From Sporomusa malonica (lineage in GTDB: Bacteria; Bacillota; Negativicutes; Sporomusales; Sporomusaceae): a DNA stretch of 64,000 bases. The DNA is taken from assembly GCF_900176355.1 (NCBI RefSeq), contig NZ_FWXI01000008.1:62001-126000 (forward strand), read 5' to 3'. The notes under the pieces were generated by a model that searched no databases, was not told the origin of the DNA, and was given only the letters and a program-made list of their open reading frames with translations. Made by a program: the position numbers and the translations under genes. Every line of letters begins with the position of its first letter. Positions within the stretch are counted from its first letter, which is position 1. Below are positions 1-64,000 of the stretch, piece by piece.

Positions 1-1
1 T

Positions 2-679
2 CAGATGAGCAGAGATATCGCTAACCAGTGCATTTCCGAAGAAGATGTTTTTTCTCCAGAGTACTTGCTGGAGCGTCCTTTGCTAAAAGCCATTCGTGCG
101 GAAAAACGCCCAGTCTTATTAATTGATGAAATTGATAAAACTGATGAAGAGTTTGAAGCATTCTTATTTGAAATCTTATCCGATTTTCAAATATCAATCC
201 CTGAGCTTGGCACCGTCAGAGCCAAACACATTCCCATAGTGGTACTAACAAGCAACCATGACCGGGAATTATCTGAAGGCTTGCGCCGGCGTTGCATTTA
301 TCTGTACATCGACTATCCGCCCATTGATAAAGAAATTAATATCATTCGCACCAAAATCCCTGAGGCCACTGAAAAATTGGCTCTGCAAATTGCCACAGCC
401 GTTAACCACCTGCGCACTAAACTAACCCTTAATAAACAACCATCGATTGCTGAAACGCTTGATTGGACAAGATCGCTTATGGCCATGCACGCCGACCACC
501 TTGATCCAACCTTGGTTAAACAGACGATGGGTCTGTTGTTTAAAAACCGTGACGATTTAATAGCATTTCAAAAGGATCTAGGTGCCGAGGGACTGTGCGC
601 AGCTATCAAACAGGAGGATGGCCCTACGGCCATGACCCCAGCTTGTCACTGCCATGGCAACGTAAGTAGTGGGGGCTGA
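2..679 (+). CDS. MoxR-family AAA+ ATPase (C-terminal part, cut by window edge)
   Basis: The frame is open to the left edge, so the N terminus and Walker A lie outside the window. The visible part holds a Walker B motif (VLLIDEIDK, about residues 38-46 counted from the first Met), then a sensor-1-like stretch (VVLTSNHD) and an arginine-rich sensor (GLRRRC), followed by the helical lid domain. This matches MoxR/CoxD-type AAA+ ATPases, which act as chaperones that load cofactors or remodel partners together with a VWA-domain protein. That partner starts 5 bases after the stop, so the two are clearly one operon. The C terminus ends in a Cys/His/Gly-rich tail (CHCHG) that may bind metal; this is inference. 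The target enzyme cannot be named from the window. Confidence 0.85.
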   Translation, partial: QMSRDIANQCISEEDVFSPEYLLERPLLKAIRAEKRPVLLIDEIDKTDEEFEAFLFEILSDFQISIPELGTVRAKHIPIVVLTSNHDRELSEGLRRRCIYLYIDYPPIDKEINIIRTKIPEATEKLALQIATAVNHLRTKLTLNKQPSIAETLDWTRSLMAMHADHLDPTLVKQTMGLLFKNRDDLIAFQKDLGAEGLCAAIKQEDGPTAMTPACHCHGNVSSGG

Positions 680-684
680 TCGTT

Positions 685-2034
685 TTGAACTCGCTAGCTG
701 ATAATCTAGTAGGTTTTGTTCAGATTTTGCGCCAGCTCGGAGTACGGGTAAGCACGGCAGAAACCATTGATGCTGTCGACAGCCTGACTGTCATTGAACA
801 TTTTGACCGGGATGAATTTCGTGCCGCCTTAAAAAGCACACTAATCAAAAATGCAGAAGATCGAGCGGCGTTTGACCAAGCCTTTAACCTATTTTTTGTA
901 CCACCTGAGTCTAAACAACAGCAGCGGGAAGCTTGGGATTCCAAACAGCAGCTTGATCTCGAACAGTCGCAGCAGGTTCAGGAGGAATTAGTCTTCCAGG
1001 GACGCCCCCTCGACCTCCCTGAAGAACTAAAAGACGTCTATAAACGCCTGCCTGAACAGGAAAAACAACGACTACAAGATTTTTTGGAAAAGACCTCGAC
1101 AGGAGCCAATGTTAAAGAGTCTTTTCAGCCCATAGTAGAAAACCTGCTTAAGAGCTCCTTATCCTATCACCATCGCCAGCTTTCACCTGAAGATTTAGCC
1201 CAGCTCGCTGCTGCTCGCCGTCAATTATTGGGTCATCATGAACTTGACCATGTTGTAGAATCGGCGGCAGGTCTTGGCGGTGCAGGAAAAAATCCTTTGC
1301 TGCATAAAAATATGCAGGATATCGCCGAACACGAAATCCCCCAGGTTACTGCCTTGATTAAACGGTTGGCCCACCGCTTAACCACCCGCATTTCCCGCAG
1401 ATTCCGCATGACTGGCCGCCGCAAGCTGATTGACATTCGCCAGAGTATCCGTCGTAATATGCGCTACGGCGGTATCATGATTGCATTAAAATATAAGACT
1501 AAAAAAATTCATAAACCTAATATTGTTGTTGTTTGTGACGTATCAGCCTCAATGACAAAATATGTCCGTTTTACCTTGCCGCTTCTTTATGGGTTATCCA
1601 ATGTTGTAAAAAATATTGAAACCTTCATCTTTGCCACAGATTTAGAAAAAGTAACCGACTATTTTCGGCGTAATGATGATTTTGCCCAAGTAAGCGAAAA
1701 ATTAGTAACAAGCTCTACCCAAATCGGACAAGGCACTAATTTATTTATTGCGCTAACAAGTCTAGAACAAGAATATAAACAGTTATTGTCTCCTTCCACC
1801 CTGCTCTTTATTATCAGTGATGCCAATACCCTGGCACCACTCGAAACAGCCAGTGAGTTATCTGTCATCAGCAAAAAGGTCAAACGGATTTTATGGCTTA
1901 ACACCCAGCCGAAAGAACGCTGGAGCCAAAATAGTGCTATCCCGCTGTTCGCTAAGCACAGCACCATGTTTGAGTGTTATTCGCTGGCACATTTAACTAA
2001 AATATTGTCTCTTAATCTAACCCGCCACACATAA
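685..2034 (+). CDS. VWA-domain protein (CoxE-like), MoxR partner
   Basis: A 449-residue protein starting at TTG five bases after the MoxR stop. The N-terminal half is helical and charged. The C-terminal half (from about residue 280) is a von Willebrand A domain with the metal-ion-dependent adhesion motif DVSAS, preceded by hydrophobic beta strands. It ends without a membrane anchor. MoxR-VWA pairs are known to work together in metalloenzyme maturation or stress responses; CoxD/CoxE of CO dehydrogenase is the best-studied case. No CO dehydrogenase or other obvious client gene is visible downstream, so the substrate is unknown. Confidence 0.85.
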   Translation: MNSLADNLVGFVQILRQLGVRVSTAETIDAVDSLTVIEHFDRDEFRAALKSTLIKNAEDRAAFDQAFNLFFVPPESKQQQREAWDSKQQLDLEQSQQVQEELVFQGRPLDLPEELKDVYKRLPEQEKQRLQDFLEKTSTGANVKESFQPIVENLLKSSLSYHHRQLSPEDLAQLAAARRQLLGHHELDHVVESAAGLGGAGKNPLLHKNMQDIAEHEIPQVTALIKRLAHRLTTRISRRFRMTGRRKLIDIRQSIRRNMRYGGIMIALKYKTKKIHKPNIVVVCDVSASMTKYVRFTLPLLYGLSNVVKNIETFIFATDLEKVTDYFRRNDDFAQVSEKLVTSSTQIGQGTNLFIALTSLEQEYKQLLSPSTLLFIISDANTLAPLETASELSVISKKVKRILWLNTQPKERWSQNSAIPLFAKHSTMFECYSLAHLTKILSLNLTRHT

Positions 2035-2063
2035 TCGATACTATAAAAAGGATGTGACTGACT

Positions 2064-2327
2064 ATGTATTTTGACGGACCCGAATTAGTTACCCATTACC
2101 AACGTTGGCTTACCACTTATCGTGAGCCTATTGAAGCTAAACTAACCACTGCCCTGAGCCACAGGGACCAGAAGCAAGCCATGCATAACGCCATGGAAGT
2201 TCTCTTAACAGAAGTTTTGCCTATGGCCTTGGCTGAAATGATTTTGTACAACAATGGTCGACTGGAAGAAAAAATTCAAGAAATGGACCTCGGCGGCTGT
2301 TCAAGCTGCGCAACTAATTTAAAGTAA
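2064..2327 (+). CDS. Small unknown protein ending in a CSSC motif
   Basis: An 87-residue, mostly helical soluble protein 29 bases downstream of the VWA gene, preceded by an AAGGATGTG-type ribosome binding site. The final residues contain GGCSSCATN, a CxxC pair that could bind a metal or form a redox disulfide. No family recognised. Its place as the last gene before a strong terminator suggests that it belongs to the MoxR-VWA operon and may be the small client or adaptor of that pair; this is inference from position only. Confidence 0.7.
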   Translation: MYFDGPELVTHYQRWLTTYREPIEAKLTTALSHRDQKQAMHNAMEVLLTEVLPMALAEMILYNNGRLEEKIQEMDLGGCSSCATNLK

Positions 2328-2330
2328 AAT

Positions 2331-2420
2331 ATAAAGAAAACACGGCTTGCGCCGAGCCTTTGGCGATAGCGCAAGCCGATGTTGCCCTTATCCAGACGGA
2401 AAGTTATACTTTCTTACAGG
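2331..2420 (+). repeat. Dispersed palindromic repeat, copy A
   Basis: About 90 bases of GC-rich imperfect palindrome lying between a stop codon and a terminator. It carries CGGCTTGCGCCGAG, then GCAAGCCGATGTTGCCC, and ends in AAGTTATACTTTCTT. A nearly identical copy lies in the opposite orientation at 25941-26030. The 5' and 3' ends (AAGAAA and TTTCTT) are inverted relative to each other. It encodes nothing that I can see and looks like a REP/MITE-type intergenic element. Confidence 0.8.
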
Positions 2421-2423
2421 ACT

Positions 2424-2462
2424 AAAAAACTGCTGGAGGCTTTAGGCCTCCAGCAGTTTTTT
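2424..2462. terminator. Bidirectional intrinsic terminator
   Basis: An 11-base-pair perfect stem (CTGCTGGAGGC with GCCTCCAGCAG) with a five-base loop. It is flanked by six A on the left and six T on the right, so it can stop transcripts from both the plus-strand operon and the converging minus-strand selenoprotein gene. The stop codon of the latter overlaps its edge. Confidence 0.9.
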
Positions 2463-2799
2463 AGCATGATGTACAATTGCCACAATTTTGGGTTGGAACC
2501 GGCAGACCATACAGGGCTAACCTCTTTCCAAAAAGCGTTGTTTCTGTATCAATTCTGAGTAAAATTTGGTCATTGTAATTTACCACCGAACTATGGGCGT
2601 ATATGCGGGCTCCATCTATGGTAAATTCTTGATAATCGTTTTCCTCATGTTGACCCGGCTTTCCCAGTCGCACGGACGGGACGGCAGCTGCCTGGGGAGC
2701 ACCTCAGCCAGGTATCAAGCGCTGCTCAATCCTTACAGTAATAATACCGCCTTCTTGAGCTATAAACTCCTGAGCCCGATCAGAAACTGTCATATTCAT
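2461..2799 (-). CDS. HesB/IscA-like selenoprotein (CC/Se-motif family), in-frame UGA = Sec32
   Basis: The true gene is 112 codons, from the ATG at 2799 (ribosome binding site AAAGGCGG) to 2461, and contains an in-frame TGA at 2706-2704 (codon 32). A conventional reading yields only the last 70 residues from a GTG. Translation through UGA gives an N terminus resembling HesB/IscA (MTVSDRAQEFIAQEGG), then LIPG-U-GAP where IscA has its first cluster-binding Cys, and a C-terminal NCGNCTSC. A possible bSECIS hairpin follows (CCCAG at 2696-2692 pairing with CTGGG at 2667-2663, with an inner GCA/TGC). Known families with this arrangement are the HesB-like and CC/Se-motif selenoproteins; their function is not established. 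It lies 20 bases behind the D-amino-acid transaminase gene and is probably cotranscribed. The alternative is a pseudogene, but frame, codons and both ends are intact. Confidence 0.82.
2663..2696 (-). promoter_or_regulatory. Candidate bSECIS element of the HesB-like selenoprotein
   Basis: Downstream of the in-frame UGA, CCCAG and CTGGG can close an irregular hairpin with an inner GCA/TGC stem. Bacterial SECIS hairpins sit directly after the UGA and place a G-containing loop roughly 16-37 bases away, which fits here. The hairpin is weaker than the one in the peroxiredoxin gene. Confidence 0.45.
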
Positions 2800-2819
2800 G
2801 GTTTTTGCCGCCTTTCTAT

Positions 2820-3680
2820 TTATTTACGGCCACACTCTTCGTCAATCATGCCCCAGTACGCTTCTTGAATTTTGCGGGTGATGGGGCCTACGCTGCCATT
2901 ACCGACAGGCTTTCCGTTTATAGTAATAATTGGCGTAATTTCGCTATTGGTGCCTGATACAAAAGCCTCTTCTGCTGTTTTGAGAAATGCCTCGTCAAAC
3001 TTCTTCTCGACAACTAAAACACCAAGTTCTGGCGCAATTTTTTCCATAATCAGCGTTCTGGTTACACCTGTCAAGATAAGATTGCACCTGGGATATGTCC
3101 AAGCAACGCCATCTTTAATTACGAAGAAGTTGCTGCTAGTTCCTTCGGTGACAAATCCATCCCGGACCTGAATAGCCTCGAAACAACCAGCTTCGTTAGC
3201 TTTTTGCTTGCCCATAACATTACCTAAGAGATTAAGAGACTTAATATCACATCTCAGCCATCTTTCGTCAGGAATGAGTAGACCTTTAGCACCTTCTAAT
3301 TTATTTTTATCAGGTGCTGCTGCTGCAGGACGAATAGACATAGTCAGACATGGCACAACGTTCTCAGGAAAACCATGTGCCCGTGGCGATACGCCGCGAG
3401 TAATCTGAAGGTAAATTGCTCCTTCCATAATACCACTCTCTTTAATAAGCAGCTCATGAAATTCGGCAAGTTCTTCATACGTATATACTGCCGGAATTGT
3501 CAGCTCGCGCAGCGAACGATATAGTCTGTCCACATGCATTTTCAGAGCAAAGCAGCGGCCATTATACACCCTAGTTACTTCATATACGCCGTCGCCGAAC
3601 TGATGGCCTCTATCTTCCATTGGCACAATGTTGTCATTTAAATCTATTAGTCTCCCATTTAGTAAACCAATTGGCTTCAT
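2820..3680 (-). CDS. dat: D-amino-acid transaminase (class IV aminotransferase)
   Basis: A 286-residue fold-type IV PLP aminotransferase, the usual length for D-alanine aminotransferase. The catalytic lysine is in the motif CDIKSLN (Lys147). The phosphate-binding region EGTSSNFF and the N-terminal GDGVYEVTR are typical. It interconverts D-alanine and D-glutamate with their 2-oxo acids, feeding peptidoglycan precursors. Branched-chain aminotransferase is the main alternative, but the length and the LNGRLIDLNDN start favour Dat. The ribosome binding site AAGGAGG lies upstream of ATG 3680. The gene is followed 20 bases later by the selenoprotein gene. Confidence 0.88.
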   Translation of the reverse strand: MKPIGLLNGRLIDLNDNIVPMEDRGHQFGDGVYEVTRVYNGRCFALKMHVDRLYRSLRELTIPAVYTYEELAEFHELLIKESGIMEGAIYLQITRGVSPRAHGFPENVVPCLTMSIRPAAAAPDKNKLEGAKGLLIPDERWLRCDIKSLNLLGNVMGKQKANEAGCFEAIQVRDGFVTEGTSSNFFVIKDGVAWTYPRCNLILTGVTRTLIMEKIAPELGVLVVEKKFDEAFLKTAEEAFVSGTNSEITPIITINGKPVGNGSVGPITRKIQEAYWGMIDEECGRK

Positions 3681-3766
3681 GGAAAAAACCTCCTTATAGT
3701 ATATTAATATACTTATTTACACAGCAGGTAGGAAACTCCTGCTGATTGAGAAAAATTTCTAGATCG

Positions 3767-4231
3767 CTATTTTAGTGCATCCAGCACGCTTTGGGCATGT
3801 CCAGCTACTTTGACCTTCCGAAAAACATGAGTGATCTTTCCCTGTTCATTGATAATAAAAGTTGACCGTTCAATGCCTATGACTTTTTTGCCATACATAT
3901 TTTTCTCTTTGAGCACGCCATACAACTGGCAAACAGCACTGTCAGCATCGCTTAACAGCAGAAAAGGCAGCTCATGCTTGGCACTAAACTTTTCATGTGA
4001 TGACAGACTATCCCGGCTTACTCCTAGGAGGACAGCCCCAGCGGCAGTAATATCGCCATACACCTCGCGAAACTCGCGAGCCTCGTCTGTTCAAGCTGGG
4101 GTATTATCTTTCGGATAGAAATACAACACTACCTTCTTGCCTTGAAATTGACCTAAGGTTACTGGATTCCCGCCAGTCGCTGGCAGTGTAAAATCCGGAG
4201 CTATCTGCCCTTCTCTTATTTCTTCCATCAT
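3767..4231 (-). CDS. Selenocysteine-containing peroxiredoxin (BCP/PrxQ type), in-frame UGA = Sec47
   Basis: Read from the ATG at 4231 (GGGAG site upstream) to the TAG at 3767 this is 154 residues, the normal length for bacterioferritin-comigratory-protein peroxiredoxins. An in-frame TGA at 4093-4091 falls exactly at the peroxidatic cysteine: the PxxxTxxC active-site motif reads YPKDNTPA-U-T. The conserved Arg (IERSTF) is present. There is no Cys at the +5 resolving position; Cys101 is the only cysteine. A conventional reading would start at an internal GTG (4063) and lose the active site. A perfect hairpin right after the UGA provides a bSECIS. The enzyme should reduce peroxides with thioredoxin or another thiol donor. 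Sec peroxiredoxins such as PrxU are known in anaerobic Firmicutes. Confidence 0.92.
4064..4080 (-). promoter_or_regulatory. bSECIS hairpin of the Sec-peroxiredoxin
   Basis: CTCGCGA-GTT-TCGCGAG on the minus strand is a perfect 7-base-pair stem with a three-base loop containing G and U. It starts 10 bases after the in-frame TGA (4093-4091), placing the loop about 18-20 bases from the UGA. This is the position and form expected for SelB recognition, while the same bases still encode the normal peroxiredoxin helix. Confidence 0.8.
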
Positions 4232-4261
4232 TTCTTTCCATCTCCCTCAGTTAAAAGTTTA

Positions 4262-4290
4262 TTGCAGTTACAGAAGTTACAACCTATAAT
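4262..4290 (+). promoter_or_regulatory. Sigma-A-type promoter of the acyltransferase gene
   Basis: TTGCAG, 17 bases, then TATAAT, followed about 65 bases later by the ATG. A good match to the housekeeping consensus on the strand of the downstream gene. Confidence 0.65.
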
Positions 4291-4354
4291 TAATAGTGAT
4301 ATCTTATATAATATGTATTCAATAAAAACAACATCCTAAGGAGCAGCTGCAACT

Positions 4355-5494
4355 ATGCCAAAACAGCACATACTTGCTCTTGATTACATCCGAGGTCTCT
4401 CAATGCTGGGTGTATTAGGCATTCATACTGGAGCTTATTCACTGGCCTACCCGGCTGTCAATCCACATCTGTTTGCGTTACTTGAAATATTCACACGGTT
4501 TAGTGTGCCCATATTTTTCTTTGTATCTGCCTTTGGCTTATTTATCAGTCAGCCGCTCAAAGCAGAGTTCAGCTATCTGGCGTTTATGCGCCGCCGTTTT
4601 AAAGCCGTACTGCTGCCGTATCTTGCCTGGTCTCTCCTTTATATGCTGCATTATACGTGGGCAAGCGGGGATTTCAGCATCTGGAATAGGCCTCTTGTGT
4701 ACGAGTATTTTCTATTTGGCCTGGCATCTTATCAACTATATTTTTTGGTTATTCTGGTTGGATTTTACGCACTAATGCCGCTTTGGCGGCAGCTTGTGCG
4801 CTGTATTCTCAAAGCCCCGCTAGCGGGATTGCTCAGCCTGCTGATCGGGCAGATTGCTTTTAATTATTACTCAAGCTATCTACTTACCGCAGGGTTCGAT
4901 AATTACTACCTTAACCTGGCCATACAACACCGCATGAGCTACCTGGTTTTGCACTACTTATTTATTTTTATTCTCGGCGCAGTTTGTTCGGAGTTGTATC
5001 CCCAGTTTTTGGCTGCGCTAGAGCGGAACAAACGAGTGGTCAACGTGTCTTTTGTCGCAACCTTAACCGGAATGCTGTTCTTCTATTATCACCTTGTTTA
5101 TTTCAAGCAGTATAGTTTGGAGCAAGCCGTGAATACTGTCCATCAGCTTAGCCCAGTCGGAGTACTGTACACACTCGGGGCAACACTATTCTGGTTTAAA
5201 ACTTTCAGCAGACCTTTGCCAACTAAGCTGTCAGCAGCTTTAGGCTGTCTAGGCCGCTATTCCTATCTGGTGTATCTTGTACACCCATTGGTTATGTATT
5301 ATTTAATTGTTGAACTGACTAGGATGGCCATACCGCTAACCCCAACTGTAACTGTTGCCTTCTATTTTGCAACCCTTGCCTTAAGTACCTGTTTGGCATC
5401 AATAATCACCATGATAGGCACCCTTGTCCCACTACTCAGTCTGGCACTAACAGGGTCGCTTCCTAAACAGGAAACCATTCGTCAAAAAGCCTAA
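4355..5494 (+). CDS. Membrane acyltransferase, acyltransferase-3 family
   Basis: A 379-residue polytopic membrane protein with about ten hydrophobic segments. The N terminus, LDYIRGLSMLGVLGIH, contains the signature Arg and the His expected in the acyltransferase-3 (OafA/YrhL-like) fold. Such enzymes transfer acetyl or other acyl groups from cytoplasmic acyl-CoA to cell-envelope sugars, peptidoglycan or antibiotics. There is no fused SGNH domain. The start is supported by AAGGAGCAGCTGCAACT-ATG. The gene stands alone between its own promoter and terminator, so the substrate cannot be inferred. Confidence 0.88.
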   Translation: MPKQHILALDYIRGLSMLGVLGIHTGAYSLAYPAVNPHLFALLEIFTRFSVPIFFFVSAFGLFISQPLKAEFSYLAFMRRRFKAVLLPYLAWSLLYMLHYTWASGDFSIWNRPLVYEYFLFGLASYQLYFLVILVGFYALMPLWRQLVRCILKAPLAGLLSLLIGQIAFNYYSSYLLTAGFDNYYLNLAIQHRMSYLVLHYLFIFILGAVCSELYPQFLAALERNKRVVNVSFVATLTGMLFFYYHLVYFKQYSLEQAVNTVHQLSPVGVLYTLGATLFWFKTFSRPLPTKLSAALGCLGRYSYLVYLVHPLVMYYLIVELTRMAIPLTPTVTVAFYFATLALSTCLASIITMIGTLVPLLSLALTGSLPKQETIRQKA

Positions 5495-5512
5495 TCATAG
5501 CATGGTTTTAGA

Positions 5513-5545
5513 AAAGAGGCGGACAAAATTGTCCGCCTCTTTATT
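5513..5545. terminator. Intrinsic terminator between convergent genes
   Basis: A 13-base-pair stem (AAAGAGGCGGACA with TGTCCGCCTCTTT) with a four-base AAAT loop, A-rich on the left and T-rich on the right. It serves the acyltransferase gene and can act on the converging minus-strand operon. Confidence 0.9.
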
Positions 5546-6916
5546 TTAAAGTAAATATCCAAGCTGTTTCAACCGTTCTCGGTTAGCCGCCGTCATAGAG
5601 TCTGGACTGTTAAAACCACTACCATCTGCAGTCAAGCGCCTTTGGCTGCGCTTAACCCGTGTACAATATAAAAATAACAGCTGACAAAACTTCTTTATTG
5701 ATTTTTCCTGTCCAGGATTGGCTTGCCGCTTAATCCAATCCTGGTAGAGCTGATCGATGATGTCAGCTGCAGTTGTGGTAAAATTTTGCCTGGAAACAAA
5801 CTCAACTAATTGCAGGCATTCTCTCATGAGTACATAAAGAGCTTGCTGGCGAAATGTATCACTCAGGGGACCAGAATTAAGTTCTGAGACTAGCAGACGG
5901 CGGCCAACTTCAAAGAGAGGATAGATAATATCAAAACTCTCCCCCAAACTGCGCTGTGCTACAGCCAGCCTGGCAGCTTGTCCAACAGCGTCAACCGCTT
6001 GCCGCCAAGTATCATTCATCCTGACTTGCACCGCCAACTCAAGACTAAGCATAGATATTGAGCCAGCTACTTGGCTATACGGATTAAGACTGTCCATGCC
6101 GGCAATATGACTGCATTCTACAACAATACTTGCTAAAGCCTTGTGGGATAATATTTCCTTTTCTGCCAGTTCGCCAATATATTGGATTAACGGTTCAACC
6201 ATACTGGCCTCTCCGGCTTTTACTACCCGGTTCAGCCAAGCTCCAAATATCCCGGAAACCTGTTCGTGAGCCAAGCTAGACTCAGGTTCGGCCGCAAGCC
6301 ATCCTGCCAGCTTTGCCTGTATTTCGCGGATAAGCCCGACATCACCCCGGCGCAAAGCAGTGAGCCCGACTAGTCTTATTGCCCGCATTACAGAGGCGTG
6401 AACGGCGTCATCTTGTGCTATATAGAGACTGGTAAAAATGACTTCCACTGCCCTGGCAGCTAAAAAATTCTGCCGTTGCTTTAAACTGATAATAGCAATC
6501 AGGCCAAGTTGTTCAACCACAACAGGAATCTCAGCTGTGGTCACATTCTTAAGCAGCGGTCGAAATGTGTCAATACCGTGGCCGGCTGCATCAGGTTGGT
6601 TTGACCGCAGCGCAATATATATAGCAGCTGTAATACGTACAGACTCCCCTTGTCTCCCTAAACCATGACCTAATCCCAGCTTTAACATGTCAAAAGCCCG
6701 GTAAGCATCATCGGCTTTTCCGGCAATCAAACTAGCCTTCAACAGCTTATAGATCTGCCGCATAATCCGGTTAGCAGCAGCCGCATTCACCTGCCGTTGT
6801 CTAGTTACCTTATTTAATTGAGACGCAATACTCGCAAACTGCCATTCAAGCCGCCTGGTGTAAAACCACCACGCGGCTATGACTATCCCAATTAGCAAAA
6901 TCAACCATACTGCCAT
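5546..6916 (-). CDS. Unknown membrane-anchored helical protein
   Basis: A 456-residue protein with one N-terminal transmembrane helix (about residues 3-19) followed by a positively charged stretch, so the large remainder probably faces the cytoplasm. The body is almost entirely helical and Ala/Leu rich, reminiscent of TPR/HEAT-like solenoids, but no clear repeat consensus is visible. It follows pyruvate kinase by 12 bases and has its own GGGAG ribosome binding site, so it is the last gene of the pyk operon. No family recognised and no function proposed. Confidence 0.75.
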   Translation of the reverse strand: MAVWLILLIGIVIAAWWFYTRRLEWQFASIASQLNKVTRQRQVNAAAANRIMRQIYKLLKASLIAGKADDAYRAFDMLKLGLGHGLGRQGESVRITAAIYIALRSNQPDAAGHGIDTFRPLLKNVTTAEIPVVVEQLGLIAIISLKQRQNFLAARAVEVIFTSLYIAQDDAVHASVMRAIRLVGLTALRRGDVGLIREIQAKLAGWLAAEPESSLAHEQVSGIFGAWLNRVVKAGEASMVEPLIQYIGELAEKEILSHKALASIVVECSHIAGMDSLNPYSQVAGSISMLSLELAVQVRMNDTWRQAVDAVGQAARLAVAQRSLGESFDIIYPLFEVGRRLLVSELNSGPLSDTFRQQALYVLMRECLQLVEFVSRQNFTTTAADIIDQLYQDWIKRQANPGQEKSIKKFCQLLFLYCTRVKRSQRRLTADGSGFNSPDSMTAANRERLKQLGYLL

Positions 6917-6928
6917 AAGGGTTTCTCC

Positions 6929-8683
6929 CTATCTAGCGTTAATTTCTCCCTGATATACAATCCCCCGGGCAGCATCAACAGTAACAATAGTACCATCCTG
7001 CAGCCGCTCGGTAGCATCTTCAACACCGACAAGCACAGGCATTCCAAAGCTTACCCCTACTATGGCAGCATGTGAAGTCAAACCGCCTTCTTCAGCGACG
7101 ATAGCCGCCGCTTTAGCAGCATAAGGAGCAGTTTCTTCGTCAACACTGTTAACTACCAAAATGTCGCCTTCCCGAAATTTAGTTTTGATATCTTTAATCG
7201 AGGTGGCAACAACAACTTTTCCGGTAACAGCTCGTTGTCCAATCCCTGTCCCGCGCGTTAAAATATTTCCGACAACATGAACTCTAATCATATTGGTTGT
7301 TCCTGACATACCGGCAGGCACACCGGCAGTAACAACAACTAAATCCCCGTCTTTAACAACTCCGGCTTTCAGCGAACTGGCAACAGCGCTTTGCACCATT
7401 TCATCAGTATTATTAAAGCTAGGCCCCAAGACCGGATAAACACCCCATAACAGCAGCATCCGGCGCACAGTTCTCTCACTTGGAGTAACAGCCACAATGG
7501 TTGACTGCGGACGATATTTTGACACCATGCGCGCGGTATAACCAGACTGGGTTGAGGTCACAATAGCGGCTGCGCCCAGTTCATGCGATATCTGCGCCGT
7601 AGCGTGGCTGATCGCGTCAGTCGTAGTACGCTGCAACTGAATCCCTTTGCCCATCAGTATATCGCTATGGCTAAGCGAGGTCTCAGTACGCACAGCAATG
7701 CGGGCCATCGTCTGGACGGCTTCAATCGGATACTGGCCTGAGGCTGTTTCGCCGCTGAGCATGATAGCGTCTGAGCCATCGAAAATGGCGTTAGCGATAT
7801 CACTGGCCTCGGCTCTGGTTGGCCGCGGATTGGTGACCATAGATTCAAGCATTTGGGTGGCAGTAATAACAGGTTTACCGGCTTTATTACACTTTTGGAT
7901 AAGCATTTTTTGTACAAGTGGTACTTCTTCGGCAGGAATTTCCACGCCAAGGTCACCCCTGGCTACCATCAGACCGTCAGATACCTTCAGGATTTCGTCA
8001 ATATTCTTTACGCCCTCAGCGTTTTCGATCTTGGGAATAATATCCATGGAGTAACCGGCATCTTCCAGAATCTTACGGATGGCTAGTACATCAGCAGCCC
8101 GTTGAACAAAAGAGGGGGCAATAAAATCCATTTGACTCTGTATACCAAACATAATATCAGCGATATCCTGTTCAGATAACGGCGGGAGATTAATGGCAAC
8201 CCCGGGTGCTGCAACACGCTTGCGATCACCGATTTGCCCGCTGTTGTTAACAGTAGTGATAATATCGTCGCCTTCAACGGCATCTATCTGGAGGCTTACC
8301 AACCCATCGGAAATAAGTATAGTCTGCCCAGGTGAAACTTCCTGCGGCAAAAATCTATGGTTTACAGACGCAAGTTCCTTAGTACCGGCTACATCACGAC
8401 TTGTTAATACAAATTTTTGGCCTTTTTCTAAATAAACCTTGCCTTCAGTAAATAAGCCTAAACGCATTTCTGGGCCCTTAGTATCAAGCATAAGCGCGAT
8501 TGGTCTCTTAACATTCGCAGCTGCTTCTCTTACCCTGGCCATCCGCTTGGCATGTTCGTCATGAGAACCATGTGAAAAATTAAATCTGGCGACATTCATG
8601 CCAGCCTGCATCATGGCTTCCAGAACGCCTGGTTTATCAGTACTAGGACCCACGGTACAAACAATCCTGGTCTTCTTTAGCAA
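6929..8683 (-). CDS. pyk: Pyruvate kinase with C-terminal PEP-utilising domain
   Basis: Converts phosphoenolpyruvate and ADP to pyruvate and ATP. The N terminus KKTRIVCTVGPST, the PKIENAEG motif (catalytic Lys), the ITATQMLESM loop and the MLSGETASG segment are all present. The last ~110 residues form the extra PEP-utiliser mobile domain (GLTSHAAIVG) found in Bacillus-type enzymes of about 585 residues. I place the start at the TTG 8683, eight bases after AAGGAG, because an upstream GTG (8692) would sit directly on that site; this gives 584 residues. It lies between a small DUF2007-like gene and the unknown helical protein. Confidence 0.95.
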   Translation of the reverse strand: MLKKTRIVCTVGPSTDKPGVLEAMMQAGMNVARFNFSHGSHDEHAKRMARVREAAANVKRPIALMLDTKGPEMRLGLFTEGKVYLEKGQKFVLTSRDVAGTKELASVNHRFLPQEVSPGQTILISDGLVSLQIDAVEGDDIITTVNNSGQIGDRKRVAAPGVAINLPPLSEQDIADIMFGIQSQMDFIAPSFVQRAADVLAIRKILEDAGYSMDIIPKIENAEGVKNIDEILKVSDGLMVARGDLGVEIPAEEVPLVQKMLIQKCNKAGKPVITATQMLESMVTNPRPTRAEASDIANAIFDGSDAIMLSGETASGQYPIEAVQTMARIAVRTETSLSHSDILMGKGIQLQRTTTDAISHATAQISHELGAAAIVTSTQSGYTARMVSKYRPQSTIVAVTPSERTVRRMLLLWGVYPVLGPSFNNTDEMVQSAVASSLKAGVVKDGDLVVVTAGVPAGMSGTTNMIRVHVVGNILTRGTGIGQRAVTGKVVVATSIKDIKTKFREGDILVVNSVDEETAPYAAKAAAIVAEEGGLTSHAAIVGVSFGMPVLVGVEDATERLQDGTIVTVDAARGIVYQGEINAR

Positions 8684-8703
8684 ATCTAACACTCCTTAAC
8701 GAC

Positions 8704-8904
8704 TTATCTTACTGCATGTTGACACAAAATAGCGTGAGCTTCATTAGCTTCTGATTCCAAAACCAAAATTTCATACAAACCATCCCCAAGAGCAGAAACG
8801 ATTCCTGCCGCCCGGATGTTAGCAAGCACACCCTCATTACACAGCACATTTTTATACAGTTCGGCCTGTGCTCGGTTAGAAGCTATATATACTACGGTCC
8901 ACAT
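8704..8904 (-). CDS. Small DUF2007-like putative signal-transducing protein
   Basis: 66 residues beginning MWTVVYIASNRAQAELYKN and ending in ESEANEAHAIL, the pattern of the DUF2007 ferredoxin-like-fold proteins often found next to pfkA or pyk in Firmicutes. The function is not known; it is sometimes wrongly labelled glutamate decarboxylase. The start ATG has a GGAGG site. It is the first gene of the pyk operon, suggesting a link to glycolytic control, but that is inference. Confidence 0.75.
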   Translation of the reverse strand: MWTVVYIASNRAQAELYKNVLCNEGVLANIRAAGIVSALGDGLYEILVLESEANEAHAILCQHAVR

Positions 8905-8981
8905 AAGTATCCTCCTATTAGCTTCTTTCTATTAAGATTACCCACTATAAAGGTATCTACTACTTTTATCCGATGAATAAC

Positions 8982-9091
8982 CCGCTCTAAGACTCCCATC
9001 TTCTACAAGTGGGAGTTAAGAGCGGCTAAGTCCCTGGATAAGGGCGACTAACCTTCAGATGGGGTTAAAACCCCACCTGAAGCTAAGTCTA
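8982..9091. repeat. Intergenic element of two long hairpins joined by a repeat core
   Basis: In the 265-base gap upstream of the pyk operon. The left arm is a near-perfect stem (GCTCTAAGACTCCCA against TGGGAGTTAAGAGC) and the right arm is CTTCAGATGGGG-TTAAAA-CCCCACCTGAAG. Between them is CTGGATAAGGGCGAC, which resembles the complement of GTTGCCCTTATCCAGAC in the copy A/B repeats. No coding potential. The rest of the gap shows nothing clear. Confidence 0.65.
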
Positions 9092-9169
9092 CTTTATAGC
9101 TGTTCTCCAAAATTACCTGTATTCCTGCTTAATAAAATGGTTTTTCTGACAAGTGTCAGCACTCAAATT

Positions 9170-9466
9170 CTATAATTCAACAAACCCCAGCCATACTCGG
9201 TAAGGGCCAGGAGTACCTGGCGGTACTAATGCAACCCTGTCGCCGGGCTTTATCAGAGCGTGAGCTACCGTTTCAGCCTTGCCATTAATAAACATGGCTT
9301 CGACTTGCTCACCCGAAACTTCCAGCATATCCAAGAGCTTTCTACCGCTGACCTCACCAGGAATCATCAGGGTTAACGGACTAGTCCAGCCACGTTCCTT
9401 AAATAAGCTAGCCAAATGCAAAAAACCACGAATTTCAATTGTGTTCACCGCATTTTCAGTAGCCAT
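9170..9466 (-). CDS. MoaD/ThiS-family ubiquitin-like protein without C-terminal GG
   Basis: The start at ATG 9466 is set by a strong GAGGAGG site; longer readings lack one. The 98-residue product has the beta-grasp pattern (EIRGFLHLASLFKERG, then LIKPGDRVALVPPGTPGPYR). MoaD and ThiS carry sulfur as a thiocarboxylate on a terminal Gly-Gly, whereas here the chain runs on to WLGFVEL. Either it is a non-sulfur-carrying relative or it needs C-terminal cleavage. No moa, thi or aldehyde oxidoreductase gene is adjacent. Confidence 0.7.
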   Translation of the reverse strand: MATENAVNTIEIRGFLHLASLFKERGWTSPLTLMIPGEVSGRKLLDMLEVSGEQVEAMFINGKAETVAHALIKPGDRVALVPPGTPGPYRVWLGFVEL

Positions 9467-9623
9467 AACAATCCTCCTCAAATCAAAAGCCTTGCCAAAG
9501 GTATAATTCACCATGATTATCATTTTTCCTTTATCCATAAACTGTATATTTTATGGATAAAGGAGTACGCCAAGATATGCCTGGAATCTCCGATATCTAA
9601 GAATTTTTAACTGTCGCAGATTC

Positions 9624-10793
9624 TCATTTAAGTAAACCTAAGGCTGCACTTACCATAACCTCTACCCCGTGGGCAAGCGCCTGCTCATCCATATCAAACT
9701 TGGGGTGATGGTGAGGATAGGTTATCCCTTTCGCCTTATTACCGATGCCAATAAACATAAAACAGCCGGGTACCTGCTGCTGGTAATAGGCAAAGTCTTC
9801 CCCTACCATGGCAGGGCTTAGCTCAACAACCTGACTTTCCCCCAATACTTCTTTACCAACTGTAGCTACAACTCCGGCCACCTGAGGGTTATTAACCACA
9901 GGTGGAAAACCATGGCAGCTTTCGAGTGTATATGTCGCGCCTGAAGCCGAGCAAATCCCAGTGCATATCCTATCAATACATGCAAAGATTGTCTCCCTGG
10001 CACTCTGGGAAAAAGTCCGCACCGTTCCCTGCAAAACAGCCGAATCAGGTATGATATTAAACGCATCTCCTGCTTTAAAAACCCCCATTGATAAAACCGC
10101 TAAATCATTTGCACTCAAATTACTCCCGGTAATCGTCTTTAAGGCCAACACAATTTGTGCACCGACATGGATAGGATCAACCGTCTGATACGGCATCGAC
10201 CCATGACCGCCGCAGCCTTGAACAGTAATAGTAAACTGGTCAGGCGAAGCCATCATTGGGCCATAGGTTATGCCCATTGTCCCGACTTCAAGTGGCTGCC
10301 ATAAATGTGCCCCAATAACAGCGTCCACACCATGCATTGCACCATCGGCAATCATATCAAGGGCTCCTCCCGGAAACTGTTCCTCACTAGGCTGAAATAT
10401 AAGCCTGATAGTACCTGCTAATTCAGCCTGTATTGCCTTAAATACCTTAGCAATTCCAAGCAGCATAGCGGCATGTCCGTCATGTCCGCAGGCATGGCAC
10501 AGTCCGGCATGTTGTGAGCAATAGGGCTGATTGATTTCATCCTGAATCGGAAGAGCATCAATATCAGCCCGAATGGCCACAGTCTTGCCAGGCTTGCTGC
10601 CATTAATCTCAACGATAACTCCAGTACCGGCAGCCTGCCGTGGCTCTAAGCCTATAGCCTTAAGTTCTGATAATATCTTCTTCTGCGTTCCATATTCCTG
10701 ACCGCCAATCTCGGGAAAAGTCCGGAAGTAACGACGCATAGCAACTACAAAATCATACTGTGCTTCGACAAGTTCATGAATGGGTTTTCTCAT
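9624..10793 (-). CDS. M20D-family amidohydrolase (N-acyl-amino-acid/hippurate hydrolase type)
   Basis: A 389-residue zinc peptidase-family protein. Metal-ligand motifs are visible: CHACGHDGHAAML, QPSEEQFPGGA, and a late HHHPKFD. The dimerisation domain between them (GCGGHGSMPYQTVDP) is typical of IAA-amino-acid/hippurate hydrolases. It would remove acyl groups from N-acyl amino acids in the cytoplasm. I chose ATG 10793 because the upstream GTG lies inside the AAAGGTGG ribosome binding site. The true substrate is not deducible. Confidence 0.9.
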   Translation of the reverse strand: MRKPIHELVEAQYDFVVAMRRYFRTFPEIGGQEYGTQKKILSELKAIGLEPRQAAGTGVIVEINGSKPGKTVAIRADIDALPIQDEINQPYCSQHAGLCHACGHDGHAAMLLGIAKVFKAIQAELAGTIRLIFQPSEEQFPGGALDMIADGAMHGVDAVIGAHLWQPLEVGTMGITYGPMMASPDQFTITVQGCGGHGSMPYQTVDPIHVGAQIVLALKTITGSNLSANDLAVLSMGVFKAGDAFNIIPDSAVLQGTVRTFSQSARETIFACIDRICTGICSASGATYTLESCHGFPPVVNNPQVAGVVATVGKEVLGESQVVELSPAMVGEDFAYYQQQVPGCFMFIGIGNKAKGITYPHHHPKFDMDEQALAHGVEVMVSAALGLLK

Positions 10794-10931
10794 GTCAGTT
10801 ACCACCTTTTCTGGTTGAAATCTAACTGGTAAAATTCATCTACTACGGAATACTTACACAGTCAGCAGCAAATTCCTGCCTAACCTCCTAAATTAGCTAT
10901 GTGTATCTATTGTATAGGTAAGGTATAGAAT

Positions 10932-10966
10932 AAAAAAAAGGCTACCCCTGTTTAGGTTTAGCCTTC
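10932..10966 (-). terminator. Intrinsic terminator of the small secreted protein gene
   Basis: On the minus strand AAGGCTA and TAGCCTT form the stem, followed by eight T. It lies just after the stop at 10980. Confidence 0.75.
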
Positions 10967-10979
10967 TAACTTAACAAAA

Positions 10980-11177
10980 TTACCAATAATAATAAACTTT
11001 GTTTCCGTCATACTTGATATAACCATGGCGAAGTTTTTTAATTCTTTTTTCATCGGCCTTCATTTGAGTTAAATTCGCATCTTGGTTTGACAGTGCAGCT
11101 GCCTCAACTGGGGCTATTATCGCCACCATGGTAAAGACAACAACGGAAAGCGCGGCAACAAGCAACCTGCTTTTCAT
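10980..11177 (-). CDS. Small secreted protein of unknown function
   Basis: 65 residues with a clear signal peptide: positive start, hydrophobic core of about 18 residues, and an A-A-A cleavage region around residues 26-29. The mature part is about 37 residues, Lys/Asp rich, ending in a Tyr-rich tail (KVYYYW). It has its own terminator. No family recognised. Confidence 0.65.
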   Translation of the reverse strand: MKSRLLVAALSVVVFTMVAIIAPVEAAALSNQDANLTQMKADEKRIKKLRHGYIKYDGNKVYYYW

Positions 11178-11255
11178 ATATACCAGCCTTTCATGATAGT
11201 ACTGGTATTATTCGTGTCCTAAGCGCCAGTTCCTGCCTCCGCTTGCGGAACTGGC

Positions 11256-12611
11256 TTAAGTATTATTTCCCAGGGTCGGTTGGTCTAATTTGCGCAGTTC
11301 CAGCCATAGATAGGTCCCTGTCAAGAGCGATGAAACAAAATCAGCAACTGGCCCAGCAATCCAAATGCCCTGTAGGCCAAAAAACTGAGGTAGAACAATA
11401 ATGGCAGGGATTAAGATAATCACCTGACGCGACATGCTAAGGAAAATGGCATAATTAGCCTTACCCACTGCCTGAAAATAGTTGGCACCAATTACTTGAA
11501 AGCCGATAATTGGCAGCATGACTAAAAACAGGCTTAAACCACTTGAACCAATGGTAATTAGTTCAGGATTATCATTAAATACCCGGATTATTGGCGTAGC
11601 AAATAACTGTGTAGCAATAAAACCCAAGACAGAGACTGCCGTTGCTGCGTACATGCCGAGTTTTATGACCTCAATTACCCTTGTGTAGTTTTTAGCACCA
11701 TAATTGTAGCCTAGTATTGGCTGAACACCTTGGCTGATACCAAATACCGGCATTAATATTAGCATAGCCACTCGATTAATTATCCCAATCGCTGCCACAG
11801 CCAGTTCTCCCCCATAACGCAGTAGACTGTAGTTATATATTACAGTTACTACACTAGCTGCAATCTGCATGATAAACGGCGACAAGCCAATTTTAACAAT
11901 TTCTTTAACAATATCCGTGTCTAATCGGAGGTTTTCTCTGCGTAATTTAAGAACCCCTTTATCACTTGTGAGATAGTGTAACACCCAGGCCGCCGATACG
12001 GCTTGCGCACTAACTGTTGCTAATGCTGAGCCAGCTATCCCCAACTTGAAAACAAAAATAAATAGTGGATTGAGCATGGTATTCAACAAAGCGGCAATTA
12101 GCATGGTCGCCATTGCCACCTTGGGATTGCCCTCGGCGCGTATTATATTATTCAAGCCAAAGCCAATATGCATGAATATGCTGCCAATAAGAATGATTCT
12201 GGTAAATTCCCTGGCATAAGGCAGCACATTAGGTTCAGCACCCAGCAATACTAAAATCTGGTCTAAAAATAAAAGCGCAACTGCCGTCATCGGCAAAACC
12301 GCAATTATCATCATAGTGAACGCATTGCCTAAAATAACTTCAGCCTCATGGTGTTTTTGCTCACCCAGGCGAATGGACACCAGCGTAGATGCACCAATAC
12401 CAATTAGCATGCCGATAGCCATCAAAATGATCATAATGGGAAAAGCTATGGTTACCGCTGTGAGGCCAATGTCGCCAACCCCATTACCGACAAATATACT
12501 GTCAACTATATTGTATAAAGCATTGACTACCATCCCCACTATGGCTGGCAGCGAAAAATTCCACAATAGCTTACTGATTTTTTCCTGGCCAAGGGCCTGG
12601 GATTGATCCAT
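11256..12611 (-). CDS. MATE-family multidrug exporter
   Basis: A 451-residue, twelve-helix membrane protein. The MATE pattern is clear: LLWNFSLPAIVGMVVNALYNIVDSIFVG at the start, GVQPILGYNYGAKNY at the half-way duplication and the paired six-helix organisation. It exports cationic drugs or metabolites in exchange for Na+ or H+. The start is at ATG 12611 (MDQSQAL), seven bases after GGGAGGG; a longer frame adds 21 unsupported residues. Confidence 0.92.
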   Translation of the reverse strand: MDQSQALGQEKISKLLWNFSLPAIVGMVVNALYNIVDSIFVGNGVGDIGLTAVTIAFPIMIILMAIGMLIGIGASTLVSIRLGEQKHHEAEVILGNAFTMMIIAVLPMTAVALLFLDQILVLLGAEPNVLPYAREFTRIILIGSIFMHIGFGLNNIIRAEGNPKVAMATMLIAALLNTMLNPLFIFVFKLGIAGSALATVSAQAVSAAWVLHYLTSDKGVLKLRRENLRLDTDIVKEIVKIGLSPFIMQIAASVVTVIYNYSLLRYGGELAVAAIGIINRVAMLILMPVFGISQGVQPILGYNYGAKNYTRVIEVIKLGMYAATAVSVLGFIATQLFATPIIRVFNDNPELITIGSSGLSLFLVMLPIIGFQVIGANYFQAVGKANYAIFLSMSRQVIILIPAIIVLPQFFGLQGIWIAGPVADFVSSLLTGTYLWLELRKLDQPTLGNNT

Positions 12612-12633
12612 GAATTCCCTCCCGTAAAATAAA

Positions 12634-12658
12634 GATACATTATAAACAATAATGTATC
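12634..12658. promoter_or_regulatory. Perfect 10-bp inverted repeat upstream of the MATE gene
   Basis: GATACATTAT-AAACA-ATAATGTATC. On the minus strand it lies 22 bases before the MATE start and 28 bases after the hydroxyacid dehydrogenase stop, followed by TTTATTTT. It could be an operator controlling the exporter or a weak terminator; the sequence does not decide. Confidence 0.5.
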
Positions 12659-12686
12659 CTATTGCGATAAGCAATATTAATTATAG

Positions 12687-13661
12687 TTAACGATAATTTA
12701 CTTCTGGATTTACACATGTTATCAGCGGCTTGCCTGCTAATCCAAGCAGCAGGTTTTCAGCCGCCAAGAGTGCCATCCGGTTACGAGTCTCGGTTGTCGC
12801 ACTGCCGATATGGGGTGCAATTAAGATATTAGGCAGTTTTATGAGCGGATGATCGGCCGGCAGAGGTTCAGGATCGGTAACATCCAGAGCCGCGTACGCA
12901 ATCTGTCCTTCTATCAGTGCAGTATATAAAGCTTGAGTATCGACTACCGCGCCTCTGGCTGCATTAATGAAATATGCTGTCGTCTTCATCCTAGCAAACT
13001 CTTTTGCCCCAAACATTCCCCGGCTTTCAGGGGTGAGAGGTGTCAGAACTACAATGAAGTCAGACTCAGTTAATAGATTTTCAAAAGAGCAGTACTCAGC
13101 GTTAAGAGCTGCTTGATCAGGGCGCGGACGGCGATTATTATAGATAACTTTCATCCCGCTGGCCTGTGCCCGTCTGGCAACAGCCGCCCCAATGGCCCCC
13201 ATCCCTACAACTCCTAAGGTCTTGCCAAACAAGTCCACACCCAAAGGCAACTGGAATCCTGGCTGCCATTTGCCGGCACGTACCCAGTCCCACCCTTCAT
13301 GAATACGCCGTGCCGCGGTTAAGAGTAATCCAAATGCCAGGTCTGCCGTTGTCTCTACAAGTACGCCTGGTGTATTGCCAAACGGAATTTTTCTGTTCGT
13401 GCAGGCCTGAATATCAATATTGTCATAACCCACCGCCGATTGAGCAATTACCCTTAGCTTGGGCGCAGCTGCCAGCAGCTCCTCATTGACTGCTATATTT
13501 GTCGACACAAATAATCCCTCGGCATCCTTGAGCCACTCTGCCAATTGGCTAACCTGGGGCGCTACAGCCTGATTCCACTGCTGAACTTCACATTGTTCTT
13601 GAAGTGCCGCCAAGGCCGGAGGCATAATTCGTCCGGTAATGATCACTTTATACTTATCCAT
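12687..13661 (-). CDS. D-isomer-specific 2-hydroxyacid dehydrogenase (glyoxylate/hydroxypyruvate reductase type)
   Basis: 324 residues. The NAD(P)-binding motif GMGAIGAAVARRA is at about residues 154-166. The catalytic Arg (INAARGAVVD), Glu (DPEPLPADHPL) and His (APHIGSATTETR) are all present. It reduces a 2-oxo acid such as glyoxylate or hydroxypyruvate with NAD(P)H. The closest fit is the GyaR/GhrB subfamily; 3-phosphoglycerate dehydrogenase is unlikely because the C-terminal ACT domain is absent. Confidence 0.88.
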   Translation of the reverse strand: MDKYKVIITGRIMPPALAALQEQCEVQQWNQAVAPQVSQLAEWLKDAEGLFVSTNIAVNEELLAAAPKLRVIAQSAVGYDNIDIQACTNRKIPFGNTPGVLVETTADLAFGLLLTAARRIHEGWDWVRAGKWQPGFQLPLGVDLFGKTLGVVGMGAIGAAVARRAQASGMKVIYNNRRPRPDQAALNAEYCSFENLLTESDFIVVLTPLTPESRGMFGAKEFARMKTTAYFINAARGAVVDTQALYTALIEGQIAYAALDVTDPEPLPADHPLIKLPNILIAPHIGSATTETRNRMALLAAENLLLGLAGKPLITCVNPEVNYR

Positions 13662-13738
13662 ATATTCACCCCATAATATGTTCTATCTATAATATATTCC
13701 GCTCGGCTATCTCAAAATCCTTGGTATTTATATTTAAT

Positions 13739-13781
13739 AGTAAAAGAGCAATTCCCGTGTTCTGGGAATTGCTCTTTTACT
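13739..13781. terminator. Long bidirectional terminator hairpin
   Basis: An 18-base-pair perfect stem (AGTAAAAGAGCAATTCCC with its complement) and a seven-base loop. It lies downstream of the UPF0180 gene on the minus strand. Confidence 0.8.
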
Positions 13782-13823
13782 ATTTGCACTGCAATTAGTC
13801 CTATTTTTTTCTACTATACATTA

Positions 13824-14057
13824 CTATTGGAGCGACTCTATGCGAGAAACTACCTGCTCAGGTGTCATACCGGCCGCATCAATAACTGGCGCTTTAGTAA
13901 TAGTGTTTTGAATGTCCATTAGATTGTTGTCCATGCCCATTACAACACATGCCATTACACTTTCCGTACTTTTTGGGCTCACGACCGTATAGCCTCTTTT
14001 TTCTAACGCTTGTTTGATTGTTGATAAATTATCTTCTACAGCAACTTTCTTAGCCAC
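13824..14057 (-). CDS. UPF0180/YkuS-family small protein
   Basis: 77 residues starting at GTG 14057 behind GGGGGG. The pattern VAVEDNLSTIKQALEKRGYTVVSP and a mid-region of VMACVVMGMDNNLMDI match the UPF0180 (YkuS) family of Firmicutes, whose function is unknown. It lies about 50 bases after nadC. Confidence 0.75.
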   Translation of the reverse strand: MAKKVAVEDNLSTIKQALEKRGYTVVSPKSTESVMACVVMGMDNNLMDIQNTITKAPVIDAAGMTPEQVVSRIESLQ

Positions 14058-14105
14058 AGGAACACCCCCCTTCTACATTATTATTACCCGAAGGCAAACC
14101 TTCCA

Positions 14106-14936
14106 TTACTGTAACCGCATACTGATGTCAGCCGCTTTAACCGATTGAGTAATAAGTCCACTGGAAATTATATCAACACCTACTGCAGCTAACTCGGGCA
14201 CCTGTTCTATGGTAATGTTACCAGATACCTCTGCCAGCGCCTGGTTATCAATAATCTCTACCGCTTCTTCAATCATGGTAATAGACATATTCTCAAGGGC
14301 AATGACATCAACACCGCCAGCCACCGCTTCGCGTACTTGTTCCAGGGATTCGACCTCGATTTCAATTTTCACAAAAGGTGAAAGCTGCTGCCGAACTTTC
14401 TCGACTGCCGGTGCAATACCGCCTGCCGCCTGAATATGATAATCTTTGATCAGGGCCATGTAGTCAAGGCCATAACGATGGCTTTTACCGCCCCCCATCT
14501 TTACTGCATATCTTTCCAGCATTCTAAGACCTGGGGTAGTTCTTCTGGTGTCAGCAATAAGCGCCCCCGTGTCACTAACTGCTTCAACAAAACGCCGAGT
14601 TTCTGTAGCAATACCAGACATACGCTGTAAGAAATTCAGTGCTACTCGCTCGCCGCTAAGCAGGCTGCGAATGGGTCCTTCGATGATGGCAAACTTCTCG
14701 CCGGCTGGTATTTGGGCTCCATCATTATATCTGAAAGCTATTTTAATATTCCTGCTAAGCAACGAGTATACCCGGGAAAATATATCTTTTCCAGCCAGCA
14801 CCATATCTTCTCTTGCCAGTAAATAACCTTCAGAATAGTGATCCTCTGTAAAAATGGCCTGACTGGTAATATCACCAACACCAATATCTTCTTTTAGCGC
14901 CTGCCGCAGCAGTTCTTCAACAGCCAGATTATTCAT
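14106..14936 (-). CDS. nadC: Nicotinate-nucleotide pyrophosphorylase (carboxylating)
   Basis: 276 residues, the normal length. It converts quinolinate and PRPP to nicotinate mononucleotide in NAD synthesis. Motifs visible are GDITSQAIF, ERVALNFLQRMSGIAT, DTRRTTPGLR, GGGKSHRYGL and the C-terminal VDIISSGLIT. nadA and nadB, which often accompany it, are not in this window. It follows pheA after a terminator. Confidence 0.95.
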   Translation of the reverse strand: MNNLAVEELLRQALKEDIGVGDITSQAIFTEDHYSEGYLLAREDMVLAGKDIFSRVYSLLSRNIKIAFRYNDGAQIPAGEKFAIIEGPIRSLLSGERVALNFLQRMSGIATETRRFVEAVSDTGALIADTRRTTPGLRMLERYAVKMGGGKSHRYGLDYMALIKDYHIQAAGGIAPAVEKVRQQLSPFVKIEIEVESLEQVREAVAGGVDVIALENMSITMIEEAVEIIDNQALAEVSGNITIEQVPELAAVGVDIISSGLITQSVKAADISMRLQ

Positions 14937-15000
14937 GGAAAAATGCCTTCCTTCCTATCCAATATCCTGTCTAATCTCTTCCCTATTTTGTCCAAGGCAA

Positions 15001-15035
15001 TAAAAAACATCCCCGCTTTAGCCAACGGAGATGTT
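15001..15035 (-). terminator. Terminator of pheA
   Basis: Minus-strand AACATCTCCG and CGGGGATGTT form a stem followed by six T; it is located 10-45 bases after the pheA stop. Confidence 0.75.
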
Positions 15036-15044
15036 GCTTCTTTT

Positions 15045-15881
15045 CTATTTGTTAATTGTATAGACCGGATAGGAACCAAAGTTTTTATACCATAAGCATT
15101 TTTCCTCAACGGCACTAATCGCAGCGGCAATGTTACTTTCCGCTGTGCTGCCTTCAATATCAAAAAAGAAGATGTACATACCTAGGCCGGTGCGAGCAGG
15201 ACGCGACTCAATCCTGGTCAGGTTGACTTCTCTTTTGGCAAATTCCTCTAATATATTGTACAGGCTTCCTGGGCGTTCGCCGTTAATCTGACACACAAGG
15301 GTTGTCTTACACTTTCCGGTTGTGCTGCTTGCCTGCTTTCGTTCCAGACCGATGAAGCGCGTCGAGTTCGCGTTATTATCCTGAATATCGGCGGCTAACA
15401 CGGTTAACCCATAAATTTCGCCGGCCTTCAGACTTCCTACGGCTGCATATAAGCCATCGCTTGCAGCAACAATCCTTGCAGCCTCGGCGGTGCTCTCAAC
15501 CGGTTTTAGTTTGGCTTCTGGATACAAAATTCCCAGTGTTTTTCGACACTGTGCTAACGCTTGGGGATGGGAAACAATTGCGGCAATTTCTTGACATCCT
15601 TTTTTAGCCAGCAAATTGTGCCTGACAGGCAAAACTACTTCTTTTGTAATATATAGGTTAACATCATGGGCAATGGTATCGAGCGTGATATTGACCGACC
15701 CTTCCAACGAATTTTCCACAGGCACAATACCTTCATCAACCTCACCTGTGGCAACGGCTCTAATGGCCGCATCAATACCGGCAAAGGGCTTCAAACAGGC
15801 TTCCTCTTTACCGTATAAACTTAATACGATCTCTTCACAATAGGTTCCCTGTGGTCCCAAATATCCTACTGTCCTTGTCAT
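15045..15881 (-). CDS. pheA: Prephenate dehydratase with C-terminal ACT domain
   Basis: 278 residues, a monofunctional enzyme converting prephenate to phenylpyruvate, the committed step to phenylalanine. The start TVGYLGPQGTYCEE, VPVENSLEGSVNITLD and the NSTRFIGLER motif (catalytic Thr-Arg) are present. The ACT domain follows from about residue 195 and carries GSLYNILEEFAKREVNLTRIESRP, the ESRP phenylalanine-binding motif. It is therefore controlled twice: feedback through ACT and transcription through the T-box upstream. Confidence 0.95.
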   Translation of the reverse strand: MTRTVGYLGPQGTYCEEIVLSLYGKEEACLKPFAGIDAAIRAVATGEVDEGIVPVENSLEGSVNITLDTIAHDVNLYITKEVVLPVRHNLLAKKGCQEIAAIVSHPQALAQCRKTLGILYPEAKLKPVESTAEAARIVAASDGLYAAVGSLKAGEIYGLTVLAADIQDNNANSTRFIGLERKQASSTTGKCKTTLVCQINGERPGSLYNILEEFAKREVNLTRIESRPARTGLGMYIFFFDIEGSTAESNIAAAISAVEEKCLWYKNFGSYPVYTINK

Positions 15882-15892
15882 AATAATCCCTC

Positions 15893-16200
15893 CAAAAAAT
15901 AAAAAACTCCCGTCCTCTAAAAGGACGAGAGTTCATCTCGCGGTACCACCTTTGTTATCCGCCAGACGGCAGATCACCTCATAAAGTACAGGCTTAAGCA
16001 CCGATACTCCCCTTCGCTGATAACGGTAAAGGTCTCCGGCTCCGCCTACTAACCAAATGAACTCATCCGGATTTCAGCAAGCAACTCCAAGGTGAACTTC
16101 AGTAGACCACTCCGTGCCGGTTCTCAGCTTTCCGGCTCTCTGTAACGGAAAAAAGCATACCTACTTTTCCTCTTCATGGTTTTTAATACTGTTTTTCTCA
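15893..16200 (-). promoter_or_regulatory. T-box leader of pheA, predicted specifier UUC (Phe)
   Basis: The minus strand carries the T-box sequence AGGTGGTACCGCGAGA followed by the terminator AACTCTCGTCC/GGACGGGAGTT and six T. Upstream are the stem I features: an AGAGAGCCGG bulge region and GAAGTTCACC, where TTC (16096-16094) precedes ACC, as specifier codons usually do. Uncharged tRNA-Phe should stabilise the antiterminator and allow pheA transcription. Confidence 0.9.
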
Positions 16201-16228
16201 CTATAACATGTGGCCGCTATTTGTTCAA
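16200..16228 (-). promoter_or_regulatory. Promoter for the pheA T-box leader
   Basis: TTGAAC, exactly 17 bases, TATAGT on the minus strand. The -35 box lies in the last codons of trpG, so pheA has its own promoter even though it follows the trp operon on the same strand. Confidence 0.7.
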
Positions 16229-16816
16229 GTTTATTTTTCCCTGAAATACATTTGTCTTGTTAGCGAAGTTTTCTAGAACTTTTATCCCTTTCGGCGTCAG
16301 GATTGACTCTGGATGAAACTGCACTCCTTCTACATCAAACTCCCGATGCCTGAGCCCCATAATCAAGCCATCCTGTGAAGTGGCTGTAACCTCCAGGCAA
16401 TCAGGCAGCCCGTCTTTGTCAACGATTAGCGAATGATATCTGCCAGCAGTAAATGGCTTGGGTAAATCCCGGTAGATACCCTGCCCCCGATGAATAATAT
16501 ATTCCTCCTTGCCATGTACTGGCTGCGGTGCACGGATGACCCGCCCACCAAATACCTCGCCAATGGCTTGATGGCCGAGACAAATCCCCAGTATCGGGAC
16601 TTTCCCTGCAAACTGCGCGATAACTGCTTTGCTTATTCCAGCGTTGGCAGGCGTCCCCGGGCCAGGTGAAATAATGATCCCGTTATAACCAGAAGATTTT
16701 ATTTCATCAGTAGTTATCCTATCGTTACGGACAACTGATACCTGATAGCCTAAACTGGCTACATACTGGTAGATGTTATAGGTGAAAGAATCATAATTAT
16801 CAACAAGTAAGATCAT
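16217..16816 (-). CDS. trpG: Anthranilate synthase glutaminase component
   Basis: 199 residues from ATG 16816, one base after the trpE stop, with the GGAGGTGG site inside trpE. A class I glutamine amidotransferase: the GICLGHQAIGE nucleophile elbow with catalytic Cys, and the HPESILTP His-Glu. It supplies ammonia from glutamine to TrpE. It might also serve p-aminobenzoate synthesis, as in Bacillus, because no pabA is visible here; this is inference. Confidence 0.95.
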   Translation of the reverse strand: MILLVDNYDSFTYNIYQYVASLGYQVSVVRNDRITTDEIKSSGYNGIIISPGPGTPANAGISKAVIAQFAGKVPILGICLGHQAIGEVFGGRVIRAPQPVHGKEEYIIHRGQGIYRDLPKPFTAGRYHSLIVDKDGLPDCLEVTATSQDGLIMGLRHREFDVEGVQFHPESILTPKGIKVLENFANKTNVFQGKINLNK

Positions 16817-16817
16817 G

Positions 16818-18317
16818 TCATTCCACCTCCTCAACAAGCTGCATTAAAACACGCGCTTTATGCATAATCTCCTGGTATTCCATTTCGGGCACAGAATCAG
16901 CCACAATCCCTGCCCCAGTTCGTACCGTGACTTGCTGTTTGTCAATAATTAATGTTCTGATCGTGATACAGGTATCCATATTTCCGCGGAAATCAAAGTA
17001 CCCGACAGCGCCAGCGTAAGCACCACGGCTGTCGCCTTCCAACTCATAAATAATCTCCATGGCCCGCACCTTGGGTGCGCCGCTCACCGTACCAGCGGGA
17101 AAGCATGCGGTAAGCACATCAACAGCAGAAAACTTGGGGTCAATCTGGCCGGATACCTCTGACACAATATGCATGACATGTGAGTATTTTTCTACTTCCA
17201 TCAGCCTGTCAAGAGTTACAGTTCCCGGCACACTGATCCGTCCAAGGTCATTACGACCTAAGTCAACCAGCATGGCATGCTCGGCTCGCTCTTTGGCATC
17301 TGCCATCAGTTCCTCGGCCAATTGGTCGTCCTCAGCCTGACTGCTGCCTCTGCGTCGTGTCCCAGCAATCGGGCAGGTCAGCACTTTGCCGTCTTCAAGT
17401 TTTACCAGACGTTCAGGTGACGCACCGACAAGCTGCTTATCACCAAAATTAATATAGAACATGTACGGCGAAGGATTGGCCTGCCTTAACCGCCGGTATA
17501 ACGCAAAGGGATGCCTGGATAGCTTATAGCGAAAAGGCCGTGATAACACTACCTGAAATATGTCTCCAGCAGCAATATACTCTTTAGCCTGCTCTACCTT
17601 ATCGATATACTGCTGCTTAAGCTGTACTTCATCTTGCTCACTGCTTAATTCAAAACAATCACTTAAACCATCCTGATTACTTTGCTCTGGCTGGGCATCA
17701 GGCAGCATGACAGGTTGCTTTAGCTTATCGATTAATCTTTCCAAGTCCTGCAGAGAGTGCTCATATTCTTCTGCTGCCTTGGCCCCAGGAACAATATGCA
17801 CCAAATGGATCAGCCTGGTCGAGTGGGTCAGATGATCCATCACAATAATATATTTACATACCATTAAGTCAATAAGCGACAAATCATCCGGGATATTTAG
17901 ACCACATACCCGTTCCCAGGAAGCGACCGATTCATAAGCGGCATAGCCTACTGCTCCGCCAGCAAATGGCGGTAATTCTGGCAGGTCTGGCATAGAGAAT
18001 CTCTTCATAAATTCCTTAAGCAGCAGGTGCGGTTTACCAGCCTCCTGTGATGTGCAGCCGTCAACCACAAGGTCAGCGTGTTTATTATAGGCAGTAAATA
18101 CGGCTAACGGCCTAGTACCAATAAATGAATAACGACCAAATGTCTTACCTGTTTGAGCACTCTCAAGAATAAACCCAGGGTCGTCGCCGACTAGTTTGTA
18201 ATACATAGATACAGGGGTTTCCATATCTGTTGACAACTCAACACAAACAGGCAGTATCGTATAGTTTTTTGCTAACTGACAGAATTCTTCTTTATCCGGA
18301 TATGCTTTCACCTGCAC
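16818..18317 (-). CDS. trpE: Anthranilate synthase component I
   Basis: 499 residues, starting at GTG 18317 and overlapping the trpA stop by 10 bases. It makes anthranilate from chorismate. The N-terminal tryptophan-binding region is seen (PVSMYYKL, FILESAQTGKTFGRYSFIG), which supports TrpE rather than PabB. The C-terminal chorismate-binding domain shows PSPYMFYINFG, GASPERLV, PIAGTRRRG, DLGRNDLGRI and FPAGTVSGAPKVRAMEII. Its position behind trpA, rather than at the head of the operon, is unusual. Confidence 0.95.
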   Translation of the reverse strand: MQVKAYPDKEEFCQLAKNYTILPVCVELSTDMETPVSMYYKLVGDDPGFILESAQTGKTFGRYSFIGTRPLAVFTAYNKHADLVVDGCTSQEAGKPHLLLKEFMKRFSMPDLPELPPFAGGAVGYAAYESVASWERVCGLNIPDDLSLIDLMVCKYIIVMDHLTHSTRLIHLVHIVPGAKAAEEYEHSLQDLERLIDKLKQPVMLPDAQPEQSNQDGLSDCFELSSEQDEVQLKQQYIDKVEQAKEYIAAGDIFQVVLSRPFRYKLSRHPFALYRRLRQANPSPYMFYINFGDKQLVGASPERLVKLEDGKVLTCPIAGTRRRGSSQAEDDQLAEELMADAKERAEHAMLVDLGRNDLGRISVPGTVTLDRLMEVEKYSHVMHIVSEVSGQIDPKFSAVDVLTACFPAGTVSGAPKVRAMEIIYELEGDSRGAYAGAVGYFDFRGNMDTCITIRTLIIDKQQVTVRTGAGIVADSVPEMEYQEIMHKARVLMQLVEEVE

Positions 18318-19105
18318 TCACACCCCTTATCGAGTGCCAGCCTAATTGTACTCGTGAACTCCCGTACTGCCTCAACACCGTCATTCATCAATCGTTCCAT
18401 GACCGCGCTGCCTACAATGACAGCATCGGCATGTTGGGCTGCCTGACAAGCAGCTGCCGGGCTACCAATGCCGAAACCTATAGCCAGTGGCAATTGAGTC
18501 TCCTGGCGTACGGTAGTCATTAACGGCGCAAGTTGATCATAGTCAATCTGACGCACGCCGGTAACGCCTGTGCTTGATATACAGTACAAAAAACCTGAGG
18601 CTTGGCTGCAAATTGTTGTTAAACGGTCAGGTGTTGTTGTCGGGGCAATAAACCTGATTAAGTCAATACCTGCCTGCCGGCAAGCTGGTTCAATGATTGC
18701 CGCTTCTTCCATTGGCAGGTCAGGAATGATCAAACCGCTGATTCCAGCCTTGGCAAAGCTATCGGCAAATTTTTTAAGCCCATACTGAAGGACAATATTG
18801 TAATAGGTCATAATCGCTAGTGGAATTGTCGTTTCTTGTTTAAGCATCGTTACAAGTTCAAGCGCTTTACCGACTGTTGCACCAGCCGCTAATGCCTGAG
18901 TTGCTGCCTGCTGAATAATTGGCCCGTCAGCCATTGGATCTGAAAACGGCAGACCAAGTTCAACCAAGTCAGCCCCAGCTGCTTCTACCGCTTTGACTGC
19001 CTGCAAAGTAGTATTATAGTCTGGATAGCCTGCGGTTAGGTACATAATCAGCCCTTTGCGTCCCTCTGCCTTAAGGCTGAGCAGTTTTTTCTCTATACTT
19101 ATCAC
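18308..19105 (-). CDS. trpA: Tryptophan synthase alpha subunit
   Basis: 265 residues from the GTG at 19105, whose bases overlap the trpB stop as GTGA, implying translational coupling; a longer frame lacks a site. A TIM barrel that cleaves indole-3-glycerol phosphate. The catalytic Glu is in [15 protein letters not shown] and the Asp in [21 protein letters not shown] and the late phosphate-binding glycine are present. Confidence 0.95.
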
Positions 19106-20283
19106 GCTAATCCCCCCACTACCTGTGCCACCATCTGCACATCTTTGTCGCCCCGCCCTGATAGGCAAACAACAACAGCATCATTGGCCGCTGTCTGCGG
19201 CATCAAATGTTCCAAATAGGCCAGCGCATGTGAACTCTCCAGCGCCGGAATAATTCCTTCTAAGCGTGCCAAACGCTCAAATGCGTCCAGCGCCTCTTTA
19301 TCACTGACAGCCGTATACTCGACCCGCCCTGTGTCTTTGAAGTAGGAATGTTCTGGCCCGACACCAGGATAATCAAGACCTGCTGATATAGAATAGGCAG
19401 GAATAACCTGGCCTTCACTATCCTGCCGCAGATAACTTAACGATCCATGAAGCACTCCAGGATTTCCGTGCGTGAGTGATGCCGCATGTTCACCGGTAGC
19501 TAAACCTTTCCCGGCTGCTTCCACCCCGATTTTTATTACTTCGGGATTATCACGGAACTGATAAAAAATCCCCATAGCGTTACTGCCACCGCCGACACAG
19601 GCTACTACATATTTTAGCGTTTCGCCAATCTCAGTTATTTGTGCTGCAACTTCCTGCCCAATGATGGCCTGGAAATCTCTGACTAGCATTGGATACGGAT
19701 GCGGCCCTACCACAGACCCGATAATGTAGTGAGTATCCTGGATATTAGTAACCCAATATCGAATAGCTTCACTAGTAGCATCTTTCAACGTTCCGCTGCC
19801 ACTGGTAACTGCCACAACCTCGGTTCCGAGCAGCCTCATACGAAACACATTAAGCGCCTGGCGTTCCATGTCCTCAGCACCCATAAACACAACACACTGC
19901 ATTCCGAATAGTGCAGCCACAGTAGCGCAGGCTACACCATGCTGACCAGCTCCTGTCTCGGCAACAATACGCTTTTTCGCCATCCGCCGCGCCAAGAGCG
20001 CTTGGCCGATAGCATTATTAATCTTATGTGCTCCGGTGTGAAGCAGGTCCTCGCGTTTCAAGTAGATCTTTCCGCGCCCATAGTGCTGCGTTAAATTCGC
20101 AGCATAATAGAGTTTTGTTGGCCTGCCAGCATATTCCTTAAAATAGAAGGCCACCTCAGACTGAAACTCAGCATCTTCCTTGAGCCTGCGATAATTGGCC
20201 TCAAGCTCAATAAGAGCCGGCATAACTGTTTCCGGTACAAACCGGCCTCCATACTGTCCAAATCTCCCGTTAATATCAGGCAT
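19102..20283 (-). CDS. trpB: Tryptophan synthase beta subunit
   Basis: 393 residues starting at ATG 20283 ([15 protein letters not shown]), with GGGAGAGG upstream inside trpC. The PLP lysine lies in [10 protein letters not shown], the phosphate loop is GGGSNAMG, and the catalytic Glu is in ETGAGQHG. It condenses indole with serine. It is the classic TrpB1 type, which pairs with TrpA. It overlaps both neighbours by a few bases. Confidence 0.97.
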
Positions 20284-21070
20284 TTTGACCTCTCCCTTCT
20301 GGTTTTGAACCACGTAGCGCCAACTCACATGTCTTAGCGGCTATATCCCTGGCTGTCACCAGCCCTTCCCCAACTAAAATGCCCTTTACCCCGGCGTTTT
20401 TTAGCTTTAATGCATCCTCGCCGTTCTTAATGCCGCTCTCACTGATAATCAAACGGCCTGGTTCACAATGCGACAACAAAGTAAATGTCTGCTCAATACT
20501 AGTCGTAAATGTCTGTAGGTCCCGGTTATTAATCCCCAGTAATTTTACGCCTCTTTGCTCAACTCTAATAAGTTCCGGCAGGGTATGCACTTCAACTAAA
20601 CAGTCCATCCCCAATTCCTCAGCAAGATGGAAAAAGCGATCCAGTTCAGCGTTTGACAAAATCGCAGCAATGAGCAGGATGGCGTCGGCCCCGGCAGCTC
20701 TGGCCGCATACAACTGATATTCATCAACGATAAACTCTTTACATAACACTGGCAAGTTGACAACGGCTTTTACTCGTGTGATATCGTCAATATTGCCGCA
20801 AAAGGCAGCATTGGTATGTACAGATAAGGCAGTCGCACCGTTATCAGCAAAAATCGTGGCAAGTTCAGGCACTGTATAGTCTGAACACAACGTCCCTTTG
20901 GCCGGAGATGCCAGCTTGCACTCAGCGACTAACGTCCACTCACGTTCGGCGATAGCCGCACTAAAGGCAAAACTGCCTGCTGCGATCTTACGGTCTATCA
21001 ATTGAATTGATTTCGCCTCTTTCATTAAAGCTACTGCCTCTTTGGTTTGGGCCACAATTCTATTTAACAT
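20276..21070 (-). CDS. trpC: Indole-3-glycerol-phosphate synthase
   Basis: 264 residues. Catalytic motifs: [10 protein letters not shown] (Lys), [38 protein letters not shown] and [11 protein letters not shown]. It closes the indole ring from carboxyphenylamino-deoxyribulose phosphate. Monofunctional, not fused to TrpF. The ATG overlaps the trpF stop by seven bases. Confidence 0.96.
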
Positions 21071-21684
21071 TCGGCTCTTCCACCCCCTCGGACAGCGGCA
21101 ATAAACCGCTCTATTTTTGCCAAATCTTTCACTTTGTTGGTTTCCACGCCGCCAGATACATCAACACCGTCCGGGGTAAGTATCTGTATGGCCTCACCTA
21201 CATTGTCAGGGGTGAGACCGCCAGCCACCATAAATGGTCTGGGAGTTTGACAAACTAACGCTTGTGCTTCTTGCCAATCAAAGGCTTTCCCTGTTCCCCC
21301 CTGTTGTCCGGCACTAAAGGTGTCAAACAGTGTCCAGGAAGCCTGATAGCCCTTAAAGATCTCTGAGCTAAACCCAGGTCTGATACTAAAGGCTTTAATG
21401 ACTGGGTAACCAACCAGACTGCAGTATTCTGGCGATTCATCACCATGTAACTGAACATAGTCTAACTGGCATTCACGCGCGATTGACTGCACCTCAGTAA
21501 GCGGTGCATTGACAAATACGCCTACCTTGCAAATACCAGGAGTCTGGCAGGCAATCTTCCGTGCTTCTTCCACAGTAACGCGCCGTCGGCTCTCGGCAAA
21601 CACCAAACCGATTAAGTCTGCGCCAAATTCGCGCGCTGCCAACGCTGCCTCAAGGGTACTGATACCGCAAATCTTTATGATAAT
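21064..21684 (-). CDS. trpF: Phosphoribosylanthranilate isomerase, probable AUU start
   Basis: The family N terminus (K-I-C-G-I, with the catalytic Cys) is fully encoded upstream of the first ordinary start codon (TTG at 21642), which would delete it. In the correct frame the only candidates are ATT (21684), ATC (21681) and ATA (21678). ATT lies seven bases after GGAGG and gives M-I-I-K-I-C-G-I, matching the family, so I annotate 206 residues from ATT. Other motifs are GLVFAESRRRV, YVQLHGDES, LFDTFS.GGTGKAFDW and PFMVAGGLTPDNV. The 3' end overlaps trpC. Confidence 0.9.
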   Translation of the reverse strand: MIIKICGISTLEAALAAREFGADLIGLVFAESRRRVTVEEARKIACQTPGICKVGVFVNAPLTEVQSIARECQLDYVQLHGDESPEYCSLVGYPVIKAFSIRPGFSSEIFKGYQASWTLFDTFSAGQQGGTGKAFDWQEAQALVCQTPRPFMVAGGLTPDNVGEAIQILTPDGVDVSGGVETNKVKDLAKIERFIAAVRGGGRAEC

Positions 21685-22715
21685 GGCAATTCCTCCTTGT
21701 CCTGATAGCCTTGAGTAAACTCCTTCAATGCTTTTAGCTTGGCAAATGCTGCGCCACTATCAATGCTTGTGGCAGCTAACTGCAAACCCTCATGAATATC
21801 AGCAGCCGCATCGGCCACGACCAGCGCTGCTGCCGCGTTAAGCAGTACTATGTCACGTTTGAAGCCTTGTTCACCAGCAAGAAGTCGCTCAATGATCCGG
21901 GCATTATCTTCAACCGTGCCGCCCAGATAATCAGCCAGTGTGCAGCTGCCAAACCCATATGTCTCAGGGTTAATCACATAAGAGCGGATTTCGCCGCTGC
22001 GAACTTCGGCAACCTGTGTTGGCGAAGCTGTTGAGATTTCATCAAGGCCATCCAGGCTGTGAACAACCATTGCGCTTGTTACACCTAAGCCGACGAGCGC
22101 CTGAGCAACTTTGGTAGTTAAGTCAGGTGCATATACCCCAATCAGCTGACAGCTCGCACCTGCCGGATTGGTCAGCGGACCAAGCAGGTTAAATACCGTA
22201 CGGAAGCCTAATTCCTTTCGGGGATTGACTGCATACTTCATTGCCTGATGAAACCGGGGAGCAAAAATGAATCCCACCCCAATGGTATTAATGGCCTCAG
22301 AGACAGCTTCAGGCGACAGCTCAAGCTTTACCCCTAATGCACTTAATACATCTGCACTGCCGCAGGAACTGGACACCCCCCTGTTGCCATGTTTGGCTAC
22401 ACTGAGACCGGCTCCGGCCAGGACAAAAGCAACCGCTGTTGAAATATTGAAAGTCCCCCGCTGATCGCCACCAGTGCCGCATGTATCAATTAACTTTTTT
22501 GAGCGGCACTCTAGCTTTAGCGCCTGACTGCGCATGGTCTCAGCAAAGCCAGTGACTTCCTCACTTGTTTCCCCCTTCATCCGCAGGGCTGTAAGAAATG
22601 CACCAATTTGCGTTTCATTGGCCTGCCCTGACATAATCACCTGCATGGCTGCCCTGGCCTCTTCACGAGAAAGGTTTTGACCTGCTACTGCCTGAGAAAG
22701 ATAATCTTTTAACAT
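21675..22715 (-). CDS. trpD: Anthranilate phosphoribosyltransferase
   Basis: 346 residues from ATG 22715, which has a GGAGGCGGG site; a longer frame runs back into the leader terminator. It transfers phosphoribose from PRPP to anthranilate. Motifs: DTCGTGGDQRGTFNIST, KHGNRGVSSSCGSADVL, and FGSCTLADYLGG late. It is the first gene of the operon and directly follows the T-box. The 3' end overlaps the putative trpF start. Confidence 0.95.
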   Translation of the reverse strand: MLKDYLSQAVAGQNLSREEARAAMQVIMSGQANETQIGAFLTALRMKGETSEEVTGFAETMRSQALKLECRSKKLIDTCGTGGDQRGTFNISTAVAFVLAGAGLSVAKHGNRGVSSSCGSADVLSALGVKLELSPEAVSEAINTIGVGFIFAPRFHQAMKYAVNPRKELGFRTVFNLLGPLTNPAGASCQLIGVYAPDLTTKVAQALVGLGVTSAMVVHSLDGLDEISTASPTQVAEVRSGEIRSYVINPETYGFGSCTLADYLGGTVEDNARIIERLLAGEQGFKRDIVLLNAAAALVVADAAADIHEGLQLAATSIDSGAAFAKLKALKEFTQGYQDKEELPLS

Positions 22716-22729
22716 GACGCCCGCCTCCT

Positions 22730-23050
22730 TGACAAAAAAAATACAGACCACTTCGCCTCAGGGGCGAAATGGTCCGCGGTACCACCCTAAATTCGGAAAG
22801 CTTAGGCTAAAATAAAAACGACCATTTCACCCCAGGGGCGAAATGGTCGCGATACCACCCTTTTTGAAAAGCCTAATACTTTCCCTTGTTCAGGTACGGG
22901 ATACAAATCATCCGATACCCTAGCCTGTTAACGGCGGCGTCCGACCCAGCCTACTAGCAAATGCGTTTGGTGGGCAGCTCACAGGTCCATTCGATATGCT
23001 CTCTAGGCCGGTCATCACACCTCCGGAAATCCGGTCACCGACTCGCTGAA
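22730..23050 (-). promoter_or_regulatory. T-box leader of the trp operon with duplicated terminator/antiterminator, specifier UGG (Trp)
   Basis: One stem I region (with AGAGAGCATATCGAATGGACC; TGG at 22989-22987 before ACC) is followed by two complete T-box modules. Module 1: GGGTGGTATCGCGACC (22860-22845) and a terminator ending in TTTTTATTTT (to 22809). Module 2: AGGGTGGTACCGCGG (22788-22773) and a second terminator ending in eight T (to 22733). The two terminators share GACCATTTCGCCCC and look like a fairly recent duplication. I see no second specifier stem. Uncharged tRNA-Trp would have to be read at both modules to let transcription enter trpD. Confidence 0.9.
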
Positions 23051-23114
23051 CTATAGTGTACATATGTACTCGTCCTGTTCACAGCTGTTTTACACTGTTT
23101 AGTTTAAAGTCATT

Positions 23115-24074
23115 TTATCTCATGGTTTTTGTATTGTCAAGCATATTTTTTCCTGGAACTGTTCCAGCTATACCTGAAGTAAGACCTGTTGCATCAAATA
23201 ACCAAGGGGCTCCTAATGTAAGCCATATTCCGGCAAGCCAATAGCGGATATAGCGAAAGTACAGAAAATAATCATTATTTTCATGTGGAAATACCATCTT
23301 TAAACCAGCCCATATAATTATTAATCCTGTTAATCCCACGAATACCCGTCCCGCCAATTTAGGCCACTCTCCCTGCGGGACCAAACCGGCAGTAATAAAA
23401 TACTGCTGCGCTAAGATAAGCCCGATCCCCGCACCTGACAGGGCCGCAACTACCGAAGCGCTCTCCTTGCAGGGGTGCAGCCAAAATAAAAATATCGGCC
23501 CAAGGATTGCAAGCACGCCCTGGTGCCTTGGTCTTAGCCACCCAACCCAGGCAGCAAGCAGCGGCTCAATCAAACCAAAGCCCAAAAGCAAGATAGCCCC
23601 TAACCCCCAGCCTGCCAGCACATCAGTAGGAAAGTGCACACCCAAATAAACGCGGGAAAAGCCAATTAATAGCGCCAGTCCTCCACCAATCAGCCATAGA
23701 TACCGCTTTTGAGCCAGCCATGCTAAAGCAAGCCAAAACACCAACCCTGTTTGGGCATGGTTGCTAGGCAGGCTATAGCCGTCAGCAGGAAAAAGCTGAA
23801 CTTCAGGACGGAATATAAAAGGGCGCGGCTCAGCAAAAAAATCTTTCGCAGATATATTTACATAATGTGATAACAACACAACAAAAGACAGGCGTACGCC
23901 AATCCTAAAATCCATGCACCAAAGAATGAGTGGCAGCACTAGCAGGTAAAACTCCTCATGCCCCAGCAGGGTGATTCCCCGGAAAATGGTATCAGCGGCA
24001 GGACTGCGCAATTGCTGCACAGCGGTAATTATGTCCAACCCAGCAATCAAAATATCATTCATTTCATTCATCAT
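23115..24074 (-). CDS. PAP2-family membrane phosphatase
   Basis: A 319-residue protein with about eight hydrophobic segments. The three phosphatase motifs are present: K-x6-RP (KDFFAEPRP), PSNHAQ in place of PSGH, and SRVYLGVHFPTDVLAGW. It probably dephosphorylates a lipid phosphate such as undecaprenyl diphosphate or phosphatidate at the outer face of the membrane. The Asn in motif 2 is a recognised variant. Its start overlaps the HAD gene stop as ATGA, so the two are translationally coupled. Confidence 0.88.
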   Translation of the reverse strand: MMNEMNDILIAGLDIITAVQQLRSPAADTIFRGITLLGHEEFYLLVLPLILWCMDFRIGVRLSFVVLLSHYVNISAKDFFAEPRPFIFRPEVQLFPADGYSLPSNHAQTGLVFWLALAWLAQKRYLWLIGGGLALLIGFSRVYLGVHFPTDVLAGWGLGAILLLGFGLIEPLLAAWVGWLRPRHQGVLAILGPIFLFWLHPCKESASVVAALSGAGIGLILAQQYFITAGLVPQGEWPKLAGRVFVGLTGLIIIWAGLKMVFPHENNDYFLYFRYIRYWLAGIWLTLGAPWLFDATGLTSGIAGTVPGKNMLDNTKTMR

Positions 24075-24799
24075 CCACGTTGATTTTCGGAGCTGATTAT
24101 TCCGGCAATTGTTTCTGCCAGCTCAGTCAACGTTCCCTGATAATCAGTCTTAACTGCTATATCTTTCGAATTGAGTAAACAGTCGGTTACCAAATATGTT
24201 TTCATGCCGATTTTTGCTGCTGCCAGATCCTCTCCCACATCATTGCCTACCATCAAACATTCTTCTGGTCGACAGCCGATACGTTCGGCTATTTCCAGAT
24301 AATATTCTGGATGAGGTTTGCAGAAACGACATTCCTCATAGCTGGTGACAAATTTAAAATCTACATCTCCGACCCCAGCCCAGTCAATCCGCTGCCGAAT
24401 CGCACTTATGGGAAAAATCGGGTTTGTCGCTATAACCACATCAAGTCCTAACTCAACTACAGCCAAAACGGCCTGGCGGGCAGCCGCACTATACTTGGTG
24501 GTAGGTTTGACCAAAATAAAGTCTCTCTCATAAAAATCATCAATTACTGGCATCAATATGTCTGCTGCTACTCCGATGTTCGGTAAAAAATCTTCAAAAA
24601 ACACTTGCTGGTTGGTCTTAGCCTTATCTCTGCTTTTAATCATGACCGCAGTTGAGGCCAATAACTGACTAACAAACTTTTTAGAATCCACAACCTGAGC
24701 GACCCGCGCTCCCAGGTGTTTCAAATACTCACGCAGAAACTCATCCTGATTAATAGGCAGCAAGGTTCCGTCAAGGTCAAATAATACACTTTTTATCAT
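24071..24799 (-). CDS. HAD-superfamily hydrolase
   Basis: 242 residues. Motif I is VLFDLDGTLLP (nucleophile Asp8), motif II VIATNP, motif III Lys in CKPHPEYY and motif IV MVGNDVGEDLAAAK. The helical cap sits between motifs I and II. A phosphatase of unknown substrate, probably phosphoglycolate- or nucleotide-like. Coupled to the PAP2 gene by a four-base overlap. Confidence 0.88.
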   Translation of the reverse strand: MIKSVLFDLDGTLLPINQDEFLREYLKHLGARVAQVVDSKKFVSQLLASTAVMIKSRDKAKTNQQVFFEDFLPNIGVAADILMPVIDDFYERDFILVKPTTKYSAAARQAVLAVVELGLDVVIATNPIFPISAIRQRIDWAGVGDVDFKFVTSYEECRFCKPHPEYYLEIAERIGCRPEECLMVGNDVGEDLAAAKIGMKTYLVTDCLLNSKDIAVKTDYQGTLTELAETIAGIISSENQRG

Positions 24800-24962
24800 T
24801 AGGGAAAAACTCCTTCAGAATAGTCTCATCCAATTCAGTTTACTCGAAAAATACACATAAGCCAAGTCAAAGCAATAGCTGCAGTTCCCAAAAACTTTTA
24901 TTTCTGTTTACTTAGGAAGGAGTCTAAGACTTTTTATGGTATATTGGTATTGAGGTGTTAAC

Positions 24963-25865
24963 ATGCGCGTACATTTAATATTAGCTCTAGTTGCCTTACT
25001 CTGGGGGTTAAACCCGCCTGTAATGAAAATCGGACTTTTACACATGCCACCCATGCCCTACAATGCAGTACGCTTGTTTGCTGCATTCGCTGTTAGCTGG
25101 CTTGTCTTACGACGTATGTGTACCTGGATACCGCTCCGGCATCAGGATCGGAAGGCACTTATTATATCCAGCCTGGGGTTCTTTTTTTTCCAAATCTTCT
25201 TCACATTTGGCCTACAGCTGACCACAGCAGGTAATTCATCCCTGATTTTGGGCTGTCTCCCAGTCAGCATCGCCCTCATCAACCATTTCCACCGGCTGGA
25301 AGGCATTAAACCAGGAGTTATTCAAGGTATAGTAATCTCCCTTGCTGGCGTAGCACTTATGGTCGCCGGCACAGGCAAAGAAATCAGCCTTTCAGGGGAT
25401 CACATTTCAGGAGCTATATTGCTCTTAGCCGCCCAAATGAGTTATGGCTATTACACGGTTTTTTCCCGGCCGCTTTCTACTACTTACTCGGCCTATCAAA
25501 TTACGACCTATATTCTAATGATTTCCTCCGGTCTGTTTGCCCTTGTTTCCCTACCCTCAATGCTGGCCGTTGACTGGCAAACTATCGCTTGGCCTGGCTG
25601 GGCCAGTGTCATCTACTCTGGCGTATTTCCGCTGTGTTTGGCCAACTGCCTCTGGATATGGGGAACAGCCAAAGCAGGCAGCACTACAGCCTCGTTGTAC
25701 AACAACTTAGCCCCTGTCTTTGCCGTTGGCGCCGGTTACCTCTTCCTCGGTGAGACGTTTGGCTGGTTGCAGTTTATTGGCGCGGTCATAATTTTGGCTG
25801 GTCTGTATGTTGCTAAAAGTAAGAGCGCGAAGACGGCGCTGGAAAAAGGGAATGTATCCTCATAG
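24963..25865 (+). CDS. EamA/DMT-family transporter
   Basis: 300 residues with ten hydrophobic helices in two EamA halves; the first begins ALLWGLNPPVMKIGL and the second ends LFLGETFGWLQFIGAVIILAGLYV. Members export amino acids or other metabolites. The start ATG has a GAGGTG site 6 bases upstream. A single gene with its own terminator. Confidence 0.9.
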   Translation: MRVHLILALVALLWGLNPPVMKIGLLHMPPMPYNAVRLFAAFAVSWLVLRRMCTWIPLRHQDRKALIISSLGFFFFQIFFTFGLQLTTAGNSSLILGCLPVSIALINHFHRLEGIKPGVIQGIVISLAGVALMVAGTGKEISLSGDHISGAILLLAAQMSYGYYTVFSRPLSTTYSAYQITTYILMISSGLFALVSLPSMLAVDWQTIAWPGWASVIYSGVFPLCLANCLWIWGTAKAGSTTASLYNNLAPVFAVGAGYLFLGETFGWLQFIGAVIILAGLYVAKSKSAKTALEKGNVSS

Positions 25866-25890
25866 ACACCTCAAAATCAGATACTCATGC

Positions 25891-25938
25891 AAAAGAAGTC
25901 CCGCATTCCGTAATTGGAGCGCGAGACTTCTTTTTTTC
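25891..25938 (+). terminator. Terminator of the DMT transporter gene
   Basis: An imperfect stem, AAGAAGTCCCGC against GCGCGAGACTTCTT, followed by a run of T. It is immediately followed by repeat copy B. Confidence 0.7.
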
Positions 25939-25940
25939 TC

Positions 25941-26030
25941 CTGTTAGAAAGTATAACTTTCCGTCTGGATAAGGGCAACATCGGCTTCCGCTTTCGCCAG
26001 AGGCTCGGCGCAAGCCGTGTTTTCTTTATG
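25941..26030 (-). repeat. Dispersed palindromic repeat, copy B
   Basis: On the minus strand this 90-base element is almost identical to copy A at 2331-2420; differences are single bases such as GCGAAAGCGGAAGCC for GCGATAGCGCAAGCC. It lies directly at the etfA stop codon. Shared ends AAGAAA and TTTC(T). Confidence 0.85.
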
Positions 26031-27230
26031 CTAACAAGCTTGCTTAATCTTTTTTAATTCCTCGATCAAAACAGGCAATACTTCTAGAACATCACCAACA
26101 ATGCCAAAATCGGCAGACTTAAAGATGGGCGCGTCAGCATCTTTGTTAATGGCGATAATAATGTCAGATGTTGACATGCCTGCCAAGTGCTGAATAGCAC
26201 CGCTGATACCACAGGCAATATAGACTTTTGGGGCTACCGTTTTGCCGGTTTGTCCTACCTGATGAATAGCGGGTTTCCAACCGGCATCAACCGCTGCACG
26301 GGATGCACCGACTGCTCCCCCAAGGATATTGGCCAGTTCTTCGATAAGCGCAAAGTTTTCAGGTTTGCCCATACCTCTGCCGCCGGAGACGATAAACTGG
26401 GCCTCTTCTAAGTTACAGGATGCTGTATCGCTCAGTGATAGAACTTCGATCAGCTTGGTACGGATATCTTCCGGCTTAACCTTACTGGCGACACGCACAA
26501 GCTCACCACTGCGGGACATATCCTGTTCAGGGCGCTTGAAGACATTAGGGCGGACAGTTCCCATTTGTGGCCGATGATTCGGGCATAAAATAGTAGCCAT
26601 GATGTTGCCGCCAAAAGCCGGACGAGTCCAGGCCACCAGTCCTGTTTCCTCGTCAATACCAAGGTTGGTGCAGTCAGCAGTCAGACCAGTACCTACCCGG
26701 CAGGCTACCCGCGGGCCAAGATCACGCCCGTCATTGGTCGCCCCCATAAGGATTACCGAGGGTTTATATGTATTAATTAAATCAGTCAAAGCAATTGTAT
26801 AAGCATCGGTGCTGTAGTGTTTGTACTCTGAGCCTTCTACCAAGTAGACCTTATCAGCGCCGCTGGCAAACATATCCTTGGCCAGGTGTTCAACACCTTG
26901 ACCAATAACCACAGCCGCTAATTCCTGCCCCATAGCCTCAGCCAGTTTACGGCCTTCGCCTAAGAGCTCATATCCAACACTCCGAACCTTGCCGTCAAAA
27001 TGTTCAATATATACCCAAACACCTTTGTAATCGCTATTATCTGCCGCCGGTTTTCCGGCCTCAGGGCGGCTTATGGCCGTTACGGCACATACATCAACAC
27101 AGGCGCCACATACGGTACAGGCATCGGTAATTACGGCTTTATCGCCTTCCATAACGATTGCGCCAAATGGGCAGGCGCTGACACAGGCACTACAGCCTAT
27201 GCATTGTTCTTTATCTAAATTGATAGCCAT
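26031..27230 (-). CDS. etfA: Electron transfer flavoprotein alpha subunit with 2[4Fe-4S] ferredoxin domain
   Basis: 399 residues. An N-terminal bacterial-type ferredoxin domain has both complete cluster motifs: C10xxC13xxC16xxxC20P and C38xxC41xxC44xxxC48. The EtfA core follows, with the FAD-binding C-terminal motif (SGGRGMGKPENF, VGQTGKTVAPKVYIACGISGAIQHLAGM). It pairs with EtfB to pass electrons between a dehydrogenase and ferredoxin or the membrane. The gene is 20 bases after etfB. No acyl-CoA dehydrogenase or other partner is adjacent. Confidence 0.95.
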   Translation of the reverse strand: MAINLDKEQCIGCSACVSACPFGAIVMEGDKAVITDACTVCGACVDVCAVTAISRPEAGKPAADNSDYKGVWVYIEHFDGKVRSVGYELLGEGRKLAEAMGQELAAVVIGQGVEHLAKDMFASGADKVYLVEGSEYKHYSTDAYTIALTDLINTYKPSVILMGATNDGRDLGPRVACRVGTGLTADCTNLGIDEETGLVAWTRPAFGGNIMATILCPNHRPQMGTVRPNVFKRPEQDMSRSGELVRVASKVKPEDIRTKLIEVLSLSDTASCNLEEAQFIVSGGRGMGKPENFALIEELANILGGAVGASRAAVDAGWKPAIHQVGQTGKTVAPKVYIACGISGAIQHLAGMSTSDIIIAINKDADAPIFKSADFGIVGDVLEVLPVLIEELKKIKQAC

Positions 27231-27249
27231 TCTAAAATCCCCCCTGATA

Positions 27250-28035
27250 TCAGATGATTTTTGCCTGATTAAGTTTTGTCAGTAATCGGGTTACAGAAGC
27301 GCGGGCGGTATCTTCCTGAATGATCTCACCCTGAACCCGCTGCTGGGGGGTAAAAATACGGCGCACTTGAGTAGGCGAGCCTTTAAGCCCAATTTGCTCC
27401 GGGTTTATAGCTACATCGGCAGCAGTCCAGACAGGTATCTCTTTGCGGTTGGCTTTCATGGTGCCTTTGATGCTAGGATGCCGCGGTTCATTAATCGACT
27501 TTACAACACTAAGCAGCACAGGCAGCTTGGTCTCGATGACCTCATAGCCTTCCTCGTGTTCGCGTTCAGCACAGACAGCCCCGTCTGTGATTTCCAGCTT
27601 GGATACATATGTAATCTGAGCAATACCAAGATGTTCGGCAATCTCCGGTCCTACCTGGGCAGTATCACCGTCAATGGCCTGCTTACCGCATATGATTACG
27701 TCAAAGTTGCCAATTTTTTTGATCCCGGCAGCCAAAGTACGGCTGGTAGCCAGCGTATCGGCTCCACCGAAGGCACGATCACTCATCAGAATGGCTTCAT
27801 CAGCGCCCAAAGCAATACACTCTTTCAACGCGTCTTTAGCCTGAGGCGGTCCCATAGAAATTACGGTTACCCGGCCGCCATGTTTTTCCCTCAGTTTCAA
27901 CGCCTCTTCCAAAGCATTTTTATCAAAAGGATTTACAATGCTTGGCACTCCCTGGCGGATCAGTGTATTAGTCTGCGGGTCAATCTTAACCTCAGTAGTG
28001 TCAGGCACCTGCTTGACACAGACGATTATCTCCAT
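27250..28035 (-). CDS. etfB: Electron transfer flavoprotein beta subunit
   Basis: 261 residues starting MEIIVCVKQVPDTTEVKIDP, with the AMP/FAD-binding segment DVIICGKQAIDGDTAQVGPEIAEHLG. It forms the heterodimer with the following EtfA. It is clearly related to the second EtfB at 36773-37561 but distinct. The upstream region to 28242 is AT rich and shared with a divergent gene; no convincing promoter was chosen. Confidence 0.95.
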   Translation of the reverse strand: MEIIVCVKQVPDTTEVKIDPQTNTLIRQGVPSIVNPFDKNALEEALKLREKHGGRVTVISMGPPQAKDALKECIALGADEAILMSDRAFGGADTLATSRTLAAGIKKIGNFDVIICGKQAIDGDTAQVGPEIAEHLGIAQITYVSKLEITDGAVCAEREHEEGYEVIETKLPVLLSVVKSINEPRHPSIKGTMKANRKEIPVWTAADVAINPEQIGLKGSPTQVRRIFTPQQRVQGEIIQEDTARASVTRLLTKLNQAKII

Positions 28036-28242
28036 ACCAGTTTCCCCCTGTTGTCAAATATCAAATAATGGTAACAAATTATAATATCTCTTATTCTAAT
28101 ATTATTTACTAGGAAACTGCAAGATTTTTCGCACAGCAAACGAAAATTCATCAAAATTTTACATCGTCAAATGAGCACGCAAGCTCATTGATAGTGCTAT
28201 AATAAAAGCGATACCCATCAACATCTGCGGAGGCATCGCGCT

Positions 28243-28827
28243 ATGAGGCTATTCTTGAACCAAAAACTAAGACGCTATCTCTTACTAATCGTAGTCATTA
28301 CTGTGGCAGCTGTCGAAATACCCATTATTGCCGTAGGTCACTTAACCAAACCGGTTCCCAGTGATACGATTATTGTGTTAGGGGCCAAACTGATCGGTGA
28401 CCAGCCCAGCACCATGCTTCGGCTGCGGCTTGACGAAGCACTACAGCTATATCATCAAGGCTACGCCCCGGCCATTATCGTCAGCGGCGCTCAGGGTCTG
28501 GATGAGGTAGCCAGCGAGGCGTCTGTTATGCGCACCTATCTTGTCGCCAAAGGCATCCCACCAGAAAAAATCTATGTTGAAGATAAATCCTACAATACAC
28601 ATCAAAATCTGCTTAATTCTAAAAACATTATGCGCGAACAAGGCTTTCGCCAGGCCATAATTGTCTCTAACGCCTCACACATCAGACGTTCACTGGTACT
28701 TGCTCAACAATTAGGCATAGAAGCTAGTGGTTCGCCGGCCCCGATGGCAGATAACACCTATCTTACAGCCAAGCAATATGCCAGAGAAGGTGCGGCCATG
28801 CTGTCACTCCTGGTATTTAACAGGTAG
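28243..28827 (+). CDS. YdcF/ElyC-like DUF218 membrane-anchored protein
   Basis: 194 residues with one N-terminal transmembrane helix (about 13-32), then a DUF218 domain: DTIIVLGAKLIGDQPSTMLRLRLDEA, AIIVSGAQG, EASVMRTYLV, IYVEDKSYNTHQN and AIIVSNASHIRRS. SanA/ElyC relatives affect envelope integrity and may handle polyprenyl-phosphate intermediates; the biochemical role is unsettled. The 3' end overlaps the convergent dnaE by 11 bases. Confidence 0.82.
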   Translation: MRLFLNQKLRRYLLLIVVITVAAVEIPIIAVGHLTKPVPSDTIIVLGAKLIGDQPSTMLRLRLDEALQLYHQGYAPAIIVSGAQGLDEVASEASVMRTYLVAKGIPPEKIYVEDKSYNTHQNLLNSKNIMREQGFRQAIIVSNASHIRRSLVLAQQLGIEASGSPAPMADNTYLTAKQYAREGAAMLSLLVFNR

Positions 28828-31800
28828 TGACAGCCCCTTTTCCTAAGAGTCCTTCAATAGCAGCAAAAGCAGCCGGTGTAGGCTCAATCCAAAAATCCCG
28901 CTCTGTTTTAATCACGCGCTTACTATCAACTAGGTGCAAGTAGACGGCAGACGGCCCAGTATGTTGATTAAGCATTTTTTTTAATCCTGCAAGGATGACA
29001 GGCGTCTCCTGCTCTTTGCGCAAGGTGATCCTTACCTCGGCACCTACGCTGTCAAGCGGGACAATGTTATCAGCCATAATTTTGGCGCCTTCTTCATGAA
29101 TATTCAAACGCCCAGAAACCATCACCGACATATCAGGAGCCAACAGGCGGCCTGTTTTTTCAAAAATCCGGGGAAATACAATAACCTCTACCTGTCCGGT
29201 GAAGTCTTCAAGATTAACAAAACACATCATGCTGCCATTTTTGGTATTAATTCGTTTCGCATTGGCGATCAACCCGCCGACCCGAATGGGCTGACCATCC
29301 GTATATTGGCCTTCGGCCAAACTGCCAAGCGCCGGCAGAGCCTCGAGCTTAGTACGATATTTATCTAATGGATGACCGGTTACATAAAAACCGGTTATTT
29401 CTTTTTCCAGCGCCAGCAATTCTTCCTGAGGTAATTCAGGTATATCAGGTAGAGTAACGTCATTCACACACTCTAGGGTGTCATCACCAAACAGTCCCAG
29501 TTGTCCGCTGGCCGCATCTTTTTGGCGGCAGGCAGCCACCTCCACCGCCTGCTCTAAGACATTCAAAAACTGTGATCGCCTCGCCTTAAGCGAGTCAAAT
29601 GCGCCGCATTTAATTAAACTCTCAATAACTCGTTTATTTACCACCCGCATGTCAACACGGGAGCAAAAATCAACAAGCGTGGTAAACTTTCCGCCCTTCT
29701 GCCTGGCCTTAATAATGCTCTCAAGTGCATTACCGCCAGCATTTTTTACGCCAGCTAAGCCAAAGCGGATGGCTTCACCGTCAACCGAGAAAGCTGTCCC
29801 GCTGGCATTAATGTCTGGCGACAATACAGCAATCCCCCGGCGGCGACATTCCTCAATATAGTAGCCAATCTTGTCATTGGTCCCCATTACACTTGTTAAC
29901 AGAGCTGCATAAAACTCTTGGGGATAGTGGGCTTTCAGATAGGCTGTCTGATAAGCCACCAGCGCATACGCGGCACTGTGAGATTTATTAAAGCCATAGT
30001 CAGCAAAATGTGTCATAAGTTCAAAGACATCGCGGGCAAGTTTGGCGTCAATTCCCCGGTCAGCTGCACCTTTAAGAAAAGACTCCTGCTGAGCAGCCAA
30101 CACATCATGCTTCTTTTTGCCCATCGCCCGGCGTAAGAGATCAGCTTGTCCCAGCGTAAAGCCGCCCAACACCGAGGCAATCTGCATAACCTGTTCCTGG
30201 TACAAGATGACGCCAAAGGTATCTTTTAAAATAGGTTCAAGTACCGGGTGTAAATAAGTCACTGTTTTTTTACCATGGCGGCCGTCGATAAAGTCTGACA
30301 CCATGCCGCTGCCAAGCGGCCCTGGCCGGTAAAGTGCTACCAGCGGGATAAGATCTTCAAACCGCTCGGGTTTAAGGTCTTTCACCAGATTTGTCATGCC
30401 GCTTGACTCCATCTGGAATACGCCTGACGTGTCGCCGATAGACAGCATAACACATGTTTTAGTATCAGCCAGCGGAATCTGGTCGATATCAAGCTCCACA
30501 CCCCGGTTTTCTTTGATTAATGCAATAGCATCACCAATGACCGTCAGTGTTCTAAGCCCTAATAGATCCATCTTTAAGAGACCAATTTCCTCAATCCGAT
30601 CTTTATCAAACTGAGTGGTTACAAAGCCTTCACTTGATAGCTGCAGCGGCGCAAAGTGAGTTAGCGGCTCCTTAGCAATAACCAGACCGGCTGCATGGGT
30701 TGAGGCATGACGAGGCAAGCCTTCTACCGCCATGGCCAGATCAACAAGTTTCCGCACCGAATCTTCAGTAGAGTATAAGTTGTTTAATTCCTGATTGGCA
30801 GTTAACGCTTTTTTCAGGGTGATACCAAGTTCGGCTGGCACCAGTTTGGCAATCCGGTCAACCTCGCCATAAGGCAGGTTTAAGGCCCGTCCCACATCGC
30901 GGATGGCTGCACGCGCCGCCATAGTACCAAAGGTAATGATTTGCGCCACCCGGTCGCTGCCATAACGGGATACAACATATTCAATGATTTTGCTCCGGCG
31001 TTCATAGCAAAAATCAATATCTATATCAGGCATGGATACCCGTTCAGGATTCAAAAACCGTTCAAACAGCAAACCGTATTTAAGCGGGTCAATATTAGTA
31101 ATCCCTAACAGATAAGCAACTATGCTTCCGGCTGCCGAACCACGCCCCGGACCTACCGGGATGGACTGACTGCGGGAGTAGTTGACAAAATCCCAGACAA
31201 TCAGGAAATAGCTTGAATACCCCATCTTTTTGATAACAGCAAGTTCAAAATCTAGACGGGCCGTCACCTCAGGTGTTAGCTCAGTATACCGCCTGGAAAT
31301 GGCCTCACGGCAAAGCTGTGTCAGATATTCATCATCATTGATTCCGTCCGGTGTAGGGAAATCAGGCAGATAGAGTTTATCAAAATCAAAGGTCACATTG
31401 CAGCGCTCGGCAATCCGCACTGTATTGGACAGTGCTTCCGGATATTCAGCAAACAGTTCTGCCATTTCAGCCGGCGTCTTTACATAAAATTCATCGCTGG
31501 GAAATTTCATCCGGCCTGGCTCGTCCACCGTCTTGCCGGTCTGAATGCAGAGCAGGACATCATGACATTCGGCATCCTGTTTGTTAATATAATGGGCATC
31601 ATTAGTGGCAACAAGGCCAAGCCCTAACTTTTGCGCCAGTTTAACCAAATGCTGGTTGGCTTGTTTTTCCTCAGGCATGCCATGATCCTGAAGCTCAATA
31701 TAGAAGTTGTCTGTCCCGAAAATTTCAACATACTCGCTTGCCAGCGCCTCAGCCCTGGGCAGATCTCCCCGTAAGATAGCCGCAGGAATCTCACCAGCAA

Positions 31801-32209
31801 TACACGCACTTAAGCCGATAAGCCCCTCACTGTGACTGCGCAATATTTCCCGGTCAATCCGGGGTTTATAGTAGAAACCTTCGCTGTAGCCACGTGATAC
31901 CAGTTCGATAAGGTTACGATAGCCTTGCTCATTGGCGGCCAGCAAAATCAGGTGATAATACGACTCACCCTCAACCGCCGCTTTGTCAAAACGCGAACGG
32001 GGTGCGACATACACCTCGCAGCCGATAATCGGCTTAATGCCCTGCTTCTTGGCTTGTTTATAAAAGTCAATGGTGCCGTACATTGTGCCATGGTCGGTCA
32101 TTGCTACTGCCGGCATCCCCAACTCTTTCGCCCGGCGTACCAGGTCTTCAATTCGTCCGGCTCCGTCTAATAGGCTGTATTCAGTGTGGTTGTGCAAATG
32201 GACAAACAT
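28817..32209 (-). CDS. dnaE: DNA polymerase III alpha subunit
   Basis: 1130 residues. N-terminal PHP domain (FVHLHNHTEYSLLDGA, MTDHGTMYG), the polymerase core (GPGRGSAAGSIVAYLLGITNIDP, MPDIDIDF with catalytic Asp residues), helix-hairpin-helix region and C-terminal OB fold (IRVGGLIANAKRINTKNGSMMCFVNLEDFTG). The size and domain order match DnaE1-type replicases. I prefer ATG 32209, twelve bases after GGAGG, over the ATG at 32221 that abuts the site. Confidence 0.96.
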   Translation of the reverse strand: MFVHLHNHTEYSLLDGAGRIEDLVRRAKELGMPAVAMTDHGTMYGTIDFYKQAKKQGIKPIIGCEVYVAPRSRFDKAAVEGESYYHLILLAANEQGYRNLIELVSRGYSEGFYYKPRIDREILRSHSEGLIGLSACIAGEIPAAILRGDLPRAEALASEYVEIFGTDNFYIELQDHGMPEEKQANQHLVKLAQKLGLGLVATNDAHYINKQDAECHDVLLCIQTGKTVDEPGRMKFPSDEFYVKTPAEMAELFAEYPEALSNTVRIAERCNVTFDFDKLYLPDFPTPDGINDDEYLTQLCREAISRRYTELTPEVTARLDFELAVIKKMGYSSYFLIVWDFVNYSRSQSIPVGPGRGSAAGSIVAYLLGITNIDPLKYGLLFERFLNPERVSMPDIDIDFCYERRSKIIEYVVSRYGSDRVAQIITFGTMAARAAIRDVGRALNLPYGEVDRIAKLVPAELGITLKKALTANQELNNLYSTEDSVRKLVDLAMAVEGLPRHASTHAAGLVIAKEPLTHFAPLQLSSEGFVTTQFDKDRIEEIGLLKMDLLGLRTLTVIGDAIALIKENRGVELDIDQIPLADTKTCVMLSIGDTSGVFQMESSGMTNLVKDLKPERFEDLIPLVALYRPGPLGSGMVSDFIDGRHGKKTVTYLHPVLEPILKDTFGVILYQEQVMQIASVLGGFTLGQADLLRRAMGKKKHDVLAAQQESFLKGAADRGIDAKLARDVFELMTHFADYGFNKSHSAAYALVAYQTAYLKAHYPQEFYAALLTSVMGTNDKIGYYIEECRRRGIAVLSPDINASGTAFSVDGEAIRFGLAGVKNAGGNALESIIKARQKGGKFTTLVDFCSRVDMRVVNKRVIESLIKCGAFDSLKARRSQFLNVLEQAVEVAACRQKDAASGQLGLFGDDTLECVNDVTLPDIPELPQEELLALEKEITGFYVTGHPLDKYRTKLEALPALGSLAEGQYTDGQPIRVGGLIANAKRINTKNGSMMCFVNLEDFTGQVEVIVFPRIFEKTGRLLAPDMSVMVSGRLNIHEEGAKIMADNIVPLDSVGAEVRITLRKEQETPVILAGLKKMLNQHTGPSAVYLHLVDSKRVIKTERDFWIEPTPAAFAAIEGLLGKGAVTTC

Positions 32210-32372
32210 AAGATCAAGCATCCTCCGGTGTATAAGCTATATATCTCTCAGTTTACCATGACTGCGCCAGTATGTGAATGCTTAAGAATTTTATCACCTA
32301 ATTTGTCAATTTTATGGCAGGTATTAATCAACTAAATGTGGAAACTGTAATAAAAAAGAAACCAGAGGTGTT

Positions 32373-33248
32373 GTGCGCTTGCATCATATTGGTATTTTAC
32401 AATTAACGCAAAATCTAGATGACGCGGTCCACGGTTTTAAAGCTGGACTGACTGAGCAAGGTCTTACTGCGGAATTTCATTACTTGAATGCGGATGGCGC
32501 TTTGGGCGATTTGCCTCAGCTTGCCAGTAAACTGGCTGACCAAAGGGTTGACCTTATCTTTGCCTGTTCAACACCGGCTGCTCAGGCGGCTGTTAAATTA
32601 GACGCTAATATCCCGGTAGTGTTTACACCTGTATTTGACCCTGTAGGTGTGGGCTTAGCGAAGACTATGGACAAGCCAGGCGGAAAAGCCACCGGCGTGG
32701 CCGGAATGGTTCCGGCGGCAGCTAAAGCTGCTTTTATCAGCAAGCTTCTGCCTACTGCCAAAACTATCGGTATTTTATACCATACTGGTGACAGTAATGC
32801 CCTGCTGGAAGTAAGTAATTTCAAACAAGCGGCCAGCAATATGTTTACGCTAGTTGACCTTCCGGCAGACAAGCCTGAGGATTTGTCTGCTTTACCTGAT
32901 AAACTAACTCCTGATCTTGATGCCCTGTTTCTTCCCATTGGCCGGGTGATTGAAGAAAACTTCGCCAGTGTGGCCTACTATGCCGAATCAGCCAACCTAC
33001 CGATTATTACCTCCCACGCGCCCAATGTTCCCTCAGGGGCGCTAGGCGCTCTTGTAGCCAATCACTATGACCTGGGTCGCGCCTGTGCTGCCAAAGCGGC
33101 ACAGATACTCGCAGGTGCCGGCCCGGGCGATATACCTGTCGACGTTGTTGATCATCCCGAGGTTCAGCTTAACGCTTTCGTAGCAGCCAATTTAGGCCTT
33201 GAATTGCCTCAATCACTGCTGGCACAGGCTAAAGAAGTATTTGAATAA
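32373..33248 (+). CDS. Orphan ABC-type substrate-binding protein without signal peptide
   Basis: 291 residues. Pattern of the PF04392 family (TrpX-like): HHIGILQLTQNLDDAVHGFKAGLTEQGL, DLIFACSTPAAQAA, IPVVFTPVFDPVGVGLA, KTIGILYHTGD and DALFLPIGRVIEENF. It starts at GTG with a GAGGTG site, but there is no signal peptide or lipobox, and no permease or ATPase gene nearby. It may therefore be a cytoplasmic ligand-binding protein. It lies 28 bases upstream of the U32 peptidase gene, probably one operon. Confidence 0.8.
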   Translation: MRLHHIGILQLTQNLDDAVHGFKAGLTEQGLTAEFHYLNADGALGDLPQLASKLADQRVDLIFACSTPAAQAAVKLDANIPVVFTPVFDPVGVGLAKTMDKPGGKATGVAGMVPAAAKAAFISKLLPTAKTIGILYHTGDSNALLEVSNFKQAASNMFTLVDLPADKPEDLSALPDKLTPDLDALFLPIGRVIEENFASVAYYAESANLPIITSHAPNVPSGALGALVANHYDLGRACAAKAAQILAGAGPGDIPVDVVDHPEVQLNAFVAANLGLELPQSLLAQAKEVFE

Positions 33249-33276
33249 TTATTATAGAAAATCTGGAGTGAAATAA

Positions 33277-35256
33277 ATGCTATTAACCCTGCAATCTGTT
33301 GAGCTCTTAGCTCCGGTCGGTACCTGGGAGGTACTTGAAGCCGCTGTTGCTGCTGGTGCTGATGCTGTATACCTTGGCGGCAAACGCTTTAATATGCGCC
33401 TGCACCGCACAGATACCAACTTTGATGATGAAAAACTGGCCCGGGCTGTTAAATACGCCCATTCACACAATGTCCGCCTCTATGTTACTGTCAATAACCT
33501 ACTCAGCGAGCGGGAAATCCCCGGCATGCGCGACTATCTCAAACTGTTAAACCAAATTCAGCCTGATGCGTTGATTGTCCAAGACCTGGCGATTCTCGAG
33601 CTGGCACGGGAAATGAATATTACAGTCCCGCTGCATGCCTCGGTTATGATGAATACCCACAATGAACATTCTGTTAAAGCCCTGATGGATTACGGTATAA
33701 CCCGGGTAGTAACCAACCGGGAATTGACTTTAACTCAGCTCACGCTGCTTAAAGAGCGCACAGGCATTGAACTGGAATATTTTATCCATGGCGATATGTG
33801 TGTAGCCCACAGCGGCCAGTGCTACCACTCTGGAATCGTATTTGGGCAAAGTTCAAATCGGGGTCGCTGCCTAAAACCTTGCCGCTGGTCCTTTCAGCTG
33901 ATTGACAACGCTACTGGTCAGGCGGTAACAACCAAGGACCCTGGCCCCTATAAACTAGCGATGAAAGACATGTGTATGTATACTGCCCTGCCTCAGCTCA
34001 TTCAGGCTGGTGTCTGCTCTTTCAAAATTGAAGGCCGCATGCGTACGGCTGATTTTGTCAGCAGGATTGTAAAACTATATCGTCGTGCGATTGACCGTTA
34101 TATTGCCGACCCTACCGGCTATACCTTTGACACAGCAGACTGGCAAGAGCTCCATGATTACCGTTCCCGGGATTTCTCGACCTGCTATGCCCTTGGCAAT
34201 CCTGGTGCCAGTTCTATTGGCTATACCGGTGAGCGGGAACCACGTTTTTTCAGCCAGGCAGTCAAAGAAGCCGGGCTTACGGCAAACGCTGCCATTCCCA
34301 CAATAAGTGCTGCCGCAACTGCAACGCAGGAGTCAATAAACCGTCCCCTGACCCAACGTCCCATCCTGGCAGTACGAGTTGCCAGCCTTGACGCTTTGTC
34401 TGCCGCTTTTGAAAACGGCGCAGATATTGCCTATATTGGCGGTGAGGCTTTTAAACCAAATAACCCGCTGACCTTAAAGGACATTGAAACTGCTGTTCAC
34501 ACAGCTGAAAAATATAATGCACAGGTTATTGTTACTACTCCACGCGTTACTATGGAACGCGAATCTAGTGAGCTTGAGCAATTTTTTGCGAGTCTTGAAA
34601 CCATTAAACCACATGGCATCATGGTTTCGAACAGCGGCATGCTGCGGCTGGCACGCTATACTTTAAACCTGCCTGTCCAGGCCGACTTCTCGTTTAACTT
34701 GTTCAATCACCTCACCACCGCCTGGCTCAAAACCAACGGTGCAAACAAGGCTACAATCTCTCTTGAAGCTACCTATGAGCAAATCGTGGAAATGGCTCAA
34801 AACAGTCATTTGCCGCTGGAGATGATTGTCCATGGCGCAATTGAGGCTATGGTGCTTGACCATTGTGTGCCCTCAGCAGTCCTTGAGGAAACAAGCGCTC
34901 ACCCCTGCCATCATGTGTGCTCTACGCAAAACTATTCGCTCTTAGACAGCGCCGGCGAACGGCATGATATTAAAATTGATCAATACTGCCGTAACCACAT
35001 TCTATTTGCCAAAGACCTCTGTCTGCTTCCCCATTTACCAGCACTTATGAGTGCGGGAATCAGCCATTACCGGATTGAAGGTCAGTATTATTCGCCAGAG
35101 CTAGTCGGGTTAGTCACGGCTACCTACCGGGAAGAACTTGACAAACTCGCTAGCAACGACAGGTACACTTTGGACAAAAACCTAATTGAACAACTAGCTG
35201 CTGCCAGCCCGCGTGAATTGGGCATCGGCGCTTTCCGCTACCGGATATCAAGATAA
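33277..35256 (+). CDS. U32-family peptidase-like protein
   Basis: 659 residues. Opens with VELLAPVGTWEVLEAAVAAGADAVYLGGKRFNMR, the TIM-barrel start of U32 proteins. Cysteines in HGDMCVAHSGQCYHSG and RGRCLKPCRW, and later DHCVPSAVL and HPCHHVC, are candidate iron-sulfur ligands as in RlhA/TrhP/UbiU relatives. EGRMRTADFV is also typical. Some members hydroxylate rRNA or tRNA, others were called collagenases. The length, with a second barrel-like half beginning around residue 360 (PILAVRVASLDAL), is like the longer bacterial members. Confidence 0.85.
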   Translation: MLLTLQSVELLAPVGTWEVLEAAVAAGADAVYLGGKRFNMRLHRTDTNFDDEKLARAVKYAHSHNVRLYVTVNNLLSEREIPGMRDYLKLLNQIQPDALIVQDLAILELAREMNITVPLHASVMMNTHNEHSVKALMDYGITRVVTNRELTLTQLTLLKERTGIELEYFIHGDMCVAHSGQCYHSGIVFGQSSNRGRCLKPCRWSFQLIDNATGQAVTTKDPGPYKLAMKDMCMYTALPQLIQAGVCSFKIEGRMRTADFVSRIVKLYRRAIDRYIADPTGYTFDTADWQELHDYRSRDFSTCYALGNPGASSIGYTGEREPRFFSQAVKEAGLTANAAIPTISAAATATQESINRPLTQRPILAVRVASLDALSAAFENGADIAYIGGEAFKPNNPLTLKDIETAVHTAEKYNAQVIVTTPRVTMERESSELEQFFASLETIKPHGIMVSNSGMLRLARYTLNLPVQADFSFNLFNHLTTAWLKTNGANKATISLEATYEQIVEMAQNSHLPLEMIVHGAIEAMVLDHCVPSAVLEETSAHPCHHVCSTQNYSLLDSAGERHDIKIDQYCRNHILFAKDLCLLPHLPALMSAGISHYRIEGQYYSPELVGLVTATYREELDKLASNDRYTLDKNLIEQLAAASPRELGIGAFRYRISR

Positions 35257-35297
35257 GTAAGCAAACAGCGGTATGAACCAAGTTGAGAGGTGAAATC

Positions 35298-36602
35298 ATG
35301 ACTGAGGTAAACAGTAATCAATATATTGGCCCTGAAGAAGTAGTCAGTAAAAAGAAGGAATACATTATTCCTTGTGTATATCACTTTTATACCGAGCCGA
35401 TGCAATTAGTCAAGGGTGAAATGCAATACCTCTACGACCATACCGGCAAACAATATCTTGATTGTTTTGCCGGAGTATCTGTTGTTAATTGTGGCCACTG
35501 TCATCCTGAGATTACTAAGGCCATCTGCGACCAGGTAACCACCCTGCAGCACACATGCGCCATCTATCTTACTGAGAACATTGTTAATCTGGCCGAGCGC
35601 CTGTCCCAACTCACTCCAGGCCGCCTGCAGAAAACTTTTTTCTGCAGCAGTGGCACCGAAGCTAACGAAGGCGCTGCTCTATTGGCCTCTATTTATACTG
35701 GTAAGCAGGAATTCATCAGCCTGCGCCAAGGGCTCCATGGCCGCACCAAACTAACCATGAGTCTTACCGGTCTTTCAATGTGGCGTACTGATACCAGCCC
35801 TGTCGGCGGCATAAGCTTTGCTCCCAATGCTTATTGCTATCGCTGTCCTTATGGCAAGCGCTATCCGGAATGTGATTTGGCCTGTGCCAATGAGATTGAA
35901 ACAGTTATAAAGACTGCCACCTCCGGCCAGGTAGCAGCCCTTTTCGCTGAACCTATTCAGGGTAATGGCGGTATTATTACCCCGCCGCCTGGCTATTTCA
36001 AACGGGTAAAAGAAATTCTTGATAAGTATAATATTTTGCTTATTATTGACGAAGTCCAGACAGGTTTTGGCCGTACAGGCAAAATGTTTGCCATTGAAAA
36101 CTATGGTGTTGAACCTGATATCATGACCATGGCCAAAGCCTTGGGTAATGGCACCCCAGTCGGCGCATTTACGTCCCGCCCTGAGATTGCCGATAAATAC
36201 ACCCGCCCAGGCGCGTCAACACTTGGCGGCAACCCGGTAACCTCTACCGCCGCCCTGGCTACCATCGAGGTACTAACCAAGTACAACTTACCCGAACGGG
36301 CTGCAGAACTTGGCAACTACCTGAAGCGTGGTCTGGTTGAGCTTCAGAAGAAACATCCTATCATCGGTGATATTCGCGGCCACGGCCTCATGCTTGGTGC
36401 TGAACTGGTTAACCCTGACAAAACGCCTGCGTCACAGCAGCTTGATACGATCCTGGAACAAATGAAAAACCGTGGGTTCCTCATCGGCAAAAATGGCCCA
36501 GATAGAAATGTTATGGCCTTCCAGCCACCACTTGTTATTACCCGTGAAGACCTTGATAATATGTTAAATAATCTTGCAGATGTATTGGCATCAATAGCTT
36601 AA
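35298..36602 (+). CDS. Class III PLP aminotransferase
   Basis: 434 residues from ATG 35298; the in-frame TTG upstream overlaps the GAGAGGTG site. Motifs: FFCSSGTEANEGA, HGRTKLTMSLTG, LLIIDEVQTGFGRTGKMFAIE and the PLP-lysine in MTMAKALGNGTPVGAF. Closest in pattern to alanine-glyoxylate/beta-alanine-pyruvate or 4-aminobutyrate transaminases that transfer amino groups to pyruvate. The exact substrate is uncertain. Ends at a terminator. Confidence 0.88.
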   Translation: MTEVNSNQYIGPEEVVSKKKEYIIPCVYHFYTEPMQLVKGEMQYLYDHTGKQYLDCFAGVSVVNCGHCHPEITKAICDQVTTLQHTCAIYLTENIVNLAERLSQLTPGRLQKTFFCSSGTEANEGAALLASIYTGKQEFISLRQGLHGRTKLTMSLTGLSMWRTDTSPVGGISFAPNAYCYRCPYGKRYPECDLACANEIETVIKTATSGQVAALFAEPIQGNGGIITPPPGYFKRVKEILDKYNILLIIDEVQTGFGRTGKMFAIENYGVEPDIMTMAKALGNGTPVGAFTSRPEIADKYTRPGASTLGGNPVTSTAALATIEVLTKYNLPERAAELGNYLKRGLVELQKKHPIIGDIRGHGLMLGAELVNPDKTPASQQLDTILEQMKNRGFLIGKNGPDRNVMAFQPPLVITREDLDNMLNNLADVLASIA

Positions 36603-36618
36603 TTCATTGACCCACTCG

Positions 36619-36650
36619 AAGCGACCCACTTACCTGGGACGCTTTTTTTA
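36619..36650 (+). terminator. Terminator of the aminotransferase operon
   Basis: The stem AGCGACCCA against TGGGACGCT, with a loop of CTTACC and seven T after it. Confidence 0.85.
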
Positions 36651-36660
36651 TTTGGCTAGC

Positions 36661-36689
36661 TTGCTACATTTCTCAATATCAAGTATAAG
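36661..36689 (+). promoter_or_regulatory. Promoter of the etfB2-etfA2-oxidase operon
   Basis: TTGCTA, 17 bases, TATAAG on the plus strand, about 84 bases before the etfB2 start and just after a terminator. Confidence 0.55.
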
Positions 36690-36772
36690 GTAACCGATCT
36701 AGCTTCATGCTATATTTAAGAACAATTGTAACCTGCACAGCCCATTGTCTGTTAAACAGGGAGGTTTTTTTC

Positions 36773-37561
36773 TTGAATATTGTCGTATGTATTAAGCAAG
36801 TTCCAGGCACTACCGAAGTGGAGGTAGATAAAGAGACCGGCGTCCTGAAACGGGAAGGGGTAGATTCAAAAATGAACCCTTACGATTTATACGCCGTAGA
36901 GACAGCGTTGCGGATTAAAGAACAAAACGGAGCGACCGTACAGGTGGTAAGCATGGGGCCTCCCCAGTCGGCCGTAATTATTCAGGAAGCATTCATGATG
37001 GGAGCCGATAGCGGGGTTCTGTTAACAGATAGAAAGTTTGCTGGTGCCGACGTATTGGCAACGTCTTATACGCTGTCCCAGGGTCTGCATAAATTAGGCA
37101 AATTCGATCTAATTATCTGTGGAAAACAAACTACCGATGGCGATACAGCTCAAGTCGGTCCTGAATTAGCGGAATTCTTGGATATTCCGCACGTGGCGTA
37201 TGTCAGCAAGATCATAGAGGTCAAACAACAATCCATTGTTGTTGAGATGGATATGACTAATACAGTTGAAACCGTCGAGGTATTATTCCCGTGTCTTATT
37301 ACCGTTGAAAAAGGTATATTTCCGCCCCGCCTGCCTTCTTTCAAATTGAAACTAAAAACCAAAGATAAAGAGATACCTTTTTACGGGTTGAAGGACTTTA
37401 CCGACCAGAACGAGCTAAAATACGGCCTGAATGGCTCTCCAACCAGGGTGTTACGAATTTTCACTCCCGAATCCATTATTGACAAAGAAATTTGGAATGG
37501 CACCGCTGACGAAATAGCAAATAAACTTAAAAATAAGCTGCACGAATTCAAGCTGATTTAG
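36773..37561 (+). CDS. Electron transfer flavoprotein beta subunit, second copy (LctB-like)
   Basis: 262 residues from a TTG eight bases after GGGAGG, giving NIVVCIKQVPGTTEVEVDKETG; the longer frame adds an unsupported leader. The nucleotide-binding segment DLIICGKQTTDGDTAQVGPELAEF is intact. With the next two genes it forms an EtfB-EtfA-FAD oxidase set like LctBCD of Acetobacterium, which couples lactate oxidation by NAD+ to reduced-ferredoxin oxidation. The LctBCD assignment is inference from gene order and domains. Confidence 0.9.
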   Translation: MNIVVCIKQVPGTTEVEVDKETGVLKREGVDSKMNPYDLYAVETALRIKEQNGATVQVVSMGPPQSAVIIQEAFMMGADSGVLLTDRKFAGADVLATSYTLSQGLHKLGKFDLIICGKQTTDGDTAQVGPELAEFLDIPHVAYVSKIIEVKQQSIVVEMDMTNTVETVEVLFPCLITVEKGIFPPRLPSFKLKLKTKDKEIPFYGLKDFTDQNELKYGLNGSPTRVLRIFTPESIIDKEIWNGTADEIANKLKNKLHEFKLI

Positions 37562-37571
37562 GAGGACGGCA

Positions 37572-38756
37572 ATGTCCAAAATTATAATTAGACAAGACTT
37601 AGTTGCAAATCCAGAGGATTTAATTAAAATCTGTCCATTTGGTGCCATAGAGTATGACAATCAGTATCTTTCTATTAATGCCGCTTGTAAGATGTGTAAT
37701 GTATGTGTCAAAAAAGGTCCCCATGGGGTATTTACTTGTCATGAGGAAAAAGTTGAGGAAATTGACAAAACCTTATGGCGCGGCCTCACAGTCTACGTCG
37801 ACCATACCCAGGGCAATATCCACCCTGTTACCTATGAGCTTGTTGGAAAAGCAAAAGAACTTGCAGCCAAAATCAAGCACCCTGTCTATTGCCTGTGTAT
37901 CGGTCACAATGTAAGCGAGGCTGCCCAAAAGCTACTTGCCTACGGTGTAGACGAAGTGTTTGTTTATGATGATCCTGAGTTAAAGGATTTTAGAATTGAA
38001 CCGTATACTGCGGTATTTGAGGATTTTATTAAAAAGCAAAAGCCTACTATCGTCTTAGTAGGCAGTACTAATCTAGGTCGTTCTTTGGCGCCCAGGGTTG
38101 CTGCACGTTTCGGTACCGGCCTGACAGCCGATTGCACGATACTGGACGTAGATGAAGATACTAATTTGGCCCAAATCCGCCCTGCTTTCGGCGGCAACAT
38201 CATGGCCCATATATATACCCCTAACCATCGCCCGCAGTTTGCAACAGTCAGATATAAAGTATTCTCATTCGCAGACAAAGTTCCCCAACCGACCGGAAAA
38301 GTTACGCTGTGCGAAATCGCGCCGCAGGCGCTGCAGTCGCGAATCAAAGTGTTACATGTAAAAAATAAAGAGAAAGTCCGCAGTGTCGAAGATGCTGAGA
38401 TAATTATCGTTGCCGGCCGCGCAATTAAAAATCAAAAAGATTTAGACATGATTAATAAGCTAGCTGAAATTCTCGGAGGTATGGTTGCCGTAACCAGACC
38501 ACTAATTGAAGCAGGATTGGCAGATGCCAGGCTGCAAATTGGACTTAGCGGCAGAACAGTAAAACCCAAATTGATCATTGCTTGCGGTGTATCAGGTGCC
38601 ATTCAATTCGTCGCCGGTATGGATAAAGCTGATTTGATTATAGCAATCAACAATGATGAAAATGCTCCGATCTTCAACATCTCTCACTATGGGATTGTTG
38701 GTGATCTATTTGAAATAATTCCAAGACTGATCGAAATTCTTGAGGATACCCGTTAA
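37572..38756 (+). CDS. Electron transfer flavoprotein alpha subunit with one-cluster ferredoxin domain (LctC-like)
   Basis: 394 residues, 10 bases after etfB2, ribosome binding site GGAGG. The N-terminal ferredoxin-like domain keeps Cys21 (ICPFGAI) and Cys39, Cys42, Cys45 (CKMCNVC), which are the four ligands of cluster II in the 2[4Fe-4S] fold. The three leading cysteines and the last one (Gly in KKGPHG) of cluster I are gone. The EtfA core and FAD motif (LSGRTVKPKLIIACGVSGAIQF) are complete. Compare the first EtfA at 26031, which keeps both clusters. Confidence 0.92.
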   Translation: MSKIIIRQDLVANPEDLIKICPFGAIEYDNQYLSINAACKMCNVCVKKGPHGVFTCHEEKVEEIDKTLWRGLTVYVDHTQGNIHPVTYELVGKAKELAAKIKHPVYCLCIGHNVSEAAQKLLAYGVDEVFVYDDPELKDFRIEPYTAVFEDFIKKQKPTIVLVGSTNLGRSLAPRVAARFGTGLTADCTILDVDEDTNLAQIRPAFGGNIMAHIYTPNHRPQFATVRYKVFSFADKVPQPTGKVTLCEIAPQALQSRIKVLHVKNKEKVRSVEDAEIIIVAGRAIKNQKDLDMINKLAEILGGMVAVTRPLIEAGLADARLQIGLSGRTVKPKLIIACGVSGAIQFVAGMDKADLIIAINNDENAPIFNISHYGIVGDLFEIIPRLIEILEDTR

Positions 38757-38826
38757 TCGTAAGAAAAGACTTGGCTTGTGCCAAGTCCCTCAGGACGCCG
38801 GCAGAAGCTTTAGTCGTTCTTATGTC
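38757..38826 (+). repeat. Dispersed palindromic repeat, copy C (divergent)
   Basis: CGTAAGAAAAGACTTGGCTTGTGCCAAGTCC begins like copies A and B (AAGAAAA.C.CGGCTTGCGCCGAG.CC) and the element ends TTCTTATG, inverted relative to its start. GACTTGG/CCAAGTC is a seven-pair hairpin. It lies between etfA2 and the oxidase gene, inside the apparent operon, so it could act as a processing site or partial terminator. Confidence 0.55.
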
Positions 38827-38886
38827 AACAGAATTGCGTTATAAATTCTGGTAGACTAAAAAATCTCTCAGTTAGGAGCTGGTGGT

Positions 38887-40281
38887 GTGACCTATAAAAA
38901 GCTTGATGAAAAAGACATCGACTTTTTAGTTTCTCTCTGTGGCACCAAACGTGTATTTAGCGGAAAAGAGGTTCCAGAAATCTACAGTCGCGATGAATTA
39001 AGTATGGTAAGAAGCTATCCTGAGGTTGTTGTCGAGGTACTAACAACCGAGGAAGTATCACAAATAATGAAATACGCATATGACAATAATATTCCCGTCA
39101 CCCCCCGGGGACAGGGAACCGGTTTGGTAGGCGGTTCTGTTGCCCTGTATGGCGGAATCATGCTGAGCACAGTACGAATGAATAAAATTCTCGAACTTGA
39201 TGATGAAAACCTGACAATAACGGTAGAACCTGGTGTGCTTTTAATGGAATTATCTGCCTATGTTGAAAGGCATGATTTTCTCTACCCACCTGATCCCGGT
39301 GAAAAAAGCGCCACAATTGGCGGCAATATCAGTACAAACGCGGGCGGTATGCGTGCTGTCAAATACGGAGTTACCAGGGATTACGTGCGTGGACTCGAAG
39401 TGGTGCTGCCCCATGGTGAAGTAATTCAATTAGGCGGTAAAAATGTAAAGAATAGTTCGGGTTACAGTCTTAAGGAGTTAATCGTTGGCTCCGAAGGAAC
39501 GCTGGGGTTTGTTACTAAAGCCATTCTAAGATTGCTGCCACTGCCTAAAAAGGCGTTAAGCCTGTTAATACCGTTCTCTGATCTCGGTCAGGCTATTGAA
39601 ACAGTGCCAAAAATAATAAAGTCAAAATCTATTCCAACTGCAGTTGAATTCATGGAGCGTGAGGTAATTCTAGCGGCCGAAGAGTTCTTAGGCAAAAAAT
39701 TTCCTGATACATCAGCAGATGCCTATTTATTACTTACCTTTGATGGTAATAGTAATGAAGAGTTAGAGAAGGCTTATGAACGCATCGCCCATATTTGTCT
39801 TGACGCTGGCGCACATGATGTCTACATCTCTAATACCCCAGAAAGACAGCAATCCATCTGGTCGGCCAGAGGGGCTTTTCTTGAAGCAATCAAAGCCTCC
39901 ACTACCGAAATGGATGAATGTGATGTTGTTGTACCTCGTAACAAAATTGCAGAGTTTGTTAAATTCTCCCGGGGCTTGCAGGATAAGCTGAATGTTCGTA
40001 TTCAAAGCTTCGGACATGCAGGTGACGGTAACTTGCATATCTATGTGCTGCGAGATACCCTTGCCAAAGAAGAGTGGGAGAACAAGCTCGAGGCCGCTAT
40101 GCAGAGTATGTATGACAAAGCCGCAGAATTAGGCGGGCAAGTCTCCGGTGAACATGGTATCGGCCACGCAAAACAACCCTATTTGGCCTGCTCACTAGGT
40201 ACTGAACATATAGGATTGCTAAGAAACATAAAGAAAACATTTGATCCGAAGAATATATTAAACCCAGGTAAAGTCTGTTAG
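38887..40281 (+). CDS. FAD-linked 2-hydroxyacid dehydrogenase (GlcD/LctD-like)
   Basis: 464 residues from GTG 38887 (AGGAG eight bases upstream). The VAO/PCMH FAD-binding domain shows [48 protein letters not shown] and [12 protein letters not shown]; the C-terminal FAD-oxidase domain has [12 protein letters not shown] and [14 protein letters not shown]. It oxidises D-lactate or glycolate. Next to etfBA it is best read as the dehydrogenase subunit of an electron-bifurcating lactate dehydrogenase. No lactate permease or racemase is adjacent. Confidence 0.9.
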
Positions 40282-40292
40282 CACCAAAGCAA

Positions 40293-40583
40293 CTAACCCC
40301 GCATTGCCCGCACCATTCGGATATCCTTCCGGGTGCGGGCATCTTTCGGCCCTGCCATGAGCGGCGCCATGGGCAAATGCCGCATCTGACGTTCCGCAAG
40401 ACGAACGCAATGTGCAGCAAACATAATTAGTGAAAAGACAGCCCAGAAACCGGCAAATATTTGCCCCGAAGTTGAATTCCAAAATACGGGTAAATTAACG
40501 GCAAACAGTACCCACATCGCACTAAGTGCAAGTAAGCTGACTAAAGAGCCAAACTTGCCTGTCTTTTGCTTAAATCCTTTCAT
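40293..40583 (-). CDS. Small membrane protein, unknown
   Basis: 96 residues from ATG 40583 (GAAGGGG site), with two hydrophobic helices (about 12-33 and 41-62) and a basic Arg/Lys-rich tail. The codons overlap two other open frames, but only this one has paired membrane segments and a ribosome binding site. No family recognised. It converges with the oxidase gene 12 bases away. Confidence 0.5.
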   Translation of the reverse strand: MKGFKQKTGKFGSLVSLLALSAMWVLFAVNLPVFWNSTSGQIFAGFWAVFSLIMFAAHCVRLAERQMRHLPMAPLMAGPKDARTRKDIRMVRAMRG

Positions 40584-40670
40584 ACAACCCCTTCCCTTCA
40601 TCAAAAATATCTGATCTCATCCCCTAAGGCTTCAATGAAGTATATGACAAGGCCATCTTCTTTATTAATC

Positions 40671-40706
40671 AAAACAGCAGCATCCGACACGGACGCTGCT
40701 GTTTTG
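40671..40706. terminator. Bidirectional terminator after the histidine kinase gene
   Basis: AAAACAGCAGC/GCTGCTGTTTT with an inner TCCG-ACA-CGGA extension; A-tract and T-tract on opposite sides. Confidence 0.85.
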
Positions 40707-40722
40707 GGTTTGCGATTATATC

Positions 40723-41991
40723 TTATTTTTTTGCAGGCAGAGTAATGTAGAACTGGGTCCCTACTCCAGGTGAGCTTTCAACCCGAATCTTGCCGCCATG
40801 TTTTTCGACAATCCACTGCGCTATTGATAATCCGAGACCAGCGCCCCCGGTCTCCCGATGACGAGCCTTGTCACCGCGAAAGAAACGATCAAAAACACGG
40901 GGCAAGTCCTCAGGAACTATACCACAGCCCGTATCCTCCACTTTTAGCCCAATCTGATTTTGCAACTTGGAACAAGTAAGAGTAATCCTGCCTGGTGGTG
41001 CCGTATATTTTAGCGCATTATCGAGCAAGATCACCAGCAGCTGGTGCAGGCGCTCACGGTCAGCTGTCATCTCAAGCTGCGGTTCTACGCTTACACTAAG
41101 CTCTAAGCCTTTGAGTTCAACAAGAGGACGGAACTGTTCAACGACTGTCTCAATCACTTCATTAATCACAACAGGCTTCAGCTGCAACTCTAGCTGGTTG
41201 GCGTCGGCTCTTGCCAGCGTAAGTAGAGTAGAAACAAGCTTATTCATGCGTATGGCTTCCCTAAGTATGTTAGTAACGCGCGCGCTCTCCTGTTCGACAG
41301 TGTTTTCGGGATGACGCAGCATCAGTTCAGCGTTGGTTTTAACTACGGCAAGCGGCGTTCGCAGCTCATGGGAGGCATCAGCCACAAACTGTTGCTGTCG
41401 CTCCCAGGCAGTTTGAATTGGCACAAGTGCCAAGCGTGCCAGATAATACCCAGCTAAACCAATGACCACTATACCGGCAAATAGACCTGCAGCAATAATG
41501 ATCAGCAGATGCCGCAGCATGGAGACCTCTGAGTCAACGATACTCACTGCAATAATTTCCTGAATCTCCAGCTTACTGCCATCTGACCTAAATAGTATAT
41601 TCTCATCATGGGGGTAAGGCAGGCAAAGTACTCTGTAAATGTGCCCAGCAAAATTCTTCACAGTAAGGCTGCCGCTTTCCGACAGAATAGCCAGTGTCTT
41701 AATGTTCTCCACCTCGTCTGAGGAAAAAGGAGTAAGGCTGATCACCTGACCATTGCCGTCCCGCAGCAAAACAATAACACGCGGATCAAAGAATATTGTA
41801 CGTCTCATATTAATCTCAGGCCGGCCGTTAACAACCCGAAAAGAACTGATCCGATCCCGCATGGCATTGTCAATATTATTGAATAACTGGGACCGCACAT
41901 AAGAATAAAGAGTGGCACCAAAAGCTAAGAAAATAAGTATTACAACAACTGAGTTTAACACAGTCAGTTTCCGGAGTGTTCTGGTAAACAC
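40723..41991 (-). CDS. Sensor histidine kinase
   Basis: 422 residues. Transmembrane helices at about 12-32 and 162-184 enclose a 130-residue extracytoplasmic sensor. HAMP-like linker, then HisKA with phosphorylated His208 (DASHELRTPL) and HATPase with DNALKY, DTGCGIVPED and GGAGLGLSIAQWIVEKHGG. It starts three bases after the response regulator stop. The signal is not deducible. Confidence 0.93.
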   Translation of the reverse strand: MFTRTLRKLTVLNSVVVILIFLAFGATLYSYVRSQLFNNIDNAMRDRISSFRVVNGRPEINMRRTIFFDPRVIVLLRDGNGQVISLTPFSSDEVENIKTLAILSESGSLTVKNFAGHIYRVLCLPYPHDENILFRSDGSKLEIQEIIAVSIVDSEVSMLRHLLIIIAAGLFAGIVVIGLAGYYLARLALVPIQTAWERQQQFVADASHELRTPLAVVKTNAELMLRHPENTVEQESARVTNILREAIRMNKLVSTLLTLARADANQLELQLKPVVINEVIETVVEQFRPLVELKGLELSVSVEPQLEMTADRERLHQLLVILLDNALKYTAPPGRITLTCSKLQNQIGLKVEDTGCGIVPEDLPRVFDRFFRGDKARHRETGGAGLGLSIAQWIVEKHGGKIRVESSPGVGTQFYITLPAKK

Positions 41992-41994
41992 AAG

Positions 41995-42669
41995 CTATTT
42001 CTCCTTCAACATAAACCCAGCGCCGCGCACTGTATTAATGAGGGTATCTTTGCCATAGGGCGCTAGTTTTTTTCTTAGATAATGCACATATAAATCAACA
42101 ATACCACCTGTTGTCTCAGATTCAAACCCCCAGATACGATCAAAGATCTGCTCTCGTGTCAGGATCTGCTCACTATTTAATACAAAAAACTCCAATAGCT
42201 CGAACTCTTTGAGCGTCAAATCAAGAGGCTGCTCGCCAACTGAGGCTTGTTTGAGTTTACTATTGATGACAATATCATGATAAGCAATCTCTCCCTCCTG
42301 CCCAACATTCCCGCGGCGGCGCAGCAGAGCTTTTACTCTGGCCAACAGCTCAGGTACGGCAAAGGGTTTAACAAGGTAATCATCGGCGCCGCTATTCAGC
42401 CCTGTCACCTTATCCTCTAAACTATCTTTGGCAGTTAAGAGTAAAATAGGCGTAGAATCTCCCTTGTTCCTCAGACGCTTTACGATTTCCAGGCCGTTTA
42501 ATTCGGGCAGCATAATATCTAAAATCAGCAAATCATGGATCCCCTGTTCAGCCAGGTATAACCCCTCATCACCTGTGCCAACACCATCAACCAGATAATT
42601 TTCTTCACTGAGGACATCGGTGACAGCTTCCCTCAGTGTTTTTTCATCCTCGACAACTAGAATTCTCAA
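41995..42669 (-). CDS. OmpR-family response regulator
   Basis: 224 residues. Receiver domain with Asp51 as phosphoacceptor (LLILDIMLPELNGL), acidic pair ED at 8-9 and Lys101 (DDYLVKPF); C-terminal winged helix (LTLKEFELLEFFVLN, VDLYVHYLRKKL, VRGAGFML). Cotranscribed with the kinase. Confidence 0.94.
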   Translation of the reverse strand: MRILVVEDEKTLREAVTDVLSEENYLVDGVGTGDEGLYLAEQGIHDLLILDIMLPELNGLEIVKRLRNKGDSTPILLLTAKDSLEDKVTGLNSGADDYLVKPFAVPELLARVKALLRRRGNVGQEGEIAYHDIVINSKLKQASVGEQPLDLTLKEFELLEFFVLNSEQILTREQIFDRIWGFESETTGGIVDLYVHYLRKKLAPYGKDTLINTVRGAGFMLKEK

Positions 42670-42720
42670 TTGGGACCTCCTTTTCTTTAAGCACCATTCT
42701 GAATTTAAGATGTACCAAAT

Positions 42721-42757
42721 AAAAAAGGCTATGCAACTGTTTTGCAGCTGCGCAGCC
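42721..42757 (-). terminator. Terminator of sepF
   Basis: An imperfect minus-strand hairpin (GGCTGCGCAGCTGC with GCAACAGTT.GCATAGCC) followed by six T, just beyond the sepF stop. Confidence 0.6.
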
Positions 42758-42763
42758 CATTAT

Positions 42764-43204
42764 CTAGTCGTTCTTTACCCGCACATAGGTGGGAACTGAA
42801 TAGGAAAAAATTTTTTTATCCACTTCAATATTGGCGTAGGCGTAAAGTACCACCTGTTCTGAAATAAGCTGCACACTCCCACCCAGGACATAACATACGC
42901 CGTTTAAGAAATCACTCATCCGCTGCTGAGTAGCAATATCTACCTGCTGATAATTGACAACAACTGCAACACTGTTTCTTAAGTAATCGGCATAAGCCTG
43001 TACATCGTCGAAATCTGTTGGTAAATCAACAATTACTTTTAAATTCCCCGCTGACTGACTATGTACTTTAAGTTTAGGGCGACGCTCATTATCTTGTGCC
43101 GCCGCTTCTTTCGCAGCAGGCAATTCCGCCTTGTCAGGTGCCGTCACTTCTTCATCGACCGGTATTAAAAAATTTGTTATTTTATCAATTAATCCAAGGG
43201 CCAT
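42764..43204 (-). CDS. sepF: Cell division protein SepF
   Basis: 146 residues: an N-terminal amphipathic helix (ALGLIDKITNFLIP) that binds membrane, an acidic linker, then the SepF core (VIVDLPTDFDDVQAYADYLRNSVAVVVNYQQVD, MSDFLNGVCYVLGGSVQLISEQVVLYA). SepF bundles FtsZ at the division site in Firmicutes. It usually lies in the ylm cluster; here it stands alone with its own terminator. Confidence 0.92.
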   Translation of the reverse strand: MALGLIDKITNFLIPVDEEVTAPDKAELPAAKEAAAQDNERRPKLKVHSQSAGNLKVIVDLPTDFDDVQAYADYLRNSVAVVVNYQQVDIATQQRMSDFLNGVCYVLGGSVQLISEQVVLYAYANIEVDKKIFSYSVPTYVRVKND

Positions 43205-43315
43205 AATTAACGCCTCCCATGGGATATTACTCCAATTTCTGGGAGATATTCGACATGTTTCATGCTAATTCCTGCCAGCCCAAGGCGAAGATTCATTTAA
43301 ATGAAAAAATAGAGC

Positions 43316-43346
43316 GAAAAATCCTAGTAAGCTAGGACTTTTATAC
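43316..43346. terminator. Short hairpin terminator in the 43.2-43.6 kb gap
   Basis: TCCTAG-TAAG-CTAGGA with A-rich and T-rich flanks; on the minus strand it is followed by TTTTTCGC. No recognised gene ends immediately before it, only a possible 28-codon frame. Confidence 0.5.
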
Positions 43347-43372
43347 TATTAGCAATAGACAAAAATCCCCGC

Positions 43373-43470
43373 CCCCCCTTAAATCAAGCCTATAACTGGC
43401 ATTCTTCGCAGCCGCCGCAGATCCCCATGAGTAAGTGCCTGTTGGAGCAATGATAACAATGCCATGGTTA
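43373..43470 (-). other. Possible micro-ORF (28 codons) in an otherwise empty 400-base gap
   Basis: From an ATG near 43463, preceded by AGGGGTAACC, a frame reads MALLSLLQQALTHGDLRRLRRM and ends just before the short terminator at 43316-43346. It may be a small peptide or simply chance; the rest of the gap (43205-43604) holds the palindromic element and nothing else that I can see. Confidence 0.25.
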
Positions 43471-43494
43471 CCCCTGGACTCTCAATAAAATTAT

Positions 43495-43589
43495 GGAAAC
43501 GAGATTGCCACGCTACCGCTCGCAATGCGCAGGGAGAATCTCTCGCCTTTAGTCATTGTAAACGTATGTGAAGCAATCTCGTTTTTTCC
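43495..43589. repeat. Inverted-end element downstream of typA
   Basis: GGAAACGAGATTGC at the left end is repeated inverted as GCAATCTCGTTT..TTCC at the right end, 95 bases in total, with CGCTACCGCTCGCAATG inside. This resembles widespread small palindromic elements of Firmicutes. The right end has six T on the plus strand and may terminate plus-strand transcripts. Confidence 0.6.
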
Positions 43590-43604
43590 TACTCTATTAC
43601 ATTA

Positions 43605-45416
43605 TTATGCGTCTTTCTTGCGTTCGCGTCCGCGTATATGTCTGTCCAAAGTAGCCTTGCGCAGCCTGATGCTTTGCGGTGTAACTTCCACAGCCTCATC
43701 TTCATTGATATATTCAAGCGCCTGTTCAAGACTCAAAATCCTTGGCGGTGTCAAGCGGACAGCATCGTCTGTACCGCTGGCCCGCATGTTAGTAACATGC
43801 TTTTTCTTGCAGGGGTTGACATCCATATCCATCTCGCGGGCATTTTCCCCTACAATCATGCCTTGATATACTGCCTGGCCAGGAACAACAAACATAATGC
43901 CTCGGTCCTGTATACTGTTGATGCCATAACCAGTAGTTTCGCCGTCCTCAAACGCAACCAATGCTCCCCGGGTACGGCCAGGAATATCGCCTTTATATGG
44001 AACATAGCCATGGAAGACGTGGTGCATAATGCCGTTGCCTTTAGTATTTGTCAGGAACTCTGATCTAAAGCCAATCAGGCCGCGGGCCGGAACAATGAAT
44101 TCCATCCGCAAATATCCGGCCAGTTCGATCATATTGACAAGTTCAGCCCGCCGGGTACCCAGGGCTTCCATAACTGCGCCCATAAATTCCTGCGGCACAT
44201 CAATTGTTAAAAACTCCATCGGCTCGCAACGCTTGCCGTTAATTTGTTTATAGATTACCTGTGGTTTGCCAATTTGTAGCTCATAGCCCTCGCGCCGCAT
44301 TGTCTCAATAAGAATTGATAAATGCAATTCGCCCCGTCCGGCCACCTCAAAAGAATCTGCGCTATCTGTCTCACTAACGCGCAAGCTAACATTGGTTTCC
44401 GCCTCACGGAACAGGCGGTCGCGAATATGACGGGATGTAACAAACTGCCCTTCGCGTCCGGCAAAAGGGCTGGTATTTACAGCAAAAGTCATAGCCAACG
44501 TTGGCTCATCAATTCTAATGGTAGGCAATGCCTCTGGATTTTCGGTGTCAGCCACCGTATCACCAATATTGACTGATTCAAGGCCAATCATCGCAATGAT
44601 ATCGCCTAATGCCGCGTCTTTGACCTCAGTACGTTTTAAGCCTTCGTATATATATAACTTACCAATCCTGGCTTTACTTTCAGTCTCGCCGTTGAGAAGA
44701 ACAACATTTTGCCCCCCAGTAATACGTCCTCTAACAACCCGGCCAATGGCAATCCGGCCGACGTAATCGTCATAGTCAAGAGTAGTAATCATAACCTGGA
44801 GCGGTCCGTCAATCTCACCGCGTGGAGCAGGAATGGTCTTCTCGATACAATCAAATAACGGCTGTAGATTATCGCTATCGTCAGCCATAGCCATCTTGGC
44901 AACACCTTCCCTGGCTGCAGCATACACAACCGGGAAATCAAGCTGCTCATCAGTGGCTTCAAGCTCAATGAACAGTTCTAGCACTTCATCAACAACATCT
45001 TCTACCCGCTGGTCAGGGCGGTCAATTTTATTAATAACTACAATCGGCTTAAGTTTTTGTTCCAGCGCTTTTCTTAGAACATACTTCGTCTGAGGCATGG
45101 GGCCTTCAAAAGCGTCAACTAATAACAGTACGCCGTCGACCATATTGAGTACCCGCTCAACCTCACCGCCAAAGTCAGCGTGGCCAGGGGTATCAACAAT
45201 GTTAATCTTGGTGTCGTGATACATTACTGCGGTGTTCTTTGACAAGATGGTAATACCGCGCTCGCGTTCAAGGTCGTTAGAATCCATAACTCGTTCAGCT
45301 ACATGCTCATTGGCGCGAAATACATTACTTTGTTTAAGCATGGCATCAACCAGGGTCGTTTTACCGTGGTCAACGTGGGCAATAATGGCAATATTACGTA
45401 AGTCTTTGCGTTCCAT
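43605..45416 (-). CDS. typA: Translational GTPase TypA/BipA
   Basis: 603 residues. GTPase motifs [10 protein letters not shown] (G1), [12 protein letters not shown] (G3) and NKIDRPDQR (G4), then EF-G-like domains II, III and V and the BipA-specific C terminus ([29 protein letters not shown]). It binds ribosomes and assists large-subunit assembly under stress or cold. A consensus promoter lies upstream. Confidence 0.97.
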
Positions 45417-45490
45417 ATAAAATGATTGTCCTCCCTATAATGAACAAAAGGATGCTATTTTGCACCCTTTTGTAGTGTCATGCACAATTC

Positions 45491-45519
45491 ACTATATTAT
45501 ACCAGTTGTAATATGTCAA
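45491..45519 (-). promoter_or_regulatory. Promoter of typA
   Basis: TTGACA, 17 bases, TATAGT on the minus strand, about 75 bases before the typA start. The -35 is a perfect consensus. Confidence 0.75.
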
Positions 45520-45543
45520 ATTAAATTTACTTTATTAGCAATC

Positions 45544-47157
45544 TTAGGACCACAAATCACTAAGTGTCTTTTTAACAAACGCCCGTATTTTTTCAACACG
45601 CCTGAGCGCATCTGGAAGTTTGCCAGCGTTTGTAGCCACCTGGTCTTCCAGCTTGAGCCGGAATTCGGAGTATTCTTTCTCTGTTTCAGCCAGATAGTCT
45701 CTGAGCTGCTGTACGGCAGGCTCAACAGTTGTGATAGCAGAGGGTTCTATTTGCCAACTGCGGCCAGTAAGTATGGCTGAGTCACCAAATTTCGGAATAT
45801 ATGTTGACATTCCAAACCTGTCATTAATAAGCTGAGCAAAGGGTTCTGACATGTCACTCTCACCATGTACAATAAAGATATTGGCCGGTTTGCTCTGAAA
45901 ATTACCAAGCCAGGTTGTCAGTTGGTCCTGGTCAGCATGGGCCGAAAAACCGTCAAGTCTAACTATGTTGGCCCTAACGCTAATTTCTTCACCCATAATC
46001 TTAACTTTTTTGATGCCTTCCAACAAGCGCCGCCCCATACTTCCCTGAGCCTGATAACCAACGAACAAAACTGTGCTCTCAGGACGCCATAGATTGTGTT
46101 TTAAATGGTGGAGAATGCGACCGGCATCAGCCATGCCACTGGCTGAGATGATGATGGCCGGCTTTCCTAATTTATTGATAGCCTTGGACTCCTCTGACGT
46201 TTTGGTATAAGTCAATTGCGGCAATTGCAGCGGATGGTCATGGTCTTTGTACAACATGTCATAGGCTTCACTATCATATTCCTGCGAGTTTTTCAAAAAT
46301 ATATCTGTCGCTGAGATAGCAAGCGGGCTGTCAATAATTACCGGAATATCTGGAATCAGGCCGCCTTTAAACAAGGTATGCAGGTGGTACAAAAGTGTCT
46401 GCGTACGGCCTACGGCAAACGATGGGATGATGATGTTGCCGCCTTTTTCCACAGTATCATTAATATATTTGGCTAATAGCTCAACAGGATCACTTGGATC
46501 ATGCTGTCTGGCCCCATATGTTGATTCAATGACAATATAGTCAGCATGGGATATCACGGCCGGGTCCTTGATAATCGGTTGATCAGGCTGCCCCAAATCA
46601 CCGGAAAATAAGAGTTTGACTGTCTCACCGTTTTCGGTTGCCAAAATCTCCACCATAGACGAGCCTAGAATATGACCGGCTTCCCTAAATATAATCGTAA
46701 CCTCGTCTGATAGTTTTACCTCAGTATCATAAGCTACTGGTGAAAACTGTTTAAGGGAGGCATAGGCTTCATCTACAGTATACAAGGGTTCAACCGGCTT
46801 ACGTCCGGCGCGTTGTCCCTTCCTATTGGCAATTTCAGCATCAAATTCTTGAATATGGCCACTGTCTGGCAGCATAATACTGCATAATTCAGCCGTTACT
46901 TTGGTCGCATGGATAGGGCCTTTAAAACCTGAATTGCATAACCGGGGTATGAGACCACTATGATCAATATGCGCATGGGTTAAGAGCACCCCGTCAATAT
47001 CGGCAGGATTATAAAGAAATGGGCGTCTATTTAGCGCGATAATGGCTTTTGATCCTTGAAACATACCACAGTCAACTAAAAACTTTTTCGAGCCAATCTC
47101 TAAAAGGTAGGAGGATCCGGTTACCATTCCGGCAGCCCCCAAAAAAGTTAAACGCAT
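45544..47157 (-). CDS. Beta-CASP metallo-beta-lactamase-fold ribonuclease
   Basis: 537 residues. The MBL motif HAHIDHSG, the downstream GHILGSS His and SGDLGQ Asp, then the beta-CASP domain (IPSFAVGRTQTLLYHL, ISASGMADAGRILHHL, GFSAHADQDQL). The family includes RNA 3'-processing exo/endonucleases (CPSF73/Ysh1-like). A helical C-terminal extension of about 60 residues follows the nuclease. The physiological RNA target is unknown. Confidence 0.9.
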   Translation of the reverse strand: MRLTFLGAAGMVTGSSYLLEIGSKKFLVDCGMFQGSKAIIALNRRPFLYNPADIDGVLLTHAHIDHSGLIPRLCNSGFKGPIHATKVTAELCSIMLPDSGHIQEFDAEIANRKGQRAGRKPVEPLYTVDEAYASLKQFSPVAYDTEVKLSDEVTIIFREAGHILGSSMVEILATENGETVKLLFSGDLGQPDQPIIKDPAVISHADYIVIESTYGARQHDPSDPVELLAKYINDTVEKGGNIIIPSFAVGRTQTLLYHLHTLFKGGLIPDIPVIIDSPLAISATDIFLKNSQEYDSEAYDMLYKDHDHPLQLPQLTYTKTSEESKAINKLGKPAIIISASGMADAGRILHHLKHNLWRPESTVLFVGYQAQGSMGRRLLEGIKKVKIMGEEISVRANIVRLDGFSAHADQDQLTTWLGNFQSKPANIFIVHGESDMSEPFAQLINDRFGMSTYIPKFGDSAILTGRSWQIEPSAITTVEPAVQQLRDYLAETEKEYSEFRLKLEDQVATNAGKLPDALRRVEKIRAFVKKTLSDLWS

Positions 47158-47265
47158 AGGCTTAGCTCCTTTTTTCAGTATTGCTAATTGTAGTTTACTA
47201 TTATCGAGGTTTAGAAACCTCTTAATTTTCTAAATTCTACACAAACAATCGATTTCCTGCAAATA

Positions 47266-47298
47266 ACAAAAACCGGGGCCATTTCGCTCCCGGTTATT
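47266..47298 (-). terminator. Terminator of murB
   Basis: AACCGGG against CCCGGTT on the minus strand with a ten-base loop and a T-rich tail, just beyond the murB stop. Confidence 0.7.
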
Positions 47299-47315
47299 CT
47301 TGGTGATATAACAAA

Positions 47316-48227
47316 TTATTCCTCGCCCAATACCCTTACTTCTGGATGAAGCGAAACCCCGAATTGCTTATAGACGCTATCCTGCACCTTATTGATCAAT
47401 GACAGCACATCCTTAGCGGTTGCGCCGCCGGCGTTGATGATAAAGCCAGCATGTTTGGTTGAAACTTGCGCACCGCCGACGCTTGTACCTTTCAGACCAG
47501 CCTGTTCAATCAATGTTCCGGCAAAATGACCCTGCGGCCGCTTAAACGTACTGCCAGCGCTGGGCATTTCCAGCGGTTGCTTGCTTTCCCGCTTTGAGGT
47601 ATAGTCATCAATCCGGCCACGAATAGAATAGTCTTCACCGTCAGATAAACCCAGTTCGACTTCACAGATATAACAGCCGTTTTCCTGGAATACACTATGC
47701 CGATAGCCAAACTTAAGCTCTTCCCGCGCAAAACGTTTAAGTTCACAACTGGCGCATACTGCCGTAACAGCCTGCACCACCTGACTCATGTCACCTTCAT
47801 AAGCACCAGCATTCATGAATACCGCACCACCGATACTGCCCGGGATGCCGATTGCAAACTCAAAACCTGTCAGTTTATTTGTTGCAGCATATTTCGATAC
47901 ATCAGCCAATAATGCACCGGCCCCGGCAAAAAGAGTACTGCCACTATGCCTGATATAACCCATTTCAGGCCCGAACTTAACCACCAGTCCCCGGATGCCC
48001 CTGTCTAATACCAAGACATTAGAACCATTGCCAAGCACGGTAATTGGTACTCTATACCGTTTGGCCGCATCCAAGACAGCAGCTACCTCTTGAACTGAAC
48101 CAGGAAAAACCAGATAATCAGCTGGTCCACCAATTCTAAAGGTTGTGTGTTTGGACATAGGTTCATTAACTAGCAGCCTTTCCGGGGGAATAGCTTTTTC
48201 TAATTCGGCAGCAAACTCTACAGGCAT
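47316..48227 (-). CDS. murB: UDP-N-acetylenolpyruvoylglucosamine reductase
   Basis: 303 residues from ATG 48227, 13 bases past the ylbF stop; a longer frame overlaps ylbF. FAD-binding pattern GNGSNVLVLDRGIRGLVV, the catalytic region GIPGSIGGAVFMNAGAYEGDM, YRHSVFQ, and PSAGSTFKRPQGHFAGTLIEQAGLKG with the proton-donor Ser. It lacks the extra loop of type I enzymes, so it is a type II MurB. It reduces the enolpyruvyl intermediate of peptidoglycan synthesis. Confidence 0.95.
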   Translation of the reverse strand: MPVEFAAELEKAIPPERLLVNEPMSKHTTFRIGGPADYLVFPGSVQEVAAVLDAAKRYRVPITVLGNGSNVLVLDRGIRGLVVKFGPEMGYIRHSGSTLFAGAGALLADVSKYAATNKLTGFEFAIGIPGSIGGAVFMNAGAYEGDMSQVVQAVTAVCASCELKRFAREELKFGYRHSVFQENGCYICEVELGLSDGEDYSIRGRIDDYTSKRESKQPLEMPSAGSTFKRPQGHFAGTLIEQAGLKGTSVGGAQVSTKHAGFIINAGGATAKDVLSLINKVQDSVYKQFGVSLHPEVRVLGEE

Positions 48228-48240
48228 CTTAACCAAGATC

Positions 48241-48591
48241 TCATTCTTTGCCAAATAAATCCATTCCTTCGGCGACCGCATCGCCAATTATTTTGTAAAT
48301 GTCAGCAGCAATCTGCTGAAACCGCATATGGGCATGAATGAAGTCCCTGGCTTTGGGATTAAGCATAATCAGCTCATACATTTTTTGCAGTTCTTCTGAC
48401 TTCTCTTTATCTTCAGGATTACCGGCCATTAACTCATATTCGGCAGTCAGCTTTTTCTTAAAGAAATCCTGCACCATCTTTTTACTGGCGGCATCGCCGT
48501 CAAGCTGCTGCTTAGTAGCTAAAAAGGCCTGATACTCCTCGGAATTTCTCAGTGCTTTTCCCAATTCATGAGCTTTGTCATGTACATTCAT
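48241..48591 (-). CDS. YlbF/YmcA-family regulatory protein
   Basis: A 116-residue all-helical protein (VHDKAHELGKALRNSEEYQAFLATKQQLDGD, FQQIAADIYKIIGD) typical of the YlbF/YmcA family. In Bacillus these form a complex affecting RNase Y, sporulation and competence. A single copy precedes murB here, probably cotranscribed. The specific role in this organism is unknown. Confidence 0.85.
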   Translation of the reverse strand: MNVHDKAHELGKALRNSEEYQAFLATKQQLDGDAASKKMVQDFFKKKLTAEYELMAGNPEDKEKSEELQKMYELIMLNPKARDFIHAHMRFQQIAADIYKIIGDAVAEGMDLFGKE

Positions 48592-48638
48592 TACGTTTCC
48601 TCCAGTTCACCATCTATCTTATGCGTGATGATTTTTTT

Positions 48639-49508
48639 TTATACAACTAAATCTTTTTTCAACAGACTGCGGTAAAACTCCTGCATTGTTTTGGCATCCT
48701 GGGCCTGAGTGCCGGCTGACTCACAAATAATTCGAGGTGTATACCCCCTGTCTGCAATGACCGCAAGCAGTGGCTCATGCGGCGGACCGTAAGGATCAGC
48801 AAATGTCCAATGCCGCTTCTCTCCCGCCTTGGTAAACTCAATCTGGCTAAAATGGATATGCAGGTTCCTGGCAGCCTCTTCCCCCAGGGTTTCTCCTATC
48901 TTATCAAAGACAGCAGCGAACTCCTTACTTGTTGTGTACTCGCCACCAGTCACACAGTGCAAATGGCCAAAATCCACTGCCGGTCGTACCCAATCAGCCA
49001 GCTTACATATCTCAAGCACTTCGTCAAGTGAGCCTAATTGATTCTGTTTGCCCATAGTCTCAGGCAAAAGGAGAGGCCCTGTCAGGCCCTGACGTTCAAC
49101 TTGCTCAAGTACTTGAGCAAATAGACGCTTGGCCCGTTCCATGGCTTGCCGCCGGTTTGCCCCCTTGCCTGGGCCGCCAATATGAAATACAATCCTGTCA
49201 GCGCCCATCCACTTGGCAACCTCAAGAGACCGTAAGAAATGACGCTGGGTATTACCGGCGATTGTTTCGTCTTCGGTAGCCAGACTTATGTAATAAGGCG
49301 CGTGGATGCTAAGCTTAACGCCATAACGTGCGGCCTCTTCACCCACCAGTTCAGCCGTAGCCTGCCTGATATTTACCCCACGGCTGCATTGATATTCATA
49401 TGCTGTCAGACTTAGGCCGTCAAGCCACTTCGGCATATCAGCCGACGCCTTGAAGCCGGCTTCATAAAAGGCATCAGGATTCCCTGCCGGCCCAAATTGT
49501 GCAAACAT
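48639..49508 (-). CDS. Endonuclease IV-like TIM-barrel protein
   Basis: 289 residues with the metal-binding residues of the AP-endonuclease-2 family in order: His in IHAPYYISLA, His in IVFHIGG, Glu in LLPETMGK, Asp and His in VDFGHLH, His in HIHFSQIEF, Asp and His in FADPYGPPHEPL, and Glu in IICESAG. This is consistent with deoxyribonuclease IV (nfo) or a related sugar isomerase-like member. The extended FADPYG-type loop differs from classical Nfo, so the exact activity is uncertain. Confidence 0.8.
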   Translation of the reverse strand: MFAQFGPAGNPDAFYEAGFKASADMPKWLDGLSLTAYEYQCSRGVNIRQATAELVGEEAARYGVKLSIHAPYYISLATEDETIAGNTQRHFLRSLEVAKWMGADRIVFHIGGPGKGANRRQAMERAKRLFAQVLEQVERQGLTGPLLLPETMGKQNQLGSLDEVLEICKLADWVRPAVDFGHLHCVTGGEYTTSKEFAAVFDKIGETLGEEAARNLHIHFSQIEFTKAGEKRHWTFADPYGPPHEPLLAVIADRGYTPRIICESAGTQAQDAKTMQEFYRSLLKKDLVV

Positions 49509-49532
49509 GGTATCACCATCCTATTCTCGGGG

Positions 49533-49991
49533 CTACTTGAGTCCGGCAAAAGCCTGCTGCCTAAGGGCTTCATAGACGACAACCGCTGCGGCATTCGATA
49601 AATTGAGTGACCTTGCATCGTCAATCATAGGAATGCGGATACAGTCTTCCGGATAAGAGTCTAAGAGTTCCTGTGGCAGTCCGGCGGTTTCTTTGCCAAA
49701 TACCAGCATGTCATCGCTCTGATAATTAATATCACTATGACGCTTGTTGGCTTTTGTCGTGTTGTAATAGATGTTATGCCCCTGATATAGGGTTAACACT
49801 TCGCTAAAATTCTCGTGTACATGCACTTTGACCAAATGCCAATAATCAAGCCCAGCCCGTTTCAAATAACGGTCTTCAATGGAAAATCCGAGCGGCTTCA
49901 CCAAATGCAGCTCACAGCCGGTGGCCGCGCAAAGTCTGGCAATATTGCCTGTATTACCGGGAATTTCCGGTTCTACTAGTACAATATGCAT
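49533..49991 (-). CDS. trmL: tRNA (cytidine/uridine-34 2'-O)-methyltransferase
   Basis: 152 residues from ATG 49991 (GGGGTG site). SPOUT-fold: HIVLVEPEIPGNTGNIARLCAATG, GKETAGLPQELL and MIDDARSLNLSNAAAVVVYEALRQ, the knot that binds S-adenosylmethionine. It methylates the wobble ribose of tRNA-Leu species. The gene next to it (48639) is 24 bases downstream, probably in one operon. Confidence 0.93.
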   Translation of the reverse strand: MHIVLVEPEIPGNTGNIARLCAATGCELHLVKPLGFSIEDRYLKRAGLDYWHLVKVHVHENFSEVLTLYQGHNIYYNTTKANKRHSDINYQSDDMLVFGKETAGLPQELLDSYPEDCIRIPMIDDARSLNLSNAAAVVVYEALRQQAFAGLK

Positions 49992-50060
49992 CAAAATCAC
50001 CCCAGTTATACAATTTCTATCACCGCAAGATCAAAGTAAAAGTTATTCTACACAAAAAAC

Positions 50061-50092
50061 AAAAATCCTACCCATTTCAGGCAGGATTTGTT
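50061..50092 (-). terminator. Terminator of the ferredoxin gene
   Basis: AAATCCTGCC and GGTAGGATTT stem on the minus strand with a short loop and five T. Confidence 0.7.
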
Positions 50093-50115
50093 AATACACA
50101 TAATAATTTTACCGC

Positions 50116-50508
50116 TTAACCATGAATCAGGCGGGGAATACAGCGCACACACACCCAGTCGCTCTCCCCCTTACTTTTAATGGGCAACAGCGGGCGTTCA
50201 TGCTCAGTTATGCCGCACAACGAGCATTTCATTGTTACGTTATATTCTGGTTTATCGGCAAGCGTCTTTTTATGTGCATGGACGGCTTCCTCATCGAAAA
50301 CTACTGTTTCACGATCCTCAAGGGTTAACGCCCCGGTCGGGCATACTCCCAGGCAAAAGCCTGCCCCATCACATAATTCTTCGCGGCGTACCCGCGCTTT
50401 ACCGTCAATAATCTCAATAGCACCTTCTGCACAGGGCGACACACACTGACCACAGCCGGTACATAAGTCATCATTAATCTTGACAATCTTTCTGGTAACT
50501 TTATTCAT
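50116..50508 (-). CDS. Two-cluster ferredoxin with C-terminal Cys domain
   Basis: 130 residues. [11 protein letters not shown] and [11 protein letters not shown] segments supply two [4Fe-4S] sites, the second with a slightly unusual spacing ([18 protein letters not shown]). The C-terminal part contains [14 protein letters not shown] and WVCVRCIP, four Cys that may bind zinc or another cluster. Such ferredoxins occur in Negativicutes and Clostridia near redox enzymes. Electron partner unknown. Confidence 0.85.
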
Positions 50509-50570
50509 TTTCTGCCCCTCCCCTTTTTTTTATAGTATACCATACCAGCCAAACTCTACAGTGATTTCAA

Positions 50571-51638
50571 TCACAGTTGACGACGATAATTAAGTAAATC
50601 AATAAAAGCCTCCAGCCGGGTGACCACTCCGGCTTCCCCTGACTGTTCGTCAAAAGCCAGGGACAGTACTGGTATTCCATGATCGTCGCTCGCTTGGTGC
50701 AGGATATTTTTTGCGATAATCTCAGGCATGCAGGTAAACGGAAAGACATGAACAATACCGTCAAAACCCTGATTGGCCAAATCCACGGTAGAGCCAATAC
50801 TTTTAAGACCATGGCCGCCTACGCCGTGACTGAGATACGGCTTTGCCGCCTTGGCTATCTCATGATACTTCGCCATATAAGGCTTGCTTCTCAATAAATG
50901 CGTCCGGACATAATCGGTTAGCGACATTGTCCGGTGCACATGGGCTCCTAGACGGCCAAGCCTTTGCTCCAAATCCTGATTAACAAAGCTTTCGAGCATA
51001 ACATAAATTTCACCTACCAACCCGATTCTTAGCGGCAGCTGTCCATGTTGGTTAACCCTTATCAGCTTCTCCTGATATATATCGCTAATCACCTGCAGCT
51101 CACGGGGATCAGCAGCAACCTCTATCTCCGCAACCGCCTCCTGGTAAACGGCATCAGCTGTTCCTGGAATTTGCTCTGTGGCCCGTACCTGACGCAACAC
51201 GTCACCTACGGTGTCAATGGCACTCATTTTTGCGCCCGCCAATTTAAAAGCACGGTAAACGGATGTTAGACTTACGCCTGGAGCCAACTGTCGGACAGTT
51301 TTAATAACATCGAAAGCATTCGGTTCAATGGCAACCATAGTGAACTTGTAACCAAGCTCTTTTAGAATTTCCTGCTGCACCTGAGCATAGTAGCCTAACC
51401 GGCAGGGCCCTACCCCGCCGCAAGTAACTATGGTATCAGCCCCAGCGTCCAAGGCTTCGATATAATTGCCTAAAGTAACTTTAAGCGGCAGACAAGCTGT
51501 TTCCGGAGCATACTTAGCGCCTGTTTCTATCGTTTTCTTGCTAGTGGGCGGAGGCATGAGCACGGTTATTCCAAGGCCGCTTAATAGCGTCTTCATAGTT
51601 ACAGACAGCGGCCCCATATGTGGAAAAGTTGCAATCAT
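50571..51638 (-). CDS. 2-hydroxyacyl-CoA dehydratase/activase-related protein
   Basis: 355 residues. Characteristic cysteines in YAPETACLPLKVTLGNYIEALDAGADTIVTCGGVGPCRLGYYA and FPFTCMPEIIAKNIL match the CoA-substrate-specific activase-related and HgdB-like proteins that carry a [4Fe-4S] cluster. Its ATG overlaps the previous gene's stop (ATGA). The catalytic dehydratase subunits proper are not in the window, so the real substrate is uncertain. Confidence 0.8.
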   Translation of the reverse strand: MIATFPHMGPLSVTMKTLLSGLGITVLMPPPTSKKTIETGAKYAPETACLPLKVTLGNYIEALDAGADTIVTCGGVGPCRLGYYAQVQQEILKELGYKFTMVAIEPNAFDVIKTVRQLAPGVSLTSVYRAFKLAGAKMSAIDTVGDVLRQVRATEQIPGTADAVYQEAVAEIEVAADPRELQVISDIYQEKLIRVNQHGQLPLRIGLVGEIYVMLESFVNQDLEQRLGRLGAHVHRTMSLTDYVRTHLLRSKPYMAKYHEIAKAAKPYLSHGVGGHGLKSIGSTVDLANQGFDGIVHVFPFTCMPEIIAKNILHQASDDHGIPVLSLAFDEQSGEAGVVTRLEAFIDLLNYRRQL

Positions 51639-52558
51639 CGGTGGTTCCTCCGTTTGAGCATATCGGTAAACGCCTCCAACCGGGTAAGGAGTCCGGCTTC
51701 TGCAGTGTGTTCATCAAGATTTAGCAGCATAAACGGAATACGGCCAGCCTCGGCTTTGCGTTTGATAGTCTCACTGATCATGGAATCTGGTCCGCAGCTA
51801 AAGGATGTCATAAAAATCAACCCGTCAACAGCCTGTTCATTGATAAGTGCTAACGCCGATCCAGTCAAATGGTGACAATATGACCAGTATATTTGTTTAT
51901 CAAGATCGCGCGCTGCCAGCTGCGCCAGACGCGCCGGTACCATATCAGACGTAATGACGTCCATTCCCATTGCTGTAAGTTTATCTTTGGCACTCATGCT
52001 GATAAATCTATCCTGAATGAGATAAGAGTGCCCAATCAAACCAACCCTTAACATGACAGCTGGCGTCACTCGATGCATGACGGGTGCCTGCTGCTTTGCG
52101 CTTACCTGCCGCCAAGCTGAGTACCATGCGCCAAGGCTGGAAATTTTGCTCTGACCCAGCCGGAAGCCAGTGTTGATCACTGCATCAAGCAAACTGCCAT
52201 TCCTCGTGCGGAGATTGACATTAGTATCAATAACCTCCGGCAGGCCACCAAGACTGCTCCGGATAATGTCAGGCAGTCCCATCATTTTCGGGCAGGTATA
52301 TGTCTGGCGAGCGACACTCACAACCCGGGGCACAAACAGACAGTCGGCCTTGCTCGCCAAACTTGCGGCATGGCCGACATAAACCTTAAGCGGCAGGCAT
52401 ACTTCATCAAGTACCCCACCCGCAGTAAGCATATCTTTGGTAGTCTCACCTGATACAACTACCTGAGCGCCAAGGGCCTCAAAAAAATTCTTCCATAAAC
52501 ACCCGTACTGATAATATAAAAGCCCGCGCGGTAAACCGACTCGTACTGTTTCCGCCAA
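51635..52558 (-). CDS. Acyl-CoA dehydratase activase-related protein (DUF2229)
   Basis: 307 residues from TTG 52558, six bases after AGGAGGG; the upstream ATG (52582) overlaps the activase gene. Pattern RVGLPRGLLYYQYGCLWKNFFEALGAQVVVSGETTKDML, EVCLPLKVYVGHAASL and FMTSFSCGPDSMI places it in the DUF2229 family. Homologues are often fused to the ATPase activase in large proteins; here the parts are separate genes. Confidence 0.82.
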   Translation of the reverse strand: MAETVRVGLPRGLLYYQYGCLWKNFFEALGAQVVVSGETTKDMLTAGGVLDEVCLPLKVYVGHAASLASKADCLFVPRVVSVARQTYTCPKMMGLPDIIRSSLGGLPEVIDTNVNLRTRNGSLLDAVINTGFRLGQSKISSLGAWYSAWRQVSAKQQAPVMHRVTPAVMLRVGLIGHSYLIQDRFISMSAKDKLTAMGMDVITSDMVPARLAQLAARDLDKQIYWSYCHHLTGSALALINEQAVDGLIFMTSFSCGPDSMISETIKRKAEAGRIPFMLLNLDEHTAEAGLLTRLEAFTDMLKRRNHR

Positions 52559-52569
52559 ACTGTTCCCTC

Positions 52570-53532
52570 CTAGTAAGCCCATTTGCCACAGCGATCGCCC
52601 CAGCGGGCAGCCACCTGGCTATTTATGTTGAGTTCAACGACTTCACACATATTGGGACAGCCATCACACTCAAAGCTTCGCGGCAAATAGCTATAATCAA
52701 TAACCTCAAACCCCTGGAAGCGCGTAGGTTTGTCTGCTACAGCTTCCTTAGCCAGGAGCGCAGCACCAATCGCACCCATGACATTGTAATGCGCGGGTAT
52801 AATAACCTGGCAGCCCAATACTTCTTCAAATGCCCGTTTCATCCCCTGATTGGCGGCAACACCCCCCTGAAACAACACCGGTCCTTTTATGTCCTTACCT
52901 TTTCCGACGTTATTAACATAGTTTCGCGCCAGCGCCTGACATAAACCATTGACTATATCACACATCTGGTGGCCTGTCTGTTGTTTGTGAATCATGTCCG
53001 ACTCAGCAAAAACAGCGCAGCGCCCAGCGACTCTGACTGGCGTTGTTGAAGCTAGTGCCTTACTGCCAAACTCTTCTATCGGTATATTGAGTCTGGCCGC
53101 CTGCTGGTCAAGAAAAGAACCGGTTCCGGCCGCACAGACTGTATTCATAGCAAAATCAGTGACAATACCGTCACGAATGATAATCATCTTAGAATCCTGT
53201 CCGCCAATTTCCACAACTGTTTTGACATCAGGTACCACATGCATAGCCGCAACCGCATGGGCTGTTATTTCATTTTTGACAACATCGGCCCCTACCATTA
53301 CACCTGCTAACTGACGGCCGCTGCCTGTTGTGCCTACTGCCTTGACCTCAAGCGCCTGGTTGCGCTCTTTTATTATTTTAAGCCCCTGCTGCACAGCCCC
53401 AATAGGTTGGCCCTGGGTTCTTACATAAAGGCTATCATGCACTTGTCCGCTGGAATCTAATACGGCAATGTTAGTGCTTACTGAGCCTACATCAATGCCC
53501 AGGTAGCTGGCTAAACGCTGCTGCAAAACCAT
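52570..53532 (-). CDS. Acyl-CoA dehydratase activase ATPase (BadF/BadG/HgdC type)
   Basis: 320 residues of the ASKHA ATPase fold: GIDVGSVSTNIAVLD, TTGSGRQLAGVMVGAD, EIGGQDSKMIIIRDG, NTVCAAGTGSFLDQQAARL (with the cluster-ligating Cys) and FQGGVAANQGM. The tail ECDGCPNMCEV adds extra cysteines. In known systems this homodimer uses ATP to push one electron into a 2-hydroxyacyl-CoA dehydratase or benzoyl-CoA reductase. It is the first gene of the three-gene operon. Confidence 0.88.
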   Translation of the reverse strand: MVLQQRLASYLGIDVGSVSTNIAVLDSSGQVHDSLYVRTQGQPIGAVQQGLKIIKERNQALEVKAVGTTGSGRQLAGVMVGADVVKNEITAHAVAAMHVVPDVKTVVEIGGQDSKMIIIRDGIVTDFAMNTVCAAGTGSFLDQQAARLNIPIEEFGSKALASTTPVRVAGRCAVFAESDMIHKQQTGHQMCDIVNGLCQALARNYVNNVGKGKDIKGPVLFQGGVAANQGMKRAFEEVLGCQVIIPAHYNVMGAIGAALLAKEAVADKPTRFQGFEVIDYSYLPRSFECDGCPNMCEVVELNINSQVAARWGDRCGKWAY

Positions 53533-53658
53533 CCCTCCATTTTCAATTGGTATACATTGGTATTATTACCTATCAAAGGAAAAGATATACTCAGGCCGCA
53601 TGAATCATACATTGTAGAGAGACGGCAGCGATAAAATACCACAAAAGGGAGGATAACA

Positions 53659-54762
53659 ATGGCTGGAGGAAAAATTAAGCATGTGTTCCCTGGCGGCAAC
53701 ACTCCCCAAGGCTTTTTCTCTTACTATGATTATGTAATACCTATTGATGCTACGCGGATTTTCTTACTGAAAGGCGGTCCTGGTGTCGGCAAATCCACCT
53801 TTATGAAAAAAATCGGCCAAGCAATGGTTGAGCAGGGTTATGATGTTGAACATCATCACTGTTCAAGTGACCCGAATTCTTTGGACGGCCTAGTCATCCC
53901 CATGCTTAACGTGGCCCTCATCGATGGTACTGCTCCCCATATTGTTGACCCTAAACACCCCGGCTGTGTTGATGAAATCCTTAATCTTGGCGAATATTGG
54001 GATGAGAGTAAGATGGTCAAAAACAAAGCCGCGATCTTAGCCTATACCAAAGAAATCAGTAAACGGTTTCAGCGTGCCTACCGGATGCTCAGAGCCGCAA
54101 AAGCTATCTATGACGACTGGGAAGCTGCCAATAATGAGGCCATGGATTACAAATTAGCCAATCAAAAAGCGACTGACCTGCTAGAAAAACTGTTTGCTGG
54201 CACTCCTACGGCAGGCCATGGAAAAAACCGGAAGCTATTTGCTTCTGCCATCACACCACTTGGCCCAATAAATTATATTGATTCAATTGCCGCAGGCCTG
54301 TCATCCCGCTATATCATCACAGGCTTGCCTGGAACAGGTAAAGCCACATTGCTGGCTAAGGTTGCTGATACTGCCGTAGCCAAGGGGCTGGATATTGAAA
54401 CCTATTATTGCCCGCTTGACCCGCTCAAGGTGGAACACGTCATCATACCAGCATTAGATACGGCGCTTACCACATCAGTGCCACCGCATAATCAGCCTAC
54501 GCGTGGCGCCACAGCAGTTATCGATATGAATGATTGCCTTGATAAGGAAATTGTCAACCGATTAGAGACTGTAACTGATTATGACCGCACAGCGTTCTGG
54601 GAATTCTTTGGTAAAGCGGGGACATATATCAACGAAGCTAAAAAACTACATGATGAGCTTGAGACTTACTATGTACCAAATATTAGTTTTAGCGGTGTCG
54701 ATGCACTCAGAGACAAGACTCTGGCTAGAATACTAGCGTTTGCCGTCAAAAAAATAACATGA
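53659..54762 (+). CDS. Double-P-loop ATPase (PRK06851-like)
   Basis: 367 residues, GGGAGG site before ATG. Two similar halves each have a Walker A: GGPGVGKST at 39-47 and GLPGTGKAT around 222-230, and each is followed by a HHCSSDPNSLDGLVIP / YYCPLDPLKVEHVIIP segment, so the gene arose by internal duplication. The family is widespread in Clostridia and has no assigned function. It is divergent from the activase operon. Confidence 0.82.
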   Translation: MAGGKIKHVFPGGNTPQGFFSYYDYVIPIDATRIFLLKGGPGVGKSTFMKKIGQAMVEQGYDVEHHHCSSDPNSLDGLVIPMLNVALIDGTAPHIVDPKHPGCVDEILNLGEYWDESKMVKNKAAILAYTKEISKRFQRAYRMLRAAKAIYDDWEAANNEAMDYKLANQKATDLLEKLFAGTPTAGHGKNRKLFASAITPLGPINYIDSIAAGLSSRYIITGLPGTGKATLLAKVADTAVAKGLDIETYYCPLDPLKVEHVIIPALDTALTTSVPPHNQPTRGATAVIDMNDCLDKEIVNRLETVTDYDRTAFWEFFGKAGTYINEAKKLHDELETYYVPNISFSGVDALRDKTLARILAFAVKKIT

Positions 54763-54813
54763 AATTTTTGGAAAAGTTTAAAATTTATTGTATTTATTTT
54801 TCACAACATCATG

Positions 54814-54935
54814 TATAATCATAGTAAGATGTATGGGTCTGAGACAGGGTGGAACGCCGCCCTGTCAAGGATACTAAATATTGTCGCCAGTCTGAAGCAA
54901 GGGCCTGAAGCCTACGCCCAGGAAGATGGAGGGGA
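54814..54935 (+). promoter_or_regulatory. Structured 5' leader of the hydrogenase-regulator/hydG operon
   Basis: After a TATAAT (54814-54819; -35 poor) the leader has a perfect 10-base-pair hairpin (GACAGGGTGG-AACG-CCGCCCTGTC, 54843-54866) and a second GGGC...GCCC hairpin (54901-54919) just before the ribosome binding site. It does not match any riboswitch class I could recall. Sequestration of the GGAGGGG site by the second hairpin region is possible. Confidence 0.5.
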
Positions 54936-54940
54936 ATTTT

Positions 54941-55219
54941 GTGGCAAAACGTATTGGAGTAATCGGCATCGTGATTGACGATCCCAAATATATCGTCGAT
55001 AAAGTCAACAACATTATTAGCGATTACAGCAAGATCATTATTGGCCGCATGGGTATTCCCCGGCATGATACAGAGGTTAGCGTGATTGCCCTGATTATTG
55101 AGGGCACCACTGATGAAGTGGGTGCGCTTACCGGCAAACTTGGCAACCTTCCCGGCGTTACTGTCAAATCGGCCCTGACTGCCAGAGAAGCGGCAGCTAA
55201 AGGGGAGAAAGAAAAATGA
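54941..55219 (+). CDS. TM1266-type iron-only hydrogenase system regulator
   Basis: 92 residues from GTG 54941 (GGAGGGG upstream). ACT-like fold with RIGVIGIVIDDP, SDYSKIIIGRMGIP and GALTGKLGNLPGVTVKSALT, the pattern of the small putative regulators encoded next to [FeFe]-hydrogenase genes. The ligand is unknown. The stop overlaps the hydG start as ATGA. Confidence 0.85.
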   Translation: MAKRIGVIGIVIDDPKYIVDKVNNIISDYSKIIIGRMGIPRHDTEVSVIALIIEGTTDEVGALTGKLGNLPGVTVKSALTAREAAAKGEKEK

Positions 55220-56646
55220 TTGACAACGCCCAACGTACCTCTGATGCATTTATTGATGATGCCTTAATTCACAGGCTTTTTGAGGAAGCAAAATCAAAGT
55301 CTCAGGACAAAGACTATGTCCGGTCCATTATTACTAAGGCCCGCGAATATCACGGCCTATCGGCCGCTGAAGTAGCCGTCCTGCTTGAAGTCACTGATGC
55401 TGATTTGCAAACCGAAATGTTTGCCGCAGCAGCCGCTGTCAAACAAGCCATCTACGGTAATCGGATTGTATTATTTGCCCCGCTCTATATTTCTAGCTAT
55501 TGCATAAATAACTGTACCTACTGCGGCTATCGCGCCGGCAATTCTGAACAGCTTCGCCGCCGCCTGACGCTTGACGAAATCAAAGAAGAGGTTGAGATTT
55601 TAGAATCGTTAGGACACAAACGCTTGGCTGTTGAGGCTGGCGAAGACCCTGTCAACTGCACCATTGACTATGTAGTAGACTCTATCCGTCAGATTTACAG
55701 CATTAAAGACGGCAACGGCAGTATCCGCCGTGTTAATGTTAATATTGCGGCAACGACTGTTGAGGAATACCGCAAATTAAAAGAAGTGGATATCGGCACT
55801 TATATTCTTTTCCAAGAAACCTACCACCGCCCCACTTACGCTGCCCTGCACCCCACTGGCCCTAAACGTGATTATAACTGGCATACAACTGCCATGGAGA
55901 GGGCTATGCAGGCTGGTATCGACGATGTCGGCATCGGCGTACTCTATGGGCTGTATGATCATAAATATGAAACTGTCGCTATGTTCCTCCATGCCGAACA
56001 TCTTGATAAAACCCAAGGTGTCGGTCCTCATACCATCTCAGTGCCCCGCATTCGTCCGGCCAGCGGCATGGACTTAACTAAATTCCCCCATCTGGTTAGC
56101 GATGAAAATTTTCAAAAGATCATTGCCATCATTCGTCTGGCTGTGCCTTATACTGGCATGATTTTATCTACCCGCGAAACCTCAGAGTTTCGCGATGAAC
56201 TGATTAAATATGGTATATCCCAAGTGAGCGCCGGTTCTTGCACAGGTGTCGGCGGCTACCATCAGGTCTATAAAGAGTCTATTGACGGCCCGGCAAATGG
56301 CCTTCAGTTTGAAACAGGGGATAATCGTTCACCGAACGAAGTAATCAGCATGCTCTGCAAACAAGGTTTTGTCCCGAGCTACTGTACTGCCTGCTACCGC
56401 CAAGGCCGCACTGGCGATAGATTCATGAGCCTTGCTAAGAGCGGCGAAATTCAAAATGTATGCTTGCCAAATGCCCTCTTAACGTTCAAGGAATATCTGC
56501 TCGACTATGCTGCCCCCGAGATCAAGGAATTAGGTGAAGCAACCATTCAAAAGCACCTGGCTGACATCCCGGTGGCTGCTACCAGGGAAGCTACTGCCAA
56601 TCGACTAAAAGACATCGAGGCAGGCGTAAGAGATTTGTATTTTTAA
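55216..56646 (+). CDS. hydG: [FeFe]-hydrogenase H-cluster maturase HydG
   Basis: 476 residues. The radical-SAM cluster ligands are C96xxxC100xxC103 (CINNCTYC), and the C-terminal second-cluster motif is CTACYRQGRTGDRF. The TIM barrel core shows ARE/VEAGEDPVN and SAGSCTGVGGYHQ segments. HydG cleaves tyrosine with SAM to make the CO and CN ligands of the H-cluster. hydE, hydF and hydrogenase structural genes are not in the window and must be elsewhere. Confidence 0.96.
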   Translation: MIDNAQRTSDAFIDDALIHRLFEEAKSKSQDKDYVRSIITKAREYHGLSAAEVAVLLEVTDADLQTEMFAAAAAVKQAIYGNRIVLFAPLYISSYCINNCTYCGYRAGNSEQLRRRLTLDEIKEEVEILESLGHKRLAVEAGEDPVNCTIDYVVDSIRQIYSIKDGNGSIRRVNVNIAATTVEEYRKLKEVDIGTYILFQETYHRPTYAALHPTGPKRDYNWHTTAMERAMQAGIDDVGIGVLYGLYDHKYETVAMFLHAEHLDKTQGVGPHTISVPRIRPASGMDLTKFPHLVSDENFQKIIAIIRLAVPYTGMILSTRETSEFRDELIKYGISQVSAGSCTGVGGYHQVYKESIDGPANGLQFETGDNRSPNEVISMLCKQGFVPSYCTACYRQGRTGDRFMSLAKSGEIQNVCLPNALLTFKEYLLDYAAPEIKELGEATIQKHLADIPVAATREATANRLKDIEAGVRDLYF

Positions 56647-56658
56647 GTTTTAAAAAGC

Positions 56659-56697
56659 AAAGAAGCTTTGCGGAACTCCCACAAAGCTTCTTTTTGT
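56659..56697 (+). terminator. Terminator of the hydG operon
   Basis: AAAGAAGCTTTG and CAAAGCTTCTTT, a 12-base-pair stem with an 11-base loop, T-rich after it. Confidence 0.85.
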
Positions 56698-56778
56698 TTG
56701 TTTATAATAACTTTAGGCAATGCTATACTATATGGTAATATATAGCTATTATCCACTTTAATCCGGTAGGTGTAAATA

Positions 56779-58398
56779 TTGAAACGAATTATTATGATTA
56801 CGCTCATGACCCTAACGCTGTTATATGCGCTTGAAGTTTCGGAAGCTGTTGGGTTTACCGGCTTTAAGCCCCATCTTCAGATTAACTACACCACAAACGA
56901 GTATATTCTAAGCTGGCCCCGACTGCTCTATCCCGCTTATTATGAAGTTGAAGCATTAAGCATCCCCCCAGTAGATGACCGAAATCAAGCCGATAATTCC
57001 CAGCGTATTGTTAGCTACCGCACGTGGAAAAACCAGTTGTCCATTGATGACAATTTTCCCTTCCACACATACTGGCGAGTCTCTGCTCAAACCTTGTTTC
57101 ACAAGCCGCTGGGGAAATATTCGAACCATATTAATCTAACAGAGGCCAGCGGTCGACTCGCTGAGAAGTTTGACCAAGTCAAACCTGTGCCAACTTCTTT
57201 CTATCCGGTAAATGCACCGGCGTCAATTCGCCCAATGCTTACCTGGTCGGTGGTACCCGGCGCTGTGTATTATGAGCTCGAATTCTTAACCACAGTGCCG
57301 GAAAACCCCAATGATGTTTTTCCATCGAAAAACCAACTACGCTTAACCCGCGAAGTTTTCACAAATGGATATAATGCCGATTTATCCTGGTTTGAGGAAA
57401 ACCGGATCTTCTGGAGAGTTCGTGCCCTCAACCAGAAAGGCAACCCATTAGGAGTATTCTCTAATGCTACAGAAATCTGCATTGACCGCACTATTATCCC
57501 TGTAACCAAACCGCTGGTTAATAACCGGCATAAACCAGCCCCCCTGCCTACGCCGTTGTATCCCGCTTATGCCTGGATACCCGTGTTTGGCGCTGTAAGT
57601 TATGAAATCGAACTTATGAATCAACCGCCAGAAAACCCAAACGGTATTGAGCCTTCCAGTTACCGTATCTGGAGCAAAATCGTGACAGGCCTGAACGACT
57701 GTTATGACGACCAGCCCCGCATAATTCCTGGCAAGTACTATTGGCGCGTTCGTGGTATTGATGTCGGCGGCAATCCGGTAGGCGGCTATTCAGATACGGC
57801 TGAGTTCACCGTTGACTTAACCAGAGGCCAGTATGCGGCTGCTTTTGGGGACAGCATTACCCATGGCGGCGGCGCTATCTCCTATTCACCGGCTGATACT
57901 GATTACAACTATCAGACCTATCTTCATTTCCCCGCCGTTAATCTGGGAAAGAGCGGTGATACCTCGGAAGCCATGCTGGCCAGATTTGACCATGATGTGC
58001 TCCCGTTTAAGCCCAAATATTTAATCATTCTTGGCGGCACTAACAGCCTGCGAGGTGGTGTTCCATCAACCCAAGTCATCACTGAGCTTGCGGCCATTCG
58101 CGACAAATGCCTTACAAATGGTATCAGACCGATATTTTTAACCTTACCACCTGTTAATCCAGGCAATATTGATGAGGTTTTTAAAGAAGAGACAGTATCC
58201 AATTGGCGGGAAGAGTTTGATGCTGTCAATAACTTTATCAGGCGAGAGCGCTATTTTATTGACCTTGAGCCTCATTTTACAGATGGCAACAGGGAGCTTC
58301 CTGATCATTTTGCGATTGATGGGTTACACCCTGATATTGAAGCCAAAAAGCTCATGGCTCAAATCATCAACGCCCATTGGACAAGGGTTGTTCGGTGA
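56779..58398 (+). CDS. Secreted SGNH/GDSL hydrolase with three beta-sandwich repeats
   Basis: 539 residues from TTG 56779 (TAGGTG site). A signal peptide covers residues 1-23. Three tandem ~90-residue repeats follow (centred near 60, 160 and 270), each with a ...WP/WSVVPGA-YYELE...YWRVRA...GNPLG-YS... pattern resembling fibronectin type III domains. The C-terminal SGNH domain has block I AAFGDSITHGG (nucleophile Ser), block III GGTNS and block V DGLHPDIEA. It probably removes acyl groups from an extracellular polysaccharide. It overlaps the convergent tyrA by 32 bases. Confidence 0.85.
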   Translation: MKRIIMITLMTLTLLYALEVSEAVGFTGFKPHLQINYTTNEYILSWPRLLYPAYYEVEALSIPPVDDRNQADNSQRIVSYRTWKNQLSIDDNFPFHTYWRVSAQTLFHKPLGKYSNHINLTEASGRLAEKFDQVKPVPTSFYPVNAPASIRPMLTWSVVPGAVYYELEFLTTVPENPNDVFPSKNQLRLTREVFTNGYNADLSWFEENRIFWRVRALNQKGNPLGVFSNATEICIDRTIIPVTKPLVNNRHKPAPLPTPLYPAYAWIPVFGAVSYEIELMNQPPENPNGIEPSSYRIWSKIVTGLNDCYDDQPRIIPGKYYWRVRGIDVGGNPVGGYSDTAEFTVDLTRGQYAAAFGDSITHGGGAISYSPADTDYNYQTYLHFPAVNLGKSGDTSEAMLARFDHDVLPFKPKYLIILGGTNSLRGGVPSTQVITELAAIRDKCLTNGIRPIFLTLPPVNPGNIDEVFKEETVSNWREEFDAVNNFIRRERYFIDLEPHFTDGNRELPDHFAIDGLHPDIEAKKLMAQIINAHWTRVVR

Positions 58399-59275
58399 CA
58401 ACCTCTTCAAGCTTCAATAGTTCATCACGACGTTCTTTTGCATTTGCAAAAAACTGGTGAATACTCGCCCGGTCGCCCTGGCGAATGGCCTGGGAAACTT
58501 GACCGATTAACTGGCTGAATTTGTCCAAACTATCGGCAATTGGCGCAGCATTTGTCATACAAACATCAGCCCACATATCGGCATTAGAGGAGGCAATACG
58601 CGTAGTGTCCCGGAAACCACCGCCAGCCAGCTTGATGCTGCTGTCCTGGTCCTCGGAATAGGCGAGCAGATTTACCAAAGCAGCAGCACCGATATGCGGT
58701 ACATGGCTAATCAAGGCTGTGCACCAATCATGCCGCTCGGCATCCATCTCGGTGATTCTGGCTCCTGTCCAGCTGATAACCTGGCGTACAGCCTCAACAG
58801 CAGTGGCGTTATCTGCCCCACTTGGTGTAAGGATATACCATTTATCGCGAAATAGTGTGCTGTCAGCAGCTTCAATGCCGCTTTTTTCACGCCCAGCCAT
58901 AGGATGGCCAGGAACGTAATGAATACCGCAAGGTAGTAAAGCTGATATTTGTTCGATCAGATAGCTTTTGGTACTGCCGGTATCTGTCAGAATTGCACCT
59001 TGTTTTAAATAAGGTGCAATTTCTTTTACCAACGCAGCAGCTTGCAGCACTGGCGTACAGATAAAGATCATATCTGCGTTAGCAACCCCTGCTCTAGCAT
59101 CAGTTGTAACAATATCAGCTGCACCACGCTGCCTGGCTTTTATCAGCGAAAGTTCATTGTTATCAATACCGATAACTTCTACCTTTCCGCCTCGCGCCGC
59201 TTTGAACGCCAGTCCCAACGAACCGCCAATCAACCCCATACCAAGAATGGCAATCCGCCTAATCGCTAATCTCAT
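58367..59275 (-). CDS. tyrA: Prephenate dehydrogenase
   Basis: 302 residues. NAD-binding [14 protein letters not shown], then [19 protein letters not shown] and the catalytic His in [12 protein letters not shown]. It converts prephenate to 4-hydroxyphenylpyruvate for tyrosine. There is no ACT domain, so feedback control would rest on the T-box. The start ATG overlaps the aroF stop (ATGA). Confidence 0.94.
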
Positions 59276-60288
59276 GCCATTCTCCTGCCCACGGCAGCTG
59301 CAACAGCCCCTACTTCGCGCATCATTTCCTGGAAATTTTTAGGCGTTAAAGACTGATTGCCGTCAGACAATGCCTCAGCCGGATTGGGATGCACCTCAAT
59401 CATGAGGCCGTCGGCACCCCCTGCTACTGCGGCTCTGGCCATGGGCCGTACTAATTTCCATAAACCGGTGCCATGACTGGGATCAACAATAACAGGCAGA
59501 TGGCTTAAATTTTTGAGTGCCGCTACAGCGCTTAGATCCAAGGTATTGCGGGTGTAATCCTCGAATGTCCGGATGCCTCGTTCACAAAACATAACATTGT
59601 AGTTGCCTTCACTCATAACATATTCGGCAGCATGCAGCCATTCATTGATGGTTGCGGCAATACCGCGTTTTAGCAATACCGGCATACCGCTTTTACCTAC
59701 TGCTTTTAAGAGTTGAAAGTTCTGCATGTTGCGTGCCCCAATTTGCAGTACATCAGCATAAGCGCTTACAACCGGCACAGACTGAATGTCAACAACCTCG
59801 GTGACAATTTTAAGGCCGGTTACGGTTCTAGCCTCAGCTAGCATTTCCAACCCCTTTTCCTCAAGTCCCTGGAACGAGTAGGGTGAAGTACGCGGCTTGT
59901 AAGCACCGCCCCGCAGAAACTGGGCACCAGCCTCTTTTACAATCCTGGCTGACTCCAATAATTGCTCTCTGCTCTCAACCGCACAGGGCCCAGCCATAAC
60001 TGTTAAATGTGAACCGCCGACAAGTACACCGCCAATGTCGAGAACTGTGTCTTCGTTTTTAAATTCCCGGCTGACCAGTTTGTATCCGGCTGTAACTGAT
60101 ATGGCTTTTTCCACACCTGCCATGGCCTCTAAGGGGATTTGTGCCATCAGTTTTTTCTCGCCGATTAGGCCAATAATTGTACGCAGTTTTCCCTCTGACA
60201 AATGTACTTTTAGTCCGGCCCCGGTTACCCGGGCAATCACCTGTTCAATTTCATTTTGTGTAGCTGTTGGGCTCATTACAATAATCAT
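59272..60288 (-). CDS. aroF: 3-deoxy-7-phosphoheptulonate (DAHP) synthase, type I-beta
   Basis: 338 residues from ATG 60288 (GGAGGCG site). A ferredoxin-like regulatory N-terminal domain of about 70 residues ([26 protein letters not shown]) precedes the catalytic barrel: [43 protein letters not shown] and [11 protein letters not shown]. It makes the first compound of the shikimate pathway. The T-box upstream puts it under tyrosine-responsive control. Confidence 0.95.
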
Positions 60289-60309
60289 GTCTATCGCCTC
60301 CATAAAAAT

Positions 60310-60560
60310 ATAAAAAGTCCCATCCCCTATACAGGGACGAGACTTTACTCGCGGTACCACCCTGCTTGCTAAATAGCAAGCCGCTCTTTTCAGGTACAGG
60401 AAATCCGATACCCTAGCCTATGATAACGGTGGCGTTCCGGCGCAGTCTACTTGGTACCTTTCGACCTGCTGCTCACGGGGGTATTTCAATAAGCACGCCT
60501 ACCGAGTCACACCACCCCCCGGCTCTCTGAAAATAGCGCAGTTTATTTACTTATCCCATT
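60310..60560 (-). promoter_or_regulatory. T-box leader of aroF-tyrA, predicted specifier UAC (Tyr)
   Basis: The minus strand has AGAGAGCCGG (stem I), GAAATACCCCC with TAC (60483-60481) in the specifier position, the T-box motif AGGGTGGTACCGCGAG, and a terminator (AAAGTCTCGTCCC/GGGATGGGACTTTTT). Single antiterminator, unlike the trp leader. Confidence 0.88.
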
Positions 60561-60589
60561 CATTGCATTTTTATATGCTGTTGCAAATG

Positions 60590-60618
60590 AATATACCAGA
60601 TAAATTAGTTAGTGTCAA
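60590..60618 (-). promoter_or_regulatory. Promoter of the aroF-tyrA T-box leader
   Basis: TTGACA, 17 bases, TATATT on the minus strand directly upstream of the T-box; a near-consensus housekeeping promoter, adjacent to the stop of the next gene. Confidence 0.75.
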
Positions 60619-60630
60619 TAGTTCGAGTGC

Positions 60631-60942
60631 CTATTTAGGCGCAATTTTACGAAACCTGATATTATACCATTCTACTCCACGTTCAGGCAGCTGCTCCCAG
60701 CCGGCCTTCTCTAACCGGCCAATCAAGCCCTCTAGCGCCTCTTTATGACGCTTATTTTTTTTATCTGGGGTAAATGAACATGACATAATCTCAATGCTGA
60801 CCGACTTCTTGATAATAGTATCGTTACTGTCACTATTATTTATACCATCTGTATCCCACATTCGTGCCTGAAATTCACCAATATCGCGAGGAAATATTCC
60901 CCAACGTTCACCTGTCATCTGATAGGTGATTTCACAGTACAT
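60631..60942 (-). CDS. Unknown 103-residue protein
   Basis: Soluble and charged, beginning MYCEITYQMTGERWG and with a helix-rich middle (NKRHKEALEGLIGRLEKAGWEQL) followed by a WYNIRFRK strand. No signal peptide or membrane segment and no family recognised. It is transcribed away from the TSCPD gene in the same direction with 59 bases between, so they may share a transcript. Confidence 0.6.
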   Translation of the reverse strand: MYCEITYQMTGERWGIFPRDIGEFQARMWDTDGINNSDSNDTIIKKSVSIEIMSCSFTPDKKNKRHKEALEGLIGRLEKAGWEQLPERGVEWYNIRFRKIAPK

Positions 60943-61001
60943 AGCTGGTACTCCTCACATTTTAAAGAATAGAAAAGGCGACTATTACGCCGCCCACTCT
61001 C

Positions 61002-61247
61002 TTATTTAGCTTTTAACTCAGCTAACGCCTGAGCTAACTGGTCAGGACAGGAAGAAGCTTTATCGCCGCATTTAATCCCTTTTAGCCTGCTAATAACCTC
61101 TTCAACCTTCATTCCTTCAGCAAGCCGGCTTACGCCTTGGAGATTGCCTGAGCAGCCGGATTGAAATTCAATCTTTTTTACAATACCGTCTTCTACGATA
61201 AAATCGATTTTTTTTGCGCATACGCCGCTGGTGGTATAAGTAGTCAT
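61002..61247 (-). CDS. TSCPD-domain protein (TIGR03905-like)
   Basis: 81 residues from ATG 61247. TTYTTSGVCAKKIDFIVEDGIVKKIEFQSGCSGNLQGVSRL and CGDKASSCPDQLAQAL contain the conserved Cys pairs of the TSCPD domain that is also found at the C terminus of B12-dependent ribonucleotide reductases. The stand-alone family has no assigned function; metal binding is likely. The ribosome binding site (CGGAAAAC) is weak. Confidence 0.8.
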   Translation of the reverse strand: MTTYTTSGVCAKKIDFIVEDGIVKKIEFQSGCSGNLQGVSRLAEGMKVEEVISRLKGIKCGDKASSCPDQLAQALAELKAK

Positions 61248-61328
61248 GTTTTCCGCATTCCTTCCCACATGTGAATTCTGGACATAATTATACCACATAA
61301 CGCCAACAGCTTTCATTATATTTTCAAG

Positions 61329-62960
61329 TTAAAGCTGCCGAACGGCATCAATCAATGGCGGTACTACCTGTTTTTTTCGCGACATTACACCAGGCAAATA
61401 CCATGTACCATCTGGTCTTCCCTCGCCAAAAGCGGCAGCGATTAGCCCTGATGGCTGCCCATAATGCAGCAGATAAGTAGCCTCATCCAATATGCCTGTG
61501 ACAAGCAAGATCGCCATATTGTACTGCTCTTTCTCACAGATCGCCTGCAAGGCAATTTTGAGCTCTGTTTGCTGTTTTAGCACCGCTTCTGGGTCCATAA
61601 CTGAGATTTGACTAATAGCAACATAATATTCACCAATCTGAAATTCTTTCAGGTCGGTAGCGATAATATCGCTTGGAGTCAACTTGTCAATAACCGAACC
61701 GGCTTTAAGCATAGACATGCCAAACTCCTGGATGTCAAGCTGGGCAATTTGAGCCAGTTTGGTTGCGGTATCACGGTCCTTTTCGGTTGCTGTCGGCGAT
61801 TTAAACAATACTGTGTCTGACAGAATGGCAGCAAGTAAAATTCCAGCAATATCCGCAGGTATTGGAACATTTCTATGCCAATGCATGTTAGCAACAATAG
61901 TGGCCGTAGATCCCACCGGCTCATGCCTAATAAAGATGGGTTCACTGGTTTCTAGCCCCCCCAGCCGGTGATGGTCAACAATCTCAAGAATTTTAACTTC
62001 CTCTATACCGTCTACCGCCTGTGAACGCTCGTTATGGTCAATTAAAATAATTTGGTCACGCTCTGGCACAATAAGCCGGTCACGGTCAATGAGTCCGACT
62101 AACTTACCATTTTGGACAACAGGATAATTGCGGTATCCAGTACGAATAATAATGCTTTTTATATCGGCAACCATATCGTCAGGTTTAAAAGCAGTTACAG
62201 CAGGTTTCATGATTTTTCCCACTGGAATGCTTTGGTTGATAAGCCGCCCGCAGGTATAGGTATCATAAGGTGCCCTGATAATATACGTTCCTGCCGCCTG
62301 AGCGGCAGTTTCAACCTCTGTTGCCACATCAAAATCACCAGTTACAATCAAGCAAGCGACACCGACCTCAATACAGGTCAGCTGAACATCGGTACGGTTG
62401 CCAACCAGAACAATGTCACCAGGTTTAATCACTTTGGCCATGGTTTCGGTACGGGAAGCAGCAATTTTAACGCTGCCAATAATTCTTCTGGATAAATCTC
62501 CACCACAAATGAGTGTCCCGTTAAGACACCTAAGAATTCCACCATAGTCAACTCCGGTTTCTCGCAAATCTTGCATTCCCAGTTCATTTACATACCGTTC
62601 AGCCAAATCTCCGACAGTGACTATGCCCACTAAATTGCCGTCACTCTCTACAACAGGAATTGATTTTACACTATGCTGTTTGATAAGCTGGCCAAGCTTT
62701 CTCAGGGTATTCCAGGGATGAATGGCAACAAGTTTTTCGTGCATAACATCTTTGGCCCGCGGATACATGTCAAGGATAAGCTGGGGCGACTGTACGCCAA
62801 AGAAGTCCAGTACATATTTAGTTTCAGCGTTGATTTTTCCGGCACGTGCCGGGATTACATGCTCGCCCAAAGCTTTTTTAAGGTGTGCATAAGCAATTGC
62901 GGAACAAATAGAGTCAGTATCAGGATTACGATGGCCAATTACATAGATAGGTTTGGACAA
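61329..62960 (-). CDS. ppaC: Mn-dependent inorganic pyrophosphatase with regulatory CBS-DRTGG insert
   Basis: 543 residues. DHH-family catalytic motifs: GHRNPDTDSICSA at 9-21, a central ILIDHNERSQ and EIVDHHRLGG. Between the first and second comes an insert of about 240 residues with two CBS domains flanking a DRTGG domain (SVKSIPVVESDGNLVGIVTVGDLAE, NYPVVQNGKLVGLIDRD). DHHA2 closes the chain. It hydrolyses pyrophosphate; such CBS-PPases are inhibited by AMP and activated by ATP or diadenosine polyphosphates. Confidence 0.92.
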   Translation of the reverse strand: MSKPIYVIGHRNPDTDSICSAIAYAHLKKALGEHVIPARAGKINAETKYVLDFFGVQSPQLILDMYPRAKDVMHEKLVAIHPWNTLRKLGQLIKQHSVKSIPVVESDGNLVGIVTVGDLAERYVNELGMQDLRETGVDYGGILRCLNGTLICGGDLSRRIIGSVKIAASRTETMAKVIKPGDIVLVGNRTDVQLTCIEVGVACLIVTGDFDVATEVETAAQAAGTYIIRAPYDTYTCGRLINQSIPVGKIMKPAVTAFKPDDMVADIKSIIIRTGYRNYPVVQNGKLVGLIDRDRLIVPERDQIILIDHNERSQAVDGIEEVKILEIVDHHRLGGLETSEPIFIRHEPVGSTATIVANMHWHRNVPIPADIAGILLAAILSDTVLFKSPTATEKDRDTATKLAQIAQLDIQEFGMSMLKAGSVIDKLTPSDIIATDLKEFQIGEYYVAISQISVMDPEAVLKQQTELKIALQAICEKEQYNMAILLVTGILDEATYLLHYGQPSGLIAAAFGEGRPDGTWYLPGVMSRKKQVVPPLIDAVRQL

Positions 62961-62973
62961 GCGTTTCTCACTC

Positions 62974-63642
62974 CTAGGACTTTTTATCTCTCATTCTAAA
63001 ACCGGTAGCAACATAGAATACCCATTCAGCGATATTTGTCGCCCTGTCAGCTACTCTTTCAATATACCGAATAGCCACATTATATTCCAATACAACTTCC
63101 TGATTGTTAGGGTTAGCCATGGCAATATTCAAAATTTCTTTAAGCAATGCCTTATTCAGCTTATTAACAACAGCATCGCGTTCTCTTACCTGGCTGGCCA
63201 AGTCGGCATCATTAGTTTCATATGCTTTAATGGAATCAGCCAGCATACCTGCTGCCATATTACCAAGCTCAATTACCCGTTCTGACAGAGGGTCAAGGGC
63301 GGTTAGATCCAGTCTGGGGAATTTTTTTTGGACTATTTTAGCGATATTGTTGGCATAATCGGCTACCCGCTCAATCTCGTTGGCAATTTTAATGGTTGAC
63401 ACTAAAAATCGTAAATCTACTGCAGCCGGCTGCTGAGTTGCAATTGTGGTAATACATCGATCGTCAATCTCTTTATACATAGAATCGACTTCTTTTTCAT
63501 ATTGCCTTGAACGCATCGCCGACTCCACGTTATTGCCTGCAAAGGAGTTGACTGCTGTGATTACTGATAACGTAGTCTTTTCACCCATTAATTTCACAGC
63601 CTCGCGAATACCCGCAAGTTCTTGCACAAAATTAGCCCTCAT
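62974..63642 (-). CDS. phoU: PhoU-family phosphate signalling protein
   Basis: 222 residues from ATG 63642; a longer frame lacks a site. Two PhoU repeats of three-helix bundles with conserved acidic metal motifs (EIERVADYANNIAKI and YIERVADRATNIAEW). It links phosphate transport to signalling or acts as a chaperone of phosphate proteins. No pst genes are next to it; it follows the pyrophosphatase on the same strand by 13 bases, an interesting pairing of phosphate functions. Confidence 0.9.
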   Translation of the reverse strand: MRANFVQELAGIREAVKLMGEKTTLSVITAVNSFAGNNVESAMRSRQYEKEVDSMYKEIDDRCITTIATQQPAAVDLRFLVSTIKIANEIERVADYANNIAKIVQKKFPRLDLTALDPLSERVIELGNMAAGMLADSIKAYETNDADLASQVRERDAVVNKLNKALLKEILNIAMANPNNQEVVLEYNVAIRYIERVADRATNIAEWVFYVATGFRMRDKKS

Positions 63643-63845
63643 CCAACAATCAGCTCCTTCATTATTATGCCAAATATAACCAGCACTAACCGAGTTACTT
63701 ATTCGCCAACACACCTAGTAAACCCTGCTTTAAGCAAAGGAAACGTTTTTCACCCTTTTCCGAGTAACCAGTAATATGTTTCGTTATAATATATACTATA
63801 ATGTATGCTGAATATGAATCTTTACGAAAAAAGAGGTAGCTGCCC

Positions 63846-64000
63846 ATGCGAGTACGGTTTGGTTATGTAGCAATCGCTCTTAACATTGCCGAAGGTTCAC
63901 CAAATAAAACCGTTACAATAAAAACCCTTGAAAAGATTGCTGACCCAGAAGGCCGAATCCACCGTCTGCGCCGGTTAACACGAGAAAACTTAGCCAATAC
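63846..64000 (+). CDS. uvsE: UV damage endonuclease UvsE, N-terminal part (cut by window edge)
   Basis: Open to the right edge; 51 residues are visible: RVRFGYVAIALNIAEGSPNKTVTIKTLEKI.D, the typical start of UVDE-family TIM-barrel endonucleases that nick 5' of UV photoproducts. A GAGGTAG site lies upstream of the ATG, and TATAAT-like boxes lie at 63785-63805. The metal-binding region is outside the window. Confidence 0.8.
   Translation, partial: MRVRFGYVAIALNIAEGSPNKTVTIKTLEKIADPEGRIHRLRRLTRENLAN

Follow-up and report, generated by a model that had tools for sequence, protein, structure and literature searches.

Comparison with its relatives shows the gene on the minus strand at 2461..2799 of the window (64,000 nt of the Sporomusa malonica genome, the whole stretch of DNA that was analysed) to encode a predicted selenoprotein of 112 aa, in which UGA codon 32 (TGA at 2704..2706, minus strand) would be decoded through a bacterial SECIS hairpin lying just downstream. 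The protein belongs to the CC/Se motif family, NF041239, and it is strongly supported that this family branches distantly within the HesB/IscA (A-type) superfamily, with Sec32 occupying the first A-type ligand position. The best explanation of these features as a whole, to which we assign a probability of roughly 0.5, is that of a CC/Se selenoprotein from an A-type branch in which Sec32 and the thiols of the C-terminal tail would make up a single redox site.

Gene structure and conservation across the UGA codon

The coordinates given in the initial annotation were correct, and the strand, which it left out, is the minus strand. The gene has an ATG start, a single in-frame TGA and a TAA stop after C106-G-N-C109-T-S-C112; with U at position 32, the 112-residue product runs from MNMTVSDRAQ through IPGUGAPQ to PTQNCGNCTSC. 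The source genome comprises 5.19 Mb in 66 contigs, and its nearest named relatives in the comparison are Sporomusa species. An extension as long as this on read-through is available to seven of the 828 TGA-ended open reading frames in the window, with similar results for TAA and TAG. The length of the read-through is by itself unremarkable, hence the weight of the selenoprotein case falls on homology and on the SECIS element.

Scanning the genome contigs with the single protein returned no match, and the rows of a 24-sequence alignment proved too diverse for it to serve as a query; a search with a nine-row alignment found five loci, of which four belong to named Sporomusa. Among the Sporomusa relatives, S. 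acidovorans (L097) has the Sec form and S. ovata (L093) a Cys orthologue. Ten other genomes from the taxonomic family of the window also contain an orthologue, nine of these being 61-71% identical to the window protein and that of G439 39%. The alignments at 61-71% identity span all 112 residues, with either Cys or Sec at column 32 (for G523 the match starts only at residue 15, its Cys being read off the alignment). This residue is U for the window protein and for G447 and G499, whereas the remaining orthologues have C. The Cys homologues at position 32 that the initial annotation had proposed to look for therefore exist, same-genus orthologues having Cys or Sec there, and the combination of an in-frame UGA with Cys homologues at the same column, by which selenoproteins are recognised, is found. 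On the poorly resolved tree of the orthologue group, at least two changes between Sec and Cys are needed. Within this group, no residue other than Cys or Sec occurs at position 32, and C106, C109 and C112 are invariant in nine orthologues; across 31 diverse family members, the only invariant columns are 32 (Cys/Sec) and P41.

A loss of reading frame conservation upstream of the TGA had been named as a finding that would count against read-through. However, on either side of the TGA it is the third codon positions that vary most: relative to L067, 19 of 31 are changed before the TGA and 38 of 80 after it, compared with six and 12 second positions respectively, a pattern that indicates coding constraint running across the TGA in both directions.

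A SECIS hairpin shared by Sec-containing members

When around 50 family members were lined up downstream of the TGA, a nucleotide motif, CCGTCCGTGCG, was found 15 to 36 nt after this codon in Sec members from several subfamilies; in most Cys members it was broken. It corresponds to the hairpin core CCC-GUC-[CGUGC]-GAC-U-GGG, which in the window takes the form UCCC-GUC-[CGUGC]-GAC-U-GGGA (2662..2681, minus strand), the loop beginning 29 nt after the UGA. More distant members have a second register, CCUAC-[CGUGxxx]-GUAGG. All six core pairs are formed in 48 of the 56 distinct Sec sequences and in two of the 39 Cys sequences, where synonymous recoding predicts 6.7 complete hairpins in the Sec set (with a maximum of 16 in 1000 runs) and 1.9 in the Cys set; as the hairpin was discovered in the same sequences in which it was then counted, this is not a blind test, and control is provided by the recoding and by the Cys members. 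GTG is the codon used for the loop valine in 47/53 Sec sequences, against 7/33 Cys sequences. Over 16 aligned members, 100% of cells are paired, with two-sided changes in two pairs; compensatory pairs in the stem include GUC/GAC, GGC/GCC and AUC/GAU, and sliding the partner strand along destroys the pairing.

Bacterial SECIS elements are described as having a loop of 3-9 nt with a G in its first two positions, a stem of 4-16 bp, a distance of 16-37 nt from the UGA and a minimum free energy of -7.5 kcal/mol or lower (PMC13188914). The window hairpin agrees with this description, having a 5-nt loop (CGUGC) with G second, 7 bp interrupted by one bulge and a spacing of 29 nt. Its minimum free energy varies with the fragment folded, being -7.1 kcal/mol for the bare 20 nt, -7.9 kcal/mol for 25 nt and -9.6 kcal/mol for 28 nt, and the hairpin dominates the ensemble of the 28-nt stretch. 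It is not chosen when the 41 nt that immediately follow the UGA are folded alone, and no convincing hairpin emerged for three sequences in which the first 41-42 nt beyond the UGA were folded; the element becomes visible only through the comparison of many family members.

The machinery required to read such an element is complete in the window's genome. The selA and selB genes lie side by side, and tRNA-Sec (selC) is detected with 71.4 bits and a TCA anticodon; the lack of a tRNA-Sec at the selAB locus, as judged by Rfam at its gathering threshold, arises because selC is located elsewhere. SelD is also present (L188, G000:C20:65952-66869) and, as selD contains an in-frame TGA, is itself probably a selenoprotein. 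Hence the Sec/Cys orthologues, the coding signal across the TGA, the SECIS element and the set of selA, selB, selC and selD together point to a selenoprotein gene, bearing out the original proposal that reading through codon 32 yields a 112-residue selenoprotein. It is scarcely credible that the TGA is instead a true stop, followed by a decaying remnant or by a re-start at a downstream GTG: although a 70-aa open reading frame with such a GTG start does exist, the TGA is kept at the same column in two close orthologues (G447 and G499) and in many relatives, the coding signal lies on both sides of it, and the SECIS is conserved alongside TGA and mostly lost alongside Cys.

Membership of the CC/Se motif family

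The window protein matches NF041239 (Moor_selen_rel, 'CC/Se motif family (seleno)protein') with 44.8 bits, the curated cut-off being 40, residues 1-96 aligning with positions 1-88 of the 91-position model. NF041239 is also matched by all 31 of the diverse relatives scanned, and in this NCBIfam scan the SufA, IscA, ErpA and IscA_HesB_Se models rank after it. Members are found in 56 of 300 genomes of the class, often several per genome and in Sec or Cys form; the window's genome has three, all with a TGA, whilst several organisms have between 3 and 10 paralogues. NF041239 appears as a hypothetical family in a 2026 selenoproteome review (PMC13188914). It is thus already catalogued, without a function, and the window protein is a further member; the initial annotation's statement that the function of the family is not established still holds.

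The likeness to NF041239 consists of a near full-length match, Cys or Sec at the same column and a P-x-V-x-x-G motif following it. Unlike the CC, CU or UC pair suggested by the family name, which lies outside the curated cut-off, the orthologue group of the window protein carries just one U or C at this point (U-G-x-P). In the window protein, G comes after U32, and the partner Cys is absent throughout this group except in L071, as it is from several other members matching NF041239. Because membership at NCBI is decided by the profile and not by the pair, the protein is kept in NF041239 as a variant without the pair. A second difference lies at the C terminus, where the CxxCxxC end reported earlier is indeed present and is a trait of the orthologue group, but is missing from most of the family.

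Relationship to the HesB/IscA superfamily

The CC/Se profile was aligned using hhalign with a profile of HesB-like selenoproteins (alignment A5), built from relatives found with TIGR01911 that themselves score below the TIGR01911 cut-off. This gave a match with a probability of 97.8% (E 9.9e-13) and a score of 69.4 across 94 columns, in which the Sec positions of the two profiles coincide; the reversed profile scored 19.6, and the maximum from 100 column shuffles was 20.2. Sec32 also aligns, weakly, with C35 of E. coli IscA. Both alignments are in keeping with the earlier suggestion that Sec replaces the first cluster-binding Cys of IscA. The window protein has no match to TIGR01911 up to an E value of 10 and none to PF01521; sub-threshold PF01521 matches were found in four distinct family members (2.6e-5 to 0.03), the best member reaching 24.8 bits where the cut-off is 26.3. 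Hence the description 'HesB-like' stands as a statement of kinship, but not as a family label: the formal family is NF041239 rather than TIGR01911 or PF01521, and the protein does not qualify as a canonical IscA or as a HesB-like selenoprotein of TIGR01911.

Structural comparison was made with an AlphaFold model based on a nine-sequence alignment (A2, with rows including L064, L065 and L071). Searches of the PDB with phmmer and with a profile found no relative by sequence. The model is poor, with a pLDDT of 48.8; its first six PDB matches are to IscA, SufA and AQ_1857, and in the VIA structure comparison the first nine rows all belong to the HesB/IscA superfamily, with a best Z of 5.6, which is in the range that a common fold could give, and around 10% identity to the A-type matches. 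Predicting the structure of the 112-residue chain, as the initial annotation advised, therefore ranks IscA and SufA first, but at these low values of pLDDT and Z. The kinship has good support from sequence, whereas structure provides no more than a hint of it.

The resemblance to the TIGR01911 HesB-like proteins extends, according to the profiles, over nearly the whole length, with Sec lying in U-G-G-P in these proteins and in U-G-A-P in the window protein, and with a Cys-rich tail in many HesB-like members; TIGR01911 itself has no match in 28 genomes of the order. IscA, SufA and ErpA (PF01521) resemble the window protein in the predicted order of secondary-structure elements and in the first ligand position, and proteins of this type head the structure matches of the poor model, whereas the identity is around 10% and PF01521 does not match. 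In T. elongatus IscA, the ligands are C37, C101 and C103, a first-loop Cys and a CxC tail (PMC8593673). Instead of these three Cys, the window protein has Sec32 together with C106, C109 and C112, forming CxxCxxC rather than CxC, in a similar layout. A PF01521 search of the 28 genomes of the order revealed no canonical A-type protein, the sole match being the CC/Se member L123, whilst nine of 14 control genomes were positive.

With the link to HesB/IscA, NF041239 acquires a probable fold, a column for its active site and ligands that can be tested. Neither this link nor the common SECIS is described in the open-access PMC papers searched, although, as the search covered open-access PMC papers only, absence from them is weak evidence.

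Genomic neighbourhood

A D-amino-acid transaminase gene (2820..3680, minus strand; TIGR01121, 319.6 bits, above cut-off) lies 20 bp upstream of the selenoprotein gene. This adjacency is kept in eight loci, including the window, and the two genes probably form one operon. At the other end, a long inverted repeat with A/T flanks (2424..2463) overlaps the stop codon; it was read directly from the sequence, is absent from the output of the pattern scan, and is probably a bidirectional terminator common to the selenoprotein gene and its convergent neighbour. The latter (2064..2327, plus strand) encodes a conserved 87-aa protein with no Pfam or NCBIfam match, which marks the orthologous locus. It ends in the Cys-containing sequence GGCSSC and sits behind MoxR- and VWA-type genes, the convergent arrangement being found in Sporomusa-type loci.

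Upstream of the transaminase, also on the minus strand, at 3767..4231, is a gene for a PrxQ/BCP-type peroxiredoxin with its own TGA at 4093..4091, presumably the one that the initial annotation counted as the first selenoprotein. PrxQ is encoded beside or near the CC/Se gene in nine loci from two taxonomic families, being directly adjacent in one (G439), and is absent from the fetched region in 8 of 17 loci. A Sec-form gene has a Sec PrxQ and the transaminase nearby in G447 and in five genomes from the other taxonomic family; in G467 and G439, both PrxQ and the CC/Se gene have Cys. In 9/9 loci the two genes match in being of Sec or of Cys form; these loci amount to one phylogenetically independent contrast, and for this reason co-switching was dropped as evidence. 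As the transaminase and an acyltransferase travel along with PrxQ, the link may reflect a slow decay of gene order. Across the wider CC/Se family, the neighbouring genes have no common theme and no constant neighbour. PrxQ itself occurs in Sec and Cys forms in related genomes, and the window gene has a 7-bp hairpin just 3' of its TGA in the predicted fold, which is no stronger than those of shuffled sequences.

Possible functions

Extrapolating from A-type structures, the loop bearing Sec32 would face the C-terminal tail; as the tail would return to the first-ligand loop, Sec32 and C106, C109 and C112 would form one chemical site. Most likely this would be a redox site, with a selenol or selenenylsulfide resolved by the tail thiols, which could reduce or regenerate a partner, possibly the neighbouring PrxQ peroxiredoxin. 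Redox functions are thought to be the role of most selenoproteins (PMC13188914). Two considerations favour a redox role over the carriage of clusters or metals: Sec occurs mainly at redox sites, and PrxQ recurs in the neighbourhood of the gene. The protein is probably not a classical cluster carrier.

Carriage of an Fe-S cluster or metal, with Sec32 and the tail Cys residues acting as ligands in the manner of the three Cys of IscA and the protein filling in for the A-type carriers that the order appears to lack, is nevertheless the main alternative, though a tentative one, because of the superfamily to which the protein is related and the lack of canonical A-type matches in the 28 genomes. It would accord with the ligand alignment that accompanies the homology, the invariant CxxCxxC tail of the orthologue group, the interchange of Cys and Sec at column 32, and the contrast between 0/28 genomes of the order with canonical A-type proteins and the 9/14 controls with PF01521 matches. 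However, the tail Cys residues are missing from most family members, hence three ligands are not a family trait, and the 3 to 10 paralogues of several organisms also argue against carriage. To our knowledge, natural ligation by Sec has not been established for any Fe-S carrier. A further argument against carriage comes from M. maripaludis, in which disruption of a HesB-like selenoprotein did not impair nitrogen fixation (an unpublished observation quoted in PMC11097638). The wider proposition, that radiated A-type relatives took over cluster or metal handling in an order apparently lacking canonical A-type carriers, with Sec as a natural ligand replacing the first Cys of IscA, seems rather doubtful. 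Were Sec to bind a cluster or metal, this would bear on how clusters are delivered in organisms without canonical A-type carriers.

An improbable alternative to the redox site is a regulatory or structural protein with the IscA fold, in which Sec32 would sense oxidants, selenium or metals with neither catalysis nor cluster carriage; the protein is without a DNA-binding part and the wider family without a constant neighbour, set against which are the presence of DsrR, an A-type relative, among the fold matches and the switching between Sec and Cys in close orthologues.

Atypical family members

A near-invariant SECIS that divergent paralogues have in common, and that most Cys forms have lost, allows Sec forms to be told from Cys forms, and is also a clean means of finding fossils of Sec-to-Cys conversion. 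One Cys member of the family, L152 (G495:C6, 101-391), retains a complete SECIS hairpin and is likely to be a fossil of a recent conversion of this kind. Another member, L134 (G491:C128, 101-391), has two in-frame TGAs, the second of which falls inside the SECIS hairpin; either this encodes a second Sec, or L134 is a decaying copy. The paralogues L086 and L053/L054/L056/L059 adjoin, by eye, genes for a putative metal P-type ATPase and RND efflux, and tandem copies of CC/Se genes are found at L023/L033 (G038:C21) and at G447:C1:2420790-2421340.
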